Shown here piece after piece: positions 1 to 64,000 of a stretch of DNA of 64,000 nucleotides; position 1 is the first letter of the stretch; each line of letters opens with the position of its first letter. The notes under the pieces were generated by a model. That model had not been told where the DNA came from. It was given only the letters and a program-made list of their open reading frames with translations, and did not search any database. The translations under genes were made by a program, and so were the position numbers. This DNA comes from Chitinophagaceae bacterium. GTDB taxonomy: Bacteria > Bacteroidota > Bacteroidia > Chitinophagales > Chitinophagaceae. The stretch is from positions 1 to 64,000 of the forward strand of contig CANHCY010000006.1 in NCBI GenBank assembly GCA_947459295.1, in the 5' to 3' direction.

Positions 1-2
1 CT

Positions 3-680
3 GTAGGTGCAAAATTTGTAATGGTAACAGGCAATGTATCGATGTTCGCATGGGGAGTGCAGTTAGCGGTTATTAATTATTTAAATCCAAATCAAGAAAG
101 AATTATCGTTTTCTGCGATGATGTAGACACATTAGTTGCAACAGAATCAAGCTGCAATCAATTAAAGTCTGCGCTTCATGGCCCAAGAAGATTTACTTAC
201 GAAAAGTCTCTGCAATCGCAATGGTCGAACCTCAGTGAACTTCAAAAAGAGGCGTTAATGTACCACCAAGAAGAAGGTAAGATGGGCTTTTCAGTGGATT
301 GTAAATCTATGTCCTTCATTCTGGTTTCCAACATCCAGCTGCCAACAGATGATGAAGTCAGAATTGCTCGAGAGAAAGGAAAGGGAAAGGCATCACTATT
401 GGCCCATAAAAACGCAATTAGATCGCGCTGCATGGTTCAGGACTTCTCTCTATCGAATGCCGAACTATGGGGATGGATTGCTGACGTAGTGCTGAGGACT
501 GATTGTCTTGAACAGTTTGATATGAGTAAAGACGAAAAGTATATCATGTTAAATTTCGTCTGGGACAACTGGGAAAACTTAACAGAAAGATCTATTCGAC
601 TTATTGAGAAGATGGCAATCATCAAAAAAGAATATCCAGATTCATATGACAGGGTCTGGGAAATAGACTTCTTAAAATAA
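3..680 (+). CDS. AAA+ ATPase, C-terminal part (5' end outside window)
   Basis: The frame is open from base 3, so the N-terminus lies outside the window; the first internal ATG is at 21. What remains looks like the second half of an AAA+ ATPase core: a Walker B-like stretch (IIVFCDDVD), a sensor-1-like strand ending in Asn (FILVSNIQLP) and an Arg-containing RSRC segment where an arginine finger would lie. The Walker A loop would be upstream and cannot be seen. It is followed after 6 bp by a helix-turn-helix gene and belongs to the integrated element ending near 3.1 kb. The ATPase fold is a motif-based inference; the role (phage or plasmid DNA transaction) is unknown. Confidence 0.5.
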   Translation, partial: VGAKFVMVTGNVSMFAWGVQLAVINYLNPNQERIIVFCDDVDTLVATESSCNQLKSALHGPRRFTYEKSLQSQWSNLSELQKEALMYHQEEGKMGFSVDCKSMSFILVSNIQLPTDDEVRIAREKGKGKASLLAHKNAIRSRCMVQDFSLSNAELWGWIADVVLRTDCLEQFDMSKDEKYIMLNFVWDNWENLTERSIRLIEKMAIIKKEYPDSYDRVWEIDFLK

Positions 681-686
681 TAAGCT

Positions 687-1007
687 ATGGATTTAAAACT
701 AATACAGGAGGAGATTGATAAGATTCAATCTTCTCCATTCTCCAAGAAAACCGATAAACAGTTAATCTCTTATGATATGCTATCTGTACTCCACAAACAA
801 AAGTATCAAGGGGTGCAGCCCTTAGCACTTGTGAAGTATAATGATTCTGAAAACCGTAAGACAAAGCTTGATAAAAGTAAGGTTCGCGAAATCAGAAAAA
901 AATATAATGCACATGTCTACGGAAAAAAAAGATTAGCAATTGAGTATGGTGTATCAGTGTCAGTCATCTACCGAATCATTAAGGGATTAATGTGGAAAAA
1001 CATTTAG
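687..1007 (+). CDS. Small helix-turn-helix protein
   Basis: A 106-residue basic protein. The C-terminal half (from about residue 62) reads as a helix-turn-helix of the kind found in phage proteins and homing-endonuclease-associated modules: a KVREIRKKY helix, then GKKRLAIEYGVSVSVIYRIIKG, where the GVS turn precedes the recognition helix. No nuclease motif is visible. It starts 6 bp after the ATPase stop, so the two are probably co-transcribed. It belongs to the integrated element. The DNA-binding function is inferred from the motif only. Confidence 0.55.
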   Translation: MDLKLIQEEIDKIQSSPFSKKTDKQLISYDMLSVLHKQKYQGVQPLALVKYNDSENRKTKLDKSKVREIRKKYNAHVYGKKRLAIEYGVSVSVIYRIIKGLMWKNI

Positions 1008-1099
1008 TAGCGTCGATTTTTATTTACGAAATAAGTTCTTTATAATTTAATAAATATAAATGTTGGAGGTTATAACCACGAAAAAAAACCAAATTAAAA

Positions 1100-1342
1100 A
1101 TGGAATTAGTATTTGATTTACAAGTTACAGCATTGACTCAGGTTGAATTTGAAATAGATCAACAAATGATTGATGAGATTAAAGATTTAATAAAATCCGG
1201 AACAATTAAATGTGACGAGGATATATACAATCATCTGGATCTCTGTGGAAAGTATGATACACAATATGGACCATTAGATGAGATCTGCTACGATGAATAT
1301 ATCTGTCAAGGGGATGAATATTTCGAAGAATTGAGCTCTTAA
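1100..1342 (+). CDS. Hypothetical acidic 80-residue protein of the integrated element
   Basis: I do not recognise this protein. It is 80 residues long and acidic, rich in Asp and Glu with several Tyr and four Cys in the second half, and has no signal peptide or membrane segment. An AT-rich gap of about 90 bp precedes it, with a purine-rich stretch (TTGGAGG) about 35 bases upstream of the ATG. Its position between element genes and its AT-rich sequence suggest accessory cargo; small acidic proteins on such elements are sometimes anti-defence or DNA-mimic proteins, but nothing here demonstrates that. Confidence 0.45.
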   Translation: MELVFDLQVTALTQVEFEIDQQMIDEIKDLIKSGTIKCDEDIYNHLDLCGKYDTQYGPLDEICYDEYICQGDEYFEELSS

Positions 1343-1404
1343 TTTTTGTTGTAAAACCTTGTGGTGTATAGGCTAACCATAATTTTTAAATCCAAAGATA
1401 AAAA

Positions 1405-1785
1405 ATGTCAGAAGATTTTATCAATATATCAAGAAGTTTAGACACCATAACATTACCACAGGTGGCTGAAAAAATAAATGTCAAAGACATTGATTCAGCT
1501 AAGAAATGGCTAAATGACAAGGGTATTCGAATTCATGATTTTCCTAAAACGAAGTATGTCTACCAAATTGAGGTAGATAGCGAGATTGATAAGCCTTTTG
1601 TTCAACTACTGCGGAATAAATATCCAGACAAATGGAAGGACCATTATCGTGATGTAGTCAAAGATATTGCGGTTTATAATTTAACAGTTAAACTTTTGGA
1701 AAACGAGGTCTCCCCTATTCCGAGAGTTAAATGCTCCAAAATCAATAAAAAAGACCAAGAGCGATATAAAAAATTATTAGAATGA
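1405..1785 (+). CDS. Hypothetical 126-residue protein, possible excisionase-like DNA-binding N-terminus
   Basis: Not assigned to a family. The N-terminal part (about residues 15-50) reads LPQVAEKINVKDIDSAKKWLNDKGIRIH and ends in a YVYQIEVD strand, which resembles the winged helix of MerR/excisionase-type proteins (helix-turn-helix then a short wing). The stop overlaps the integrase start as ATGA at 1782-1785, so the two are translationally coupled. A small DNA-binding protein coupled to a tyrosine recombinase fits a recombination directionality factor; this is inference from context and a loose motif. Confidence 0.5.
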   Translation: MSEDFINISRSLDTITLPQVAEKINVKDIDSAKKWLNDKGIRIHDFPKTKYVYQIEVDSEIDKPFVQLLRNKYPDKWKDHYRDVVKDIAVYNLTVKLLENEVSPIPRVKCSKINKKDQERYKKLLE

Positions 1786-3095
1786 AAAAACTAACTCTCC
1801 CCAAAAACCCACATAAAGGACTTAAGATATTCTGTAGGACTTGCAGAGTAGATAATAGCAAGTGCAAGCATTTTGACAGACAGGTTTACCGAGTAAGAAT
1901 TCACGTTCCAGGCACGAGAAATTCTACTAAATCATATTATTTGGAAGCAGAAAATTACAACTCTGCTGTAATTGAATGTGCGCTAATCGAGAAAGAACTA
2001 ATTCAAAATGGTTTCGAAAAAGTCAAACAAACAGATTCAGACAACCTTTCAGATTACAGCCTTGCAGATGCAGTTGTAAAGTACCGTGAGTATATGTCAG
2101 GCGAATCCAAATACGCCCATTTAAAAAAGAACATATCGCAAGGGCATATTGACGAATGTGTAAGATTTTGCTGGAAATTAGTTGAAAATGTGGCTCTATT
2201 AAAGAATATAAAACGAACAAGGCCCAGTGACATAAAAACTGAAGATGTTTCGAATTTCTATTTATGGGCCGAAGAAAACTACTCATCGAAAACCTTCAAT
2301 AAGTGTTTTATTGCAGTTCGAGCATTCTTTGAATTTTTAATTGAGATCGAAAACATCGAAATGAAAAATCCATTTAGAAAATTCGTTCCAAAGATTGTTA
2401 CACCATCTGCCATTGATATTATTACAGAGGACGAGTTTAATCAGATATTATGTGCCGTTGACACATTCACTCCATTCATAAAACTTGGGGGTAAGGGTGA
2501 AAAGAAAAATATGTTTAAACCATTTTTAAAAGACGGATTCAAATTATTTCTTTTAACTGGTGGTAGAAGAGAAGAGGTAGTTAACCTAAAATGGTCTGAT
2601 ATATATAGCACTCCTCAAGGAGTTAAACTATTCATCATTGACAACCTAAAAGTAAAAAGGGCAAAAAAGAATAATAAAGAGTACAAGAAATATATTGCTA
2701 TAAACGCAGACCTCGAAGCTTTCCTAACTGAATTAGGAATGAATGATAAATTGGGAAAAGATGAATACATTTTAGTGCCAGAAAGGAATAAAAGCACATA
2801 TGCTATCATGAATGAATTAAGTAAAGGCTTCACGCACTATAAAAACGGTGCAGGAATAACAAAAGATATTAGTCTAAGTAACCTACGCAAAACCTATTTA
2901 ACATGGCACCATCAAGTTTTAGGTGACGATACCGGACTTGTTAGCTCTCACTCTACCACACAAGTTTTAGAAAAATATTACATTGATCCAAAGGTTTTAA
3001 CCGCAATAGAAATATCAGCTTTGAAGGTTCGAGTATTTGGAAAAAGTGAGGAATCTCATGACACAATTCATGACACAATTCATGACACAGAGTAA
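1782..3095 (+). CDS. Tyrosine recombinase / phage-type integrase
   Basis: A 437-residue site-specific recombinase. The catalytic domain occupies about residues 215-420: the first Arg box (LTGGRREEVVNLKWSDI), the beta-hairpin Lys region (LKVKRAKKNNKEYKKY), the second Arg box (SNLRKTYLT), the His of SSHSTTQ and the nucleophilic Tyr in LEKYYID. The usual His of the H-x-x-R box appears to be Ser. An N-terminal Cys-rich stretch (CRTCRVDNSKCKHF) precedes an arm/core-binding region. The last residues are a tandem HDTI repeat encoded by 12-bp repeats. The gene ends 62 bp from the 3' end of a tRNA-Met gene, the classic position for an element integrated at a tRNA, so it probably drives integration of the DNA to its left. 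Confidence 0.9.
   Translation: MKKLTLPKNPHKGLKIFCRTCRVDNSKCKHFDRQVYRVRIHVPGTRNSTKSYYLEAENYNSAVIECALIEKELIQNGFEKVKQTDSDNLSDYSLADAVVKYREYMSGESKYAHLKKNISQGHIDECVRFCWKLVENVALLKNIKRTRPSDIKTEDVSNFYLWAEENYSSKTFNKCFIAVRAFFEFLIEIENIEMKNPFRKFVPKIVTPSAIDIITEDEFNQILCAVDTFTPFIKLGGKGEKKNMFKPFLKDGFKLFLLTGGRREEVVNLKWSDIYSTPQGVKLFIIDNLKVKRAKKNNKEYKKYIAINADLEAFLTELGMNDKLGKDEYILVPERNKSTYAIMNELSKGFTHYKNGAGITKDISLSNLRKTYLTWHHQVLGDDTGLVSSHSTTQVLEKYYIDPKVLTAIEISALKVRVFGKSEESHDTIHDTIHDTE
3057..3092 (+). repeat. Three tandem 12-bp repeats at the integrase 3' end
   Basis: Two exact copies of CATGACACAATT (3057-3068, 3069-3080) and a third diverged copy (CATGACACAGAG, 3081-3092) form the last codons of the integrase and encode HDTI HDTI HDTE. 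In-frame 12-bp units add four residues each, so the number can change without breaking the gene. Confidence 0.85.
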
Positions 3096-3107
3096 ATCAA
3101 AAATAAA

Positions 3108-3137
3108 AAAGGACCTACGAATTAACGTAAGTCCTTT
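3108..3137. terminator. Hairpin between integrase and tRNA-Met
   Basis: AAAGGACCTACG (3108-3119) pairs with CGTAAGTCCTTT (3126-3137) with one mismatch and a 6-base loop. An A-run precedes it and a T-rich stretch follows it, so it could end transcription from the integrase and from the opposing tRNA gene. Confidence 0.65.
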
Positions 3138-3157
3138 GTTTTCAACACTTTCCAGTG

Positions 3158-3231
3158 TAGCGAGAATGGGACTTGAACCCATGACCTCAGGGTTATGAAT
3201 CCTGTGCTCTAACCAACTGAGCTACCTCGCC
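3158..3231 (-). tRNA. tRNA-Met (CAT anticodon)
   Basis: Read on the minus strand, 74 bases fold as a tRNA: acceptor stem GGCGAGG with TCTCGCT (G-U pairs at both ends), D arm AGCTC...GAGCA, an anticodon stem-loop with loop TTCATAA (anticodon CAT) and a T arm ATGGG-TTCAAGT-CCCAT. The discriminator is A and CCA is not encoded. The body resembles elongator tRNA-Met, but an Ile tRNA with modified CAT cannot be excluded by eye. Its 3' end points toward the integrase and is the likely attachment site. Confidence 0.92.
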
Positions 3232-3273
3232 AAAAGGTCCATTTAGGGCTGCAAATATAGGGTATCAAATGTT

Positions 3274-3879
3274 TTAATGGATAGCTAATTCAAACAATTT
3301 CTCGTCGCCTAAAAAACCAGCTAGTGTATCGCCGGGTAAACAAGGCCCTACACCAGCGGGGGTGCCCGTATATACTAAATCCCCCGGCGATAGGGTAAAG
3401 TAGCCAGATATGTGCTCTAAAAGGGTTTCAAAGCTATAAATCATGTCTTGTGTGGTGCCGGATTGGGCTTTTTGGCCGTTTTTGGTCAGGGAAAACAAAA
3501 TTTCGCCTGTGTCACCGTTAAAAGGCTTCCAATCCCCAATAATTGCCGAGTTATCCCAGGCCTTTGCTTTTTCCCAAGGTAACCCCTTAGATTTTAAGCC
3601 AGCTTGTACGTCACGGGCGGTAAAATCGATCCCTACCGTAATAGCGTCTACACAGCTAAGGGCGTTAGCAGCAGGTATGTTTTTAGCCGTTTTGCCAATG
3701 CGTAAAACAAGTTCTATTTCGTAATGTAAATCAGAAGTAAAACTTGGATATTCAAACTTTGCACCAGGTGCTAGTAAAGCCGTATCAGGCTTCATAAAAA
3801 TTACGGGGGCTTCAGGTAAAGCGTTGCCTAATTCTTTGGCGTGCTCTGCGTAATTGCGGCCTACACAAAATATATTCAT
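3274..3879 (-). CDS. Fumarylacetoacetate hydrolase family protein
   Basis: A 201-residue protein of the FAA-hydrolase superfamily, whose members hydrolyse or decarboxylate acylpyruvate-type 2-keto acids using a divalent metal. It begins with the family start (IFCVGRNYAEHAKELG), contains the metal-ligand segment HYEIELVLRIGK and GIDFTARDVQ, and ends with the PGDLVYTGTPAGVGP signature. The length matches the short acylpyruvase/FAHD1-like members. It lies 5 bp after pth on the same strand and is probably co-transcribed with it. The exact substrate cannot be read from sequence. Confidence 0.88.
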   Translation of the reverse strand: MNIFCVGRNYAEHAKELGNALPEAPVIFMKPDTALLAPGAKFEYPSFTSDLHYEIELVLRIGKTAKNIPAANALSCVDAITVGIDFTARDVQAGLKSKGLPWEKAKAWDNSAIIGDWKPFNGDTGEILFSLTKNGQKAQSGTTQDMIYSFETLLEHISGYFTLSPGDLVYTGTPAGVGPCLPGDTLAGFLGDEKLFELAIH

Positions 3880-3884
3880 ACAAA

Positions 3885-4463
3885 TTAAATTTCAAAATTT
3901 AAAGCATTGCAAACCGTCATGGTTCTATCAAGCCCAATAGCAGCAAAGGATTCAATCACTTCTATACTCTTGTCAATTTTTTGCTGAATAACCGGCTGCT
4001 CACTTGCTAACCATTTGCCCAACACAAAATCTATTTGACCACCCTTTGGAAACTGATTGCCTATACCAAACCTAAGCTTTGGATACACATCGGTCCCAAG
4101 CATTAACTGAATATCTTTTAATCCATTATGCCCCGCATCAGAACCACTGCCTCTTAAACGCATTTTAGATAAGGGTAACGCTAAATCATCCACCACCGTA
4201 AGCGTTTGGTTGGGTTCTAGTTTTTCTTTGTCCATCCAATACTTAAATGCTTTACCACTTAAGTTCATATACGTAGTAGGCTTGATGCAAATAAATTGTT
4301 TGCCCTTCCAGGTAACCGTAGCCACGTCTGCTAAGCGGTCGTTTTTAAATAGGCCGCCATGCTTGAGCACAAAAGCGCTCACTACATCAAAACCAATGTT
4401 GTGGCGGGTGTGTGCGTATTCGGAACCGATATTGCCGAGTCCTACAATTAAAAATTTATGCAT
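3885..4463 (-). CDS. pth: Peptidyl-tRNA hydrolase
   Basis: Cytoplasmic enzyme that cleaves peptidyl-tRNA released from stalled ribosomes. The N-terminus HKFLIVGLGNIGSEYAHTRHNIGFDVV holds the family Gly-Asn-Pro-like loop and catalytic His, TYMNLSG holds the substrate-binding Asn, and the GHNGLK motif follows at about residue 115. The start is placed at the Met of MHKF, giving 192 residues, the family's usual length; a longer frame to 4502 adds an uncharacteristic leader and would contain a -7 promoter box at 4481-4488. Upstream of, and probably in an operon with, the FAA-hydrolase gene. Confidence 0.95.
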   Translation of the reverse strand: MHKFLIVGLGNIGSEYAHTRHNIGFDVVSAFVLKHGGLFKNDRLADVATVTWKGKQFICIKPTTYMNLSGKAFKYWMDKEKLEPNQTLTVVDDLALPLSKMRLRGSGSDAGHNGLKDIQLMLGTDVYPKLRFGIGNQFPKGGQIDFVLGKWLASEQPVIQQKIDKSIEVIESFAAIGLDRTMTVCNALNFEI

Positions 4464-4480
4464 AGCGTATGGGAAAGGGC

Positions 4481-4488
4481 CAAATTTA
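4481..4488 (-). promoter_or_regulatory. Candidate -7 box for pth
   Basis: On the minus strand this reads TAAATTTG, an exact match to the Bacteroidota TAnnTTTG -7 element, 17 bases upstream of the chosen pth ATG. Confidence 0.5.
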
Positions 4489-4520
4489 GTTAAAAAACAC
4501 AAAAATGGGTAACTTGCAAC

Positions 4521-5153
4521 ATGATTACCAAAGAACTATTAAAAAGCCTATTCCCTAGTTTAGAAGAAGGTTTGTACGACGCAATGCTTGAGCATGCCGA
4601 AATAAAAGAATTTCCGGCAGGTACCTCACTACTAAAAGTGGGACAAAACATTAGATCTACGATGATGGTTGTGGAAGGCACCGTTAAACTCTATCAAGAA
4701 GATGAAGAAGGTGACGAGTATTTCATGTACTATATATCACCAGGTCAGGCATGCGCCGTTTCCATGGTATGTAGTTTTCAAGCCGAACAAAGTCAGGTGC
4801 TTGCTAAAGCCCTCACCGATGTTACACTTTTATCGATACCCATAACATTTATGGATAAATGGCTCAGCGAATTTAAAAGCTGGCACTACTTTGTCATTAA
4901 AACCTACCGTACCAGATACGAAGAGCTTTTAAAAACAATAAACGAAGTGGCATTTAAAAATATGGATGAGCGCCTAGAATTTTACCTCAAAAAACAAGTG
5001 GCAAAATTTGGCCCCATCCTTAAATTAACCCATCAAGAAATTGCTTCCGATCTTAACAGCTCTCGCGAAGTAATTAGCCGCCTCATGAAAAAAATGGAAA
5101 AAAACGGATGGATTGTATTACACCGCAATAGTCTTGAATGGATTAAAAAATAA
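4521..5153 (+). CDS. Crp/Fnr family transcriptional regulator of the sulfur locus
   Basis: A 210-residue regulator with an N-terminal cyclic-nucleotide-binding-like beta-roll (about 20-115), a dimerisation helix (about 115-145) and a C-terminal winged helix (about 165-205). The recognition helix carries R182, E183 and R187 (SREVISR), the same R-E-x-x-x-R triad that reads GTGA in E. coli Crp. It lacks the N-terminal Fe-S cysteine cluster of Fnr but has Cys78 and Cys84 in the beta-roll. It is convergent with the sulfur operon, and GTGA-N6-TCAC sites occur at 11210-11225 and 11728-11743. I infer that it controls this locus, possibly sensing a sulfur species through the Cys pair. Confidence 0.9.
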   Translation: MITKELLKSLFPSLEEGLYDAMLEHAEIKEFPAGTSLLKVGQNIRSTMMVVEGTVKLYQEDEEGDEYFMYYISPGQACAVSMVCSFQAEQSQVLAKALTDVTLLSIPITFMDKWLSEFKSWHYFVIKTYRTRYEELLKTINEVAFKNMDERLEFYLKKQVAKFGPILKLTHQEIASDLNSSREVISRLMKKMEKNGWIVLHRNSLEWIKK

Positions 5154-5175
5154 GCTACCACTAATGTGGTAACTT
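5152..5175. terminator. Hairpin across both convergent stop codons (crp-like gene / yeeE)
   Basis: TACCAC (5156-5161) pairs with GTGGTA (5166-5171) around a TAAT loop, extended by three more pairs past one mismatch. The hairpin covers the regulator stop on the plus strand and the permease stop on the minus strand. On the minus strand it is followed by a T-run (complement of the A-run before 5151), which fits an intrinsic terminator for the six-gene operon. Confidence 0.6.
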
Positions 5176-5646
5176 ATCTCTAAAATATCCGTACGTCCAA
5201 GTACCTGCAACGGCACTTGCTATCACTACTAATATCGCGTAAAAGCCTGCACCAATATGTGCAAATAATGGACCAGGGCATGCACCCGTTAAAGCCCAAC
5301 CAAGTCCAAACAACAAGCCACCATATACTTGACCCTTGTTAAATTCTTTATCGGCAATTACAATTTTTTCGCCGTGGATGGTTTTTACATTAAATTTCTT
5401 AATTAAAAAAACACTAATCGCACCTACCACTACTGCTGTGCCTATTACTCCGTACATGTGAAAGCTTTGTAGTCTAAACATTTCCTGAATTCTAAACCAA
5501 GAAATGATTTCGGCCTTCACAAATACGATTCCAAAAATTAAACCCACAATAGTATACTTTAAATTATACCAACCTGGGTGTTGTTGTTCCGATGCATTTA
5601 CGCATGCTGTATTGCTATCTATATTTTGTACTTTTTCGTTGTTCAT
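5161..5646 (-). CDS. YeeE/YedE-type half permease (second of pair)
   Basis: A 161-residue integral membrane protein with about four hydrophobic segments. The conserved GWALTGACPGPLFAHIGAG motif carries the Cys typical of YeeE/YedE permeases, which in characterised members import thiosulfate through a line of cysteines. It is about half the length of a single-chain YeeE and lies 10 bp downstream of a second half-size copy, so the pair probably makes one transporter. The residues before the first membrane segment (about 1-25) are polar and look cytoplasmic. Thiosulfate as cargo is inferred from the family and from the thiosulfate enzymes in the same operon. Confidence 0.85.
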   Translation of the reverse strand: MNNEKVQNIDSNTACVNASEQQHPGWYNLKYTIVGLIFGIVFVKAEIISWFRIQEMFRLQSFHMYGVIGTAVVVGAISVFLIKKFNVKTIHGEKIVIADKEFNKGQVYGGLLFGLGWALTGACPGPLFAHIGAGFYAILVVIASAVAGTWTYGYFRDKLPH

Positions 5647-5656
5647 TGTTCTGTTT

Positions 5657-6217
5657 TTATAAAGATAAAATCCAAGGTAAAATAATGTTGGCCATTAAAA
5701 AGCCACCTGCCATAAAACAAATAGTTGCCACTAAAGATGGCCATTGTAAATTACTAAGTCCCATAATAGCATGACCCGATGTACAACCGCCTGCATAACG
5801 CGTACCAAAGCCTACTAAAAAGCCGCCTATCACCATAATAATAAAACCTCTAGCTGTAATTAGCGCTTCAAAACTAAATAGTTCTTTAGGTAACATATAA
5901 CTGTAATCCGTTAAGCCATAACCCGCTAACTCGCTTTGTAAAGCCGGACTCACTGCAATAGGTGCATCTGTCATTAAAAAATAATTGGCAATAAAAGCAC
6001 CTGCAAAAATACCACCTACAAAAAAGAAATTCCATATCTCCTTTTTCCAGTCGTACTTAAAAAATTTAATGTTGGCCGGAAAACAAGCAGCACATACATG
6101 CCTTAGGTTAGAAGAAATACCAAATGTTTTGTTTCCTAAAATTAAAAGTGCGGGTACAATAAGCCCAATTAAAATACCGGCTACATACCAGGGCCAGGGT
6201 TGAATAATTTGTTCCAT
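5657..6217 (-). CDS. YeeE/YedE-type half permease (first of pair)
   Basis: A 186-residue inner-membrane protein with about five hydrophobic segments. It holds the family motif GFGTRYAGGCTSGHAIMGLS, with the Cys-Thr-Ser-Gly-His loop, and a second Cys pair in HVCAACFPAN near residue 40. In characterised YeeE proteins such cysteines relay thiosulfate across the membrane; here the two halves are on adjacent genes. It lies 29 bp downstream of the TsdA-like cytochrome gene and is in the same minus-strand operon. A role in bringing thiosulfate or another reduced sulfur species into the cytoplasm is inferred from family and context. Confidence 0.88.
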   Translation of the reverse strand: MEQIIQPWPWYVAGILIGLIVPALLILGNKTFGISSNLRHVCAACFPANIKFFKYDWKKEIWNFFFVGGIFAGAFIANYFLMTDAPIAVSPALQSELAGYGLTDYSYMLPKELFSFEALITARGFIIMVIGGFLVGFGTRYAGGCTSGHAIMGLSNLQWPSLVATICFMAGGFLMANIILPWILSL

Positions 6218-6246
6218 CTTGTTTGTTTTTTTTTATTATTGATTGT

Positions 6247-7221
6247 TTATTTTTTATAAAAATTTTTGATGGGTTTGTATGGCCCATATTTATGCTCAGT
6301 TTCTGAAAAATTATCGGCGTAAGGTCCAAAAGCAAAATCTAGTGGCTTTTTATCGTATTTAGGCCAGTCTTTAGATTGATCTTTATGCGGGCGGGGCTGG
6401 CTGTTTACATAAGCAGCCACATCCCAACATTCTTCTTCCGTTAATGTTGGATTGGCATGAGAAGCAACCGCAAAAGGCATATTGTTTTTTACATAGCCTG
6501 CAAAATTGCTAATCCTATAAAGTCCTGCGCCATCATTGTAACTATGTGGTCCCCAAAGTGGTGGATACGCATACTCTATTTCATCAGGTGTTAATTGCCC
6601 CTCACCATTAGCGCCATGGCAACTTACACACTGCGCTGTATATATCACCTGCCCTTTTTTAGGGTCAGCGGCGCGGTCTAAATAGGCTAATTTTTCAATG
6701 CCGGAACCGTGGGGCTTTTGCCCTTTTTCTACACCCTGTCCAATCCATTTGATATATGCATACATTGCTTTAAACTCACGGCTATTACTATCTACGGCCG
6801 TACCATTTAAACTTCTTTCCATACAATCGGCAACACGCTTGTAAATACTTTCTATTTGTCCACTACGGTCTCTAAATTTTGGATACGTCGAAAAAACGGC
6901 TGCATAATTATTACCCCATGCTTTACCTCCTGCTTGCAAGTGACAGTTCTGACAGTTCATACCATTGGTAATTTGTGCCACGCTACCCTTAGGACCTAAA
7001 TATTTTGCCGTATGCGCAATTAAATCTTGACCATAAATTACAAGTTTACGCTCTTCACCACTAACCGTATTATCAGCATAAATACTTGGCGCCAACCAGG
7101 TACTATCTGTTACGGCAAGGCTGTTGTCCATTTTAAAAATATCGCCTTTAATAAAGCTTACCATAAAATAAAGTAACGCCAACGCTGCAAGGCCAATAAT
7201 TACGAGATATTGTTTTTTCAT
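6247..7221 (-). CDS. tsdA: Dihaem c-type cytochrome, TsdA-like thiosulfate dehydrogenase
   Basis: A 324-residue protein anchored or exported by one N-terminal hydrophobic segment (residues 4-24). Two haem-attachment sites are seen: C90-x-x-C93-H94 and C198-x-x-C201-H202. Between them DCMERSLNG (Cys133) matches the segment that supplies the unusual axial Cys ligand of the catalytic haem in TsdA; a Met (M248 in NNMPF) is placed to ligate the second haem. TsdA joins two thiosulfates into tetrathionate, passing electrons to the respiratory chain, or runs in reverse. It sits between the SoxB-like gene and the YeeE pair. The call rests on the Cys motif and domain order; direction of catalysis is unknown. 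Confidence 0.82.
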   Translation of the reverse strand: MKKQYLVIIGLAALALLYFMVSFIKGDIFKMDNSLAVTDSTWLAPSIYADNTVSGEERKLVIYGQDLIAHTAKYLGPKGSVAQITNGMNCQNCHLQAGGKAWGNNYAAVFSTYPKFRDRSGQIESIYKRVADCMERSLNGTAVDSNSREFKAMYAYIKWIGQGVEKGQKPHGSGIEKLAYLDRAADPKKGQVIYTAQCVSCHGANGEGQLTPDEIEYAYPPLWGPHSYNDGAGLYRISNFAGYVKNNMPFAVASHANPTLTEEECWDVAAYVNSQPRPHKDQSKDWPKYDKKPLDFAFGPYADNFSETEHKYGPYKPIKNFYKK

Positions 7222-7232
7222 TGCAAATAATA

Positions 7233-8933
7233 TTATCTAAAGTTATACGTCGTTCCTTCTAGTTGCGTTAATAAAGTAGCCGGCTTATCGGTAGCGGTGG
7301 TTCTGCCTTCTAGTTTTGGCGCCACAAGCGGTGTAGCCGCTAAATACTCCGTTATTACATCATGTAAACTATTTTGTGTTGCCACCGGGTTGCTTACTTT
7401 TTCTATTCTACAAAGTGTATCGTTAGGATCGCCTTCTCTTTCACAAGCCACTATTGTATACATTTTATTTTTATCAAGTGGCTGTCCCTTAATTTTTACG
7501 GTGTTAACGCGCTGTCCCTTTGGTTTTCCAATGGTACAGTTTACTTCCATACCCGCAAAACGCACAAACCATCCGCCAAAACGCTTACTTGGGTCTGGTG
7601 CAAATGCATTTTCAAGTTCTTTTTCTAACCACTCAAGTATTTGTTGCCCGGTTACTTCGCCTTTTTTTGCCGTAGAATCTACGGGTAACATATTCCATAA
7701 AAACTCGTTGGTGATGGCTACTTTTTGAGCACCCTGAGGCACCGCAAGTGGTTGACAAAACCTAAACCCATTGCTAAGCGCAATGTCTGGTTTAAACTTC
7801 CACATGACAGCGTCGGTAATTAAATTATCCATGGGTGTTTCTAAAACAAAATAACGCACCAGCGGAGTAGACGTGTATCCAATTACTTTTTGCAAAGCAT
7901 CTTGATAGGGTGCTGCTGCTTTTTGTACCAGCGCCAATACATTTTTATTGGCTGGATATTTTACCGGATCTACATCCAGTAGTTCGTACTGATAGGTATC
8001 TATTTTTCCTTCTTTTACCGTGATGTCTAATTTTCCTAAAAAAGATCCAAAGGCACCACACTCGACCACTTTGGTATATTTTCCTTGTATCGGAACACGC
8101 ACTCTTTCGTGTGTATCAGCACCTAAAATAAAATCGGCACCAGCAACGCTTGGGTCATTGGCAAGTCCTACTTGTTGCGCAAGTCCCATATGTGTTACAA
8201 TAAAAATAATACCACAACCTTCTACTTCTTTCAAATATGTAATGTACTTAGCTACATTGTCTGTGGCATGCGTAAAACCAATACCCTCGCTATATGCAGG
8301 GGATTGACGCTTAGGTACCAAATGATCGGTAAAACCAATAAAACCAACTTTTGCGCCTGCAATATATTTAATCCAATAGGGCGGATAAATTAACGTGCCA
8401 TTATCTGCATCTTTTGTTTTGTGCCACATATTGGCGCAAATTTTTGCTGCACTCGAATGCCCCATATCATAGAGCATTTTCTTTTTCTTGTAAACTACTT
8501 CCCAGTTACCCGGAAGTATTAAATCGTAGTTAAACGCATTCATGAGCGGAATAAGCGCTTCTCCTTCCGACATCGACGCTACGCCATGGCCATGAAAATA
8601 ATCGCCACCATCGTATAAAATATTTTGCGGATGCTGCACGCGTAACGCATCTATCATGGTTTTAAGTACCGCAAGTCCGCCACGCTTTTTATATACAGGC
8701 TTTTCATTTTCCCAAAAAAATTCGTCGTGGGTATGAATTTGCGCGTGCAAATCGGTAGTAATAAAAATACTGAACTGATTGGGCGCCTGTTTGCTTGTGC
8801 CTGCGTTTGCATTTGCGTGTTCAGTATTAGCGTCGCTGGCAAAAGCAGCAGATACTGGGCCTATTGCAGCGGGCACGCCCATACCAAGTACGGCAGCGTT
8901 TTTAATAAAATTTCGTCGGTTATTTTTGTTCAT
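7233..8933 (-). CDS. Tat-exported SoxB-like metallophosphatase / 5'-nucleotidase family protein
   Basis: A 566-residue protein with a twin-arginine signal (R6-R7-N-F-I-K, then a hydrophobic stretch to about residue 32), a metallophosphoesterase domain (about 55-290) and a 5'-nucleotidase C-terminal domain (about 350-540). Metal-site motifs are D61-L-H63, D111 in DGGD, N143 in GNWE, H248 in THMG and H275 in GADTH. Trp144 replaces the His of nucleotidases (GNHE), a feature shared with SoxB thiosulfohydrolases, which hydrolyse the sulfone sulfur bound to SoxY. The family GHxH motif is A-D-T-H here, so one expected metal ligand is Asp273. No SoxY is encoded nearby, so the natural substrate is open. 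Confidence 0.72.
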   Translation of the reverse strand: MNKNNRRNFIKNAAVLGMGVPAAIGPVSAAFASDANTEHANANAGTSKQAPNQFSIFITTDLHAQIHTHDEFFWENEKPVYKKRGGLAVLKTMIDALRVQHPQNILYDGGDYFHGHGVASMSEGEALIPLMNAFNYDLILPGNWEVVYKKKKMLYDMGHSSAAKICANMWHKTKDADNGTLIYPPYWIKYIAGAKVGFIGFTDHLVPKRQSPAYSEGIGFTHATDNVAKYITYLKEVEGCGIIFIVTHMGLAQQVGLANDPSVAGADFILGADTHERVRVPIQGKYTKVVECGAFGSFLGKLDITVKEGKIDTYQYELLDVDPVKYPANKNVLALVQKAAAPYQDALQKVIGYTSTPLVRYFVLETPMDNLITDAVMWKFKPDIALSNGFRFCQPLAVPQGAQKVAITNEFLWNMLPVDSTAKKGEVTGQQILEWLEKELENAFAPDPSKRFGGWFVRFAGMEVNCTIGKPKGQRVNTVKIKGQPLDKNKMYTIVACEREGDPNDTLCRIEKVSNPVATQNSLHDVITEYLAATPLVAPKLEGRTTATDKPATLLTQLEGTTYNFR

Positions 8934-8942
8934 GGGGCAGGC

Positions 8943-10346
8943 TTAAAAATGAAAGTTTAAGATAAAATTAAAATGACCCATATCCACTTTATTGATATAA
9001 AACTTGGGGTTATCATACGTATTTCCCGTAGCATCCTTATAAAAATAAATCAGTTGCGCTTCCCATCCCTTCCAAAATCCTGTAAATGCATACCGCATAT
9101 CTAGGTTGTACTGCATATAAGACGGAAAACTATATTTATTAAGTGCATAATTGCTAATATCAGGGAGTTTAAAATATCCTACGCCCATATTAATAGTGAG
9201 CGGTAGTTTTGGTGCGGTATACTTTGTTTTTGCAACATACGCAGATACATCACCCATACCTTCGTTACGCTCGCCCATTAAAAAAGTATAAAACGGATCA
9301 CGCCCCCACTCGCGCGGCATTAAATAACGCCCCTGCTTTGTAATGCGGGTATAATTAAGCGAGTAATCCCAACTATTTATTTTTTGTCCGACCCTAGCGC
9401 CTATTACTACACTGGATTGACCTGGATTAAAATAAGTTTTTGCAGCGTCGTTGTTGCCACCCTTATTAACCACGCTTTGGGTAATTACTTGTAAGCCGTA
9501 ATAATAAGACTGCTTGGCACTTGGCGTTTTGTCTATTTGAAAAAATACGCTGTTAAACATATTGTCTACAAACTGATTCCAGATCTGAATTTTATAATTT
9601 TTGATGCTACCAATTTCTGCGCCAACAAGTGCTACACCACTTGATGTTAATGCATTTTTATAGCCCGATTTTGCTCCGTCAATATTTACCCCAACCGAGT
9701 ATATACCTATAGACTCCGATGTTTTATACCATGCTACCGTACTTCGTGGCGAAAACCTATTAAGCCAACCCGCATAGTATTTATTTTCTTTGTTTTTATG
9801 TTGTATCCAAAGGCCCTGCACTTCGGTAGGACGCATCCTTCCATCTTGCAAATTAATAAACGGTGTATTGAGTAACTGCTTACCTATAGTAATCGTGTTT
9901 TTGTTTTTTTGGTACTGGATATAGAGTTCCTCTAAACGGTCAATATCTGTTTTGTTAGCAGGATCTGTGATATCAAATAAACCAAGCTCGTATCTATTGA
10001 TGGTGCCAGATAAAGGATGTGGCTTTGTCAAATCCGATGAAAACGCGTCGTACACAAAAAATCCACTCACCCCTAGTTTAAGATTGTAAACTGGTTTAGA
10101 AATAAATTGAATACCGCCACCAATGGCCTGCGCATATTCGACATCACTGTTTTTATTAAAATTACTACTAAAAAAACTGCGTAAGTGTCCGTGTAAGGTG
10201 CCCATTTGAAACCGGTACAATAAATTACTACTATCTACCTGCTTACTAGATTTACCCCACAACTTTGGATCTTCGTGCAGCTCTTGGTGCTGCGCATACG
10301 AAAGAGTGGAGCATAATAATAATGCAGCTACAAATAATTTTTTCAT
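8943..10346 (-). CDS. OprD-like outer-membrane porin
   Basis: A 467-residue protein starting at MKKLFVAALLLCSTLSYAQ, a clear signal peptide; a longer frame to 10427 runs into the upstream gene and is not favoured. The rest is a string of alternating-hydrophobicity strands ending in a terminal aromatic residue (HFNFILNFHF), as in 16-18-strand barrels. DGRMRPTEVQGLWI resembles the constriction-loop region of OprD-type porins. Within the operon it is 20 bp after the TauE gene and 9 bp before the SoxB-like gene, so it likely lets small sulfur oxyanions through the outer membrane. Family call moderate, barrel call strong. Confidence 0.75.
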   Translation of the reverse strand: MKKLFVAALLLCSTLSYAQHQELHEDPKLWGKSSKQVDSSNLLYRFQMGTLHGHLRSFFSSNFNKNSDVEYAQAIGGGIQFISKPVYNLKLGVSGFFVYDAFSSDLTKPHPLSGTINRYELGLFDITDPANKTDIDRLEELYIQYQKNKNTITIGKQLLNTPFINLQDGRMRPTEVQGLWIQHKNKENKYYAGWLNRFSPRSTVAWYKTSESIGIYSVGVNIDGAKSGYKNALTSSGVALVGAEIGSIKNYKIQIWNQFVDNMFNSVFFQIDKTPSAKQSYYYGLQVITQSVVNKGGNNDAAKTYFNPGQSSVVIGARVGQKINSWDYSLNYTRITKQGRYLMPREWGRDPFYTFLMGERNEGMGDVSAYVAKTKYTAPKLPLTINMGVGYFKLPDISNYALNKYSFPSYMQYNLDMRYAFTGFWKGWEAQLIYFYKDATGNTYDNPKFYINKVDMGHFNFILNFHF

Positions 10347-10365
10347 AATAATTAATGACTTCCGC

Positions 10366-11163
10366 CTATTGGAAAAATAATTGCTGTGCAAGAATATAAA
10401 GGCCCATGATAAGCACAAACCAACCAAAACCTTTTTTTAGTTTGTTGCCGTCTATTTTTTTACTGAGCATATCGCCAATAAAAATACCGCTAATAGCTAG
10501 TGCCGTTACCGATAACAATAGTGTCCAATCCATGCTGGTATTGCTTACATCACCGGTAAATCCAATCAATGATTTTGCTGCTATAATAAGTAGTGAAGTA
10601 CCTACCGCCTGCTTCATAGGAAGTTTACTTAACATCACAAGTGCTGGTATAATTAAAAATCCACCACCTGCGCCTACAAGTCCTGTAAGCATACCCACAA
10701 GGGCACCTTCTACTAATATAAGCGGATAATTAAATTTTTGCTCACCCGATTCTTCGGCAGCAGCAGCTGGCGTAGAACGTATCATAGAAAAAGAAGCCGC
10801 TACCATCAGCACTGCAAATAGAAGCATCATTAGTAATGACTTTGTAATTTCAATACCGGCAATGGTTCCTAACTGTGTAGGAATGGCAGGGACCAAATAT
10901 TTGCGGGTAGCAAAAACAGCCGCAATAGAAGGAATACCAAAAATGATCGCTGTTTTAATATTTACAAAACCTTGTTTGTATTTTGGCAGGGCGCCTACTA
11001 AACTACTCGCACCCACAATAAATAAAGAATACGCAGTAGCGAGCACCGGTTCTACCCCAAATAAATACACCAGAACGGGTACGGTTAAGATGCTACCCCC
11101 ACCGCCAATAAGCCCCAGTGAGATGCCAATTAAAATGGATGCTAGATATCCAATTATTTCCAT
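10366..11163 (-). CDS. TauE/SafE family sulfite/anion exporter
   Basis: A 265-residue inner-membrane protein with about eight hydrophobic segments and the repeated family motif in each half: LIGGGGSILTVPVL near residue 20 and LVGAGGGFLIIPAL near residue 160. TauE/SafE proteins move sulfite, sulfoacetate or related organosulfur anions. First gene of the six-gene minus-strand sulfur operon; a candidate -7 box (11181-11188) and a Crp-type operator (11210-11225) lie directly upstream. Export of sulfite produced by persulfide oxidation is the likely job by context. Confidence 0.9.
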   Translation of the reverse strand: MEIIGYLASILIGISLGLIGGGGSILTVPVLVYLFGVEPVLATAYSLFIVGASSLVGALPKYKQGFVNIKTAIIFGIPSIAAVFATRKYLVPAIPTQLGTIAGIEITKSLLMMLLFAVLMVAASFSMIRSTPAAAAEESGEQKFNYPLILVEGALVGMLTGLVGAGGGFLIIPALVMLSKLPMKQAVGTSLLIIAAKSLIGFTGDVSNTSMDWTLLLSVTALAISGIFIGDMLSKKIDGNKLKKGFGWFVLIMGLYILAQQLFFQ

Positions 11164-11180
11164 GATTTTTTAATTTGACA

Positions 11181-11188
11181 CAAAAGTG
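11181..11188 (-). promoter_or_regulatory. Candidate -7 box for the sulfur operon
   Basis: On the minus strand this reads CACTTTTG, close to TAnnTTTG. Its final G is 36.5 bp from the centre of the operator at 11210-11225, exactly the distance seen for the other operator and its box. Confidence 0.5.
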
Positions 11189-11209
11189 CCTTTATAAAAA
11201 TAAAAGATA

Positions 11210-11225
11210 GGTGATAAATGTCACC
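11210..11225. promoter_or_regulatory. Crp-type operator upstream of the sulfur operon
   Basis: GGTGATAAATGTCACC is a perfect inverted repeat (GGTGA, six-base spacer, TCACC). It matches the GTGA-N6-TCAC core read by Crp-type recognition helices with R-E-x-x-x-R, which the regulator encoded at 4521 has. It lies between the divergent TauE and DsrE genes, with spacing that favours class II activation of the minus-strand operon. Confidence 0.75.
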
Positions 11226-11275
11226 AACCCAATTTTTACGCCTAAAAAGTATAAAAATGAATTAAATTGTGGGAT

Positions 11276-11719
11276 ATGAAAAACACGATCCTTCTCATAG
11301 CTTTTTGTTTACTCGGTTTTGGCACAACTGCGTTGGCCCAAAACACGAGCGCAACGCATACCCATACAATTACGCACAAAGTAGTGATACAACTAAATAG
11401 CGGTGATACTGCCGCATGGGGTGGCGTTATTGGTAACGTTAAAAACCTCTCTAAAATTTGGCCTAATAATTTGAGTGTCGAAGTAGTGGTGCATGGTAGA
11501 GCCCTCGATTTTTTAGTGGCCGCCAAATCGCATTTGGTAGCAGACGTAGAACAGCTGTCAAAAAAAGGCGTTGTATTTAATGCCTGCGAAAATACCATGG
11601 GCAAATATGGCATTACCAAGCAAATGCTTATTCCGTCTGTGTTTACCGTACCATCGGGTGTGGGTGAAGTGATTTTAAAACAAGAAGAAGGCTGGAGTTA
11701 TTTAAGGGCTGGTTACTAA
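11276..11719 (+). CDS. Exported DsrE-family sulfur-relay-like protein
   Basis: A 147-residue protein with a signal peptide (MKNTILLIAFCLLGFGTTALAQ) followed by a DsrE/DsrF-like fold: an HKVVIQLNSGD strand-turn, a central VEVVVHGRALDFL strand and helix, and FNAC104ENTM, where family members carry their sulfur-binding Cys. DsrE proteins carry or transfer sulfane sulfur; periplasmic versions are common beside persulfide and thiosulfate genes in Bacteroidota. The ATG at 11276 is preferred over an upstream TTG at 11267 because the signal peptide begins there. It is divergent from the sulfur operon and 89 bp before the persulfide dioxygenase fusion. Confidence 0.85.
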   Translation: MKNTILLIAFCLLGFGTTALAQNTSATHTHTITHKVVIQLNSGDTAAWGGVIGNVKNLSKIWPNNLSVEVVVHGRALDFLVAAKSHLVADVEQLSKKGVVFNACENTMGKYGITKQMLIPSVFTVPSGVGEVILKQEEGWSYLRAGY

Positions 11720-11727
11720 TTTGATAA

Positions 11728-11743
11728 GGTGATATTTGTCACA
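11728..11743 (+). promoter_or_regulatory. Crp-type operator upstream of the persulfide dioxygenase-rhodanese gene
   Basis: GGTGATATTTGTCACA carries GTGA (11729-11732), a six-base spacer and TCAC (11739-11742). Fourteen of its 16 bases equal those of the site at 11210. It lies between the DsrE stop and the next gene, 36.5 bp (centre to final G) from a candidate -7 box. Confidence 0.75.
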
Positions 11744-11764
11744 GTGTAAGGTTTTTTGATGGCG

Positions 11765-11772
11765 CATCTTTG
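11765..11772 (+). promoter_or_regulatory. Candidate -7 box for the dioxygenase-rhodanese gene
   Basis: CATCTTTG, close to TAnnTTTG, 36 bp before the start codon. Its distance to the operator equals that on the divergent promoter. Confidence 0.5.
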
Positions 11773-11808
11773 CAATATCAAAATAACAGAAACTAAAAAT
11801 TTATACTT

Positions 11809-13200
11809 ATGTATTTTCAACATGTTTACGACAAAACCTTAGCCCAAGCGAGTTATTTTATTGGTTGTCAAAAAGCAGGCGTTGCTGCTGTTATAGATCC
11901 AAAGCGCGACGTAGATACCTACCTCGAAATTGCGAAGCAAAACAATATGCAAATCACGCATATTTTTGAAACGCATATCCACGCCGATTTTTTAAGTGGC
12001 TCGCGTGAACTAGCAGCCGTTACTGGTGCTAAAATGTATTTATCTGACGAAGGTGGTGAAGGCTGGCAGTATGAATTTGCCCACGAAGGTTTAAAACATG
12101 GCCAGCAACTGATGGTTGGTAATTTAAAAATCGAGGTTTTACATACCCCAGGACACACGCCAGAAAGCATTAGCTTTTTATTAACCGATACACCAGCAAG
12201 TAAAGAGCCTGTGATGTTATTTACCGGCGACTTTGTGTTTGTAGGAGATATTGGACGCCCAGACTTATTAGAAAAAGCAGCTGGCATGGTGGGTACACAA
12301 GACAAGGGTGCTGAAGAGATGTATCAGTCTATTAACCTGTTTGCAAATCTTCCAGAATTTATTCAAGTATGGCCGGGCCATGGCGCAGGATCTGCGTGTG
12401 GTAAAGCTTTAGGCGCTGTACCTAGCACAACAGTAGGTTACGAGAAAAAAAGAAACTGGGCATTTAGCTATGGCACCAACAAAGCTGGCTTTATTGATTT
12501 CTTATTAACAGATCAACCAGAGCCGCCAAAGTATTTTGCAAAAATGAAGGAACTCAATAAAGTAGATCGTCCTTTGTTAACAGAAGTACCTACCATTAAA
12601 GAATTATCAGCTGCTGAATTAACAGCAGCGATGGACAAAGGTGTTAAACTCATCGACACTAGAAACAAACTAGATTTTGAAAAAGGATTTATTCCGGGAA
12701 GTATCAATATTCAGGGTAACAATTCTTTTGCTACTTGGATGGGTTGGTTTGTAAATTACAACGAGCCGTTTATTTTATTAGCAGCCCCTAGTCAAATGGA
12801 TGATTTAACCAGAAAATTAATGCGTATTGGACTCGACAATATCCATGGTTTTGTGGACGCTGCTAAAATTAACGAACTAGCCAACGGTCCATTATCAACT
12901 TCTACTATGGTTAATATTAGTGATGTAAAAGCAAATACAACAGCACAGGTAATTGACCTTAGAGGTGCTGCAGAATTTAACGCTGGACATATTGCAGGTG
13001 CAACAAATGTTTTTGTAGGTACATTATTACAAAACCTTGCTAAAGTTCCAAAAGACAAACCCGTTATTATTCATTGCCAAGGTGGTGATAGAGCGGCTAT
13101 TGGCTACTCATTACTTGTAAAAGAAGGTTATACCAACGTTTCTAATTATAGCCCAGGTATAAATGAGTGGATTAAAGAAGCGCAACCACTTGTGAGCTAA
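11809..13200 (+). CDS. CstB-like persulfide dioxygenase fused to two rhodanese domains
   Basis: A 463-residue cytoplasmic fusion. Residues 1-240 are a metallo-beta-lactamase fold of the ETHE1/persulfide dioxygenase type: H56-x-H58-x-D60, H116 in HTPGHT, D141 in TGDF and H191 in WPGHG. Residues 265-350 are a rhodanese domain without an active Cys (the loop reads LLAAPSQ). Residues 370-463 are an active rhodanese with C423 in HCQGGDRA. This order is that of staphylococcal CstB, which oxidises low-molecular-weight persulfides and releases thiosulfate, feeding the thiosulfate enzymes encoded alongside. A Crp-type operator lies 66 bp upstream of the ATG. Function inferred from architecture. Confidence 0.9.
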   Translation: MYFQHVYDKTLAQASYFIGCQKAGVAAVIDPKRDVDTYLEIAKQNNMQITHIFETHIHADFLSGSRELAAVTGAKMYLSDEGGEGWQYEFAHEGLKHGQQLMVGNLKIEVLHTPGHTPESISFLLTDTPASKEPVMLFTGDFVFVGDIGRPDLLEKAAGMVGTQDKGAEEMYQSINLFANLPEFIQVWPGHGAGSACGKALGAVPSTTVGYEKKRNWAFSYGTNKAGFIDFLLTDQPEPPKYFAKMKELNKVDRPLLTEVPTIKELSAAELTAAMDKGVKLIDTRNKLDFEKGFIPGSINIQGNNSFATWMGWFVNYNEPFILLAAPSQMDDLTRKLMRIGLDNIHGFVDAAKINELANGPLSTSTMVNISDVKANTTAQVIDLRGAAEFNAGHIAGATNVFVGTLLQNLAKVPKDKPVIIHCQGGDRAAIGYSLLVKEGYTNVSNYSPGINEWIKEAQPLVS

Positions 13201-13221
13201 GCTCAAAAAAATATGCAAATA

Positions 13222-13252
13222 AAAAAGGCCTTCGATTTTCGAAGGCCTTTTT
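13222..13252. terminator. Bidirectional terminator
   Basis: A perfect 14-bp stem AAAAAGGCCTTCGA / TCGAAGGCCTTTTT with a TTT loop. A-run on the left and T-run on the right serve the converging dioxygenase-rhodanese and L25 genes. Confidence 0.92.
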
Positions 13253-13274
13253 AGTAAAGTTATATTTAAGTGAA

Positions 13275-13865
13275 TTACTTCTTTTTAACTTCTTTAGCAG
13301 CTGTTGCTTCTTCTTGCTTTAACTGACGTGTCATTACTACAGAAGCAATAGGAATACGTGGAGAGTTCATGATCTCAAGACCAGGCGCTTTCACGTCTTC
13401 TACTCTAATGTTTGCGTTTAGTGCAAGGTTAGTGATGTCTACGTTGATTGTCTCTACTAAATCTTTAGGTAAAGCTTTCACTTTTAAAGATTTGATTTTG
13501 ATAACGAGCTTACCACCTTCTTTAACACCTACAGAAGTTCCAGTAAATTTAAGTGGTAGGGTTGCTACTACTTTTTTGTCTTCTACTAGTTCTAAAAGAT
13601 CTAAGTGAATTAACGCATCAGATACTTTGTCAAACTGAAGATCTTTTAAGATACATCTGTACATTTTACCGTCAACGGTAACTTCAGCAATTTGGAACTC
13701 ACCAGTGTACACTAAAGGCTTAAATGCCTTTGCAGAAGCGTAAAAATTTACCTCCTGAGCACCCCCGTAAATTACAGCTGGCACGTTTTCCTGAGAGCGA
13801 ATTTGGCGGGCGGCTTTTTTGCCATGATCGGTCCTCAGGTGTCCTTCGATTGTAATTGATTTCAT
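13275..13865 (-). CDS. rplY: 50S ribosomal protein L25 / general stress protein Ctc
   Basis: A 196-residue ribosomal protein that binds 5S rRNA. It is the long, two-domain Ctc form: the N-terminal L25 domain (GHLRTDHGKKAARQIRSQENVPAVIYGG) then the TL5-like beta domain from about residue 95. A Lys/Glu-rich tail (KEVKKK) ends the protein. It lies 39 bp downstream of prs, an association seen in many bacteria. A TACCTTCG box 19 bp upstream of the ATG may give it its own promoter. Confidence 0.95.
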   Translation of the reverse strand: MKSITIEGHLRTDHGKKAARQIRSQENVPAVIYGGAQEVNFYASAKAFKPLVYTGEFQIAEVTVDGKMYRCILKDLQFDKVSDALIHLDLLELVEDKKVVATLPLKFTGTSVGVKEGGKLVIKIKSLKVKALPKDLVETINVDITNLALNANIRVEDVKAPGLEIMNSPRIPIASVVMTRQLKQEEATAAKEVKKK

Positions 13866-13883
13866 AATAAAAATTTTGGACGG

Positions 13884-13891
13884 CGAAGGTA
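13884..13891 (-). promoter_or_regulatory. Candidate -7-like box upstream of L25
   Basis: Reads TACCTTCG on the minus strand, a TAnnTTYG variant; the same octamer is found at the same relative place upstream of prs. Confidence 0.3.
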
Positions 13892-13904
13892 AGGAAAAAA
13901 CGGT

Positions 13905-14858
13905 TTACCCGCGCTCCTTAAGCTGAGAATGTATGAAAAGGCTCGTGATACTCTTATTTTCATAGGCATTACGGATAGCGATGGCAAACAAATCGGCCAC
14001 CGAAATCACCTTGATTTTAGGGCTAGACTGCCTTAAAGGGATGGTATCACATACCACAAGCTCCTCTAACACACTGTTTTCGATGTTTGCATAGGCGTTT
14101 CCACTGAGTACAGGGTGGGTAATAAGGGCTCTAACGCTCTTGGCACCCTTTTCTATTAAAAGGCCTGCAGCCTTGGCCAAAGTGCCCCCTGTGTCGCAAA
14201 TATCGTCTACGAGTATAATGTCTTTACCGGTTACATCCCCAATAACCACCATGCTGGCAATTTCATTGGCACGCTTGCGGTGTTTATCACAAATCACCAT
14301 TTCGGCGTTAAAATAGCTAGCAATTTCACGCACACGGTTGGTACTTCCCACATCCGGCGCGGCAAAAGCCAGGTTTTGTAATTTAAGGTCGTTGATATAA
14401 GGGATAAATATAGCTGAACTGTCTAGGTGGTCTACCGGTACATCAAAGAAGCCCTGAATTTGCGCCGCGTGTAAATCCATAGTGATAACTCGGTTAGCAC
14501 CCGCTGCTTCTAATAAAGTAGCAATAAGCTTAGCTCCTATGGCAACCCTTGGCTTGTCTTTACGGTCTTGACGTGCATACCCGTAATATGGAACCACGGC
14601 TATAATTTTATACGCACTTGCTCTTTTAGCTGCATCAATCATGAGCAGGAGCTCCATTAAATTATCGGTAGGGGCAAACGTACTTTGTACTAAAAAAACA
14701 TAGTCGCCACGTACGCTCTCTAAAAACACAGGCTGGATTTCTCCATCACTAAAACGCTGGATGTTTACTTTGCCTATTGGGGCGCCAAAACGTTGTGCAA
14801 TTTTTTGTGCAAGCTCCTGAGAACCAGTGCCTGAAAAGATTTTTACGGAAGGGTTCAT
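13905..14858 (-). CDS. prs: Ribose-phosphate pyrophosphokinase
   Basis: A 317-residue enzyme making PRPP from ribose 5-phosphate and ATP for nucleotide, His and Trp synthesis. Signature segments: FSDGEIQPVFLESVRGDYVFLVQS near residue 38, the ATP-binding YARQDRKDKPR, MDLHAAQIQGFF and the PRPP-binding loop ILVDDICDTGGTL. Length is the family standard. It precedes rplY on the same strand. No frameshift or missing motif is seen. Confidence 0.97.
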   Translation of the reverse strand: MNPSVKIFSGTGSQELAQKIAQRFGAPIGKVNIQRFSDGEIQPVFLESVRGDYVFLVQSTFAPTDNLMELLLMIDAAKRASAYKIIAVVPYYGYARQDRKDKPRVAIGAKLIATLLEAAGANRVITMDLHAAQIQGFFDVPVDHLDSSAIFIPYINDLKLQNLAFAAPDVGSTNRVREIASYFNAEMVICDKHRKRANEIASMVVIGDVTGKDIILVDDICDTGGTLAKAAGLLIEKGAKSVRALITHPVLSGNAYANIENSVLEELVVCDTIPLRQSSPKIKVISVADLFAIAIRNAYENKSITSLFIHSQLKERG

Positions 14859-14878
14859 AGTCGTGTAGAATATGCAAA

Positions 14879-14886
14879 CGAAGGTA
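14879..14886 (-). promoter_or_regulatory. Candidate -7-like box upstream of prs
   Basis: Reads TACCTTCG on the minus strand, 21 bp before the prs start, the same octamer as before rplY. Confidence 0.3.
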
Positions 14887-15007
14887 TTATTTACGGGTTT
14901 AACTTTTGAACAGACTTATGCCTATTTTATTGACATTGTACCCCAAACCCCTAAAAATAAATTTGGATGAAATGATAGCCCCGCATATACCTACGCGGCC
15001 CCATTAA

Positions 15008-15316
15008 CTATGCTTGCGCCGTTGGACCTCCAAAATTCATCGGGATCTCAATTTGCTCCAGGTCTTTGATGCTGCCATTGCCCGCTTCGTAACGCTCAAT
15101 GTTTTCGGCAAGGGCCTTCATAAAACGCTTAGCGTGCTGGGGTGTAAATATCACCCTCGATTTTACTTTACTTTTTGGCGTACCAGGCATCACATTTACA
15201 AAGTCAATAACAAACTCGGCGTTGCTATGCGTAATAATGGCTAGATTGGCATAACTGCCTTCTGCTACTTCTTCTGAAATTTCGATGTTGAGTTGATTGC
15301 CTTGTTGCTCTTGCAT
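15008..15316 (-). CDS. DUF3467 family protein
   Basis: A 102-residue soluble protein of unknown function that matches the DUF3467 pattern: EVAEGSYANLAIITHSNAEFVIDFVNVMPG, then VKSRVIFTPQHAKRFMKALAENIERYE. The start is placed at MQEQQG because a -7 box (15335-15342) overlaps the longer frame's first codon at 15337. It is monocistronic: a 149-bp gap separates it from prs and a terminator of the SusCD operon lies just upstream. Its role is unknown across the family. Confidence 0.85.
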   Translation of the reverse strand: MQEQQGNQLNIEISEEVAEGSYANLAIITHSNAEFVIDFVNVMPGTPKSKVKSRVIFTPQHAKRFMKALAENIERYEAGNGSIKDLEQIEIPMNFGGPTAQA

Positions 15317-15334
15317 GGTATTTAAATTGTGTAG

Positions 15335-15342
15335 CAAAAGTA
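15335..15342 (-). promoter_or_regulatory. -7 box for the DUF3467 gene
   Basis: TACTTTTG on the minus strand, an exact TAnnTTTG match 18 bp before the chosen ATG; it decides the start codon. Confidence 0.55.
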
Positions 15343-15362
15343 ACCGAAATTTTTAAAAAAAA

Positions 15363-15386
15363 GCGGCCCCGAATTTTCGGGGCCGC
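15363..15386 (-). terminator. Terminator of the downstream SusCD operon
   Basis: Perfect 10-bp stem GCGGCCCCGA / TCGGGGCCGC with a four-base loop, followed on the minus strand by eight Ts. The stem and T-run are identical to those of the terminator at 20201-20224. Confidence 0.93.
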
Positions 15387-15412
15387 AATAGTATTAGAAA
15401 GTCAGATAAATA

Positions 15413-16837
15413 TTATTTATCCCACCATACTTTAGCATCAGAAGAGTTCACCCCATCAGCACCAGAATAGTTAGCTGCAGCTGCAGTTACATTTTTGGAG
15501 TTGGTAGCAAATTCTCTTGTACCATACATATATCTACGCGGTATTTGCTTGCTCACGTTAGCTGCATAGGTAGTTGGTGTTAATACAGGGAAACCAGATC
15601 TTCTCCAGTTGCTCCAGCCTTGAAATCCATTTGGATAAAAAGCTAGGTAAGCTTCTGTATTGATTAACTTAAGGTCATCAGTGCCGTTTAAAGCCACTTT
15701 TAACATATAAGCATCGTAAGCTGTTTGTGTAAACACGCCCCAATCTGTCATATTTTCTTTAACACCGTTCGCATATAAAGTAGCAACGTTTTCTGAAGTC
15801 CAACCTAATTTAGCGGCTTCTGCACGAGCAAACTTTAATTGAGAAGATGATAAAACAATAACAGGTGAGTTTGCAGCACGCTTAGACGCAGGAAGCACAT
15901 AAGCCCAAGTAGGGTTTGCACCAACAAACGCAGAAGCTAAATCTCTAGTTAAACCATAAGGAATACCCACAGATGAAGAACCAAATGCAGCAGCACGAGG
16001 ATCAGCATTTGCAGTTTGCATACCCGTTACAAAACTAGCAACACCTTGGTCTTTTCTAGTTAAGTAGTTATTGAACCAAGGGTTAGAAAATGCACCACCT
16101 GGGTAGTTAACTGTAAAATTATCTGCAGATGCATCAATAAAGCTACCAGTAGCAAGTGCAGCAGCAAATTCTGCTTTACCTGTAGCAGCATCTACCTTTG
16201 ATAAACGAAGTGCCATCATCATACGAAGTGAGTTGGCAAACTTTGTCCATTTAGTAGTGCTACCGCTGTAAATAACATCTCCTTTAACAGTAGTACCTGC
16301 ATCGAATTGAGCAACAGCTGCTTTTAATTCTGCAATAAGTGCAGGATAAATAGCACTTTGTTTATCATAAGCAATATCAGAATTACCTTTTAAAGCTTGC
16401 GAGAACGGAACGTCACCCCAATAATCGGTAACAATCCAGTAGTAATAAGCCTTTAAGATTCTTGCAATGGCAATTTGGTTAGCGTTGCTGCCATTAAGTG
16501 CTGCAAGGTCTTTGTACTTAGCATCTGAGTTTACATTAATGATGTTTTGCAAATCATTTAAAACACCAGAATAGTAACCATCAAAATCTGCTTGTGGTGG
16601 CGTGTAACGAGATTCGTCGGTATACTGCGTTTGAGCAAAATACTGACAGTAATAACCTGGTGTAATTCCAGCAGCGGTACCACCAATGCCCGATAAGACG
16701 TTGGTTAAAAGCGCACTGGTTACTGGAATAGGCGTTGAGTTTGGATTCACGTTCATGTCACCAAAATCATCGATACTTTTTGAGCATCCGAAAAGGACAA
16801 CCGATGAAAGTGCTAGCGCAACTAATTTATTTTTCAT
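15413..16837 (-). CDS. SusD/RagB-like outer-membrane lipoprotein
   Basis: A 474-residue surface lipoprotein that forms the lid over its SusC partner. The signal ends in a lipobox (VVLFGC, Cys18), followed by FGDMNVNPNSTP, the start typical of the SusD-like group 2 (PF12771-type) proteins. TPR-like helical repeats make up the body, with YYYWIVTDYWGDVPFSQAL a recognisable family segment near residue 135. It lies 34 bp downstream of its SusC gene, with a strong terminator after it. The ligand (glycan, peptide or other) cannot be told; no carbohydrate-active enzyme is adjacent. Confidence 0.92.
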   Translation of the reverse strand: MKNKLVALALSSVVLFGCSKSIDDFGDMNVNPNSTPIPVTSALLTNVLSGIGGTAAGITPGYYCQYFAQTQYTDESRYTPPQADFDGYYSGVLNDLQNIINVNSDAKYKDLAALNGSNANQIAIARILKAYYYWIVTDYWGDVPFSQALKGNSDIAYDKQSAIYPALIAELKAAVAQFDAGTTVKGDVIYSGSTTKWTKFANSLRMMMALRLSKVDAATGKAEFAAALATGSFIDASADNFTVNYPGGAFSNPWFNNYLTRKDQGVASFVTGMQTANADPRAAAFGSSSVGIPYGLTRDLASAFVGANPTWAYVLPASKRAANSPVIVLSSSQLKFARAEAAKLGWTSENVATLYANGVKENMTDWGVFTQTAYDAYMLKVALNGTDDLKLINTEAYLAFYPNGFQGWSNWRRSGFPVLTPTTYAANVSKQIPRRYMYGTREFATNSKNVTAAAANYSGADGVNSSDAKVWWDK

Positions 16838-16871
16838 GTCTTTAATTTTAAAATTTAATGATTTGAATGAA

Positions 16872-19800
16872 TTAGAATGTTACTCTGATATTCAAACCAA
16901 CACCTCTAACACTTGGGAACTGACCGTTCTCACCAAAGGTTGGAGAAATTTCTGATGGATCAAACATTTTGTCTTCAGACCATAATAGTAACGGCTTTCT
17001 TGCGATAAGCGATACTGTTAAGTCTTTACAAACTTTTTGAAGACCCATTTTAGCAACTGGTAAATGGTATCCAATACTTAACTCCTGTAGTTTCACATAC
17101 GATAAAGAATGTATAAACGGAGTTGAGTTTCTTTGGAAATAGAACTGCGTGAAATAAGTATTAGCGTCGATATAACGGTCTACTTTTGCACCAGACTCAT
17201 CTACACCACTTACTTTAACACCACCGCCATCGGCAACAGCGTCACGTACGTTTTTACCCTTATCGTTAAGAGCAGCTGTTTCAGCTAACAAACCAGAAAA
17301 GTAACCCCACATATGAGATAGAGAGTAGAATTTACCACCAAACTGATAGGTAATATTTGCATTGATTTCTAAGTTACCCTTAAAACGAAGTGTATTTAAC
17401 ATACCACCCGTGTGCTTAGGTAATACAGAACCAAAATTTTGATCTGCAGCTACTTTGTAGTAACCATTTGGTAAAATAACAGGCTGACCTTTATCATACA
17501 CTGTTTTAGAACCAATTAATTGACCCCAAGTTTCGTTTAAAGCAGCAAAAGCTGTTGCACCTCTTGTACCAAAAGCAGAACCGCCCAGAGAAATTCTTGA
17601 AATACCTGGAGCAATCGTTACTACTTTATTGTATAATAAATTAGCGTAGTTTAATGATACTTCGTAGTTCCAAGTTTTGGTATTGATGATGTTTGTGTTT
17701 AACTGAACTTCAAAACCTTTTTTATCAATACGTGCAGCATTGATGTTTTTACCCGTAAATCCTGATGCACCAGAAACAGATACGTTTACAGGTTGCTTGT
17801 CATTGATTTCTTCGAAGTAAGTAAGGTTAACATTTAATTTATTAAATAATTTAATGTCGATACCTGCTTCTTTGGTTGAAATTAATGAACCTTTTAATTC
17901 AGGATCAATTAACGCATCCGGCGTTCCCATTAATGCGTTACCATTCCACTGGTTAGCACCTAAACCATAGTTAAGTGCAAATGCATAAGCACCTAATAAT
18001 TGTGGTTTGTTACCCCAGCTCGCAAAGAATTTTAAGTTATTAATATAAGTAGGCATTTTTACCAACTCAGACATAATAAACGCAGTACCTACCGAAGGAT
18101 AAAAAATGTTAGCACCTTTTTGTAGCACAGAAGCATAGTCGCTTCTAGCTGTAAGGTCTAATGAGATCCACTCTTTGTAACCAACGTTTGCGGTACCAAA
18201 AATAGACCTGAACTCAGATTCGTTTCTAGAACTAGAATAAGAAACTGGGTTAATAGAGTTACTTAAAGTATATAAGCCAGGAATCACCAAACCGTTATTG
18301 GTATTGGTACCCATGCTAAATCCTTTGTTGTTTCTCAAAGAATAACCAGCAGTCGAATTCACTGCAAACTGACCAAACTTATTCGTATACGTACCAATTA
18401 ATTCATAGTTATTTTCTGAAGAACTAGAAGAACTTACACCATAGTAAGCAAGGTCTCCAGTTTGTGTACCAGAGTTTTGCATTTCAGAAGGTGTAATTGA
18501 TTCACTAGTAGCAGAAATTTGGTTTCTACGAACGTTACCTGTTAGTTTGAAGTGGTTGTTAAATTTATAACTAAGTGAAACGTTACCCACTAAACGATTT
18601 GTTTTTGATACTGGGTTAATCCATTCAAAAGCTTTGTAAGGATTATACCAGTAGTTACCAGCATAAAAATTACGAGGACCAGCAGCACCCGCTAAATAAG
18701 TAGATGGGTTGTTGTGATTCCAACTTCCAAAATATCCTTCTGGAGATTTAACATCTTTTAATTCCTTCATGATTTTCATATCCAAATCACGGTGGAACCA
18801 TTGGTTAAAGCTACCAGATGAGTTATTTGCATAACCGTCATCAAATTGACCATTAACAGTGTTGAACACATAGTTTATGTTTGTTTCTAAAGTAAACTTG
18901 TTAAAAGTAGACTTATTGGTAAAAAATAAAGTATGCTTGTCCTGCTTAGAGTTTGGTAATAAACCTTTGATATTTTGGTTGGTATAAGAAACCCTGGTAC
19001 TACTATTTTCACCCGTTTTAAAGAAACTTAAATTACTGTTACTTGAAGTACCTGTATTCCAGAAATCTCTAATATTATTTGGCTGTGGCGTTAAAGATGC
19101 CGTTTTAAAAGAATACTTAGTACCAGGGTACCAAGCATACCAAGGAATATATTCTTGACCTGTCATTCTAGGACCCCAGCTAGCATCATCAGAATAGTCG
19201 TGATAATACTTGCCGTCTAAGGCTTTCCATGTATCAGGCATTCCTGTTTGCCATGCAAACTTTTCGTAAGTACCATCGCCACCAGCATATAAATTTTGGT
19301 ATTCTGGTAAACGGTACACGACGTCTGCAGTAAATGACTGTGTGAATTCAATGCCTACTCCTTTTTTAGAACCACCTTTTTTAGTGGTAATAACAATAGC
19401 ACCAGAAGAAGCACGATCACCAAAAAGGGCAGTTGCGTTAGCTCCTTTTAATACCGTAATACTCTCAATATCTTGAGGGTTAATATCAGAAGAGTTCATT
19501 GGTGTACCATCTATAACATAAAGTGCAGAAGAACCACCAATAGAACCTTCACCACGTAAACGCACGCTACTGTTTCTACCCAGCGCAACGTTTGATTCGT
19601 CACGAAGTTGTAAACCAGCAACCTTACCACCTAGGGCAGCATTTAAATTGGGTTGAACTACTGTGTTTAATTTTTCTCCAGAAACCACTTGTACACTGTA
19701 CGGTGTTTTCTTAGAACTTTGTTTTAAACCAAAGGCGTTTGTTACAACTACCTCTTTCAAGTTTTCCGCAGCACTTGGTAATACAATGCTTAACGGTTTA

Positions 19801-20060
19801 CCTGTAATATCTACTGTTACGCTTTTAAAGCCAACACTAGAAACGGTCAGTTTTTTGGCACTACCTACTGTTTTGATAGAGAAACTACCATCAGCGTCGG
19901 TTAATGCTGTAACTTTTGAACCCTCTAATTTAACGGTTGCAAATGGAACCGCTGCTCCATTTTCATCAACAACCTTTCCGCTTGTACCAGCAGTTTGTGC
20001 CAGCAAAGCAAACCCGGAAAATATCACGATTAGTAGTGATAGAGCTAATTTTTTCATCAA
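16872..20060 (-). CDS. SusC/RagA family TonB-linked outer-membrane transporter
   Basis: A 1062-residue TonB-dependent transporter. Signal peptide (residues 1-21), carboxypeptidase-regulatory-like beta-sandwich (about 22-95: GKVVDENGAAVPFATVKLEG), the LKEVVVTNAFG linker with plug domain (about 100-225, including ALYVIDGTPMN and the ASSGAIVITTKKG signature), then a 22-strand barrel ending in an aromatic residue (NIRVTF). First gene of a SusCD operon. A palindrome at 20085-20101 and a candidate TAAATTTG box near 20142 lie upstream. Substrate unknown. Confidence 0.95.
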   Translation of the reverse strand: MMKKLALSLLIVIFSGFALLAQTAGTSGKVVDENGAAVPFATVKLEGSKVTALTDADGSFSIKTVGSAKKLTVSSVGFKSVTVDITGKPLSIVLPSAAENLKEVVVTNAFGLKQSSKKTPYSVQVVSGEKLNTVVQPNLNAALGGKVAGLQLRDESNVALGRNSSVRLRGEGSIGGSSALYVIDGTPMNSSDINPQDIESITVLKGANATALFGDRASSGAIVITTKKGGSKKGVGIEFTQSFTADVVYRLPEYQNLYAGGDGTYEKFAWQTGMPDTWKALDGKYYHDYSDDASWGPRMTGQEYIPWYAWYPGTKYSFKTASLTPQPNNIRDFWNTGTSSNSNLSFFKTGENSSTRVSYTNQNIKGLLPNSKQDKHTLFFTNKSTFNKFTLETNINYVFNTVNGQFDDGYANNSSGSFNQWFHRDLDMKIMKELKDVKSPEGYFGSWNHNNPSTYLAGAAGPRNFYAGNYWYNPYKAFEWINPVSKTNRLVGNVSLSYKFNNHFKLTGNVRRNQISATSESITPSEMQNSGTQTGDLAYYGVSSSSSSENNYELIGTYTNKFGQFAVNSTAGYSLRNNKGFSMGTNTNNGLVIPGLYTLSNSINPVSYSSSRNESEFRSIFGTANVGYKEWISLDLTARSDYASVLQKGANIFYPSVGTAFIMSELVKMPTYINNLKFFASWGNKPQLLGAYAFALNYGLGANQWNGNALMGTPDALIDPELKGSLISTKEAGIDIKLFNKLNVNLTYFEEINDKQPVNVSVSGASGFTGKNINAARIDKKGFEVQLNTNIINTKTWNYEVSLNYANLLYNKVVTIAPGISRISLGGSAFGTRGATAFAALNETWGQLIGSKTVYDKGQPVILPNGYYKVAADQNFGSVLPKHTGGMLNTLRFKGNLEINANITYQFGGKFYSLSHMWGYFSGLLAETAALNDKGKNVRDAVADGGGVKVSGVDESGAKVDRYIDANTYFTQFYFQRNSTPFIHSLSYVKLQELSIGYHLPVAKMGLQKVCKDLTVSLIARKPLLLWSEDKMFDPSEISPTFGENGQFPSVRGVGLNIRVTF

Positions 20061-20084
20061 CGAATTAGTTTTGTGAATCCCTAA

Positions 20085-20101
20085 GTTAACAATTTGTTAA
20101 C
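20085..20101. promoter_or_regulatory. Palindrome upstream of the first susC, shared with the second
   Basis: GTTAACAATTTGTTAAC: 8-bp arms around one central base. Next to it is CCTAAGTTAA (20080-20089), which also occurs beside the matching palindrome upstream of the other susC (24866-24896). A shared operator or 5'-leader element is likely. Confidence 0.55.
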
Positions 20102-20200
20102 TAATGAATGTAAGTTTAGCTTAATTTTTTTCTATTTTATTCAAATTTATTTACTTATGCTTAATTTTCAGCTAATTATGGCCATTTTGGGCAAAAAAAA

Positions 20201-20224
20201 GCGGCCCCGATTTATCGGGGCCGC
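20201..20224 (-). terminator. Terminator of the upstream SusCD operon
   Basis: GCGGCCCCGA / TCGGGGCCGC stem with a TTTA loop, followed on the minus strand by eight Ts; stem identical to 15363-15386. Confidence 0.93.
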
Positions 20225-20250
20225 TTTACTATTATTAAGCTAGAAATTAA

Positions 20251-21738
20251 TTATCTCCAACCTTTATTAGATGTGTTTACACCATCAAGTCTTGTTGGAC
20301 CACCAAAAGTGTAAAACGGTAAGCTTTCAGCTAAAGTTTCTAAAGTTTTAGCTGGAACTGGCCAATGTAAAGGTGTACCTGCTTGTAGTAGGTCACGCTT
20401 TCTCATTTCATAGAACTGTAAACCAGCACCAGAAACATATAATTCAATATGTCTTTCTGCGTGGATAGCAGCTCTAATAGCAGCTAGGTCAGCAGCAACA
20501 TCAGGTAAGCCACCACGTGTTTTACGTGTACCAGCATTGATAATTGCAGCAGCACCCGCTAAATCGCCAGTGTAAGCTCTAGCTTCTGCACGATATAAAT
20601 CGTTTTCAGCTTTCATAAATTCTGGTAATGGACCTTCACCTAAAGCGTAGATACCATCGTATCTGCTATGACGGTAAATAGACCAGTGGTAGTAACCACG
20701 AACCGCTTGTAACCAGTTTGATGGTACATATTCAAAGTCTGTAGCTAAACGCTTATCAGCATTTGCATTGGTAGACTTTAAAGGTGTTGGGAATGTTGCA
20801 TCATCTTTCCAATGAGCAGCAATATTTGGATCTAACTTGTTAACTACATACATGTCAGTAATACCCCAACCTGGATAGGTTAAATAATCACCAGCTTCTG
20901 CGTACCATCTGTTGTAACCATCGTTTACAACATTAAAGTCAGCAGTTACACCTGCATCAGCAGCAGTTTTAACAGCAGCCCAATTAACAGCAGCAAGTTC
21001 TGTTGCGTTACGTGGCGTGTTTGATAAAATACGTGCGATGTATGAGTTAGCCATTGCTCTTAATGTAGTATTAGATACTGGAGCAGCGGTACCCATCCAT
21101 GTGCTAGGCACAGAAAATGAGCTTGCAGATAATGCAATTGCTTCGTTTAAGTATCCAATAGCCGCATCAGCAACTACTTTGTAAGGTTTTGCATCAGATA
21201 ATTTAGCACCAGGGATGGTTGTTTTTTCATCCACAATAAACGCTTTGTCAAAGTTTAACGCAAGCACGCCATAAGCGATACCCATGCTAAAACGACTATA
21301 CGCTTTAACTAAATTGTCATCAGCACCATTCACACCAATTTTAACACCACCGTTCATTGCTTTGATAACGTTAGATGCGGTATTGATTACCGAATACATT
21401 TTATCAAAAGCATGCTTAGTAGTTGCTTGATATGGATAGTTAGGTGCGTTGTTCCACTCTCTACGAGGCTCCCAAGACATATCACGCATTGCTTGGTTAC
21501 CCCAAGAGCATGAAACGTTATCAGCAGCAGTTGTCATAAACATGGTCATACCGCTAAAACTTTGCGTACCAGAATAGTAAGCATTAAATAAACCACTGGC
21601 TACGTTGTAAACGTCATCGCCACTAGCGTATACTTTCTTAAAATCAGGTTGGTTGTCATTTTGTACATCAAGCGTTTTTTTACATGACGCAAAACTCAAA
21701 ACCCCAATTGAAAGAAATAATAAAAATTTATTTTTCAT
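20251..21738 (-). CDS. RagB/SusD family outer-membrane lipoprotein
   Basis: A 495-residue lipoprotein with the lipobox SFASC (Cys19) followed by KKTLDVQNDNQPD. It belongs to the main RagB/SusD branch: a helical TPR scaffold, an RAEARAYTGDLAGAAAIINAGTRKTRGGLPDV segment and the C-terminal RHIELYVSGAGLQFYEMRKRD region typical of the family. It is 20 bp downstream of its SusC and ends at a strong terminator. It is a different SusD subfamily from the copy at 15413, so the two operons are not a recent tandem duplication. Confidence 0.93.
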   Translation of the reverse strand: MKNKFLLFLSIGVLSFASCKKTLDVQNDNQPDFKKVYASGDDVYNVASGLFNAYYSGTQSFSGMTMFMTTAADNVSCSWGNQAMRDMSWEPRREWNNAPNYPYQATTKHAFDKMYSVINTASNVIKAMNGGVKIGVNGADDNLVKAYSRFSMGIAYGVLALNFDKAFIVDEKTTIPGAKLSDAKPYKVVADAAIGYLNEAIALSASSFSVPSTWMGTAAPVSNTTLRAMANSYIARILSNTPRNATELAAVNWAAVKTAADAGVTADFNVVNDGYNRWYAEAGDYLTYPGWGITDMYVVNKLDPNIAAHWKDDATFPTPLKSTNANADKRLATDFEYVPSNWLQAVRGYYHWSIYRHSRYDGIYALGEGPLPEFMKAENDLYRAEARAYTGDLAGAAAIINAGTRKTRGGLPDVAADLAAIRAAIHAERHIELYVSGAGLQFYEMRKRDLLQAGTPLHWPVPAKTLETLAESLPFYTFGGPTRLDGVNTSNKGWR

Positions 21739-21758
21739 GTTGTTTGGTTTTCTATTGT

Positions 21759-24700
21759 TTAGAAATCAAATGATAAAGAGAAAGCAACGTTTCTGTAGTT
21801 AGGGTATGAACCAGTGTCGTCAAATGGACTTCTGATTGAACCAACTTCAGGATCGTAACCAGTGTACTTTGTAAAAGTTAATAAGTTACGTCCAATGATT
21901 CTTGCATTCATTGTTTTAACAACTTTGCTTAAACCTGGAAGTGCACTTCCTTTTACAGTGTAGCCAATAGCGAATTCTCTTAATTTAACAAAAGATGCAT
22001 CTTCTACCCAATAGCTGTTATTGGTATTTACATCATAAAACGCTTGGTAGTAGTCGTAAGCTTTCTTTTCAGAAGCAGCTTTACCGCCCATATCCATGAT
22101 ACCATTTCTGTTATCACGTGTTAACCACTGAGATTTTCTGTTGTAAACATCGCCACCGCTCTTGATATCAAATAAGAAGTAGAGTGTAAAGTTTTTGTAA
22201 GAAATGTTGTTGCTGATACCCATTGTGAAATCAGGTAAACCAGAACCCATTTTAACAAACGCTAAAGCACCAGTAGCATCGTTTAATTTAACAGGCTTTT
22301 CATTTAAAGTACCTTGAGAACCTTTAGGAACAACATAACCTTCGTTGTTAACTTCATAATCAGCAATTGATTTACCAGCTGGTAATTGCTTGCTCATTTG
22401 GTCTAAAGATCTTACCCAATCGTAGCCATAAATAGCACCATAGGTTTCACCTTTTTTGATGAAGAATAATCCATCAGGACCAGATTGATATGAAGGCACT
22501 GGAAGTTCTGTAATAACTGTTCTCGTTTGACCAAAAACAACGTTTGTATTCCAAGAGAAGTTTTTAGTTTTTACCCAGTTTGCACCTAAAGTAATTTCTA
22601 AAGTTTTAGACTCTACAGTACCTGCATTTTGGAATTGAGAAGTAAAACCATCGTTTACGAAAGGAATAAGTGGCACGTTCAAGAACTGATCTTGAGTAAC
22701 AGATTTTGCATAGTTCACTTGTAAGTTAAACTTCTTTAAGAAATCTACGTCGATACCAAATTCAGTTTCTGCAGTTTGAGAAGGTCTTAAGTTTTTGTTA
22801 CCTTTTTGACCAGGAGAAGTTACACCATTAGAAATGTTGTAAGTTTCATACTGCCAGTTAAAGCCAGGACGTAAACCTGCAGTTCCGTGTGCTGCGCGTA
22901 ATTTGAATTCGTCAACACCAGGAATTTTAATGTCTTCAGATAAACGGTATGCACCTGATACACGGTAGTAGCTAGCCCACTTTGCTTCAGAACCGAATAA
23001 TGAAGAACCATCATAACGGTACATCGCATCTAATAAGTAGCGGTCTTTGTAATCAAGTGAAATAACACCAAAATAGTTTCTTGCTCTGATGGTTTGTCTT
23101 TGAGAACCTGCATCTCTGATGGTTGTAAAGTTTTCCATAGTAGGTAAATCTCTTACAGCAAATTGAGAAGAGTATACTTCAAAATTCTCATAGAACTTAT
23201 CCTCAAATAAATAAGACAACTTACCTTTTACGCTTAAGTCTTTGTATTTCTTAGGTGCAAGGTTTAAAGTTGCTTGGGTGTTCTGGTTCATGGTATGATC
23301 GAAGTACTTATAAAGGCTACCCTTTGTGTACGTGATACCATAAGCGTTTCCACCGCCACCACCAATAGTCCAAGTATCAAATGGATTGTATGAAGTGTAG
23401 TGGTAGTTATTTGATTCGATGGTGTGAGATACATCCATGTTAGCCCACTTTGTAAACTTAAGGTTTGCAGAGTAGTTACCAATCCATCTTTGAGATACAT
23501 CGTCACGCTTATTTTTCCAAGTAGAATAAAAAGGGTTACGCTCGTTACTCCAATGGTTGTGACGTAAGTAGTATGGTTGACCATCTACTGGGTTTGACAA
23601 GTTTAAATCATTGTCTGGCTCAGCAAGTACAATGTTAAAGAAGATACCGCCACCATCACCAGGATACTGGGTTCTGGTATTGATAACCAAATTAGTTGCA
23701 GATAGTTTTAACCATGGTGCAATTTGGTGATCAAGGTTTAAACGGAAGTTTTGACGTGCATAACCATTGGTATTTTGAACGATACCAGTTTGCTTGTTGT
23801 TTTCGAAAGAAGCAAACATGTTTGTTTTTGCATAACGGCTAGACACAGCAACATAGTTGGTCATGTTTGTACCAGTACCAAAAAACTCTTTTTGCAAATC
23901 TCTAGTAACACCAAATGGATTGTCTAGATAATGGTCTGCAGCAATTTTTCTTGAACCTACAATATTAGGGTTGTAACCACCTGCATAGTTTGCTGGATAA
24001 GTTACACCTGCATACTTGGTGTAGGCTTTTTGAGTTGCATAATCAGATGCTAATTCAAAAGCATGGTTTTCTGCAAGGTCAATGTAGTTAGCGATTTGTT
24101 GGAAACCAACTTCATTTCTAACAGTAACCTTAGAAGAACCAATGTCTAATTTGTTACCTCTTTTAGAAACGATAGCGATTACACCGTTTGCCGCTCTTGA
24201 ACCATAAAGTGCAGATGCCGCAGCACCTCTTACCACTTCCATTGCTTCAATGTCGTCTACGTTGATATCAGCTAAAGAACCATCAAGGATAACACCATCC
24301 ACTAAAATAAGTGGAGAAGAACCGATACCTAAGTTGTTGTCACCACGTAACAAGATGTCAACGCCAGCTCCTGGAGAACCAGAACCCATGCTAACTCTTG
24401 CACCAGCAACTTTACCAACTAGTGCACCCGCTGCAGAAACAGCTGGAACAGCACTTAATCTTTCTTCACCTACTCTTGTTACAGATACGGTCATTTTTTT
24501 CTTTGATGTAGCACTCGCAACACCCGTTACAATCACTTCATCAAGCGCGCTTGTTGAAGGCTGAAGGGTAACTGTCATTCCTTTAGCAGCTGTCACCTTT
24601 AAATCGGTGTAGCCAACATAAGAAACGGTAAGTGAAGCACCTACTGCTACTCTAATACTAAATTCACCGTTACCGCCAGTTAGTGCGCTAACGTTTCCAG

Positions 24701-24842
24701 ATTTAACAGTTGCTCCTGAAAGAGCAGCGCCTGAATTAGATAGTACTTTACCATCTATAACAGTTTGCTGCGCTAACGCATACTTACTAGATGTAAGCAT
24801 GAGCACTGCAACCATGAAAAATAAAAATTTTCTCATTTGCAT
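21759..24842 (-). CDS. SusC/RagA family TonB-linked outer-membrane transporter
   Basis: A 1027-residue TonB-dependent transporter. The signal peptide ends at KYALAQQ, then a carboxypeptidase-regulatory-like domain (DGKVLSNSGAALSGATVKSG), LDEVIVTGVAS linker, plug (PLILVDGVILDGSL, ALYGSRAANGVIAIVSKRG) and barrel ending NVAFSLSFDF. The start could also be the third codon (ATG at 24836). First gene of the upstream SusCD operon. A 14-bp perfect palindrome (24883-24896) lies about 40 bp upstream. The substrate is unknown; no degradative enzyme or anti-sigma pair adjoins. Confidence 0.95.
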   Translation of the reverse strand: MQMRKFLFFMVAVLMLTSSKYALAQQTVIDGKVLSNSGAALSGATVKSGNVSALTGGNGEFSIRVAVGASLTVSYVGYTDLKVTAAKGMTVTLQPSTSALDEVIVTGVASATSKKKMTVSVTRVGEERLSAVPAVSAAGALVGKVAGARVSMGSGSPGAGVDILLRGDNNLGIGSSPLILVDGVILDGSLADINVDDIEAMEVVRGAAASALYGSRAANGVIAIVSKRGNKLDIGSSKVTVRNEVGFQQIANYIDLAENHAFELASDYATQKAYTKYAGVTYPANYAGGYNPNIVGSRKIAADHYLDNPFGVTRDLQKEFFGTGTNMTNYVAVSSRYAKTNMFASFENNKQTGIVQNTNGYARQNFRLNLDHQIAPWLKLSATNLVINTRTQYPGDGGGIFFNIVLAEPDNDLNLSNPVDGQPYYLRHNHWSNERNPFYSTWKNKRDDVSQRWIGNYSANLKFTKWANMDVSHTIESNNYHYTSYNPFDTWTIGGGGGNAYGITYTKGSLYKYFDHTMNQNTQATLNLAPKKYKDLSVKGKLSYLFEDKFYENFEVYSSQFAVRDLPTMENFTTIRDAGSQRQTIRARNYFGVISLDYKDRYLLDAMYRYDGSSLFGSEAKWASYYRVSGAYRLSEDIKIPGVDEFKLRAAHGTAGLRPGFNWQYETYNISNGVTSPGQKGNKNLRPSQTAETEFGIDVDFLKKFNLQVNYAKSVTQDQFLNVPLIPFVNDGFTSQFQNAGTVESKTLEITLGANWVKTKNFSWNTNVVFGQTRTVITELPVPSYQSGPDGLFFIKKGETYGAIYGYDWVRSLDQMSKQLPAGKSIADYEVNNEGYVVPKGSQGTLNEKPVKLNDATGALAFVKMGSGLPDFTMGISNNISYKNFTLYFLFDIKSGGDVYNRKSQWLTRDNRNGIMDMGGKAASEKKAYDYYQAFYDVNTNNSYWVEDASFVKLREFAIGYTVKGSALPGLSKVVKTMNARIIGRNLLTFTKYTGYDPEVGSIRSPFDDTGSYPNYRNVAFSLSFDF

Positions 24843-24882
24843 ATTATTTGGTTAAAAAATAAGAACCTAAGTTAAGTAATAG

Positions 24883-24896
24883 TTAACAATTGTTAA
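24883..24896. promoter_or_regulatory. Perfect palindrome upstream of the second susC
   Basis: TTAACAATTGTTAA is its own reverse complement; a further TTAACAATTG follows at 24904-24913. With the adjacent CCTAAGTTAA (24866-24875) it repeats the arrangement before the other susC gene. Confidence 0.55.
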
Positions 24897-25056
24897 AATT
24901 AATTTAACAATTGAGTATATATCGCTCATTTTCAATGAATTATATACTAACGTGCGGTAGTTTTATTAAGTAAAACTTGAATTTTTTTTCGACCAAGCGG
25001 CAATATGAAAGGATGAATGGTAAAAAATTAATGCGTTTTTGAGCATCATTTTCAGG

Positions 25057-25064
25057 TACTTTTG
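25057..25064 (+). promoter_or_regulatory. -7 box for folD
   Basis: TACTTTTG ends only four bases before the ATG at 25069, so the transcript would have almost no leader. It overlaps the longer frame and fixes the start. Confidence 0.55.
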
Positions 25065-25068
25065 CAGC

Positions 25069-25944
25069 ATGTTAGTACTCGACGGAAAAATTGCGGCGGC
25101 AGCTGTAAAAGCATCATTACAAGCGCAAACAGCAGCACTTGCTGCGAGTGGTAAAAGAGCGCCTCATTTAGCGGCGATATTAGTGGGTAATAATGGTGCC
25201 AGCGAAACCTATGTAGCCAGCAAGGTTAAAAATTGTGAAGAAACAGGCTTTATTTCATCACTTATTCGCCTCGACGAAAAAGTGTCTGAAGAAATCCTAT
25301 TAGAAACGATACAAAAGTTAAACAACGACAATACGGTAGATGGAATATTAGTGCAACTTCCTTTACCCAAACATATCAGTGATCAAAAAGTAATTGAAGC
25401 CATCGATCCTAAAAAAGACGTGGATGGTTTTCATCCAGTAAACGTTGGGAAATTAGTACAAGGGCTCGAAACCTTTATTCCAGCTACCCCTTATGGTATC
25501 ATGTTATTACTAGAACATTTTAATATTGATACCAAAGGCAAACACGCTGTAGTGGTTGGCCGTAGTAATATTGTGGGGCGTCCTATGAGTATTTTATTAA
25601 GTAGCAACGTCAACAAAGGCAATTGCACGGTTACCATTTGTCATTCACATACACCAAACATCGAATCGTTTTGCAAAGACGCCGACATTCTTGTTGCCGC
25701 ACTTGGTAAGCCCGGTTTTATTACCGCTAACATGGTAAAGCCAGGGGCAGTTATTATTGACGTAGGTATTACAAGAGTAGCGGATGCCACCACAAAAAGT
25801 GGATTTAGAATTAAAGGGGACGTAGCCTATAACGAAGTAGCAGCTGTAGCCAGCGCTATTACGCCGGTTCCAGGTGGCGTAGGACTTATGACCATTGCAG
25901 GACTTCTAAAAAATACCATGCAAGCTTATTTACAGCACGCTTAA
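25069..25944 (+). CDS. folD: Bifunctional methylenetetrahydrofolate dehydrogenase/cyclohydrolase
   Basis: A 291-residue enzyme interconverting 5,10-methylene- and 10-formyl-tetrahydrofolate with NADP. The family's YVASKVKNCEETG (catalytic Lys), DGILVQLPLPKH, PKKDVDGFHPVN and VVVGRSNIVGRPM (dinucleotide loop) and the C-terminal ITPVPGGVGLMTIA are all present. The start at MLVLDGK gives the standard length and agrees with the -7 box at 25057-25064. It is followed by queE after 7 bp; both pathways touch folate or GTP-derived chemistry. Confidence 0.96.
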   Translation: MLVLDGKIAAAAVKASLQAQTAALAASGKRAPHLAAILVGNNGASETYVASKVKNCEETGFISSLIRLDEKVSEEILLETIQKLNNDNTVDGILVQLPLPKHISDQKVIEAIDPKKDVDGFHPVNVGKLVQGLETFIPATPYGIMLLLEHFNIDTKGKHAVVVGRSNIVGRPMSILLSSNVNKGNCTVTICHSHTPNIESFCKDADILVAALGKPGFITANMVKPGAVIIDVGITRVADATTKSGFRIKGDVAYNEVAAVASAITPVPGGVGLMTIAGLLKNTMQAYLQHA

Positions 25945-25951
25945 TTAAACC

Positions 25952-26572
25952 ATGAATACCAAAGCAACCGCAGCAGATCTGTTACCCGTGATGGAGTATT
26001 TTTATACCCTCCAAGGCGAAGGCTATCACCAAGGTAGAGCTGCTTATTTTATTAGACTAGGTGGTTGTGATGTAGGTTGTGTGTGGTGTGATGTAAAAGA
26101 CAGTTGGGACGCAAGTAAACATCCTTTACAATCCGTAGAATTTTTAGTGTCAGAAGTTAAAAAAACACCCGCCAAATTAGTCGTAATAACAGGTGGTGAA
26201 CCACTGCTGCATCAATTAGATGCATTAACTGCAGCGCTTCAATTGGCGGGACTTGAAACCAATATTGAAACCTCTGGATCCTCTCCACTTTCTGGAAGCT
26301 GGAATTGGATTTGCTTATCGCCTAAAAAATTTAAAGCACCCTTACCTGAAGTGGTACAAGTAGCACATGAATTAAAAGTGGTAATCTTTAACAAACACGA
26401 TTTTGAATGGGCCGAAAGCTTTTTGGCAGAAGTGCCTGCTGCTTGCAAATTATACCTCCAACCAGAGTGGGAAAAAGCCTCAACAATGCTTCCACTCATA
26501 ACGGAATATATTAAAGAAAACCCAAAATGGGAGCTGAGTGCCCAACTGCATAAGTATATTAATGTACCTTAA
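25952..26572 (+). CDS. queE: 7-carboxy-7-deazaguanine synthase (radical SAM)
   Basis: A 206-residue radical SAM enzyme of queuosine/7-deazapurine synthesis that contracts 6-carboxytetrahydropterin to CDG. FYTLQGEGYHQGRAAYFIRLGGC leads into the cluster motif C-x3-C-x2-C (GCDVGCVWCDVK), and VVITGGEPLLH is the SAM-binding GGE motif. The length is that of the small Bacteroidota QueE. The other que genes are not in the window. It is 7 bp after folD and 4 bp before the next gene, probably one operon. Confidence 0.93.
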   Translation: MNTKATAADLLPVMEYFYTLQGEGYHQGRAAYFIRLGGCDVGCVWCDVKDSWDASKHPLQSVEFLVSEVKKTPAKLVVITGGEPLLHQLDALTAALQLAGLETNIETSGSSPLSGSWNWICLSPKKFKAPLPEVVQVAHELKVVIFNKHDFEWAESFLAEVPAACKLYLQPEWEKASTMLPLITEYIKENPKWELSAQLHKYINVP

Positions 26573-26576
26573 TTGC

Positions 26577-28520
26577 ATGAAGCAAAAAAGTATTGTAGTA
26601 GGTAGCATTTGGGGCCTCGTTTTTTGTTGCGCCTTTGTTTTTATTAGCCCTTTCTCGCATGCACAAACGCCACGTCAATCCAGTAGTCCAAAAGCTTTAA
26701 AAAAATACAACGAAGCCATACTTGCACTCGAAGATAACCGCAGTGCAGAGGGCATTGCACTACTTGCAAACGCGTTACAAATAGATTCCAATTTTACCGA
26801 TGCTTATTTATCACTTGCGGGTGCATATGGTAATATGAAGCAGTATAAAAAAGCGGTTATCGTTTATGAACGCGCGCGTTTAAAAGACAGTATTTATTTT
26901 ACACCGTACCTACTACCCTATTCTATAAACCTTGCAGGGCTTGGACAATTTGACAAAGCTCTAACAGCCATCAATCAATTTTTAACGCTTTCTGATTTAA
27001 GTGGTAGAAGTTTAAAAGCAGCACAGTATCGACAAAAAACATATGCGTTTGCTTTAAGTACTGCGCAAAAAAATAAAAATACGGGATATGTTTTTGCACC
27101 AAAAAATTTAGGTGATAGTATCAACTCAAGCTCTTCCGAGTATTATCCATCTGTAACGGTTACCGACGACGCCCTTGTTTTTACAAGACGTACGGGTACT
27201 GCTAGGGAAGATTTTATGTTAAGTACCATTACTAACAAAGACAGTTTTTACAAAGCAGCGCCACTCGATGGCGACATTAATTTAGAACCTCGCAAAGGGG
27301 CAATTACGGTATCACAGGATGGTGAATGGATGTTTTTTGCTGCAGATATTGCGGGCGCAGGACTTGGTGGTTTTGATATTTACAAATCGGTGTATACACC
27401 AACAGGCTGGAGCATAGAGGAAAATTTAGGAGACTCGATCAATACCGATTTTTGGGAAAGTTCACCCGCTATTAGCCCCGATAAACGCGCACTTTATTTT
27501 AGTAGTACGAGACCCGGCGGATATGGTGGTGCAGATTTATACGTGAGTTATTTAAAACCAAATGGACGCTGGACCGACGCGGTAAATATGGGTCCTACAA
27601 TAAATACCGCAGGTGACGAGATGGCTCCATTTATTCACGCCGATAATCAAACACTTTATTTTACATCGGACGGCTTACCTGGATATGGTGGGTCTGATTT
27701 ATTTGTTTTAAAAAAATTAACGGGTGGCAAATGGGGCATTCCAGAAAATATGGGCTACCCCATTAATACCATCGAAAACGAAGGTAGTTTAGCCGTTGCC
27801 GCAGACGGCTACACCGCTTACTACGCAAGCGATAGAGAAGACAGCAGGGGCGGCCTCGATATTTATTCTTTTACACTACCCGCAGATGCAAGACCTTTTA
27901 AAACCATTTATGTAAAAGGCGTTGTATCAGATGTGAAGACTCAAAAAGGACTGCCTGCTAATGTAGAATTAACAGACAACGCAAGTGGCACACTCATTAA
28001 TAAAGTGCAAACCGACGAGCTCGGGAATTATTTTATTACACTACCGGAAGGAAAAGATTATACATTTACCGTTAACAGAAAAGGATATTTATTTTATTCA
28101 AGTGCGTATGCATTATCGGGTGCAGTACCTGATAGTACTTATGTTAAAAACATTGCCTTAGAACCTATTAAGCTTGCGTCTAGTTTTGTGTTCACACAAG
28201 TGTTATTTGAGAACAATAGTTATGCGCTATTACCAGCTTCCTTACCAGAATTAAATAAGCTGGTACAAATATTAGAAGAGAACCCTAGCATGCAAATACA
28301 AATTAGTGGTTACACAGATAATATTGGCAAGGCTTCCGATAATTTAATTCTTTCTACCAATAGAGCTAAATCCATTGTCAACTACTTATCGGGTAAAGGC
28401 ATTGCTGCGGATAGACTTAGCTACAAAGGGTTTGGAAGTGATAACCCCATTGCCACCAACGAAACAGCAGCGGGTCGCGCACAAAATAGACGTACTAGTT
28501 TTACCATTACGCGTTTGTAA
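26577..28520 (+). CDS. TPR / propeller / OmpA-domain envelope protein, PorE-like
   Basis: A 647-residue exported protein. Signal peptide (KSIVVGSIWGLVFCCAFVFISPFSHAQ), TPR repeats (about 35-140), PD40/WD40-like beta-propeller (about 185-425, with repeated SPDKRALYFSSTRPGGYGGADLY-type blades), a carboxypeptidase-regulatory-like domain (about 435-510) and a C-terminal OmpA peptidoglycan-binding domain (about 530-645, ISGYTDNIG...NRRTSF). This order is that of PorE, the periplasmic anchor of the type IX secretion system; Bacteroidota usually have several paralogues, so it may not be the T9SS copy. The ATG at 26577 is chosen because the signal peptide begins there. Confidence 0.82.
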   Translation: MKQKSIVVGSIWGLVFCCAFVFISPFSHAQTPRQSSSPKALKKYNEAILALEDNRSAEGIALLANALQIDSNFTDAYLSLAGAYGNMKQYKKAVIVYERARLKDSIYFTPYLLPYSINLAGLGQFDKALTAINQFLTLSDLSGRSLKAAQYRQKTYAFALSTAQKNKNTGYVFAPKNLGDSINSSSSEYYPSVTVTDDALVFTRRTGTAREDFMLSTITNKDSFYKAAPLDGDINLEPRKGAITVSQDGEWMFFAADIAGAGLGGFDIYKSVYTPTGWSIEENLGDSINTDFWESSPAISPDKRALYFSSTRPGGYGGADLYVSYLKPNGRWTDAVNMGPTINTAGDEMAPFIHADNQTLYFTSDGLPGYGGSDLFVLKKLTGGKWGIPENMGYPINTIENEGSLAVAADGYTAYYASDREDSRGGLDIYSFTLPADARPFKTIYVKGVVSDVKTQKGLPANVELTDNASGTLINKVQTDELGNYFITLPEGKDYTFTVNRKGYLFYSSAYALSGAVPDSTYVKNIALEPIKLASSFVFTQVLFENNSYALLPASLPELNKLVQILEENPSMQIQISGYTDNIGKASDNLILSTNRAKSIVNYLSGKGIAADRLSYKGFGSDNPIATNETAAGRAQNRRTSFTITRL

Positions 28521-28597
28521 TACATAATTTGATTGCGCATATTTTCTAGTACTACTACCTGTTGTTGTTTGACTCATTTGCGTGAGCTTGCACTATC

Positions 28598-29713
28598 ATG
28601 GACACACATATTTCAGACACCGAACTTCGTTACCAAATTGCGCTTACACAAATAGATTCTATTGGACCAAGCCTTGCTAAACATTTACTAGATCGTTTTG
28701 GGTCTGCTAGCGCTGTATTTAACGCTTCAAAAAAAGACTTACTCGACATCGAATATTTTGGAAATTATAGAGCAGAAAAAATTATACGCTTTAATAATTT
28801 TACAGCCGCCGACACAGAGGTTTTATTTGTACATCAAAAACAAATCACGCCTTTATTTATTAATGATGCGGCCTACCCAAAAAAATTAGCCGCCTGCTCC
28901 GATGCCCCTACCATACTGTATTACAAAGGATCGGCACCCATCAATCAGTCGCGCGTTATAAGCATTGTAGGTACTAGACTTCCCACTCATTACGGCAAGT
29001 GGCTTACTAGTTTAATTGTTGAGCAGCTCGCGCCTTACAATCCACTTATTATTAGTGGGCTTGCCTATGGTATCGATGTTACAGCGCACCAATGCGCACT
29101 CGATTGTAATTTACAAACAGTGGGTGTACTTGCGCATTCACTCGCCACCATTTATCCAGCGGCTCACCAGCATATTGCAAAAGATATGATTGCAAGTGGT
29201 GGCCTTTTAACCGAACTATCCTCCACAGCACGTATCGAAAAATTTAATTTTCCAAAACGCAACCGCATTGTTGCCGGTTTATCGGACGCTACCATTGTTA
29301 TCGAAACAGAAACCAAAGGTGGCAGTATGATTACTGCAAATCTTGCATTCGATTACGACAGACAAGTGTTTGCTTGCCCCGGAAAAATTACCGACAAAAA
29401 AAGTAGTGGCTGTTTAAGACTCATTCAAACGCATAAAGCAGCCATGCTTGATTCTGTAGCTACATTTATTGAAGCACTGGGTTGGGCGCCCATCACCACA
29501 AAACAAAATGCCCCTAAAGTTCAGCATAACTTAACAGATGCAGAAAAAATAATTCTCTCCCTATTAGATCATCAAATACCCGTCTCAATCGATGAAATTT
29601 ACCTGAAAAGCATGCTTTCAAACGCGGTATTAGCGGCAAGCCTGCTTAATTTGGAGCTAAATGGCCTCATTGGTGCACTTCCGGGCAAAACCTACCTACG
29701 ACTGCTGGGCTAA
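28598..29713 (+). CDS. dprA: DNA-processing protein DprA
   Basis: A 371-residue RecA loader for natural transformation. An N-terminal helix-hairpin-helix/SAM-like region (about 10-70: LTQIDSIGPSLAKHLLDRFGSASAVF) precedes the Rossmann-like DprA core with ISIVGTRLPTHYGKW, ISGLAYGIDVTAHQCALD and FPKRNRIVAGLSDATIVIE. A C-terminal winged-helix-like region (about 305-370) follows. Length is standard. It stands alone, 77 bp after the OmpA-type gene. It indicates capacity for DNA uptake but does not prove competence. Confidence 0.96.
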   Translation: MDTHISDTELRYQIALTQIDSIGPSLAKHLLDRFGSASAVFNASKKDLLDIEYFGNYRAEKIIRFNNFTAADTEVLFVHQKQITPLFINDAAYPKKLAACSDAPTILYYKGSAPINQSRVISIVGTRLPTHYGKWLTSLIVEQLAPYNPLIISGLAYGIDVTAHQCALDCNLQTVGVLAHSLATIYPAAHQHIAKDMIASGGLLTELSSTARIEKFNFPKRNRIVAGLSDATIVIETETKGGSMITANLAFDYDRQVFACPGKITDKKSSGCLRLIQTHKAAMLDSVATFIEALGWAPITTKQNAPKVQHNLTDAEKIILSLLDHQIPVSIDEIYLKSMLSNAVLAASLLNLELNGLIGALPGKTYLRLLG

Positions 29714-29746
29714 ATCATTTTTTTGGCTGAAATATAGGTATCCTAT

Positions 29747-29754
29747 TATCTTTG
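29747..29754 (+). promoter_or_regulatory. -7 box for guaB
   Basis: TATCTTTG ends three bases before the ATG at 29758, implying a leaderless or nearly leaderless transcript. Confidence 0.55.
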
Positions 29755-29757
29755 CAC

Positions 29758-31257
29758 ATGGCAACAAGAAATACAAAGACCGCCAATAAGGCAACATCCG
29801 CTAGATTATTTGGAGAAGGGCTAACGTTCGACGACGTTTTACTCATGCCAGCCTACTCCGAAATTTTACCAAGAGACACTGATATTCGCTCTCAACTTAC
29901 AAAGTCTATAACGCTGAATGTACCGATGTTATCCGCTGCAATGGATACGGTTACAGAAGCCAACCTCGCTATTGCACTTGCGCGCGAAGGGGGCATTGGC
30001 ATTTTGCACAAAAACATGAGCATCGAAAAGCAAGCCGAGCAGGTAAGACGTGTAAAAAGAAGTGAAAGCGGTATGATTGTTGACCCCATCACGCTTTTAG
30101 TAGACGCCACCATCGGTGACGCACTTAAATTAATGCGCGATAATAAAATTGGCGGTATTCCAATTGTAGACGCCGGACAAAAATTAGTAGGTATTTTAAC
30201 CAATAGAGACCTTCGTTTTGAGACAGATAAAAAACGTAAAGTAAAAGAAGTAATGACTAAAGAAAATTTAGTGATTGCACCAGAAGGTACCGACTTAAAA
30301 AAAGCAGAAATTATTTTACGCAAACATAAGATCGAAAAATTACCAGTAGTAAACAAACAAGGTAAACTAATTGGTCTTATCACCTACCGCGATATTTTAC
30401 AACTACGTAATTTTCCTAACGCCGTAAAAGATGGCATTGGACGTTTACTTGTAGGTGCTGCACTTGGTATTACTTCCGATTTAATGGATAGAGCCGCAGC
30501 ACTTCAATACGTTGGCGTAGACGTGGTAACACTCGATAGCGCGCACGGACATAGCAAAGGTGTTATCGAAGCACTTAAAGCACTTCGTAAAAATTTTAAA
30601 GGACTACAAATTATAGCTGGTAATGTGGGTACGGCAGATGGCGCCCTTGCGCTTGCCGCAGCCGGCGCCGACTGCGTTAAAGTAGGTATTGGACCCGGTT
30701 CTATTTGCACCACGCGTATTGTAGCAGGTGCAGGTGTGCCACAGCTTACAGCCATCATGGAAGCAAGCATGGCATTAAAATCAAAAGGTATTCCGGTTAT
30801 TGCAGATGGTGGTATTAGATACACCGGTGATATGGTAAAAGCACTTGCTGCTGGCGCCAATGTAGTAATGATGGGATCCGTTTTTGCAGGTACCGAAGAA
30901 AGCCCTGGAGATACTATTATTTATGAAGGTCGTAAGTTTAAAGAATACCGTGGCATGGGAAGCCTTGGCGCGATGAGTCAGGGAAGTGGTGACCGTTATT
31001 TCCAAGACGTAGAAGCGGATATTAAAAAATATGTACCAGAAGGTATTGAAGGACGCGTTGCTTATAAGGGAAGTATTGCAGAAATTATTTACCAGTACGT
31101 TGGCGGATTAAGATCAGGCATGGGCTACTGCGGTGCTAAAAATATTAAAGCATTACAACAAGCCACTTTTGTAAAAATCACCAACGCGGGTATGAAAGAA
31201 AGTCATGCACACGATATTGATATTACAAAAGAAGCACCTAATTACAGCCGTAAATAA
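29758..31257 (+). CDS. guaB: Inosine-5'-monophosphate dehydrogenase
   Basis: A 499-residue NAD-dependent enzyme making XMP in guanine nucleotide synthesis. Catalytic barrel split by two CBS domains (about 100-215). The active-site loop [18 protein letters not shown] holds the catalytic Cys, [17 protein letters not shown] binds phosphate, and [17 protein letters not shown] contains the flap Arg-Tyr region. The start at ATG 29758 follows a -7 box. It is 9 bp upstream of lnt. Confidence 0.97.
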
Positions 31258-31266
31258 TTATACGAC

Positions 31267-32853
31267 TTGAAAAAATCAACCCTATTAGGTTATAGCATTT
31301 TAACAGGCCTGTTACTCGTTGTAGCATGGCCTGTTTTTTGGTTGGCACTCCTATTGTTTATTGCATGGGTGCCGCTACTTATTATTGCAAACAACGTCAC
31401 AAAAAAACTAACCTTTTTTGGCTACACATTTTTGTCGGTACTTATTTGGAATATTGGCACTACCTATTGGATGTGGAATTCCACCGATGTGGGCAGCGTA
31501 GCTGCCATTATCGCCAACAGCCTACTCATGTGCGTGCCTTGGCTATTTTATTTTTCGGCGGCGCAGAAAAATAAAAACATCGGTTTTATTACGCTCATTG
31601 TTTCGTGGCTAACTTTCGAATACATCCATTTAAACTGGCAAATAAGCTGGCCATGGCTCACACTAGGTAATGGTTTTGCTATGCACACCAGCGTCATTCA
31701 GTGGTACGAATATACCGGCGTAGCCGGTGGAAGTTTTTGGATACTACTCCTGAATATTCTAGTATATAAATTAGTAGTCGCTAAAAAAGCAAAGCAGCCC
31801 ATCAAAAAAAATGTTGTGCAAATTGTTTCTTGTTTTATGGTACCTGTTGTTTGCTCAAATCTTATACTCAGCTATCAAAAAACACTAAATAGCTCAGAGG
31901 CAAGTAGCCCTAAAACTGCACAAAACGTACTCATTGTGCAACCCAATATAGACCCCTATCAAAAGTTTGAAATATCGAGTGCGGCATCACAAATTGCTGG
32001 GCTAATTAGCGCCACCGAATCTAATTTAGATAGTAATACCACACTGGTACTATGGCCTGAAACAGCGATGAGCGTTGCAGACTGGCAAGACAATATCACC
32101 AGCAACCCCTACTATCAACCCATATTTGAATTTAGTAAAAGACATCCCAAGCTTTTTATTTTATCGGGCATCGAAACCTATAAAAAATACGGCGGCACCA
32201 AAGAAACGCCCACAGCAAAAAAATCGAGTGACGGCAGTTTTTATTACGACGCATTTAATGCAGCTGTTTATATCAACAACGGAACACCACTTGCTTTTTA
32301 CAACAAAAGTAAATTAGTACCAGGTGTAGAAACCTTACCTACTTTTTTAAATTTTTTAGGACCCGTCTTGGAGCAGTTTGGGGGTTCCACGGGTGGATAC
32401 GGAAAATCGGAAGAAGCAGCAGTGTTTACAAATAATGGTTGCCAGTATATGAGTGCACCCATTATATGTTACGAAAGTATTTACGGCGCTTATGTAGGCA
32501 CGTACAAACAAAAAAGTGCTAACCTCCTTGCTATTATCACCAACGACGGATGGTGGGGCAACACCAGTGGCCACAAACAACATTTGCAGTATGCTGCACT
32601 CAGAGCTATCGAAACAAGAACCTGGGTGGCCAGAAGTGCCAATACGGGCATCTCCGCTGTTATTAACCCACTCGGTAATATAGTTGCACAAAAAGGATGG
32701 GACGAGATGGGTGTTATTAAATACCAAATTCCAATAAAATCGAACCTTACTTTTTACGCAAAATATGGCGACTGGCTCTATCAAATTTTTTCAATTTTTG
32801 CAGTCCTATTATTATTACAGGGTTTATATAAGCGCTTCAAAAAAAATTCTTAG
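31267..32853 (+). CDS. lnt: Apolipoprotein N-acyltransferase
   Basis: A 528-residue inner-membrane enzyme that N-acylates lipoproteins. About six to seven membrane segments fill residues 1-205; the periplasmic nitrilase domain follows (about 215-500) with catalytic Glu in WPETAM, Lys in YNKSKLVPG and Cys in ICYESIYG. One more membrane segment closes the C-terminus. Only a TTG start (31267) is available in frame before an upstream stop, giving KKSTLLGY at the N-terminus. The substrate lipoproteins include the SusD and terminal lipoprotein in this window. Confidence 0.93.
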   Translation: MKKSTLLGYSILTGLLLVVAWPVFWLALLLFIAWVPLLIIANNVTKKLTFFGYTFLSVLIWNIGTTYWMWNSTDVGSVAAIIANSLLMCVPWLFYFSAAQKNKNIGFITLIVSWLTFEYIHLNWQISWPWLTLGNGFAMHTSVIQWYEYTGVAGGSFWILLLNILVYKLVVAKKAKQPIKKNVVQIVSCFMVPVVCSNLILSYQKTLNSSEASSPKTAQNVLIVQPNIDPYQKFEISSAASQIAGLISATESNLDSNTTLVLWPETAMSVADWQDNITSNPYYQPIFEFSKRHPKLFILSGIETYKKYGGTKETPTAKKSSDGSFYYDAFNAAVYINNGTPLAFYNKSKLVPGVETLPTFLNFLGPVLEQFGGSTGGYGKSEEAAVFTNNGCQYMSAPIICYESIYGAYVGTYKQKSANLLAIITNDGWWGNTSGHKQHLQYAALRAIETRTWVARSANTGISAVINPLGNIVAQKGWDEMGVIKYQIPIKSNLTFYAKYGDWLYQIFSIFAVLLLLQGLYKRFKKNS

Positions 32854-32862
32854 TAACCGGCC

Positions 32863-33678
32863 ATGGCTAACCTTTCATTTGAATTTGACAACAGGCAAAT
32901 GTGTTACCAAAAAACGGGGACCGGGCCTGCCGTAATTTTACTGCATGGTTTTGGAGAAGACCACCGCATATTTTATAGCACGGTTACAGCACTCGAAAAA
33001 AACTACACCGTATACACGCCAGATTTACCCGGCACGGGCATGTCAGCAATAAATACAAATACATACCCTTCTAATTTTTCGATCGAATATTTGGCAGACA
33101 GTGTCGCTGCATTAATAAACCACGAAAAAATTGAAAATTCTACTGTGCTTGGACATAGTATGGGTGGATACGCCGCCATGGCGCTTGCATTTAAATATCC
33201 GCAGTACCTAAAAGCATTTGGACTACTTCATTCTACTGCATTACCAGATACACCCCTTAAAATTGAAAATAGATTACGGGGCATTTCTTTTATAGAAAAA
33301 TTTGGCGCAACTACTTTTTTAGAAACCACCGTGCCTAATTTATTTGGCACCCATACAAAAGAAACAAACCCAGGTATTGTTTTAGATTTTATACAAGCAC
33401 TGCCTCTATTTTCAAACGAAGCATTAATAGCCTACTACCATGCCATGATGGCCCGCCCAAATTTAACAGATGTTTTAGCAACCACAACTGTTCCGGTTCT
33501 ATTTGTATTAGGGGATCAGGACATCGCGGTGGCGCTAGAAGATACTTTACCTCAAACAAAAATGCCCAATTCCGCTTATCTTTATGTACTAGAAAATTGT
33601 GGACACATGGGCATGCTTGAGCACCCTGTTATTTTTAATAAAGCTGTCCTAGATTTTTTGGATAAAGTGAACGCATGA
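32863..33678 (+). CDS. Alpha/beta-hydrolase
   Basis: A 271-residue alpha/beta-hydrolase fold protein with the oxyanion-hole motif LHGFGEDHR near residue 28, the nucleophile elbow GHSMGG near residue 97, an acid Asp in VLGDQDIAV and the catalytic His in NCGHMGMLEHP. No signal peptide, so cytoplasmic. Its substrate cannot be read; it resembles esterase/lactonase-type members. It is 9 bp after lnt and its stop overlaps the next start (ATGA), so it is co-translated with the T9SS cargo gene, which may be mere packing. Confidence 0.9.
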   Translation: MANLSFEFDNRQMCYQKTGTGPAVILLHGFGEDHRIFYSTVTALEKNYTVYTPDLPGTGMSAINTNTYPSNFSIEYLADSVAALINHEKIENSTVLGHSMGGYAAMALAFKYPQYLKAFGLLHSTALPDTPLKIENRLRGISFIEKFGATTFLETTVPNLFGTHTKETNPGIVLDFIQALPLFSNEALIAYYHAMMARPNLTDVLATTTVPVLFVLGDQDIAVALEDTLPQTKMPNSAYLYVLENCGHMGMLEHPVIFNKAVLDFLDKVNA

Positions 33679-36314
33679 AAAAATGGTTTTTAATCTTACT
33701 CGTTAGCGCCTTTGTTACGTCGGCGCATGCGTCACATATTTCAGGTGGTGAAATGTATTATACCTATATAGGAAAATCACCCACCGATGGTAATAAGTTA
33801 AGATACGCCATAACACTTTTATTATACAAAGACACAACCGTTACTGGACCCACAGTAGCATCCTTATCTAGCAATTATAATATTTCTATTTATAGAGGTG
33901 ATAACAATGCACTTGTAGGGAATTATGTACTCTCCAGAAAAAGTTATGAATTCATGAAGCTAGGCACGTATGATAAATGTTTGTCTAGTTTTCCGCGTGT
34001 AGAATTTGCCGTTTCCGCCTATGAAGTGATTGTAGATCTAGACCCTAACGCAAGTGGTTATTTTGCAAGTCATTCGCAGTGTTGCAGGGTAAGTGGCGTT
34101 TTAAATATGAATTCAAACTCTGTCGGCATCAGCTACTGGGTAAAAATTCCGGGCAGCAATTCCAACCCCTTTGCACCCGATAATTCAAGTGCCACTTTTT
34201 TAAAAAAAGACACCATCCTTGTTTGTGTATCATCACCGCTGCAACTCGATTTTAGCGCCGTTGATCCAGACAAAGACTCGCTGGTATATTCATTTGCGCC
34301 TGGCTATATTGGCGCAGGCCCACCACCCAATCAATTACCACTGCAATCCGATACGCCACCTTACGCAACCGTTTCTTATTTTGGAGGATATAGTTTTAAT
34401 AAACCCTTTGGAAATACATCTACACAAATTGATGCAAAAACAGGACTTGTAACCGGAAGAGCTCCAGCTGTCACCGGCATTTATTTACTAGCTGTTCTCG
34501 TAGAAGAATACCGTAACGGTATAAAAATTAGTGAGCACCAAAAAGAATTTCAAGTAAAAGTTGAAAATTGTTCTATCACCGCCGCCGAATTAAAACCACA
34601 ATATATTTCTTGCGATGGTTTTACGCTACAGTTTGAAAATGAGTCTACGAGCCCAAGTGTAGCAGGTTACTTATGGAACTTTGGTGAAAAAAATAATACC
34701 GTTTCAACACTTCCCAGGCCCGTCCACACCTACGCAGATACAGGCACATACGTTCTAAAATTAGTTGTCACAAGTACAGGTGGCTGTCAAGATTCTACAA
34801 CAGCCATTGTAAAAGTATATCCAACTTTTAAAACAGATTTCTCTGTTACTGGAAATTGCGTGCTCAATAATTATACTTTCAAAGATTTAACCAGCAGTAA
34901 ATATGGTATTGTAAATAGTTGGCGCTGGAATTTTGGTGATGCTGGAAGTGCGGCAGATAGCGCCACAACAAAAGATACCGTTTGGAAATATAGTAGTGCG
35001 CAAAAAGCGACCGTCACACTTATTTCAACCAATAATAAAGGATGTACAGATACCCTTACCAAACAAATAGATATTTTAGATAAACCACAAATCAATCTTC
35101 CCTTCAAAGACACACTTATTTGTAGTAACGATACCCTCCTTTTAAAAGCGAATATTAATAATACCACCACCATTAATTGGGTGCCCAATAACAATGCAAA
35201 TAAATTAAGAATTAGAAGTGCCAATACGGCGACCCCCACCGTATATCCTAACGATAGCACTAAATATTACGTAACGGTTCAGGACAATGGTTGTAATGCC
35301 ACAGATAGTGTAATGGTAAACGTGCTTCAATTTATTAAAGTAGATTTAAAAACAGATAGCACTATTTGTAGAGGTGATAGTTTTGCCTTAGCCCCCACTT
35401 CTTTTGCACTATCTTATTTATGGCGCAGCGCTGGTGGCGAGTTTGTAGACCCTATTAAAAATCCAATTGTAAAGCCATTATCAAATACGCAGTATTTTGT
35501 AACTGCAAATTTGGGTAGGTGTCAAGATAAAGATTCGATACTAATAAAAGTGGCGCCTAGACCCGCCGTAAATGCAACACCCGATACCACTATTTGTTTT
35601 GGCACCACACTACCCTTGCAAGCCACAATTAGTGCAAGTAGGTTTACATGGAACCCAACTAGTAGTTTAACAGGTTTTAACACCCTAAGCCCAGTGGCCA
35701 GACCCATTGGTTCTACTGCCTATGTGATTGCTGTTTCTGATACACTGGGTTGTCCTAAAATTGTTACCGATACTATACGCGTAACAGTTGTGCCCCGAAT
35801 TATACCTAATGCAGGAAGTGACACCATTGCAGTTATTGGTAGGCCCATGCAACTTGGCGCGAGTGGCGGACTGCGTTATTTATGGACCCCTTCTACTTTT
35901 TTAAACAATCCTCAAATTGCAAACCCTGTATTTACAGGTGCTGCAGGTACCGACTCTGTTGTGTTCAACGTTCGGGTATTTACGCAGGCTGGCTGCTATG
36001 CCGAAGACAATGTTACGGTTACTATATTTAACGGTATTGCTAACATATGGGTGCCGTCCGGATTTACACCCAATAAAGATGGGAAAAATGATATTTTAAG
36101 ACCTATCACAAAGGGCATCAAACAATTGATTCACTTTAATGTTTTTAATAGATGGGGGCAAATCATTTATACCACCAACCGCATAGGCGAAGGTTGGGAT
36201 GGAACTTATAAAGGTGAATTCCAACCAAATGGTGCGTATGTGTATGAAGCCGTTGGTATCGATTACGCAGATAAAAAAGTTTACACCAAAGGAACAAGTG
36301 TGATCATTAGATAA
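33675..36314 (+). CDS. PKD-domain secreted protein with T9SS type-B (CHU_C) C-terminus
   Basis: An 879-residue cell-surface or secreted protein. Signal peptide (KKWFLILLVSAFVTSAHA), an N-terminal region with a HISGGEMYYTYIG start that is common in Bacteroidota adhesin-like proteins, PKD-type domains (about 310-480: YLWNFGEKNNTVSTLPRPVHTYADTGTYVLKL, WRWNFGDAGS), further Ig-like repeats, and a gliding-motility-associated C-terminal domain (about 790-879: WVPSGFTPNKDGKNDILRP...FNRWGQIIY...WDGTYKG). That tail is the type-B sorting signal of the type IX secretion system. Ligand or role unknown; adhesion or motility is likely by family. Confidence 0.92.
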   Translation: MKKWFLILLVSAFVTSAHASHISGGEMYYTYIGKSPTDGNKLRYAITLLLYKDTTVTGPTVASLSSNYNISIYRGDNNALVGNYVLSRKSYEFMKLGTYDKCLSSFPRVEFAVSAYEVIVDLDPNASGYFASHSQCCRVSGVLNMNSNSVGISYWVKIPGSNSNPFAPDNSSATFLKKDTILVCVSSPLQLDFSAVDPDKDSLVYSFAPGYIGAGPPPNQLPLQSDTPPYATVSYFGGYSFNKPFGNTSTQIDAKTGLVTGRAPAVTGIYLLAVLVEEYRNGIKISEHQKEFQVKVENCSITAAELKPQYISCDGFTLQFENESTSPSVAGYLWNFGEKNNTVSTLPRPVHTYADTGTYVLKLVVTSTGGCQDSTTAIVKVYPTFKTDFSVTGNCVLNNYTFKDLTSSKYGIVNSWRWNFGDAGSAADSATTKDTVWKYSSAQKATVTLISTNNKGCTDTLTKQIDILDKPQINLPFKDTLICSNDTLLLKANINNTTTINWVPNNNANKLRIRSANTATPTVYPNDSTKYYVTVQDNGCNATDSVMVNVLQFIKVDLKTDSTICRGDSFALAPTSFALSYLWRSAGGEFVDPIKNPIVKPLSNTQYFVTANLGRCQDKDSILIKVAPRPAVNATPDTTICFGTTLPLQATISASRFTWNPTSSLTGFNTLSPVARPIGSTAYVIAVSDTLGCPKIVTDTIRVTVVPRIIPNAGSDTIAVIGRPMQLGASGGLRYLWTPSTFLNNPQIANPVFTGAAGTDSVVFNVRVFTQAGCYAEDNVTVTIFNGIANIWVPSGFTPNKDGKNDILRPITKGIKQLIHFNVFNRWGQIIYTTNRIGEGWDGTYKGEFQPNGAYVYEAVGIDYADKKVYTKGTSVIIR

Positions 36315-36322
36315 AAATAATT

Positions 36323-37078
36323 ATGAGTAAAACAATTTTAATTACAGGCGCTACTTCTGGTTTTGGAGAAGCCATGGCCCATGTTTTTTCAGCGGCAGGT
36401 AACAAATTAATTATAACCGGAAGAAAAGACAGTTTATTGTCGGCGTTAAAAGAAACACTTGTTGCAAAACACGGTGCATCCGTGCATACCCTTTGCTTTG
36501 ATGTACAAAATAAAGAAGCTGTTTTTGCAGCCATCAAAACAATCCCTGATAATTTTTCTAGCATTGACGTGCTCATTAACAATGCAGGACTTGCACTAGG
36601 TCGCGACGCATTTCAGGACGCTAACCTAGACGATTGGGAAACCATGATTGACACCAACGTAAAAGGTTTACTCTACGTGAGTAAAGCAGTGCTTCCACTC
36701 ATGATCAATAATAAAAAAGGGCATATCATTAATATAGGCTCTACAGCAGGTGTGGAAGTATACAAAGAAGGAAACGTATACTGCGCGAGTAAGCACGCCG
36801 TTGCTGCTATTTCAAAATCAATGCGCATTGATTTATTGCCACAACATATTAAGGTCACCGCCATTCATCCAGGTGCAGCAGAAACCAATTTTAGTAATAC
36901 TAGATTTAAAGGAGACGAGGCAAAAGCAGCGGCCGTTTACGAAGGTTACAAAGCACTTGAAGCCGTTGATGTTGCAAATGTTGCCTACTATGTTACTACA
37001 CTTCCAGATCATGTGTGCATCAATGAACTTGTAGTAACCTGCACCAGTCAGGCCAATTCATTTTATTTACAGAAGTAA
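36323..37078 (+). CDS. Short-chain dehydrogenase/reductase
   Basis: A 251-residue classical SDR. Nucleotide-binding TGATSGFGEA (TGxxxGxG) at residues 8-17, NNAG after the fourth strand (INNAGLALG), catalytic Ser in INIGSTAG and the Y-x-x-x-K pair in YCASK. The start of the sequence resembles YdfG-type 3-hydroxy acid/serine dehydrogenases, but substrate cannot be fixed. It is 8 bp after the T9SS cargo gene. A 29-bp gap without a clear hairpin separates it from the convergent nucleotidyltransferase. Confidence 0.92.
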   Translation: MSKTILITGATSGFGEAMAHVFSAAGNKLIITGRKDSLLSALKETLVAKHGASVHTLCFDVQNKEAVFAAIKTIPDNFSSIDVLINNAGLALGRDAFQDANLDDWETMIDTNVKGLLYVSKAVLPLMINNKKGHIINIGSTAGVEVYKEGNVYCASKHAVAAISKSMRIDLLPQHIKVTAIHPGAAETNFSNTRFKGDEAKAAAVYEGYKALEAVDVANVAYYVTTLPDHVCINELVVTCTSQANSFYLQK

Positions 37079-37107
37079 AAATTGTACGCGATTTTTTTCA
37101 AATAAAT

Positions 37108-38100
37108 TTATCCAAAATCTATTTCGGTATTATCGCCGATATTTAAACTGCGCGATAAACCTTTAACACTAGCATCACTTCCTATTAAAGAATTGTCAAG
37201 TACAACTTCATGTAAGCTGGTATAGCCACCAATAATACTATCTCTAATAATAGATTGTGTTATAGTCGTGTTTGGACCGATTGCTACATTGGGGCCAATA
37301 ATGGCATTAGAAATTTTGCAACCCTCTGCAATACTAACCGGACTAATAATAATAGTATCAGTGTAACCGTGTGCTTCCGGCACATTGCCGCCTAATTTTT
37401 TTAATAGGGTTGCATTGGTTTCAAGAATCGATTCTTTTTTACCACAATCAAACCAGTGCGTTACTTTAAAGGATTTAAACGTGGTTCCTTTTTGCAGCAT
37501 ACAAGCAAGTGCGTCGGTTAAATTATACTCGCCTTGCGTGGTAATATTTTCTACAAATAACTGTTTCAAACACTCAAACAAAACAGCCGTTTCATTAATC
37601 TTGTATAACCCCACAAGGGCTAAATTGCTTTTTGGGATTGACGGTTTCTCCACCAGTTGTTCAATAAAACCGTTGTCGTCTATTGTGGCCACACCAAAAC
37701 TTCTGGGATCATCTACTTTATGAACACCAATCATACTAATAGGACTGTCAATAATTTCCTTGATATCAAATTCACAAATGGTATCTCCAAGGGCCACAAA
37801 TATGGGCTCGTCCCCAATAAGTTGTTTGGTTAATTCAACTGCATGTCCAGTGCCCTGTCTTTCATTTTGGTATACAAAATGCGTGGCTAAATCAGGGTAG
37901 GTTTGTTTAACATAATCCTGAATTTTTGCCCCTAAATAACCCACAATAAATATAAACTCGGTAATGCCCGCGTCTTTTAGTTGATCTACAATATGCGACA
38001 GAATTGTTTTTCCGGCAATTGGTATCAGCGCTTTAGGCTGTGTATAGGTGTGCGGTCTTAATTTTGTTCCAGCACCAGCAACAGGGATAACAGCTTTCAT
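37108..38100 (-). CDS. Sugar-phosphate nucleotidyltransferase
   Basis: A 330-residue NDP-sugar pyrophosphorylase with the N-terminal MKAVIPVAGAGTKLRPHTYTQPKALIPIAGK signature (nucleotide loop G-x-G-x-x-L-R-P and the PKAL Lys) and a C-terminal left-handed beta-helix of hexapeptide repeats (about 250-320). It resembles glucose-1-phosphate thymidylyl- or uridylyltransferases; the exact sugar is uncertain. The start is placed at MKAVIPV; the longer frame to 38166 would include a TAATTTCG -7-like box at 38145-38152. Monocistronic, divergent from glyA. Confidence 0.9.
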   Translation of the reverse strand: MKAVIPVAGAGTKLRPHTYTQPKALIPIAGKTILSHIVDQLKDAGITEFIFIVGYLGAKIQDYVKQTYPDLATHFVYQNERQGTGHAVELTKQLIGDEPIFVALGDTICEFDIKEIIDSPISMIGVHKVDDPRSFGVATIDDNGFIEQLVEKPSIPKSNLALVGLYKINETAVLFECLKQLFVENITTQGEYNLTDALACMLQKGTTFKSFKVTHWFDCGKKESILETNATLLKKLGGNVPEAHGYTDTIIISPVSIAEGCKISNAIIGPNVAIGPNTTITQSIIRDSIIGGYTSLHEVVLDNSLIGSDASVKGLSRSLNIGDNTEIDFG

Positions 38101-38236
38101 AAATTGGGGGATTGAATATGATTTACCCACATCGATTAGGGGTTCGAAATTAGTAAAATTAGGCATTGGAACAACAATTGTGAATAGTTTGCTATTGCTT
38201 ACTTCATTTTAGCAGGGCATAATGAAGGCCTTAACT

Positions 38237-38244
38237 TATCTTTG
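38237..38244 (+). promoter_or_regulatory. -7 box for glyA
   Basis: TATCTTTG, exact TAnnTTTG match, 25 bp before the ATG at 38270 and inside a longer frame opening at 38222. Confidence 0.55.
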
Positions 38245-38269
38245 TGGTCAAGCATTAAAAATAGCAACT

Positions 38270-39547
38270 ATGCAAAGAGATACCCTTGTTTTTGACATCA
38301 TCAACCAAGAATTAGCACGCCAACGTAGAGGCATCGAACTCATTGCTTCTGAGAACTTTACAAGCCTTCAAATTATGCAGGCGATGGGCGGTGTGATGAC
38401 CAATAAATATGCCGAAGGGTATCCAGGACGCAGGTATTATGGTGGTTGTGAAATTGTAGATCAAACAGAGCAGTTAGCCATTGATCGATTAAAACAAATA
38501 TTTAACCTCGAATACGCAAACGTTCAGCCACATAGTGGTGCACAAGCCAACGCGGCACTTATGCTTGCGATTTTGCAACCTGGTGATGCCATTTTAGGTT
38601 TGGACCTTAGCATGGGCGGTCACTTAACACACGGATCGGGCGTTAATTTTAGCGGTAAAATTTACAAGCCACATTTTTATGGTGTTGTCAAAGAAACAGG
38701 GCTTATTGATTATGAAATGCTAGAAGCGCAGGCGCGTGCTGCAAAACCAAAATTAATTATTTGTGGTGCAAGTGCATACAGTAGAGATTGGGATTACGCA
38801 CGTATCAGAAAAGTAGCCGACGAAGTTGGTGCTTTTGTACTTGCTGATATTGCGCACCCTGCAGGATTAATTGCAAAAGGTTTATTGTCTTCACCATTTG
38901 AACATTGTCATTTTGTTACCTCTACTACCCACAAAACTTTACGTGGACCGCGCGGTGGTGTGATTATGATGGCAAAAGATGGTGAAAATACTTTAGGCTT
39001 AAAAGATATAAAAGGAAACTTAAGACTTTGGTCTAACGTAATTGATATGGCTGTGTTTCCAGGTACGCAAGGCGGACCACTTGAGCACGTAATTGCTGCA
39101 AAAGCCATTGCATTTGGTGAAATTTTAACCGATGAGTTTTTAGTGTACCAACAACAAGTGCAAAAAAATGCGCAGGCCATGGCTAAAAACTTTACGGATA
39201 AAGGATATGAAATTATCAGTGGCGGTACAGACAACCACTTAATGCTTATTGATTTACGCAATAAAAATATCAGCGGTAAAAAAGCGGAGCAGGTTCTAGG
39301 ACACGCAGATATCACGGCAAATAAAAATATGGTACCTTACGATGACAAGTCTGCCTTTGTTACCTCAGGGATCAGATTTGGTGTAGCAGCCGTTACTACA
39401 AGAGGCATGGTAGAATCAGATATGGCGTTTGTTGTAAATGCAATTGACAAAGCGCTCATGAATCCTGATGATGCAGCACTTTTAGAAAAATTAAAAGGCG
39501 AGGTTAACGAGTTTATGTCTCAATTTGTTTTATACCCAGAACTATGA
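38270..39547 (+). CDS. glyA: Serine hydroxymethyltransferase
   Basis: A 425-residue PLP enzyme that converts serine and tetrahydrofolate to glycine and methylene-tetrahydrofolate. [28 protein letters not shown], the HSGAQAN loop, [10 protein letters not shown] and the PLP Lys in [14 protein letters not shown] are all present. The start at MQRDTLVFD gives the standard N-terminus; the longer frame from 38222 would contain a -7 box. The stop overlaps the next ATG (ATGA). Confidence 0.97.
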
Positions 39548-39954
39548 TCCAACGCATCCAAACCCTATGGTTACTGTTAGCAAGCATTTGCGCTTTTGCA
39601 TCTGTGAAGCTACCGTTTTATTTTGGTAGCTTAGAAGTACCTGGCCCAACGGTAACCATCACGCCTTACGATCATTTTATGTTGTTGGTATTTGTGATTG
39701 CTACTGGTCTTGTTGCACTGATTAATATTTTTTTGTACAGCAACAGAAGCTTACAAATTAAAATTAGTGTAGTTGGCGTTTTGTTAGGTCTTGTAAATCT
39801 GATGCATTACTTCCTTTACATGCGAAACTTTAAAACGGGTGGACTATCGCTGTATTCGATATTTAGCTTTTTAGTGCCTGTTTTTTTTATACTCTCTATT
39901 ATTGGTATGTACAAAGACCAAAAGTTGCTGAAGAGCTTAGATCGATTAAGATAA
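39544..39954 (+). CDS. DUF4293 family membrane protein
   Basis: A 136-residue inner-membrane protein with four hydrophobic segments (about 7-27, 43-65, 75-95, 103-122). The start [18 protein letters not shown] is characteristic of Bacteroidota DUF4293 proteins, which have no known function. Its ATG overlaps the glyA stop by four bases, so it depends on glyA translation. The 51-bp gap to the convergent uvrA shows only GC-rich fragments and no convincing terminator. Confidence 0.85.
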
Positions 39955-40005
39955 AACATAGCGGGCGCGCATCTCATTTCGCGTATTAATAGCGCTTACA
40001 CTTAG

Positions 40006-42873
40006 TTATAAATATTTTGCGGTATGAGAAGCGGCGCATTTTTTAATGCCCATTGGCACACCTTCGTATACAACCGTTCCGCCACCATCACCTGCTTCCG
40101 GCCCCATATCTATTAGCCAGTCTGCCGATTTGATAACGTCCGTATTGTGTTCAATAACAATCAGTGAATGACCCTGATCAATAAGTGCCGAAAATGAATT
40201 GAGTAGTTTTTTGATGTCATGAAAGTGAAGCCCGGTAGTAGGTTCATCAAAAATAAATAACATTTGACCATGCCCTTTACCCTTGCCTAAAAAGCTGGCA
40301 AGCTTAACACGCTGGGCTTCTCCACCACTAAGGGTGTCACTACTTTGGCCTAATTTAATATAACCAAGCCCCACCGATTGTAGTGGCAGTATGGCATTGT
40401 AAATATTTTTATCTTCTACAAAAAAATCGAGCGCTTGGTCTACCGAAAGTTCAAGCACATCAAAAATATTTTTGTCTTTATAGTTGACTTCTAATACTTC
40501 TTCTTTAAATCTTTTACCGCCACAAGATTCACAAGTAAGGTGCACGTCCGCTAAAAACTGCATTTCTACTACTTGCTCGCCTTCTCCTTTACAGGTGTCG
40601 CAGCGTCCACCATCTACGTTAAAAGAAAAATGCTTGGGCATAAAACCGCGCATTTTTGAAAGTGGCTGTTTAGAATATAAATCCCTAATGCCATCATACG
40701 CTTTTATATAAGTAACCGGGTTACTGCGTGATGATTTTCCAATGGGGTTTTGATCTATCAGTTCTATTTGTGAAATAGAATCGATATCACCAATGAGTTT
40801 GGTGTGAAGACCCACTTTATCGGCGGGTTCTCCTTTATATTTTTGAAGGGCTGGATATAAAATTTGTTTGACTAGCGTTGTTTTACCACTACCACTCACG
40901 CCACTAATCACACAAAGTGTTTGTAGCGGAAATTTTACTGTAATATTTTGCAGGTTGTTTTGTCTAGCACCTTCAACGCCAATAAAACGGGTGCTCTTTC
41001 TTAATGTTTTAGGCACTTCTATTGCAAGTGCGCCCGATAAATATTTACCCGTTAAACTATCTGGATTTTTAATAAGCTCGTTGTAATTACCTACCGCTAC
41101 TACTTCGCCACCAAGGTGCGAAGCAAAAGGTCCCATGTCAATAATATGATCTGCTTTACGCATAATCATTTCGTCGTGTTCTACCACAACCACCGTATTA
41201 CCTAAATCACGTAACGATTGTAATACGCTAATTAAACGCTCCGTATCTCTCGAATGAAGACCAATAGAAGGCTCATCTAATATGTAAAGTGAGTTGGTTA
41301 AATTACTGCCTAAATTTCTGGTCAATTGTATGCGCTGACTTTCGCCACCACTTAAAGAATTTGCAAGTCTGTCCAGTGTCAAATAGCCAAGACCCACGTC
41401 TAGTAAGGTTTGTAGGCGCTGGTGTATTTCAATTAAAATGCGTTTGGCCACACTGTTATCATGCTCTGATAATACGAGTGTATCAAACCAAGTTTTTACA
41501 TCACGCACTGGCATTTGACAAAGTTCACCAATATGTTTACCGCCAACTTTTATGTAGAGCGCTTCTTTGCGTAAACGGTATCCACCACAATCAGTGCAAG
41601 TAGTACGGCCACGATACCTGCTTAATAAAACGCGGTATTGAACTTTATATAAATTTTGTTCTACCTCTTTAAAAAAATCATGGATGCCATACACTTTGCC
41701 AACGCCATCCCACAACTGCTGATACTGCGCTTTGGTTAACTGCGCAATGGGTTTATGAATAGGGAAATCAAATTTAGAAGCACCTTTAATAAATTGATCT
41801 TTCCACCAACTTAATTTTTCACCCTTCCATGGCGCTACCGCGCCTTCAAATAAACTTAAACGCGTATCCGGAATTACTAAATCCGCGTCTACCCCTAATA
41901 CCTGACTAAAACCTTCGCAAGTGGGGCAGGCACCAAATGGATTATTAAACGAAAATAAATTAGGCACCGGCTCTTCAAACACAATACCGTCGAGCTCAAA
42001 ACGGCTGCTAAAATGATGCACCTTTTTGTTATCCAGCTCTATGTATACTTCCCCCTCCCCTTCGTAAAATGCAGTTTGCACCGAATCAGAAAGGCGGTGC
42101 ATATCATCTTCGTCAAAGTCTTTTACTACAATGCGGTCTATGAGTACCCAGGTTTGCGGAATGGTCTCCGTGGCAGAAGTTGCTTTAGCAAGCGGTAATA
42201 TTTTTTTTAATGCAGCCGGCGTTTGTTCCAACAGCTCCTCAATACGCATGAGTGGCTCTGTAGCAGCCACTACATATATTCTTGTAAATCCTTTTTGTAA
42301 TAATATGCCTAACTCTTCAAGTACGGCTCTATTCTTATGCTGCTTTAAGGCAACGCCAATCACTACTTTACTATTTTTTGGAAGGGCACAAATAGCTGCT
42401 ACCACATCCGATACTTCGTCTTTTTTTACTTCTTTGCCACTAACCGGAGAAATGGTTTTGCCAGCCCTTGCAAATAATAAGCGTAGGTAATCATAAATTT
42501 CAGTCATGGAGCCCACCGTACTGCGGGGCGTGCGGGTAATTACTTTTTGCTCTACAGCAATGGCCGGACAAAGGCCTTTAATCATGTCCACGTCTGGTTT
42601 TTCCATACGGGCCATAAATTGTCTGGCATAAGCACTTAAACTTTCGGCGTAGCGGCGCTGCCCTTCGGCAAATAAAGTATCTATGGTTAGAGATGATTTA
42701 CCACTTCCTGAAACGCCCGTTACTACAATAAATTTGCCGCGCGGAAATGCCACGCTAACATTTTTTAAATTGTGCACGCGCGCACCCACTATTTCAATAG
42801 CATCTGTGCCCTTTGCCTGATCCACTTTCTCGCTCTTTGCCACCGCTTTTTCTACTTGTTTTTTTGCTGCCAT
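40006..42873 (-). CDS. uvrA: Excinuclease ABC subunit A
   Basis: A 955-residue DNA-damage recognition ATPase of nucleotide excision repair. Two ABC modules: first Walker A GVSGSGKSS (near residue 50) and signature LSGGESQRIQL; second Walker A GVSGSGKTT and signature LSGGEAQRVKL with DEPTTGLH. Zn-binding Cys pairs CPTCEGF, CTDCGGY, CDTCKGEGE and CESCGGKRF are intact. The start is put at MAAKKQ, after a four-residue possible extension. A basic/acidic N-terminal tail of about 25 residues is typical of this phylum. A palindrome at 42922-42936 lies upstream. Confidence 0.97.
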   Translation of the reverse strand: MAAKKQVEKAVAKSEKVDQAKGTDAIEIVGARVHNLKNVSVAFPRGKFIVVTGVSGSGKSSLTIDTLFAEGQRRYAESLSAYARQFMARMEKPDVDMIKGLCPAIAVEQKVITRTPRSTVGSMTEIYDYLRLLFARAGKTISPVSGKEVKKDEVSDVVAAICALPKNSKVVIGVALKQHKNRAVLEELGILLQKGFTRIYVVAATEPLMRIEELLEQTPAALKKILPLAKATSATETIPQTWVLIDRIVVKDFDEDDMHRLSDSVQTAFYEGEGEVYIELDNKKVHHFSSRFELDGIVFEEPVPNLFSFNNPFGACPTCEGFSQVLGVDADLVIPDTRLSLFEGAVAPWKGEKLSWWKDQFIKGASKFDFPIHKPIAQLTKAQYQQLWDGVGKVYGIHDFFKEVEQNLYKVQYRVLLSRYRGRTTCTDCGGYRLRKEALYIKVGGKHIGELCQMPVRDVKTWFDTLVLSEHDNSVAKRILIEIHQRLQTLLDVGLGYLTLDRLANSLSGGESQRIQLTRNLGSNLTNSLYILDEPSIGLHSRDTERLISVLQSLRDLGNTVVVVEHDEMIMRKADHIIDMGPFASHLGGEVVAVGNYNELIKNPDSLTGKYLSGALAIEVPKTLRKSTRFIGVEGARQNNLQNITVKFPLQTLCVISGVSGSGKTTLVKQILYPALQKYKGEPADKVGLHTKLIGDIDSISQIELIDQNPIGKSSRSNPVTYIKAYDGIRDLYSKQPLSKMRGFMPKHFSFNVDGGRCDTCKGEGEQVVEMQFLADVHLTCESCGGKRFKEEVLEVNYKDKNIFDVLELSVDQALDFFVEDKNIYNAILPLQSVGLGYIKLGQSSDTLSGGEAQRVKLASFLGKGKGHGQMLFIFDEPTTGLHFHDIKKLLNSFSALIDQGHSLIVIEHNTDVIKSADWLIDMGPEAGDGGGTVVYEGVPMGIKKCAASHTAKYL

Positions 42874-42921
42874 AAATACGTACACAATGTAAACAGATTA
42901 TTGCAGCATAGGTTTAGTTGA

Positions 42922-42936
42922 GGGTTAAATTAACCC
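42922..42936. promoter_or_regulatory. Palindrome between uvrA and the ECF sigma gene
   Basis: GGGTTAAATTAACCC: 7-bp arms around one base, about 50 bp upstream of uvrA, with seven Ts starting four bases to its right. It could be an operator or a weak hairpin; I cannot decide. Confidence 0.35.
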
Positions 42937-43072
42937 AGATTTTTTTGGCGTACACACAATTTTTTTTGGATTTATTCGATGTGAATAACCAAACCGCTCT
43001 TTTGCAATGTATCCACAAGCGAGCAACCAGCATAAAAGATAGCTAATTTGAACCCCGAGAAGAAAATAAACT

Positions 43073-43654
43073 ATGAAAACACTCGAGCAGGTTGCAGATT
43101 TAGATTTGATACGTTCCTTTCAAGCCGGCGATACAGAAGCATTTGACGTACTCGTAACGCGCTACAAAGACCGTATTTATTCGTCTATTTTGTTTTTTGT
43201 AAAAGACACCTACTTAGCCGAAGACCTGTTTCAAGACGTATTTATCAAAATTATTGATACCCTAAAAAACAAGCGCTACACCGAAGAAGGTAAGTTTTTA
43301 CCTTGGGCGCTTCGAATCGCACACAACTTATGTGTCGATTATTTTAGAAAAGTAAAACGTACCCCTGCTATTAAAACTTCCGACGATCAAGATATTTTTG
43401 AAGTGATCAATGTATCACAAGAAGCGCCCGATCAAAAGCTAATGCGCGGCGAAAGTCACGAAAAAGTGCGCCGCATGCTTGATTTGCTTCCTGAAGAGCA
43501 AAGAGAAATTATTGTGCTCAGACACTATGCGAATTTAAGCTTTAAAGAAATCGCTGAAATTACCAATTGCAGCATCAATACGGCACTTGGCCGCATGCGT
43601 TACGGACTTATTAACCTCCGTAAAATGATGGCTGAAAATCAGATGACTTTATAA
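43073..43654 (+). CDS. ECF-type RNA polymerase sigma factor
   Basis: A 193-residue group 4 sigma factor. Region 2 (about 8-80: AEDLFQDVFIKIIDTL, LPWALRIAHNLCVDYFRK) binds core and the -10 element; region 4 (about 130-185: LPEEQREIIVLRHYANLSFKEIAEITNCSINTALGRMRYGLINLRK) binds the -35 element. No anti-sigma gene adjoins: the next gene is convergent dsbD and overlaps the last six bases. The regulon is unknown. Bacteroidota carry many such factors; this one resembles the RpoE-like group without a partner. Confidence 0.93.
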   Translation: MKTLEQVADLDLIRSFQAGDTEAFDVLVTRYKDRIYSSILFFVKDTYLAEDLFQDVFIKIIDTLKNKRYTEEGKFLPWALRIAHNLCVDYFRKVKRTPAIKTSDDQDIFEVINVSQEAPDQKLMRGESHEKVRRMLDLLPEEQREIIVLRHYANLSFKEIAEITNCSINTALGRMRYGLINLRKMMAENQMTL

Positions 43655-45610
43655 GCCAGCGTCAAATGCAGCTTTGACTGCATCTAAATGCTTGATAAAG
43701 CCTGCTACGCTTGGGTCGTAGCCATATTTCACATCACTTAGGGGCTTACCATTTAAATCCAAAAACATATAAAGTGGCTGCGCATTAAAACCAAAGGTTT
43801 TGATTTCGTAGTCTAGGTTTTTATCACCTACCGTTACAATTTTAACACCGTTTTTATCGGTGTACTGCTCATTTGCAGGTAGTTCTTCTGTTTCGTCTAC
43901 GTATAAGCTTACGAGTACAAAGTTTTCTTTAATACGCGATAATACAGCCGGGTCTTTCCATACCTGCTCTTCCATTTTACGGCAGTTAGGGCATGTATGT
44001 CCTGTAAAATCAAGCATGATAGGCTTCTTTAAAATTTTAGCAGCAGCCATCCCTTCTTCCAAATCAAAATAAGCCGTTAATCCAAAAGGTACTTCTAATT
44101 TGTTGGTATATTTTTTGGGTAGCGCAGCCTGCGGTCCAGCGCTAGGGCTTACTACACCCGCATTGCCAATTTTATACTGCAGGTCATTTAAATTAAATTC
44201 TTGTGTGGTGGATGGAGGAATAAATCCACTAAGTGCCTTAAGTGGCGCACCCCATAAACCTGGCACCATATACACCGCAAAACTAAAACTAGCCATTGCA
44301 AAAAATAAACGCGGTACCGATACAAATGGCAAATCGCTATCGTGTGCAAATTTTAATTTGCCTAATAAGTAAACGCCCAACAAGAAAAATATTACAATCC
44401 ACAGTACTAAAAACACATCTCTATTTAAAATACCTAAATGATAAGAGAGGTCTACGTTGGATAAAAACTTAAGTGCGAGTGCTAGTTCAATAAATCCAAA
44501 ACTTACTTTAATGGTATTTAACCAACCGCCACTTTTTGGTAAAGATTGTAGCATCGACGGGAAAAATGCAAACAAAGAAAACGGAATCGCTAGGCCCACC
44601 CCAAAACCCATCATACCTATGATGGGCGCGAGTCCTACACCTTGCATGCTGGTTTGTCCAAGCAAGGTTCCAACAATAGGACCCGTACAAGAAAACGAAA
44701 CAATCACAAGCGTTAACGCCATAAAAAAGATGCCCAGTAATCCACCCTTACCCGCTTTTTGATCTGCCTTATTGGCCCAACTATTAGGGAGTGCCAATTC
44801 GAAAGCACCAAAAAATGATATGGCAAAAACAATAAACACTACAAAAAAGAAAATATTAGAAACCGGGTGCGTCGAAATGGTATATAAAATTTTGTCGCCA
44901 AAAATGAGCGTAAGTATAAGTGTGGGTATAGTGTAAATAAGCACAATAGATATAGAATACCAAAGTGCATTTTTTAATCCTTCCATTCTTGTTTTGCTGC
45001 GCTTTAGAAAAAAGCTAACAGTCACTGGAATTAATGGAAACACACAAGGGGTGATAACAGCGAGTAATCCCGTTGCTAAACAAAGCAAAAAGATACTCCA
45101 CATAGAACCCGTTTCATTTGCAGTTGCAGCGCCTGTGGCAGTTGCGCCAGTATTTGCAGCATCACCTTCAATGGCTACATTTATTTTTTCTTCACCACTT
45201 GGAAATTCTTCCCCTTTTACACCAAGCCAATTAAATGTTCCTTTAATTGCACTGGCGCCAGGCTTAAAAAACACAGTGTAAGCAAATGTCACACTATCAT
45301 AAGCAGTTCCTTTATCCGTCGTGCCCGGAAGCGCTACTGCGCCTGCCAAACCTGTTTCTTTAATAGTAGCGTCTACGGTTGCAGTAGTATCTAATTGTAG
45401 CGCCGACACAAAAACGTCGTCATTATTTTTTTTAACGGCCGTAAAAATACGCGTGCCATTGGAAGCTTTAGCCTTCACCATTAATGTGGCCGAAGTGTCA
45501 GACAATTTAGCCGCCGAAAAAACAAACTGCACAGGTTGGTCCTGTGCAGCTGCGCTGTATACTAATTGTATACTAGCAAGTAAAACAATAAATAATATTT
45601 TCTTAGTCAT
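43649..45610 (-). CDS. dsbD: Thiol:disulfide interchange protein DsbD (membrane plus thioredoxin domains)
   Basis: A 653-residue electron conduit moving reducing equivalents from the cytoplasm to the periplasm. Signal peptide (to about residue 22), a beta-sandwich DsbD-alpha-like region (about 25-150) that lacks the Cys pair, eight membrane segments (about 165-450) with CVFPLIPV and CTGPIVG redox cysteines, and a C-terminal thioredoxin domain with C-P-N-C (TGHTCPNCRKMEE). The active Cys pair usually in the N-terminal domain is instead in the separate upstream gene. The start shares an A with the upstream stop (TAATG). The 3' end overlaps the sigma gene by six bases. Confidence 0.92.
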   Translation of the reverse strand: MTKKILFIVLLASIQLVYSAAAQDQPVQFVFSAAKLSDTSATLMVKAKASNGTRIFTAVKKNNDDVFVSALQLDTTATVDATIKETGLAGAVALPGTTDKGTAYDSVTFAYTVFFKPGASAIKGTFNWLGVKGEEFPSGEEKINVAIEGDAANTGATATGAATANETGSMWSIFLLCLATGLLAVITPCVFPLIPVTVSFFLKRSKTRMEGLKNALWYSISIVLIYTIPTLILTLIFGDKILYTISTHPVSNIFFFVVFIVFAISFFGAFELALPNSWANKADQKAGKGGLLGIFFMALTLVIVSFSCTGPIVGTLLGQTSMQGVGLAPIIGMMGFGVGLAIPFSLFAFFPSMLQSLPKSGGWLNTIKVSFGFIELALALKFLSNVDLSYHLGILNRDVFLVLWIVIFFLLGVYLLGKLKFAHDSDLPFVSVPRLFFAMASFSFAVYMVPGLWGAPLKALSGFIPPSTTQEFNLNDLQYKIGNAGVVSPSAGPQAALPKKYTNKLEVPFGLTAYFDLEEGMAAAKILKKPIMLDFTGHTCPNCRKMEEQVWKDPAVLSRIKENFVLVSLYVDETEELPANEQYTDKNGVKIVTVGDKNLDYEIKTFGFNAQPLYMFLDLNGKPLSDVKYGYDPSVAGFIKHLDAVKAAFDAGL

Positions 45611-46062
45611 TATTGAAGCTTAAGATCAAAAGTTTTTTTACTGGGTGGCAAACACTGACGGTCGTCACAAACCATATACTCAACACTACCACTGATATTT
45701 GTTTTTACACCTCCACGCACTTTAACGGTTTGTGTATAGGTAGCCGTTTCTCCAATAAAACGCACATTGGTTTTAAATAGTGCATCGTATACCTGCTTTA
45801 CTTTACCTATTTCTTTAGTTGCACCCACAATCGTTACCAACGGGTTTTTATTGAAATTAATTTTAGTAGGCACCGGACCGCCTTTACCCGTTGTTTGCGA
45901 ATAAATATGCCAATCACCTTCTATGTTTGCAGTAGCCGAAAACGTGTATGTATCTGCACTCACTTTTTTTACCGAATAAGACCAGTCAACAGGATCTTGA
46001 ATTTGAGCTGCAGCGCTTAACGCAATACATACAACGGCAAATAGGGCAACAATTTTTTTCAT
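45610..46062 (-). CDS. Stand-alone DsbD N-terminal (alpha-like) domain protein
   Basis: A 150-residue periplasmic protein with a signal peptide (KKIVALFAVVCIALSAAAQ) and one immunoglobulin-like DsbD-alpha domain. The Cys pair in VCDDRQCLPP matches the active-site motif of DsbD-alpha (C-x5-C here), which hands electrons to periplasmic targets. It is immediately upstream of, and coupled to, dsbD by a TAATG junction. I infer that it receives electrons from the membrane DsbD in trans, for cytochrome c maturation or similar work; the TsdA-like cytochrome in this window would be one client. Confidence 0.82.
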   Translation of the reverse strand: MKKIVALFAVVCIALSAAAQIQDPVDWSYSVKKVSADTYTFSATANIEGDWHIYSQTTGKGGPVPTKINFNKNPLVTIVGATKEIGKVKQVYDALFKTNVRFIGETATYTQTVKVRGGVKTNISGSVEYMVCDDRQCLPPSKKTFDLKLQ

Positions 46063-46068
46063 AACTAT

Positions 46069-46728
46069 TTAATTTAACCCAAGTAATTCGAAAACTTTTT
46101 TTCCATCGATATTACCAAGTATACTTGATGTAGCACGCTCTGGATGCGGCATCATACCAAACACATTTTTAGAAGCGTTGCTGATGCCAGCAATATTTCT
46201 GGTAGCACCGTTAGGGTTGCTTCCTTCTGTAGCATTACCATTTTCGTCAGAATAGGTAAAGATAACCTGACCGTTTGCTTCTAATGTATCGAGTGTTTTA
46301 TTGTCTGCAAAAAAACGACCTTCTCCATGCGCAATAGGTATTTTTAATGCGCCAGTTTTTGGATTCGTGATAAATACATTTTTACAAATAAACTGCTGAT
46401 TGGCATTTTGAAGTAATACGCCCGGAAGCAATCCACTCTCGCATAATATTTGAAATCCATTGCAAACACCAAGTACTTTACCGCCTCTGTTTGCAAAATC
46501 AATAACAGATTGCATCATCGGGCTAAACCTAGCAATAGCTCCACATCTAAGATAATCGCCATAAGAAAAACCGCCCGGCAGTACAATACAATCATCGGTG
46601 GTAAACATACTAAGGTCTTTGTCTTTATGCCATAACATAATCACTTCCTTACCCAAATCTTGGGCTAATGCATCTTGCATGTCTTTGTCACAATTCGATC
46701 CAGGAAAAACAACCACGCCAAACTTCAT
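46069..46728 (-). CDS. purQ: Phosphoribosylformylglycinamidine synthase subunit PurQ
   Basis: A 219-residue glutaminase subunit that supplies ammonia to PurL in purine synthesis. [20 protein letters not shown] opens the class I amidotransferase fold; GVCNGFQIL holds the nucleophilic Cys and MPHPERA the catalytic His. The start at MKFGVV is fixed by family length and by a TACCTTTG -7 box (46758-46765) inside the longer frame. It is six bases before the DsbD-alpha gene and may share a transcript. No purL or purS nearby. Confidence 0.96.
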
Positions 46729-46757
46729 AAAATGTATAGTTATCTGATATAATAGAG

Positions 46758-46765
46758 CAAAGGTA
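46758..46765 (-). promoter_or_regulatory. -7 box for purQ
   Basis: TACCTTTG on the minus strand, exact TAnnTTTG match, 29 bp before the chosen ATG. Confidence 0.5.
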
Positions 46766-46789
46766 ACCCTCAAAAACAGAAGAAAAAGG

Positions 46790-47779
46790 CTAAATTTTCA
46801 CCAAATGCCAGTTGTTGATAATTATAAGCCCCAGGGCAGTCCAAAACAGGAAATTAGGGAGTATTAAGCTTTTGGGGTTGCTGTACCCATTAGAAATAGT
46901 TGCCGAAAGTGGCACGAGGCCCATTAGTAGTATCTGCGCGCCTAAACTGCTAAACAAAAAGGGGCTAATGATCAATATAAATAGAAGCACCATAATAACC
47001 CCCCAGTTTTTACGAATTTGAATGACGAGCCTCCCTACATGTACTTGCAACTGGTAGAGCCCAACAAGTATGGCAAACAAAATAAAACCAAGGTTAACCA
47101 GGTAAAGATTTGACGCGCCAACAAGAGGTGAGCCAAAGTTGATTTTTGGCAAATAGTTGATTGCCGTTGACCAGGCATTATTCAAATACAAAAGCACAAA
47201 TACAATATAATAAGGCAGCAAAATACCTAATAGTAATACCAGCCACTCGGCTATTCTAAAAGGTCTTACCACGGCTAAAGCAAATAGCACCACCACAATT
47301 AATATAGACAAAGGATGAAATAGTAAAATAGATATGCCTGCAATTAATCCAATATTAAACAATAGTGTTTTTGGCGCTGGATTGTTATAGAGCCTGCTTA
47401 GTTTAATAAACATCCAAAGCGTCAATGAATTACTTACCAGGGTTTCTGTTATCAAATCAGATTTCATGAGCAGTCCTGACAACAAAATATAAGTCATGGC
47501 AGGCACATAATTGACAGAAGCAAACATGCGCAAATCCTGCATCACCATATTGAGGCGAAGCGCCTGTGTTACAAGTAATGCATGAAAAAGAATGACCTGA
47601 ATGGCAAGGGGTAAGGTGTATATGTAATTTGCAAGCACATAAGAAAACAAGCCATTTTGTTGACTAGAAGCCGCTTGTAAGGGCACCAATTCCTCAACCC
47701 CATGAAAATGAACGCCCACGCTTAGCAGCAGTACAAGTAATATATTTACAACAGATCTGTCTCTAAATAAAAAAACCAT
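46790..47779 (-). CDS. Multi-pass membrane protein, DUF6427-like
   Basis: A 329-residue inner-membrane protein with about nine hydrophobic segments and few charged residues. The start [25 protein letters not shown] and the [15 protein letters not shown] and [10 protein letters not shown] stretches resemble Bacteroidota DUF6427 proteins, which lack a known function but have been compared to glycosyltransferase-like membrane enzymes. It is the middle gene between an exported unknown (26 bp upstream) and purQ (61 bp downstream). Family assignment from memory, moderate. Confidence 0.7.
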
Positions 47780-47805
47780 GGAATTCGTTTCGGCTTAAAA
47801 GTAAG

Positions 47806-49338
47806 CTAATAATCAATTTTAGCAAAACAAGTATATCCTCTAAACATACATGGCACAATCAGTTGTCTTTGCCCAACTTGCTTTGCAAGCCTAGGCATAA
47901 ATTCATGACCCCGATCTACATTTTTAAAGCCGGGGTTACGGTTAATTCTTCCATCGGCGGTTAAGGCCTGATTGGTTAACACGTTTTGGTTTTTTTCCTG
48001 CATGTTAAAAATGAAGTTGAGTTGATCCCCGGCATTTAACATCGAAAATCCTATAAAATTTTCTGAATTATCGTCGAATTGGTTTTTACGAATCATATTA
48101 CTCCATTCCATATTGCCTTTTGGGTCAAATGAAATAACAGCAATATTTTCGGCGAAATACCTAACCTGGTTATTGTTGCCGAAAAATGCATTGTTTCGAC
48201 CCCAAGGTGAAAGCCCCATACCCATCGGACTATTCCATGAATAATAATCCATAGGCGACCAAAATGGAGAGCCATATAAATAATCCCATCTATTAAGTGT
48301 ACTTCCTCTAGAAGAAGAAAAAACAGATTCTGAAATCATCATAAAACCACCATCGCGTCTTAAAATAATATGCTTTAAAAAATAATCATTGAAAGCAACT
48401 TTTGCACCATTTTGACCCTTTGCATCTTCTTTAAATTCATCAGAAAAAAAGGTGCTAGCGTTTAATAATTCCTTGTCTGAATTTTTATCCCATAAAGTAA
48501 AATAGATGCCTTCGATATTGCCCCGTCTTTGTTTACCAAAAAAAGAAGTGATTAAATAATGCTTGTTTAAATTATCTACTTTAATATGAATATCATCTAA
48601 ATAAATACCTTTAACTGCTAGATCAGAAATATAAGCAACATCGTAATTCGCTTTTTTTGTAATCAACGAAACCTTATTGATATTATCGTTTTGCTGAGTA
48701 CCACTAGCTCTCACGCAAATTAAATCACCGTCATTGTCAAGTGCAAACTCAGCTAAAAAATCGTTGCGTTGCGGCATGGGTAGTTCAATACGCGATTTTC
48801 TGATGAGTGAAAAATCTTGATCAAACAAACAGGTTGTTAAAACATGTGATTTTTCATTTTGGCTATTGATTTTAAAAATCATTATTTTCTTCTTGTCTTC
48901 ACTCACCACCAAAGAGTACAATCTGTTAGATCCAATACCGTTGGCATCGAGCGTGCTATCAAGTTGCATAGGCTCCGATAATAAATTACCATCGCTATCC
49001 ATTTTTACAGCCATGCAATAAACAGTGCTTTTTCGCTGAAACTGATAAATCAAATAAAAGTGATTAGCGTAGGCTAAAAAGTCGGTTTGCATGAGACGTT
49101 CTGGCATATTAATTTGTTGCTTGCCCAGTAGTTTCATGTCTCCGTCAAACACAGAAATAGAATGACTATATCTGTAATTTTTGTACACCAGTATCTTACC
49201 ACCAATTTTACCAAGCACTTCAAAACTGTAAGAACGAGGATCGTCTTTGTCAGGTTCTGAAAAGGTAATTTGCTGTGCTTTTAAGACAAAAGGCAGCACA
49301 AGAACGAGCGTAAAAAGGAATAAAAATGACTTTTTCAT
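47806..49338 (-). CDS. Exported hypothetical protein
   Basis: I do not recognise a family. It is 510 residues long, with a clear signal peptide (KKSFLFLFTLVLVLPFVLKAQ) and then mostly beta-strand segments that could build a propeller-like repeat: YLIYQFQRKSTVYCMAVKMDSDGNL, SVFDGDMKLLGKQQ, DQDFSLIRKSRIEL and similar describe alternating strand-turns. A Met/Trp/Pro/Ser/Gly-rich insert (DYYSWNSPMGMGLSPWG) lies near residue 385. No lipobox or sorting tail is seen. The start is chosen at the signal peptide; a TAACTTTG box (49359-49366) lies within the longer frame. It is probably periplasmic or surface. Confidence 0.7.
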   Translation of the reverse strand: MKKSFLFLFTLVLVLPFVLKAQQITFSEPDKDDPRSYSFEVLGKIGGKILVYKNYRYSHSISVFDGDMKLLGKQQINMPERLMQTDFLAYANHFYLIYQFQRKSTVYCMAVKMDSDGNLLSEPMQLDSTLDANGIGSNRLYSLVVSEDKKKIMIFKINSQNEKSHVLTTCLFDQDFSLIRKSRIELPMPQRNDFLAEFALDNDGDLICVRASGTQQNDNINKVSLITKKANYDVAYISDLAVKGIYLDDIHIKVDNLNKHYLITSFFGKQRRGNIEGIYFTLWDKNSDKELLNASTFFSDEFKEDAKGQNGAKVAFNDYFLKHIILRRDGGFMMISESVFSSSRGSTLNRWDYLYGSPFWSPMDYYSWNSPMGMGLSPWGRNNAFFGNNNQVRYFAENIAVISFDPKGNMEWSNMIRKNQFDDNSENFIGFSMLNAGDQLNFIFNMQEKNQNVLTNQALTADGRINRNPGFKNVDRGHEFMPRLAKQVGQRQLIVPCMFRGYTCFAKIDY

Positions 49339-49358
49339 ACCAAAAAGCTTTAGACCCT

Positions 49359-49366
49359 CAAAGTTA
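49359..49366 (-). promoter_or_regulatory. -7 box for the exported hypothetical protein
   Basis: TAACTTTG on the minus strand, exact TAnnTTTG match, 20 bp before the chosen ATG. Confidence 0.5.
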
Positions 49367-49457
49367 AGCCCCTTTATCAAGAACTGCCTTACATAAAGGT
49401 GAAATAAATCTTAAGGTGTAACCCTATTTATTTGGAACCTGAACTTGTTTTTTAATA

Positions 49458-49465
49458 TACATTTG
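49458..49465 (+). promoter_or_regulatory. -7 box for kup
   Basis: TACATTTG, exact TAnnTTTG match, with TTTG 23 bp upstream (49431). It lies inside the frame opening at 49445, so the GTG at 49487 is the likelier start. Confidence 0.5.
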
Positions 49466-49486
49466 TGGAGCACAAACATCTTATAC

Positions 49487-51493
49487 GTGAGCAAGAATCT
49501 TAACAAAATCACTTCTGCAGGACTCATCATTGCACTAGGCATCATTTACGGAGATATTGGAACCTCTCCTTTATACGTTTTAAACGAAATTATTTCAGGT
49601 AGAGAAATTAGCGACCTGCTAATTATAGGCTCCCTTTCTTGCATTATATGGACCCTCACGCTTCAAACCACATTTAAGTATGTAATACTTACCTTAAAAG
49701 CCGACAACAAAGGCGAGGGTGGTATTTTTAGTTTGTACGCACTTGTTAGAAGACGCAAAAAATGGCTTGTAATTCCAGCCATGATTGGCGGTGCAGCCTT
49801 ACTTGCCGATGGTATTATTACACCACCCATTACTGTTACTTCAGCCATCGAAGGGCTTCGACAAATCCCTGCATTTCATGAGATTACGCAGCAAACAATT
49901 GTAACCATTGTTATTGCAATTATAAGCTTGATATTTTTTGTACAGCAATTTGGAACAGCTTCTATTGGAAAATTATTTGGCCCCATCATGACTTTATGGT
50001 TTTCTATGATTGCTATTTTAGGCTTAATGCATGTGGTAGACGACTTGTCTGTTTTTAAAGCGTTAAATCCATATTACGGGATAAAATTACTAGCTACTTA
50101 TCCCAAAGGATTTTGGCTACTAGGCGCTGTGTTTTTATGTACCACAGGTGCGGAAGCGCTATATAGCGATTTAGGCCACTGCGGAAAAGGTAATATTCGC
50201 ATCTCTTGGATATTTGTCAAAACATGTTTGATCATCAATTATTTAGGTCAGGGTGCTTGGTTACTTGCACAGTACAAGGGACAAATTATTCCAGCAGCGA
50301 TTATGGCAGATGGCTTTAACCCTTTTATTGGCATCATGCCACAAGGATTTAAAATTTTTGGAATTATCATTGCTACCGCAGCAGCCATTATTGCGAGCCA
50401 GGCATTAATATCTGGATCTTTCACACTTATTAGTGAAGCCATGCGTCTTAATTTATGGCCTAAAATGAAAATCAATTACCCAACCGAAGAAAAAGGACAA
50501 TTGTACATTCCAGGCATTAGTCTTTTATTATTTGTTGGTTGCGTGGGCGTCACTTTATACTTTCAAAAATCCGCTAACATGGGTGCTGCGTATGGTTTAG
50601 CGATTACCCTGTGTATGATTAGCACCTCCATTTTGTTTGCCAACTTTTTGGTCAGCAAACGAACGGCTCCAGCCTGGATTTATTTATACCTCGCTGTTTA
50701 TTTACTTATTGAAACTTCATTTTTAGTAGCTAACCTAGAAAAATTCATGCATGGTGGATATGTAACACTCATTGTAGGTGGCGCTTTATTTACTGTAATG
50801 TATGTTTGGTTTAGAAGTCGAAAAATTAAAAATAGATACGTTGAGTTTGTGCATTTGGAAGATTACATTCCAATGATTCAGGAGTTAAGTAATGACAGAA
50901 CCATTCCTAAATATGCAACGCATTTAGTGTACATGACGAGCGCCAATAACCACAAAGAAATTGAGCACAAAATCATCTATTCAATTTTAAATAAAAAACC
51001 AAAGCGCGCCGATATTTATTGGTTTGTACACGTAGACGTTATTGATGAACCTTACACTTGCGAATACTCGGTAGAACATATCATCCCTAACGATATCATT
51101 AGGGTCGAATTTAGACTTGGATTTAGAATGGAACAGCGCATTAATCTTATGTTCAGAAAAGTGGTAGAAGACCTCGTAACCAACAAAGAAGTTAATATTA
51201 CCAGCCGTTACGAGAGTCTAGAAAAAAATAATGTGGTGGGGGATTTTCAATTTATTGTTCTTGAAAAATACTTAAGTCAGGACAATGATCTTCCAATTGT
51301 GGAAAGAGTTATTATGAAGCTTTATTTCTGGCTTAAAGAAATTAGTCTTGGAGAAGAACGTGGCTTTGGACTAGATCCAAGTAACGTAACCGTCGAAAAA
51401 TTTCCGCTTATTGTAGCACCTGTTGCTAATTTAAATTTAAAGCGCATGTACTTTGACGGTCCCGACGAAGACGATGAAGATCAAATGATATAA
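49487..51493 (+). CDS. kup: KUP-family potassium transporter
   Basis: A 668-residue inner-membrane K+/H+ symporter. Residues 1-455 contain about twelve hydrophobic segments starting with the family signature LGIIYGDIGTSPLYVLNE; GEGGIFSLYALVRR and ALYSDLGHCG are further conserved blocks. A soluble C-terminal domain (about 460-668) follows and ends with an acidic tail (DEDDEDQMI-like). The GTG start is preferred because a -7 box lies upstream of it and inside the longer reading frame. Monocistronic between two opposing genes. Confidence 0.93.
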   Translation: MSKNLNKITSAGLIIALGIIYGDIGTSPLYVLNEIISGREISDLLIIGSLSCIIWTLTLQTTFKYVILTLKADNKGEGGIFSLYALVRRRKKWLVIPAMIGGAALLADGIITPPITVTSAIEGLRQIPAFHEITQQTIVTIVIAIISLIFFVQQFGTASIGKLFGPIMTLWFSMIAILGLMHVVDDLSVFKALNPYYGIKLLATYPKGFWLLGAVFLCTTGAEALYSDLGHCGKGNIRISWIFVKTCLIINYLGQGAWLLAQYKGQIIPAAIMADGFNPFIGIMPQGFKIFGIIIATAAAIIASQALISGSFTLISEAMRLNLWPKMKINYPTEEKGQLYIPGISLLLFVGCVGVTLYFQKSANMGAAYGLAITLCMISTSILFANFLVSKRTAPAWIYLYLAVYLLIETSFLVANLEKFMHGGYVTLIVGGALFTVMYVWFRSRKIKNRYVEFVHLEDYIPMIQELSNDRTIPKYATHLVYMTSANNHKEIEHKIIYSILNKKPKRADIYWFVHVDVIDEPYTCEYSVEHIIPNDIIRVEFRLGFRMEQRINLMFRKVVEDLVTNKEVNITSRYESLEKNNVVGDFQFIVLEKYLSQDNDLPIVERVIMKLYFWLKEISLGEERGFGLDPSNVTVEKFPLIVAPVANLNLKRMYFDGPDEDDEDQMI

Positions 51494-51497
51494 GCAG

Positions 51498-52406
51498 TTA
51501 TAATTCTTGTAGACTTACCTTTTTAGCATTCACTTGCAAAGTATAGTGAACGCCATGCTTAATGGCGTAATTTTCTTTGTCATGACTTACCGGAAAATCG
51601 TAACACACTGGATAACTATATTGAGCTACTGCATTTTCAATGATTTCATATACGGTTGCGCCAAATGCAGGATCCGAATCTTTGGTTTGTGTAAATCCGC
51701 CAACGATAAGCCCAGCAAGGTTTTGAAGCATGCCGCTTCTTTTTAGTTGAATCATCATCCGGTCAATATTGTATTTGTATTCACCAATATCTTCTAAAAA
51801 TAAAATGGCATTTTTTGTTTGCAAACCAGACACTGATCCGGTAGCGTGCGCCACCAGTGTTAAATTACCACCCACTAATTTCCCGGAGGCCGTTCCAAAT
51901 TTATTAAGTGCGTGTGTCGCAGCTTTATAGTTTGCTTTTTTACCCTGGAGTGCATGTTTTAAAGAAAGTACCCACTCGTTATTTGACTGTCCATTATTGA
52001 AAGCGCCGGCCATGGGTGCATGCAGCGATGCTATTTTTAACGCCTGCGAACAATGGTTGTGTAATAGTGTGATATCACTAAATCCAATGACCCACTTAGG
52101 ATGTTTTTTAAACGTTTTAAAATCGAGTAAATCAATAATTCGGCTCATTCCATAACCACCTCTACCGCACAAAACTGCCTGCACATTTTTATCATCAAGC
52201 ATTTCCTGTAAATCAGCGGCACGTTCCTCGTCGGTGGCCGAAAAATAATGATGCTGCGTTCCAAGGGTTTTTCCAATTTTTACCTTGTAACCCCAAGCTT
52301 CTAAGGTACTGATACATGTAGCTGCTTTTTTTACCGGAAGGGTGCCTGAAGGGCAGACTAGGCCAATGGTGTCGCCCTTTTTAAGGTAGGGTGGAATTTT
52401 GATCAT
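51498..52406 (-). CDS. LD-carboxypeptidase (peptidase S66)
   Basis: A 302-residue murein LD-carboxypeptidase (LdcA family) that removes the terminal D-Ala from tetrapeptide stems during recycling. KKGDTIGLVCPSGTLP opens the domain, GRGGYGMSRIID and IGFSDITLLHN hold the nucleophile Ser region, LFLEDIGEYKYNIDRMM carries the catalytic Glu and SHDKENYAIKHG the His. No signal peptide, so cytoplasmic as expected. The start at MIKIPPYL is chosen over an upstream Met by family N-terminus. Divergent from metG. Confidence 0.92.
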   Translation of the reverse strand: MIKIPPYLKKGDTIGLVCPSGTLPVKKAATCISTLEAWGYKVKIGKTLGTQHHYFSATDEERAADLQEMLDDKNVQAVLCGRGGYGMSRIIDLLDFKTFKKHPKWVIGFSDITLLHNHCSQALKIASLHAPMAGAFNNGQSNNEWVLSLKHALQGKKANYKAATHALNKFGTASGKLVGGNLTLVAHATGSVSGLQTKNAILFLEDIGEYKYNIDRMMIQLKRSGMLQNLAGLIVGGFTQTKDSDPAFGATVYEIIENAVAQYSYPVCYDFPVSHDKENYAIKHGVHYTLQVNAKKVSLQEL

Positions 52407-52479
52407 GCGGCAATTTAGCAATTTCAACCAGTATACACAAGCAGTTTCAAAAAGGCTTTAGGGAACGGCGCTTCTTTTG

Positions 52480-52487
52480 TACTTTTG
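52480..52487 (+). promoter_or_regulatory. -7 box for metG
   Basis: TACTTTTG, exact TAnnTTTG match, nine bases before the metG ATG, giving a very short leader. Confidence 0.55.
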
Positions 52488-52496
52488 TAGCCAATT

Positions 52497-54617
52497 ATGA
52501 GTACACCCAAACGATATTTAATTACTGCAGCCCTTCCTTACGCGAATGGTCAAAAACATATAGGACATTTGGCGGGCGCATACCTTCCGGCCGATATTTA
52601 CGTGCGTTATTTAAAGGCGCAAAAAAGAGACGCCGTTTTTGTTTGCGGTAGTGACGAGCATGGCACGGCTATTCCCATTCAGGCAACCAAAGAAGGCACC
52701 ACGGCGCAGGCTATTATTGATAAGTACCATCCCTTAATGGAACAAAACTTTAAGGACCTAGGTATTGCCTTTGATGTGTACCACCGCACTAGCGATCCGC
52801 TGCATCACCAAACAGCCCAAGAATTTTTTACTAAACTAGAGGCGAGTGGCGATTTAGAAACCAAAGAAACCGAACAATATTTTGACGAGAGCGCACAAAC
52901 CTTTTTAGCAGACAGATACATTAAAGGAACATGCCCTTCTTGCAATTACGATAGTGCTTACGGAGATCAGTGCGAGAAATGTGGCAAGAGCTTAAGTCCC
53001 GAAGAACTTATCAATCCGGTAAGTACTTTAAGTGGTAATGCGCCCATTAAAAAAACAACTAAGCACTGGTATTTACCACTCAATAGACACGAAGATTTTT
53101 TACGTGAATGGATATTAGAATCGCATGCAAACGATTGGCGCCCAAGTGTGGTAGGTCAGTGCAAGAGCTGGATAGATGGCGGTTTGCAGCCCCGTGCGGT
53201 TACCCGCGATTTAGACTGGGGGGTAAAAGTTCCTTTAGCGGGCGCCGACGGAAAAGTGCTCTACGTTTGGTTTGATGCACCTATTGGTTATATCAGTGCT
53301 ACTAAACAATGGGCCCTTAATACCGGTAAGGATTGGAAACCTTATTGGGAAGACAAAGACACCAAGCTGGTACATTTTATAGGAAAAGACAATATCGTTT
53401 TTCACTGTATTATATTTCCAGTGATGCTGAGGCTCCATGGAAATATTTTACCAACGGATGTTCCTGCTAACGAGTTTATGAATTTGGAAGGCGATAAAAT
53501 GAGCACTTCTAGAAACTGGAAATTAGACATGCAGGATTACATCACCGACTTTGTCAACAAAGAAAATGGTGGTGGTCAAATGGCGGATGCACTTAGGTAT
53601 TACCTCACACAAATTGCACCTGAAACAAAGGATAGTGAATTTATGTGGAAGGGTTTTCAGGACGCCATCAATTCAGAACTGGTAAGCGTGTATGGTAATT
53701 TTATCAACCGCTCACTCGTACTAATGCACAAATTATGCGGTGGCAAAGTGCCTCCATACCACGCGGCTATAGAAGACAGTGAAGACATAGCTGTTAAAGA
53801 AGCCATTGCAAATACCGCTAAAAAAGTAGGTGAATTAATTGAAGCCTACCGTTTTAGAGAAGCCCTTTTTGAAGTGATTGCCCTTGCTAGAATTGGAAAT
53901 GGTTATATGCAAAAGAAAGAGCCATGGATTGTTGCCAAGCAAGTAGCAGAGAATCCGGCAGCACAGCAGCAAATTGACAACTGCTTACATCTTTGCTTAC
54001 AACTAACGGCTAATTTGGCCATTTTGGCGCAGCCGTTTTTACCTTTCACTGCAAAAAAGATTTGCCATTTATTAAAAGTGGTTGATAAAATATTAGACTG
54101 GGAAAATGCAGGTAGCTTAAAACTTTTAAGTGTAGGCTACACGCTTCGTGCACCAGAATTACTTTTCAGAAAAATTGAAGACGAAGAAATTGCTGCGCAA
54201 ATTCAAAAATTAAATGACGCCGCTCAAATTAAAAAAATGGAAACAACGCCAACAACATCGTCATCAACATCTACCATTGCAGCTGTAAAGCCTGAAATTG
54301 TATTTGATGATTTTGCTAAAATAGATTTACGCGTGGGTACTATTGTTGCCGCTTCAAAAGTAGAAAAGGCAGATAAACTGCTACAACTCAGTGTAGACCT
54401 AGGTTTTGAGACACGCACCATTGTATCTGGTATTGCACAGCATTTTGAGCCAGAAACGATTGTAGGAAAGCAGGTAACTGTGGTGGTTAATTTAGCACCA
54501 CGCAAAATGAGAGGCATCGAAAGCAATGGCATGATACTTATGGCCGAGGATGCAAATGGTAAACTCCATTTTGTAAACCCTTCAGACAATATTAATCCAG
54601 GAAGTGGTGTGAGCTAA
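52497..54617 (+). CDS. metG: Methionyl-tRNA synthetase
   Basis: A 706-residue class I synthetase. HIGH-type motif PYANGQKHIGHLAG at residues 15-28, zinc knuckles CPSCNYDSAYGDQCEKCGK near 143, the KMSKS loop as GDKMSTSRNW, an anticodon-binding helical domain (about 400-560), a low-complexity Thr/Ser linker (about 575-595) and a C-terminal tRNA-binding EMAP-type domain (about 605-706: DFAKIDLRVGTIVAA). The extra domain is typical of this phylum. No riboswitch is seen upstream. Confidence 0.98.
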   Translation: MSTPKRYLITAALPYANGQKHIGHLAGAYLPADIYVRYLKAQKRDAVFVCGSDEHGTAIPIQATKEGTTAQAIIDKYHPLMEQNFKDLGIAFDVYHRTSDPLHHQTAQEFFTKLEASGDLETKETEQYFDESAQTFLADRYIKGTCPSCNYDSAYGDQCEKCGKSLSPEELINPVSTLSGNAPIKKTTKHWYLPLNRHEDFLREWILESHANDWRPSVVGQCKSWIDGGLQPRAVTRDLDWGVKVPLAGADGKVLYVWFDAPIGYISATKQWALNTGKDWKPYWEDKDTKLVHFIGKDNIVFHCIIFPVMLRLHGNILPTDVPANEFMNLEGDKMSTSRNWKLDMQDYITDFVNKENGGGQMADALRYYLTQIAPETKDSEFMWKGFQDAINSELVSVYGNFINRSLVLMHKLCGGKVPPYHAAIEDSEDIAVKEAIANTAKKVGELIEAYRFREALFEVIALARIGNGYMQKKEPWIVAKQVAENPAAQQQIDNCLHLCLQLTANLAILAQPFLPFTAKKICHLLKVVDKILDWENAGSLKLLSVGYTLRAPELLFRKIEDEEIAAQIQKLNDAAQIKKMETTPTTSSSTSTIAAVKPEIVFDDFAKIDLRVGTIVAASKVEKADKLLQLSVDLGFETRTIVSGIAQHFEPETIVGKQVTVVVNLAPRKMRGIESNGMILMAEDANGKLHFVNPSDNINPGSGVS

Positions 54618-54634
54618 TTAAGAATAGCTCACAC
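54607..54634. terminator. Hairpin spanning the convergent ends of metG and the dehydrogenase subunit gene
   Basis: GTGTGAGCT (54607-54615) pairs perfectly with AGCTCACAC (54626-54634) around a 10-base loop that contains both stop codons; the two genes have no gap between them. A T-rich tract follows on the plus strand, so it may end metG transcription. Confidence 0.55.
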
Positions 54635-55274
54635 ACTCTTTATTTTCTTTATCAGTATAAGCAAGTCCTTTTTCTTTAAGTACTTCGGCAGGTACACCAT
54701 TCCATTTATTTGGAACGTTGCCCGCATAGCCTAAATCTTTAACACCTATTTCAGAAGTATAAAAACCGGTAAGGGTTAAATCACGCATAAGGTTAAAAAA
54801 GGTAACGCCTTGCTTGTTTTTTGGATCCGCTTTTTCGGGGTAGGCAATTTGATCCACCATTTTAATTTGTTCAGCGGCTGTACAGTCCACAAAAGCTTTG
54901 TCAAACTGTTTGAAGCACTGCATATCAAGCCATCTTAATCCACCACGCATAGGCGTTTGGTGTTCAGGCATGTCTTTTACTATAAATGCGATAAACTCAG
55001 GTACTTTGGCCTCAGTAGCGCTACCGCTAACAGCATCTTTAGGTACAATAATATCAGATAGTACGGTAACAGTAGCGAGTTCGTGCGCCGTAAAAAATTC
55101 GGGCTCCGCTTCCACTTTTTTTAAGTGGTCTTTTTCTTCTTGCATACGGTCGGCGAGTAATGCTTCCGCGTCTGCAGCTACTTTTTTATCATCAGAACTT
55201 TTGCAGGCTTGTACAACTACACCCGTAGCTACGGTACCTACAACAAGGGCTTTGATGGATTTTCTTCTGTCCAT
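54618..55274 (-). CDS. Gluconate 2-dehydrogenase subunit 3 family protein
   Basis: A 218-residue small subunit of an FAD-linked dehydrogenase. The N-terminus DRRKSIKALVVGTVATGVVVQAC combines a twin-arginine motif with a lipobox Cys (residue 24), suggesting Tat export as a lipoprotein. The body matches the subunit-3 pattern: FFTAHELATVTVLSDIIVPKDAVSG, then WLDMQCFKQFDKAFVDCTAAEQIKMVDQIAYP and FFNLMRDLTLTGFYTSEIGVKDLGY. It helps export or mature the GMC catalytic subunit encoded 17 bp upstream. No cytochrome subunit is encoded adjacent. Confidence 0.9.
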   Translation of the reverse strand: MDRRKSIKALVVGTVATGVVVQACKSSDDKKVAADAEALLADRMQEEKDHLKKVEAEPEFFTAHELATVTVLSDIIVPKDAVSGSATEAKVPEFIAFIVKDMPEHQTPMRGGLRWLDMQCFKQFDKAFVDCTAAEQIKMVDQIAYPEKADPKNKQGVTFFNLMRDLTLTGFYTSEIGVKDLGYAGNVPNKWNGVPAEVLKEKGLAYTDKENKECVSYS

Positions 55275-55291
55275 AATACTATTATTAAAAG

Positions 55292-57040
55292 TTACAGATT
55301 TTGTTTTTTAAGTTGGTCGATAATGTATTCGCTTGCACGCATACTTAATGCCAAAATTGTCCAAGTAATGTTTTTATCTGCTTGAGAAGTGAATTGACTT
55401 CCGTCTACACAAAATAAATTTTCACAATCATGCGCCTGACTCCACTTATTCAATACCGATGTTTTTTTATCGTTACCCATACGCGCAGTACCCGCTTCAT
55501 GAATAATATTTCCTGGATTTGAAAGACCATAATTATTAGACGCATCGTCTTCTCCACCCCAAGTAATGATAGCGCCCATATTGTGCATGATTTCCTTAAA
55601 GGTTTCTTTCATGTGCTTGGCCTGATTGATTTCATAATCAGAATGTTTGGTATGAAAACGAAGTACCGGAATGCCATACTTATCAACCACTGTAGGGTCT
55701 ATCTCACAGTAGTTATCAATGTTTGGAACGGCTTCACCTCTTCCTCCCATACCTACGCTAGCGCCATAAAAAAAGCGTGCGTCTTCTTTTAAAGAAGCGC
55801 CATATCCACCTGCTTCTTTTGTTTTACCATGTACTGCAAATTTTCCATTAAGACCTTGCATACCAAATCCAAAACCATAAGAAGGTTGCGTCATACCACC
55901 CCAATACTCAATGTGGTATCCACGTGGGAAATCAAGTTTTGCTTTTTTATTATCAAGCCACCATGGTGTATAAATATGCATACCGCCAACACCATCTTCG
56001 TTGTAACGTTTACGGTCAAATAAATCTGGTAACACACCACCAAGTGCAGCACCGGTAGAATCGTGTAAATATTTACCAAGCACATTGCTGCTATTAGCAA
56101 TTCCATTTGGATGACGTTGTGATTTTGAATTGAGCATTAAGCGCGCTGTTTCACAAGCACTCGCTGCAAGCACTACTACACGGCCCTCAACTTGATATTC
56201 CAATCCGTCCATTTTATTTACATACGCAATACCCGTTGCTTTACCTTCTTTATTGGTAAGCACTTCACGCGCCATTGCTTGTGTAATAACATCTACATTG
56301 CCTGTTTGAACCGCAGGTCTGATGAGTGCAGTAGAAGAAGAAAAGTCAGCAGCGATTTTACAACTTCTATTACACTGTCCACAGTAAAAACACTCGCCTC
56401 TATCTTTATTAATTTGTTTAGTTAATACCGAAAGGCGTGAAGGATACACTGGAATACCTGCGCTTACCGCCGCTTTTTTCATGTATAATTCATGAAGCCT
56501 TGGTTTTGGTGGCGGTAAGAAAATACCATCTGGATCATTTTCTAATCCTTCGTTGGTACCAAACACACCCAGTAGTTGATCTATTTTATCGTAATACGGT
56601 TTTACATCTTCGTAACCAATAGGCCAGTCTGCGCCAAGACCATCAATGCTATGACGCTTAAAATCTTTAGGGCCAAAACGAAGAGATATACGTCCCCAGT
56701 GATTGGTTCTTCCTCCTATCATACGCGCACGCCACCAATCCCATTTTTGAGAACCCTCTGCCATGGTATACGGCTCACCATCAATTTCCCAACCCCAAAA
56801 ACATCCATCAAATTCACCAAACGGACGGTACTTAGAACTTGCTCCGCGGCGTTTAGATTCCCATGGATTTTTTAACTGAGAAGAATGTTTTACTGGATCA
56901 TAATCGGCGCCTGCTTCTAATAAGCAAACTTTCAGTCCTGCACTGGCTAATACATATGCTGCCATACCACCGCCAGCACCAGATCCGACAATCACAGCAT
57001 CATACTTTTTAGCTGATTTTTTAATTTGAAACGCTCCCAT
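55292..57040 (-). CDS. GMC-family FAD oxidoreductase (dehydrogenase catalytic subunit)
   Basis: A 582-residue FAD enzyme. The N-terminal Rossmann loop is VGSGAGGGMAAYVLASAGLKVCLLEAG, a substrate-proximal loop WDWWRARMIGGRTNHWGRISLR lies near residue 100, and the C-terminal GMC segment contains HEAGTARMGNDKKTSVLN with the active-site His and VDGSQFTSQADKNITWTILAL. A Cys cluster CFYCGQCNRSC (about residues 218-228) could bind an iron-sulfur centre. No own signal peptide: it is probably carried through Tat by its partner. Substrate (a sugar or alcohol) is not readable. Confidence 0.92.
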   Translation of the reverse strand: MGAFQIKKSAKKYDAVIVGSGAGGGMAAYVLASAGLKVCLLEAGADYDPVKHSSQLKNPWESKRRGASSKYRPFGEFDGCFWGWEIDGEPYTMAEGSQKWDWWRARMIGGRTNHWGRISLRFGPKDFKRHSIDGLGADWPIGYEDVKPYYDKIDQLLGVFGTNEGLENDPDGIFLPPPKPRLHELYMKKAAVSAGIPVYPSRLSVLTKQINKDRGECFYCGQCNRSCKIAADFSSSTALIRPAVQTGNVDVITQAMAREVLTNKEGKATGIAYVNKMDGLEYQVEGRVVVLAASACETARLMLNSKSQRHPNGIANSSNVLGKYLHDSTGAALGGVLPDLFDRKRYNEDGVGGMHIYTPWWLDNKKAKLDFPRGYHIEYWGGMTQPSYGFGFGMQGLNGKFAVHGKTKEAGGYGASLKEDARFFYGASVGMGGRGEAVPNIDNYCEIDPTVVDKYGIPVLRFHTKHSDYEINQAKHMKETFKEIMHNMGAIITWGGEDDASNNYGLSNPGNIIHEAGTARMGNDKKTSVLNKWSQAHDCENLFCVDGSQFTSQADKNITWTILALSMRASEYIIDQLKKQNL

Positions 57041-57099
57041 ATGAAAAGGTTTTTCTAGTAAAAGTTAGGAAGAATGAAAATAAGATTTTTTAAGCAAAA

Positions 57100-57131
57100 A
57101 AAACCGCTCCAATTGATTTTGGAACGGTTTT
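57100..57131 (-). terminator. Terminator of the ribonucleotide reductase gene
   Basis: AAAACCG-C-TCCAA pairs with TTGGA-A-CGGTTTT around a six-base loop (one mismatch); a T-run follows on the minus strand. Confidence 0.85.
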
Positions 57132-57158
57132 GTGAAAATTGATTCAAAGTCTGTTTAA

Positions 57159-60100
57159 CTAGCTACAACCCATGCTGTTTCCGCAGTTTAAACACTTGTA
57201 ACAAGTACCACTTCTAATGGTGATATGTCCGCAAGTATTACATGCTGGGGCGTCAGATTGCATGTTTTTTGCTGCTGCATTTACAGCGTCCATTCCAGCT
57301 GGTGCAGCTGCTGTAGCTGTAGCGTGTTGTAATTTTTGAGCAGGAGCCGGTGCAGTAGCAGGCGCTGTTACACGAATGCTGCTTAGTTCTGGCTTACCTA
57401 ATAAAGTAGCTTCACCATCATCTCCTAAATTTTCTACTTGAGGTCGGTCTAAAACGTGTACTAAATCGGTTCTATTTAAGTACTCATAAGCAAGCGCTCT
57501 AAACACGAAGTCTACAAGTGAAGTGGTGGTTTTAATATTTGGATGATCTACCATACCTGAAGGTTCAAATTTGGTAAATACAAATTTCTCAACAAACTCT
57601 TCTAAAGGCACACCATATTGTAAGCCTACAGAAATAGCAATTGCAAAGCAGTTCATAAAGCTTCTTAAAGTAGAACCTTCTTTTGCAAGATCAATAAAGA
57701 TTTCACCTAAAGTGCCATCTGCATATTCACCCGTGCGTAAGAAAATAACTTGTCCGCCTATTTTTGCTTTTTGTGTAAAGCCTCTGCGCTTAGAAGGGAG
57801 TGATTTCTTTTCTACAATCCCAGACAACAAGCGTTTTAATTTGGTATCAGTAGAAGCGTTCATTCTTTTTTGAACCTCTTCTAATAATTCTTCTACCGTT
57901 AATTGACCTAAATCAACAATACTTGAACCTGCCTCAACACCAGCTACATCAGCTGTTTCAGCAGCTTCTGCAGTTGTATCATCGGTTTTCTTTTTCTTGT
58001 CAGATTTGTTACTTAATGGTTGACTTAATTTAGAACCATCTCTGTAAATCGCGTTTGCTTTTAAACCTAACTCCCAACTTAACATGTAGCTATCAGAAAT
58101 ATCAGATACACTCGCTTCGTTTGGAAGGTTGATGGTTTTTGAAATCGCACCAGATAAGAATGGTTGACAAGCACCCATCATTCTGATGTGGCCATGTGCG
58201 TGGATATAACGCTCTCCTTTTTGACCACACTTATTCGCGCAATCAAATACAGATAAATGTTCGTCTTTTAAAAGTGGAGCACCTTCGATTGTCATGGTAC
58301 CACATACATAATCATTTGCTTCTGCAATTTGATCTTCTGTGAATCCAATCGCTTCTAATAAATTGAAGCTCCAATCTGCATATTCTGCTTCTTTAAATCC
58401 TAAACGCTCCATACAAGCATCGCCTAATGTAAAGCGGTTAAAAATAAATCCGATTTCAAATGCAGATTTTGCCGCACCATTTAATTTGTCAATTTCTGCT
58501 TGTGAAAATCCTTTTGCTAATAAAGCTGCAGAATTCACGTGTGGCGCACCTTCGAAGCTTGCATGACCCACTGCATAATTTACAATCGCATCAACTTCCG
58601 CTGGCGTGTATTTTAAATTCTTTAATGCTTGTGGTACAGATTGGTTGATGATTTTGAAATAACCACCACCTGATAATTTTTTGAACTTAACAAGCGCAAA
58701 GTCAGGCTCCACACCCGTTGTATCGCAATCCATTACAAGACCAATCGTTCCTGTTGGTGCAATTACAGTTGTTTGTGCGTTTCTGTAACCATATTTTTCA
58801 CCTAGTTGTACCGCGTCATCCCAAGCTTTGGTTGCCGCTTTTAATAATACATCTGGTGTATATTTTGCTTTGATACCTTGAGGCTTAATTTCTAATCCTA
58901 CATACGCATCATCTGCATCGTAAGCAGCAGCACGGTGATTGCGCATTACACGAAGCATGTCTTCTTTGTTTTCTTCGTACTTATCAAAAGCACCTAAAAA
59001 CGAAGCCATTTCTGCAGATGTTTTGTAAGCAATACCCGTCATGATAGCGGTGATGGCACCAGCAATACCACGCGCTTCTTCAGAATCATAAGCAATACCA
59101 CTTACCATTAACATTGAACCTAGGTTGGCGAAACCTAAACCTGTTGTTCTGTAATCGTAAGACAATTGCGCTACTTCTTTAGAAGGGAACTGCGCCATTA
59201 AAATAGATATTTCAAGTACAGTCTGCCATAATCTTGTTGTGTATTCGAAACCTTCTACATCAAATGAGTTATCGTCTTCATTGAAGAATTTACGTAAGTT
59301 AATAGAAGCCAAGTTACAAGCAGTATTGTCTAAGAACATATACTCCGAACAAGGGTTAGAAGCATTGATACGACCACCTTTAGGGCAAGTATGCCATTCA
59401 TTAATTGTGGTATCGTATTGTGTTCCTGGATCTGCACAACGCCATGCCGCTTCAGAAATCGCATCCCATACTTTACGTGCAGGAATAGATTGCATCACAC
59501 GACCATCAGTACGCGCTATTAAATCCCAATTACCATCTTCTTTTAATGCTTTAAAAAATGTGTTAGGAATACGTACAGAGTTATTTGAGTTTTGACCCGA
59601 AACAGTTGCATATGCTTCACCTTCGTAACTATTATCATAACCAGCTGCAATAAGTGCCGCTACTTTGTTTTCTTCTTGAACTTTCCAGTTAATGAAGTCC
59701 ATGATTTCTGGATGATCTAAATCCAAACAAACCATTTTAGCCGCTCTACGTGTTGTACCACCAGATTTGATAGCGCCCGCAGCACGGTCTCCAATTTTAA
59801 GGAAACTCATTAAGCCGCTAGAAGAACCACCGCCAGATAATTTTTCGTTTGCGCCTCTAATTTGAGAGAAATTCGTACCTACCCCAGAACCATATTTGAA
59901 AATACGCGCTTCACGTGTCCATAAATCCATGATACCACCTTCATTTACTAAGTCGTCGCTCACGCTTAGAATGAAGCAGGCATGTGGTTGTGGACGCTCA
60001 TACGCACTTGTTGAACGCTTTAATTGTTTGTCCGTTGGATCCACATAGTAGTGACCTTGTGCACCACCGGTAATACCATAGCTTTCGTGAAGGCCTGTAT

Positions 60101-60515
60101 TAAACCATTGTGGCGAGTTAGGCACACAAGCTTGGTTTAAAATACTATATACGAGTTCCTCATAAAATACTTGTGCATCACTAGTAGTTGCGAAATAACC
60201 ATAACGCTCTCCCCATACTCTCCAACAATTTGCCATACGATGTGCAACTTGCTTTACCGTCGTTTCTCTACCTAGTGAACCATCTGCTTGTGGCACACCC
60301 GCTTTTCTAAAATATTTTTGTGCTAAGATATCCGTAGCAATTTGGCTCCATTGTTTTGGAACTTCTACGTTAGTCATTTCAAATACCTTTTCACCATTTG
60401 GGTTTTTGATTACGCTATCACGGTAGTCGTACTCAAATTGATCAAAAGGAGATACACCATCTTTGGTGAATCGGCGGCTAAACTGTAAGCCTTTTTTTGT
60501 GCGAGCGTTGGCCAT
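57159..60515 (-). CDS. nrdJ: Adenosylcobalamin-dependent ribonucleotide reductase (class II)
   Basis: An 1118-residue reductase making deoxyribonucleotides with adenosylcobalamin as radical source. Active-site blocks: [37 protein letters not shown] with the conserved Cys, NKFCP-type radical-relay region as [19 protein letters not shown] [23 protein letters not shown], then a long linker (about 815-870) and a C-terminal Cys-rich tail ([26 protein letters not shown]) that feeds electrons. Length fits the long NrdJ group. A hairpin terminator follows. The 391-bp upstream region holds a DnaA-type 9-mer but no cobalamin riboswitch motif that I can see. Confidence 0.95.
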
Positions 60516-60633
60516 ACTGGGTGTCGGTTTATACGAATTATTTAATGGGGTCCCGAATTCATAACAAATTGTTAAGCGGTCGACGAAAATATCTTTACCT
60601 AGGCAGAAAACAACACCCTAAATATTAACAGGT

Positions 60634-60642
60634 TGTGGATAA
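60634..60642. promoter_or_regulatory. DnaA-box-like 9-mer upstream of nrdJ
   Basis: TGTGGATAA is the reverse complement of the consensus DnaA box TTATCCACA. It lies 119 bp upstream of the nrdJ start. A single exact 9-mer is expected about once in two windows of this size by chance. Confidence 0.35.
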
Positions 60643-60645
60643 GGA

Positions 60646-60670
60646 ATTTGAACATTTTGAGAGTTCAAAT
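60646..60670. repeat. Inverted repeat in the nrdJ / GGGP synthase intergenic region
   Basis: ATTTGAAC (60646-60653) and GTTCAAAT (60663-60670) are perfect 8-bp arms nine bases apart. The rest of the 391-bp region (60516-60906) is AT-rich with an A-run near 60712-60720, and I see no further gene. A TATTTTCG -7-like box for nrdJ is at 60584-60591 on the minus strand. Confidence 0.45.
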
Positions 60671-60906
60671 CAGGATTGAATTTGACCCATTTTCCCCCAA
60701 ATGTTAGCAACAAAAAAAATAATATTTGGGCTGTATTGAGGTTTTTCCCTTAATAAAATAGGCAGTTTAAGCCCATTTTTACATGACTCATTGAAAATGA
60801 AGCAGTAAGGGATAGCGATAAACGTAAAAACCGCAAACAAATGGCAGATAATTGCATTTAACAAAAACTTTTCTGCATTTTTGCAGGACTACTATTGTAC
60901 CCTTAC

Positions 60907-61668
60907 ATGAACCAGAACGTTTATTTACAAATACTCGAATCAAAAAAAGCAGGTCGCCCGCTTTTTACGGTCTTAATTGACCCCGATAAGGTAGATGCTA
61001 AAAGCCTAGAGCACTTGATAGGACTGGGTTTGGAAGCAAAAGTAGATTGCTTTTTTGTAGGTGGAAGCCTGGTTATTTCCAATCACTTAGATGCTTGTAT
61101 TCAGCAAATTAAAGCTGCCTGCAATATCCCTGTTATCTTGTTTCCGGGATCGCCATCGCAGGTATCCAAATACGCCGATGCCTTACTGTACTTGTCTTTG
61201 ATATCTGGCCGCAACCCCGAATTACTCATTGGACAGCACGTTATTAGTGCTCCTTTTGTTAAAAAATCAGGCCTCGAAATCATGCCAACTGGTTATATGG
61301 TAATTGATGGCGGCGCGCCTACCACAGTTTCCTACATTTCCAATGCGGCCCCTATTCCTTCCAATAAAAATGAAATTGCTATGTGCACTGCTATGGCAGG
61401 TGAAATGCTTGGCATGAAGCTCATATACATGGATGCAGGCAGTGGTGCGCAAACGCCAATTACGGAGGCTATGATTAGCGCTGTAGCTAGTTCAATTAAC
61501 ATTCCACTGATTGTGGGAGGCGGCATCACAGATCCTGAAAAAGCATACCTCAATTGTAAAGCAGGCGCCAATATGATTGTTATTGGTAATGCCATTGAAA
61601 AAGACCCAAGCCTCATTAAAGAAATGAGTGCTGCGATTCACGCATCGGGCAAAATAATAGCGGAATAA
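60907..61668 (+). CDS. Geranylgeranylglyceryl-phosphate synthase family protein
   Basis: A 253-residue TIM-barrel prenyltransferase. PLFTVLIDPDKVDAKSLEHLIGL contains the Mg-binding Asp, VDCFFVGGSLVISN the second strand, VILFPGSPSQVS the third, and the C-terminal LIVGGGITDPEKAYLNCKAGANMIVIGNAIEKDP the phosphate-binding end. Archaeal members attach geranylgeranyl to sn-glycerol-1-phosphate for ether lipids; related proteins occur in Bacteroidota with uncertain role. The ATG at 60907 is preferred over a TTG at 60895. Stands alone after a 391-bp gap. Confidence 0.9.
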   Translation: MNQNVYLQILESKKAGRPLFTVLIDPDKVDAKSLEHLIGLGLEAKVDCFFVGGSLVISNHLDACIQQIKAACNIPVILFPGSPSQVSKYADALLYLSLISGRNPELLIGQHVISAPFVKKSGLEIMPTGYMVIDGGAPTTVSYISNAAPIPSNKNEIAMCTAMAGEMLGMKLIYMDAGSGAQTPITEAMISAVASSINIPLIVGGGITDPEKAYLNCKAGANMIVIGNAIEKDPSLIKEMSAAIHASGKIIAE

Positions 61669-61735
61669 ACATTCGATTTTCTAGTATTTGTCGCATATTT
61701 TAATGAGTTGTTAAATCTGCGGGAAATACAGGCTC

Positions 61736-61755
61736 ATGTTGTAACTTAACAACAT
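61736..61755. promoter_or_regulatory. Inverted repeat upstream of the outer-membrane protein gene
   Basis: ATGTTGTAACTTAACAACAT has perfect 7-bp arms around six bases, 60 bp before the next start codon. A GATCTATT pair (61781-61788 region, with a copy about 12 bp away) follows. An operator is possible; no match is known to me. Confidence 0.4.
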
Positions 61756-61814
61756 ATGTTGCGGTTATGAATGATCTATTCAAGATCTATTTGATAACAT
61801 AAATCCAGCCCCCT

Positions 61815-62477
61815 ATGCGAATCAACAACATGTTACCGGTTACCCTTTTTGCAGCAAGCCTATTTGTAGGAACTAGTATTTGTGCGCAAACAAATACTAG
61901 TAAAAGTTCATTCAAACCTAAGCCAAGTTACGCAGCACACTTATCTGTGGGACAAGTACTTTTTGGCACCGGTGATGTGAGAGGTTACGGACTTTTAGTA
62001 GCAGTAGAAAAATCTGTTTTTAAAAAATCGGTGCGCCCGTTTCCAGCTTTTCAAGTTGGCTTTGGACTCAATTTTGAAACAGGTATTAGAAAGCCTGTAA
62101 ATATTTTATACCCCAGTGGTGTTTTTGAAGAATCTAGTTATGGACAAACCAGCAAAACCTCGGGCTGGGCTACTTTTAAATACCACCCCTTTAAACATTC
62201 GATGGATGGATTTAGTGTGACAGTTGGTCCAACATTAGGCATTACACAAGCAACTTCCGAAAAAAGTGTAAGCTTTAGTTACGATCCATTTTTAGGCGTC
62301 ATTCGTAAATCAGTACTCGCTACAGAAAATCATTTTGGAATAGGCTACCGCATTGCGGTGCAACAACAGTTTCTAATCAAAGATCATGTAACCATTGGTT
62401 TTCGTGCCGATTTTTCAAACGATGTATACGGCGATATCAATACTTTTTTAGGGGGTGGCATCAGTTATAAATTTTAA
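61815..62477 (+). CDS. Predicted outer-membrane beta-barrel protein
   Basis: A 220-residue protein with a signal peptide (INNMLPVTLFAASLFVGTSICAQ) followed by alternating strands (VRPFPAFQVGFGLNFETGI, GWATFKYHPFKHSMDGFSVTVGPTLGITQ, HFGIGYRIAVQQQFL) that end in an aromatic residue (GGGISYKF). This fits a small eight- to ten-strand barrel of the outer-membrane-protein beta-barrel group in Bacteroidota. No specific family recognised. Followed by a strong terminator, so it is probably a single-gene unit. Confidence 0.72.
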   Translation: MRINNMLPVTLFAASLFVGTSICAQTNTSKSSFKPKPSYAAHLSVGQVLFGTGDVRGYGLLVAVEKSVFKKSVRPFPAFQVGFGLNFETGIRKPVNILYPSGVFEESSYGQTSKTSGWATFKYHPFKHSMDGFSVTVGPTLGITQATSEKSVSFSYDPFLGVIRKSVLATENHFGIGYRIAVQQQFLIKDHVTIGFRADFSNDVYGDINTFLGGGISYKF

Positions 62478-62502
62478 AAAAGAGTTAGTAATTGTTATAG
62501 TC

Positions 62503-62529
62503 AAATACCGGCCCGTTGGGCCGGTATTT
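62503..62529 (+). terminator. Terminator after the outer-membrane protein gene
   Basis: A perfect 12-bp stem AAATACCGGCCC / GGGCCGGTATTT with a three-base GTT loop, followed by a T-run on the plus strand. Confidence 0.93.
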
Positions 62530-62759
62530 TTTTGCACCATAAAAAATTTTGCACCCATAAAAAAGTTGGACTCCTATAAAAAAATGACGTTCGATAAAAA
62601 ATTACGCCTGCGGAAAATATCAGAACTAATGCGCAATCATATTTTCTTTGAGCCTTGATTTTATTTATGCGGTTTCTCGTAACATAAACAGGTGTTGAAT
62701 TGAATAGGTTACACTAGATAGCTATTCAACCATATTCTATTCACTTTAAATAAAGCACT

Positions 62760-64000
62760 ATGTTATTGAACGTAAAAAAAGGCTTACTTGCGTTAACACT
62801 TCTTACAGCTGTTGTCAGTTGTAAAAAAAATGCAATCGACTACCAAAATGGCGGCGTCGATCAGAGTAAAGTATACCAGAAACCGCTCACTTATGATCAA
62901 ATCGAACTTGTTAGTAACCTCGAAAAAATCACCCTAATTTTAGAAGACCTCTACAAAGAAAAAAAGAACCTAAAACTAGTCAATGCAGCCATTTATGCAA
63001 AAGCATACACCGACGAATCGGTTTTATTAAAAGACCTCATTAATCCCATGCACAGCATCCTGCCAGGTAATAAAAAATTTGTTGCGTTGTGTAGTAAATG
63101 GAATGTGCGCTTACAAGATTTTTCGGATGCTTTTTGGAAAGCCGCGCGCATTAAAAATGATACCCAGCTGTTCGATTTCTTAGACTTTGTTCAAAATAAG
63201 CACCTGTCAATACAAAACTTGAGTAATGGCCAATTAGGTGTCAATGGTCAAGATAATAGTTACGATGTTAGCATTTACTTTCCTTACAGTTCCGAATTTG
63301 ACATAAGCCCTAGTGGTGACAGTTATGGACCTATTTCTAGCGTAGTAACATCCGGTGCAGAAGCCGATGAAGCACTTGGCTTTCAGCCCTACTATAGTGC
63401 TGGGGTTTTAGTTGATTACCGTCCAGTAATTATAAATGACGACTATGTGTTTACTAATCCTACCCATATTGTGGGTATTAATGGAATTGAACCCTACGAA
63501 ACACAGGACGCCAATTTAAATCCGCCCACTGTCACAACCCCTCCTAACGTTAAACGGGTTTATGTGGGTGATGCTATTTGCAGGGTACAGTATGACAGGC
63601 TATTTAGCTTTACTGGTAATGGCGGCGGTTCCGAAATTAAATATTGCAGGGTAAGTGGTTACCTTAAATTAGTAGGCCACCAAATCACAGAATTTGAAGA
63701 CAAAACATCGGTTAAATTCGAGCGCGGTACTATTCGTAAAAAAGAGTGGCTGCGTGTATATTCTGTTTGGGACGCCGACTGGGTGGTTGAAAATAAAGAA
63801 CAGGTTTTTGCAATCTATGAAGACGATAACAACGCAGAAATCACATTTACCGGATCACTTAGCACAACACTTAAACATGAATCAGGGGCTACCGTAGATG
63901 GCAGTATCGACTATCAAATTAAAAGGAGCTCGCAAGATGAAATTATCAAGCAACTAAAAATATCACGCGTCTCCTATTTTGCTGGCGCTCACAGAAATCA
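62760..64000 (+). CDS. Lipoprotein of unknown function (3' end outside window)
   Basis: The frame from ATG 62760 is open for 413 codons to the window end. The N-terminus NVKKGLLALTLLTAVVSC ends in a lipobox (VVSC, Cys21) followed by KKN, so an outer-membrane lipoprotein is likely. I do not recognise the rest: a helical segment (about 45-150: LEKITLILEDLYKEKKNLK..., SVLLKDLINPMHSILPGNKKF) then a mainly beta region. A second-half segment (VKFERGTIRKKEWLRVYSVWDADW) looks like a beta-sandwich module. It starts 230 bp after the preceding terminator, so it has its own promoter. Confidence 0.82.
   Translation, partial: MLLNVKKGLLALTLLTAVVSCKKNAIDYQNGGVDQSKVYQKPLTYDQIELVSNLEKITLILEDLYKEKKNLKLVNAAIYAKAYTDESVLLKDLINPMHSILPGNKKFVALCSKWNVRLQDFSDAFWKAARIKNDTQLFDFLDFVQNKHLSIQNLSNGQLGVNGQDNSYDVSIYFPYSSEFDISPSGDSYGPISSVVTSGAEADEALGFQPYYSAGVLVDYRPVIINDDYVFTNPTHIVGINGIEPYETQDANLNPPTVTTPPNVKRVYVGDAICRVQYDRLFSFTGNGGGSEIKYCRVSGYLKLVGHQITEFEDKTSVKFERGTIRKKEWLRVYSVWDADWVVENKEQVFAIYEDDNNAEITFTGSLSTTLKHESGATVDGSIDYQIKRSSQDEIIKQLKISRVSYFAGAHRN

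Follow-up and report, generated by a model that had tools for sequence, protein, structure and literature searches.

A SoxB-like gene set without SoxY in Bacteroidota, probably for oxidation of thiosulfate and sulfane sulfur under predicted Crp control

The window analysed here, a stretch of 64,000 nucleotides of contig CANHCY010000006.1 from a Chitinophagaceae bacterium, a freshwater-type member of the Bacteroidota, carries a gene set that, judging from sequence, probably serves to oxidise both thiosulfate and sulfane sulfur using an unusual SoxB-like enzyme and no classical Sox carrier. We think it reasonably likely that these genes form a Crp-controlled oxidation module for both forms of sulfur that works without SoxYZ. 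The general reading of an earlier note on this DNA, namely thiosulfate and persulfide oxidation with export of sulfite, is supported by homology.

Layout of the locus and recurrence of its gene set

All nine ORFs at 4521-13200 are uninterrupted, and their Pfam matches agree with the nine gene families that the earlier note had named (Table 1). Because crp lies on the plus strand, six genes lie on the minus strand, and dsrE and the MBL-rhodanese gene lie on the plus strand, the locus comprises three transcription units rather than the single operon described in that note. The minus-strand run extends from 11163 down to 5161 in the order tauE (its first gene), porin, soxB-like, tsdA, yeeE_B and yeeE_A, with crp convergent to it and the third unit starting at 11267. 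For the porin, the ATG at 10346 is the most probable start codon; a longer ORF begins at a TTG within tauE.

Table 1. Genes and predicted Crp operators of the locus (positions in the window)
Feature	Position	Strand	Evidence
Crp-family regulator	4521..5153	+	Pfam over cut-off, alignment
yeeE_A, half YeeE/YedE, DUF6691, N-terminal half, PmpB-like	5161..5646	-	Pfam profile, alignment
yeeE_B, half YeeE/YedE, Sulf_transp, C-terminal half, PmpA-like	5657..6217	-	Pfam profile, alignment
tsdA, dihaem thiosulfate dehydrogenase	6247..7221	-	SoxA/TsdA cytochrome profile, structure match, alignment
soxB-like, Tat-type signal, 5'-nucleotidase-fold hydrolase, Bacteroidota-only clade	7233..8933	-	profiles, tree, fold
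OprD/Occ-type outer-membrane porin	8943..10346	-	OprD profile, model fold
tauE, TauE/SafE family exporter	10366..11163	-	PF01925, 149 bits
predicted Crp operator GTGATAAATGTCAC	11211..11224	no strand	47 bp before tauE start, 42 bp before dsrE start
dsrE, secreted DsrE-family protein, Sec-signal-like start	11267..11719	+	Pfam profile, alignment
predicted Crp operator GTGATATTTGTCAC	11729..11742	no strand	66 bp before MBL-rhodanese start
CstB-like MBL-rhodanese, persulfide-dioxygenase domain with two rhodanese domains	11809..13200	+	Lactamase_B + Rhodanese profiles, structure match

A search of related genomes, a check that the earlier note had proposed, revealed that the set recurs across Bacteroidota, so we regard it as beyond chance. 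Among the 43 well-flanked loci (those of relatives whose soxB-like gene has 8 kb or more of sequence on both sides), tsdA was near the soxB-like gene in 41. Over all loci that have tsdA, it lay on the same strand as the soxB-like gene in 73/73. The gene set is not fixed, with dsrE found in 24 of the well-flanked loci, the porin in 23, Crp in 21, and all seven partners together in 15. Runella, Pontibacter and Hymenobacter plasmids also carry much of the set. Lacibacter cauensis, Flavihumibacter and Runella slithyformis are examples of cultured relatives with the locus. COX1 turned up in 11 genomes out of 14, among them the nearest one, and its not being found in the source genome, an 83%-complete draft, most likely results from incompleteness.

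The SoxB-like hydrolase and its TsdA partner

The SoxB-like protein contains Metallophos and 5_nucleotid_C domains and fails the NCBI SoxB equivalog TIGR04486 (237.5 bits against a cut-off of 550). In the phylum sample, this cut-off was passed by 14/296, Chlorobia-like genomes only, and SoxB matches of 219-331 bits occurred in 16/296. A 50-row tree split seven SoxB rows (100/100) from 26 long and nine short SoxB-like rows. Since a first search for SoxY (0/60) included no positive control, we rely on the search of 28 replicons with SoxB-like genes (24 genomes and 4 plasmids): SoxY (PF13501) was absent from all 28 in a search that detected 3/3 positive controls and covered SoxY alone among the Sox partners. 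The score, the separate clade and the lack of SoxY rule out canonical SoxB identity. The "SoxB-like Tat enzyme" of the earlier note accordingly belongs to the same superfamily branch as SoxB but falls outside the equivalog, in a separate clade. That note had named placement of the SoxB-like and cytochrome genes in unrelated families as evidence against its reading; this placement was not found for TsdA, and the separate clade within a shared superfamily branch amounts to half of it for the SoxB-like protein.

The names given in databases are 5'-nucleotidase or cyclic-nucleotide phosphodiesterase, the superfamily is shared, and the Asn of GNHE is kept, all of which would suit a periplasmic nucleotidase or other phosphoesterase merely located in a sulfur cluster. 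We consider this explanation highly improbable, because motif alignment and fold comparison reveal a SoxB fold with Trp replacing the UshA catalytic His, and this His of GNHE is Trp in 32/32 aligned long-clade rows, as in SoxB. Both GNWE and GADTH are invariant across these 32 rows, with neither the UshA-type GNHE His nor GHxH found, and fold and tree position are closer to SoxB than to UshA; the linkage to tsdA likewise argues against a nucleotidase. Motifs, fold and tree together led us to reject plain nucleotidase identity. Long-clade proteins nevertheless retain Asn143, as nucleotidases do, and carry GADTH in place of the GHxH of SoxB and UshA; given these differences from SoxB, the chemistry of the SoxB-like enzyme could differ.

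The cytochrome, which the earlier note had called TsdA-like, is close to the TsdA whose structure is entry 4wqc (E 3.6e-44), and its haem-ligand pattern agrees with that assignment: CxxCH at 90 and 198, Cys133 as haem-1 ligand and Met248 as haem-2 ligand, features conserved in at least 95% of 77 rows, with Asn247-Met248 as the haem-2 pair. TsdA enzymes are reported to work in both directions, and Asn-Met at haem 2 is also what the bifunctional TsdA from C. jejuni has (PMC5146829). This pair would fit tetrathionate respiration, with TsdA acting as a tetrathionate reductase and the other genes processing the resulting thiosulfate. We give such a scheme very little credence, since the MBL dioxygenase family consumes O2 and the SoxB-like partner indicates the oxidative direction.

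Sulfur transfer and predicted regulation

Alignment revealed one conserved cysteine in each half-YeeE protein, Cys123 within GACPGP in yeeE_A and Cys145 within GGCTSGH in yeeE_B. The two proteins share this feature with PmpAB/YedE1E2, described in the sections available as two half-YeeE proteins with one conserved Cys each (PMC10812762, PMC11582611) and reported as a zero-valent-sulfur importer (PMC10812762). On these features, a zero-valent-sulfur importer fits better than a thiosulfate permease; the family given in the earlier note holds. The porin scored 24.8 bits against the OprD Pfam profile, just below the cut-off of 25, and its model has 18 strands, with OccK1 (2y2x, E 3.4e-20) as best structural match and Occ porins as most of the top matches. 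The MBL-rhodanese protein matched PDB 3r2u, which we take to be CstB, over its whole length (MBL, pseudo-rhodanese and rhodanese; E 2.3e-113), and its Cys197 and Cys423 presumably occupy the positions of the CstB cysteines. The secreted DsrE has a conserved Cys107 and is fused behind a rhodanese domain in two relatives; as a universal carrier it is weakened by the 19 of 43 well-flanked loci in which the profile found no DsrE.

These assignments suggest a route in which the Occ-type porin would let thiosulfate pass the outer membrane and periplasmic TsdA would join two thiosulfates into tetrathionate, its electrons passing, as expected from the family, to a c-type cytochrome and on to a terminal oxidase. 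By analogy with Erythrobacter flavus, the SoxB-like hydrolase might remove the terminal sulfonate from tetrathionate or a protein-bound form, yielding sulfate and sulfane sulfur, which the secreted DsrE may hold. The half-YeeE pair would bring sulfane sulfur into the cytoplasm, where the CstB-like persulfide dioxygenase-rhodanese would convert it to sulfite or thiosulfate, with TauE exporting sulfite.

The Crp protein matched a cNMP-binding-type domain (PF00027, 40.6 bits) and the Crp HTH (PF13545, 37.2 bits), both over cut-off, and has the recognition helix SSREVISR (residues 180-187). The palindrome GTGAY-N4-RTCAC was found ~50 bp before cluster genes at 20/22 loci with an SRE-helix Crp and at 0/17 with SRV, a group that yielded no standout motif, and Crp is predicted to bind this palindrome before several cluster genes. 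No site preceded any of the 22 SRE-group crp genes, giving no sign of autoregulation, and the palindrome was not enriched over whole genomes (3 sites in the source genome, where the reversed control gave 10). Two Crp cysteines, Cys78 and Cys84, are kept by 40/40 aligned family members and are a candidate sulfur sensor through which Crp would probably sense sulfane sulfur. More tentatively, the secreted DsrE could replace SoxYZ as cysteine carrier for the SoxB-like enzyme, with the Cys-x5-Cys Crp (effector domain) as the sulfane-sulfur sensor commanding the regulon, a combination that we regard as possible but doubtful.

The predicted regulon of the source genome includes a rhodanese-thioredoxin pair, and in a near relative a palindrome site precedes a peroxiredoxin-like gene. 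Along with the CstB-like protein, TauE, the half-YeeE pair and the rhodaneses, which make up the usual persulfide-stress set, these targets would suit a locus that only detoxifies: it would clear surplus persulfide, TsdA and the SoxB-like protein would play a minor part, and the cell would gain no useful energy. We judge this unlikely, because persulfide removal alone needs no such linkage of tsdA to the soxB-like gene as the relatives display.

Comparison with known systems

These results would place a thiosulfate oxidation module free of the Sox carrier in many Bacteroidota of fresh water and soil; a search designed around canonical SoxB overlooks it there. The locus offers a genetic test case for the action of a SoxB-type hydrolase without SoxYZ, and it names a Crp and its predicted operator.

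The earlier note held the arrangement to be undescribed; however, thiosulfate oxidation by TsdA-SoxB-SdoA/SdoB without SoxYZ has been published for the marine proteobacterium E. flavus 21-3, where SoxB (D0Y83_01365) is proposed to act on tetrathionate, the cluster is thiosulfate-induced, and tsdA and soxB are also reported in Bacteroidetes (PMC7608252). Both loci combine tsdA, SoxB-type and MBL-rhodanese genes without SoxYZ (SoxY being searched here). Compared by published description, the source locus differs in phylum, in a SoxB-like protein from a separate Bacteroidota clade, and in its Crp regulator, Occ porin, secreted DsrE and half-YeeE pair. A literature search, judged by titles and abstract openings, found no Bacteroidota cluster of like make-up and no Crp regulon for one, and the regulon predicted here from sequence appears to be new.

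Canonical Sox systems (Paracoccus and Rhodobacter plasmids, Chlorobia-like genomes) share the SoxB fold, the metal-site Trp and a SoxA-related cytochrome domain with the source system, in which, by contrast, no SoxY was found and the SoxB-like protein scores less than half the cut-off and forms a separate clade. The Serratia PmpAB-type cluster has an ArsR-type regulator, and such a regulator is annotated beside Bacteroidota and proteobacterial clusters. As in the excerpted descriptions of PmpAB/YedE1E2 with a Blh-type PDO and TauE (PMC10812762, PMC11582611), the source locus has paired half-YeeE proteins, a persulfide dioxygenase and TauE, but it has Crp instead of ArsR and adds tsdA, soxB-like and porin genes. 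CstB shares the full-length MBL and rhodanese pair, whereas the source protein stands in a Gram-negative setting and is predicted to be under Crp control. Finally, DsrE3A of Metallosphaera cuprina is, in the sections available, a DsrE-family Cys protein able to carry thiosulfate from tetrathionate (PMC4175335); it is cytoplasmic, archaeal and accompanied by TusA, whereas the source DsrE is secreted and its cluster lacks TusA.

Gene layout and protein families

The sulfur locus is real, conserved and regulated, and its regulator is testable. ORF calling and family profiles recovered all nine ORFs at the coordinates where the earlier note had placed them, each matching the family it had named. 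That note had also proposed a single operon; given the changes of strand between crp, the six-gene run and the dsrE pair, the layout would instead point to three transcription units. Next to a tRNA-Met gene lies an integrase gene of phage type (phrog_1, E 3.6e-24); taken with further phage-like proteins, the pair appears to mark where an integrated element ends, adjoining the locus.

Positions of features in the window, elsewhere in its genome (contig C17) and in related stretches (L handles)
Feature	Stretch	Position	Strand	Remarks
Phage-like proteins	window	21-1007		
Integrase gene	window	1782-3095		
tRNA-Met gene	window	3157-3231		
crp	window	4521-5153	+	convergent with six-gene run
tauE-porin-soxB-like-tsdA-yeeE_B-yeeE_A	window	11163 to 5161	-	closely packed
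dsrE, then MBL-rhodanese gene	window	from 11267	+	
Palindromes	window	11211, 11729		in locus
Palindrome	C17	29044		58 bp upstream of rhodanese gene, then thioredoxin gene
Palindrome	L156 (near relative G368)	2859		50 bp upstream of peroxiredoxin-like gene
Palindrome	L158 (Lacibacter genome)	11713		between FAD-disulfide-reductase-like ORF with rhodanese-like match and SQR-like ORF (names by eye)
ORF with rhodanese-like stretch upstream of DsrE	L039	9166-9903		single ORF, signal-peptide-like start
ORF with rhodanese-like stretch upstream of DsrE	L041	5174-5929		single ORF, signal-peptide-like start

We infer all catalytic steps from protein families. The top PDB match of TsdA was thiosulfate dehydrogenase 4wqc (E 3.6e-44), and its haem sites at 90 and 198 and its ligands (Cys133, and Asn247-Met248 at haem 2) were conserved in at least 95% of 77 aligned rows. 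This haem 2 pair is that of the bifunctional C. jejuni TsdA, unlike the Lys-Met pair described for A. vinosum (PMC5146829). The MBL-rhodanese protein, which contains Cys197 and Cys423, matched two structures over almost its full length, 3tp9 at E 7.2e-116 and 3r2u at E 2.3e-113. The YeeE halves carry a single conserved cysteine each (Cys123 and Cys145), like PmpAB, in which one cysteine is kept per half (PMC11582611), and YedE1E2, a reported zero-valent sulfur importer that requires both (PMC10812762).

The porin scored slightly below the OprD Pfam cut-off; its model has 18 strands (pLDDT 83.7), with Occ porins as best structural matches (OccK1, E 3.4e-20). The start of DsrE resembles a Sec signal, and among the DsrE proteins of relatives the motif C[ENQ]x[STA] was present in 37/37, with 31/37 passing a crude signal test. 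In the SoxB-like protein, cysteines 166, 393, 497 and 508 (residue numbers of the protein encoded in the window) were invariant across 32 long-clade rows.

Conservation and spread of the gene set

The best 80 of 161 related stretches were retained, 43 of which have at least 8 kb on both flanks. These 43 loci contained tsdA (41), MBL-rhodanese (36), tauE (34), each yeeE half (30), dsrE (24), porin (23) and Crp (21) genes, while a profile search of the same loci raised the MBL-rhodanese count to 37 and that of Crp to 23. All seven partners were present in 15 loci, 11 of them also with Crp. Across the best 80 stretches, tsdA was found in 73, on the soxB-like strand in 73/73 and at most 300 bp away in 56.

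Most of the gene set is present on Runella rosea and R. slithyformis plasmids, and much of it on Pontibacter and Hymenobacter plasmids, the Hymenobacter version having a short-clade SoxB-like protein and an ArsR regulator. Within the window's genus, 3/37 genomes had a full-length homologue and one more had a contig-end piece. The G011 and G017 homologues are just 47-48% identical, and the G011 protein clusters with Runella plasmid proteins in the tree, suggesting horizontal spread.

The predicted Crp regulon

The window Crp belongs to the group with an SRE recognition helix (SSREVISR), and its predicted operator is the palindrome GTGAY-N4-RTCAC, with three sites in its own genome; the site at the rhodanese gene is conserved in three near relatives (G368, G369, G370). 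The 80 loci held 110 sites versus 3 for the reversed pattern, and 75 of the 110 fell 10-120 bp upstream of a cluster gene (median 51), against a random mean of 5.1 and maximum of 13 in 500 draws. Over whole genomes the palindrome did not exceed the reversed control (own genome, 3 versus 10), so the signal is local.

A free palindrome search upstream of SRE-group genes ranked GTGA-N6-TCAC first (54 gene regions, 8.5-fold), and upstream of SRV-group genes it found nothing comparable. Sites occurred in 20/22 loci with an SRE-helix Crp (none in L054 and L057) versus 0/17 with an SRV-helix Crp, a difference that the Fisher p of 3e-9 overstates because the loci are related; stretches lacking Crp had sites in 21/44. 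Within the SRE group, sites lay upstream of tauE (13/16), yeeE_B (13/20), MBL-rhodanese (9/17), soxB-like (8/22), tsdA (3/21) and dsrE (2/12) genes, and of crp itself in 0/22.

Cys78 and Cys84, candidate sensor residues of this Crp, were conserved in 40/40 aligned Crps. A further 29 Crp-family proteins were compared, drawn from 8 selected genomes (30 of 41 matches retrieved); 3 of them had both cysteines, and these three were the top scorers. Rhodanese or MBL-rhodanese genes were nearby for 3 of the four top-scoring other Crps, one of which was without the second cysteine, and none of the tested genes surrounded the fourth.

Relation to known thiosulfate pathways

SoxY, the carrier component that the search covered, was found in 0/24 genomes and 0/4 plasmids with SoxB-like genes, among 31 genomes or records in which it was detected in 3/3 positive controls. 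An earlier search, in which no positive control responded, found SoxY in 0/60 relatives. SoxB without other Sox genes is described for some sediment genomes (PMC12345210). On the Pontibacter plasmid L118, one cluster holds three SoxB/nucleotidase-type paralogues, split over a long, a short and a UshA-side tree branch, which recall the three of E. flavus.

Our literature search found no Bacteroidota cluster of such make-up. The closest known work is the TsdA-SoxB-Sdo pathway of E. flavus, demonstrated by mutants in a paper whose genome search is also reported to show tsdA and soxB among the Bacteroidetes (PMC7608252). The locus is thus a variation on an already known pathway, itself new.
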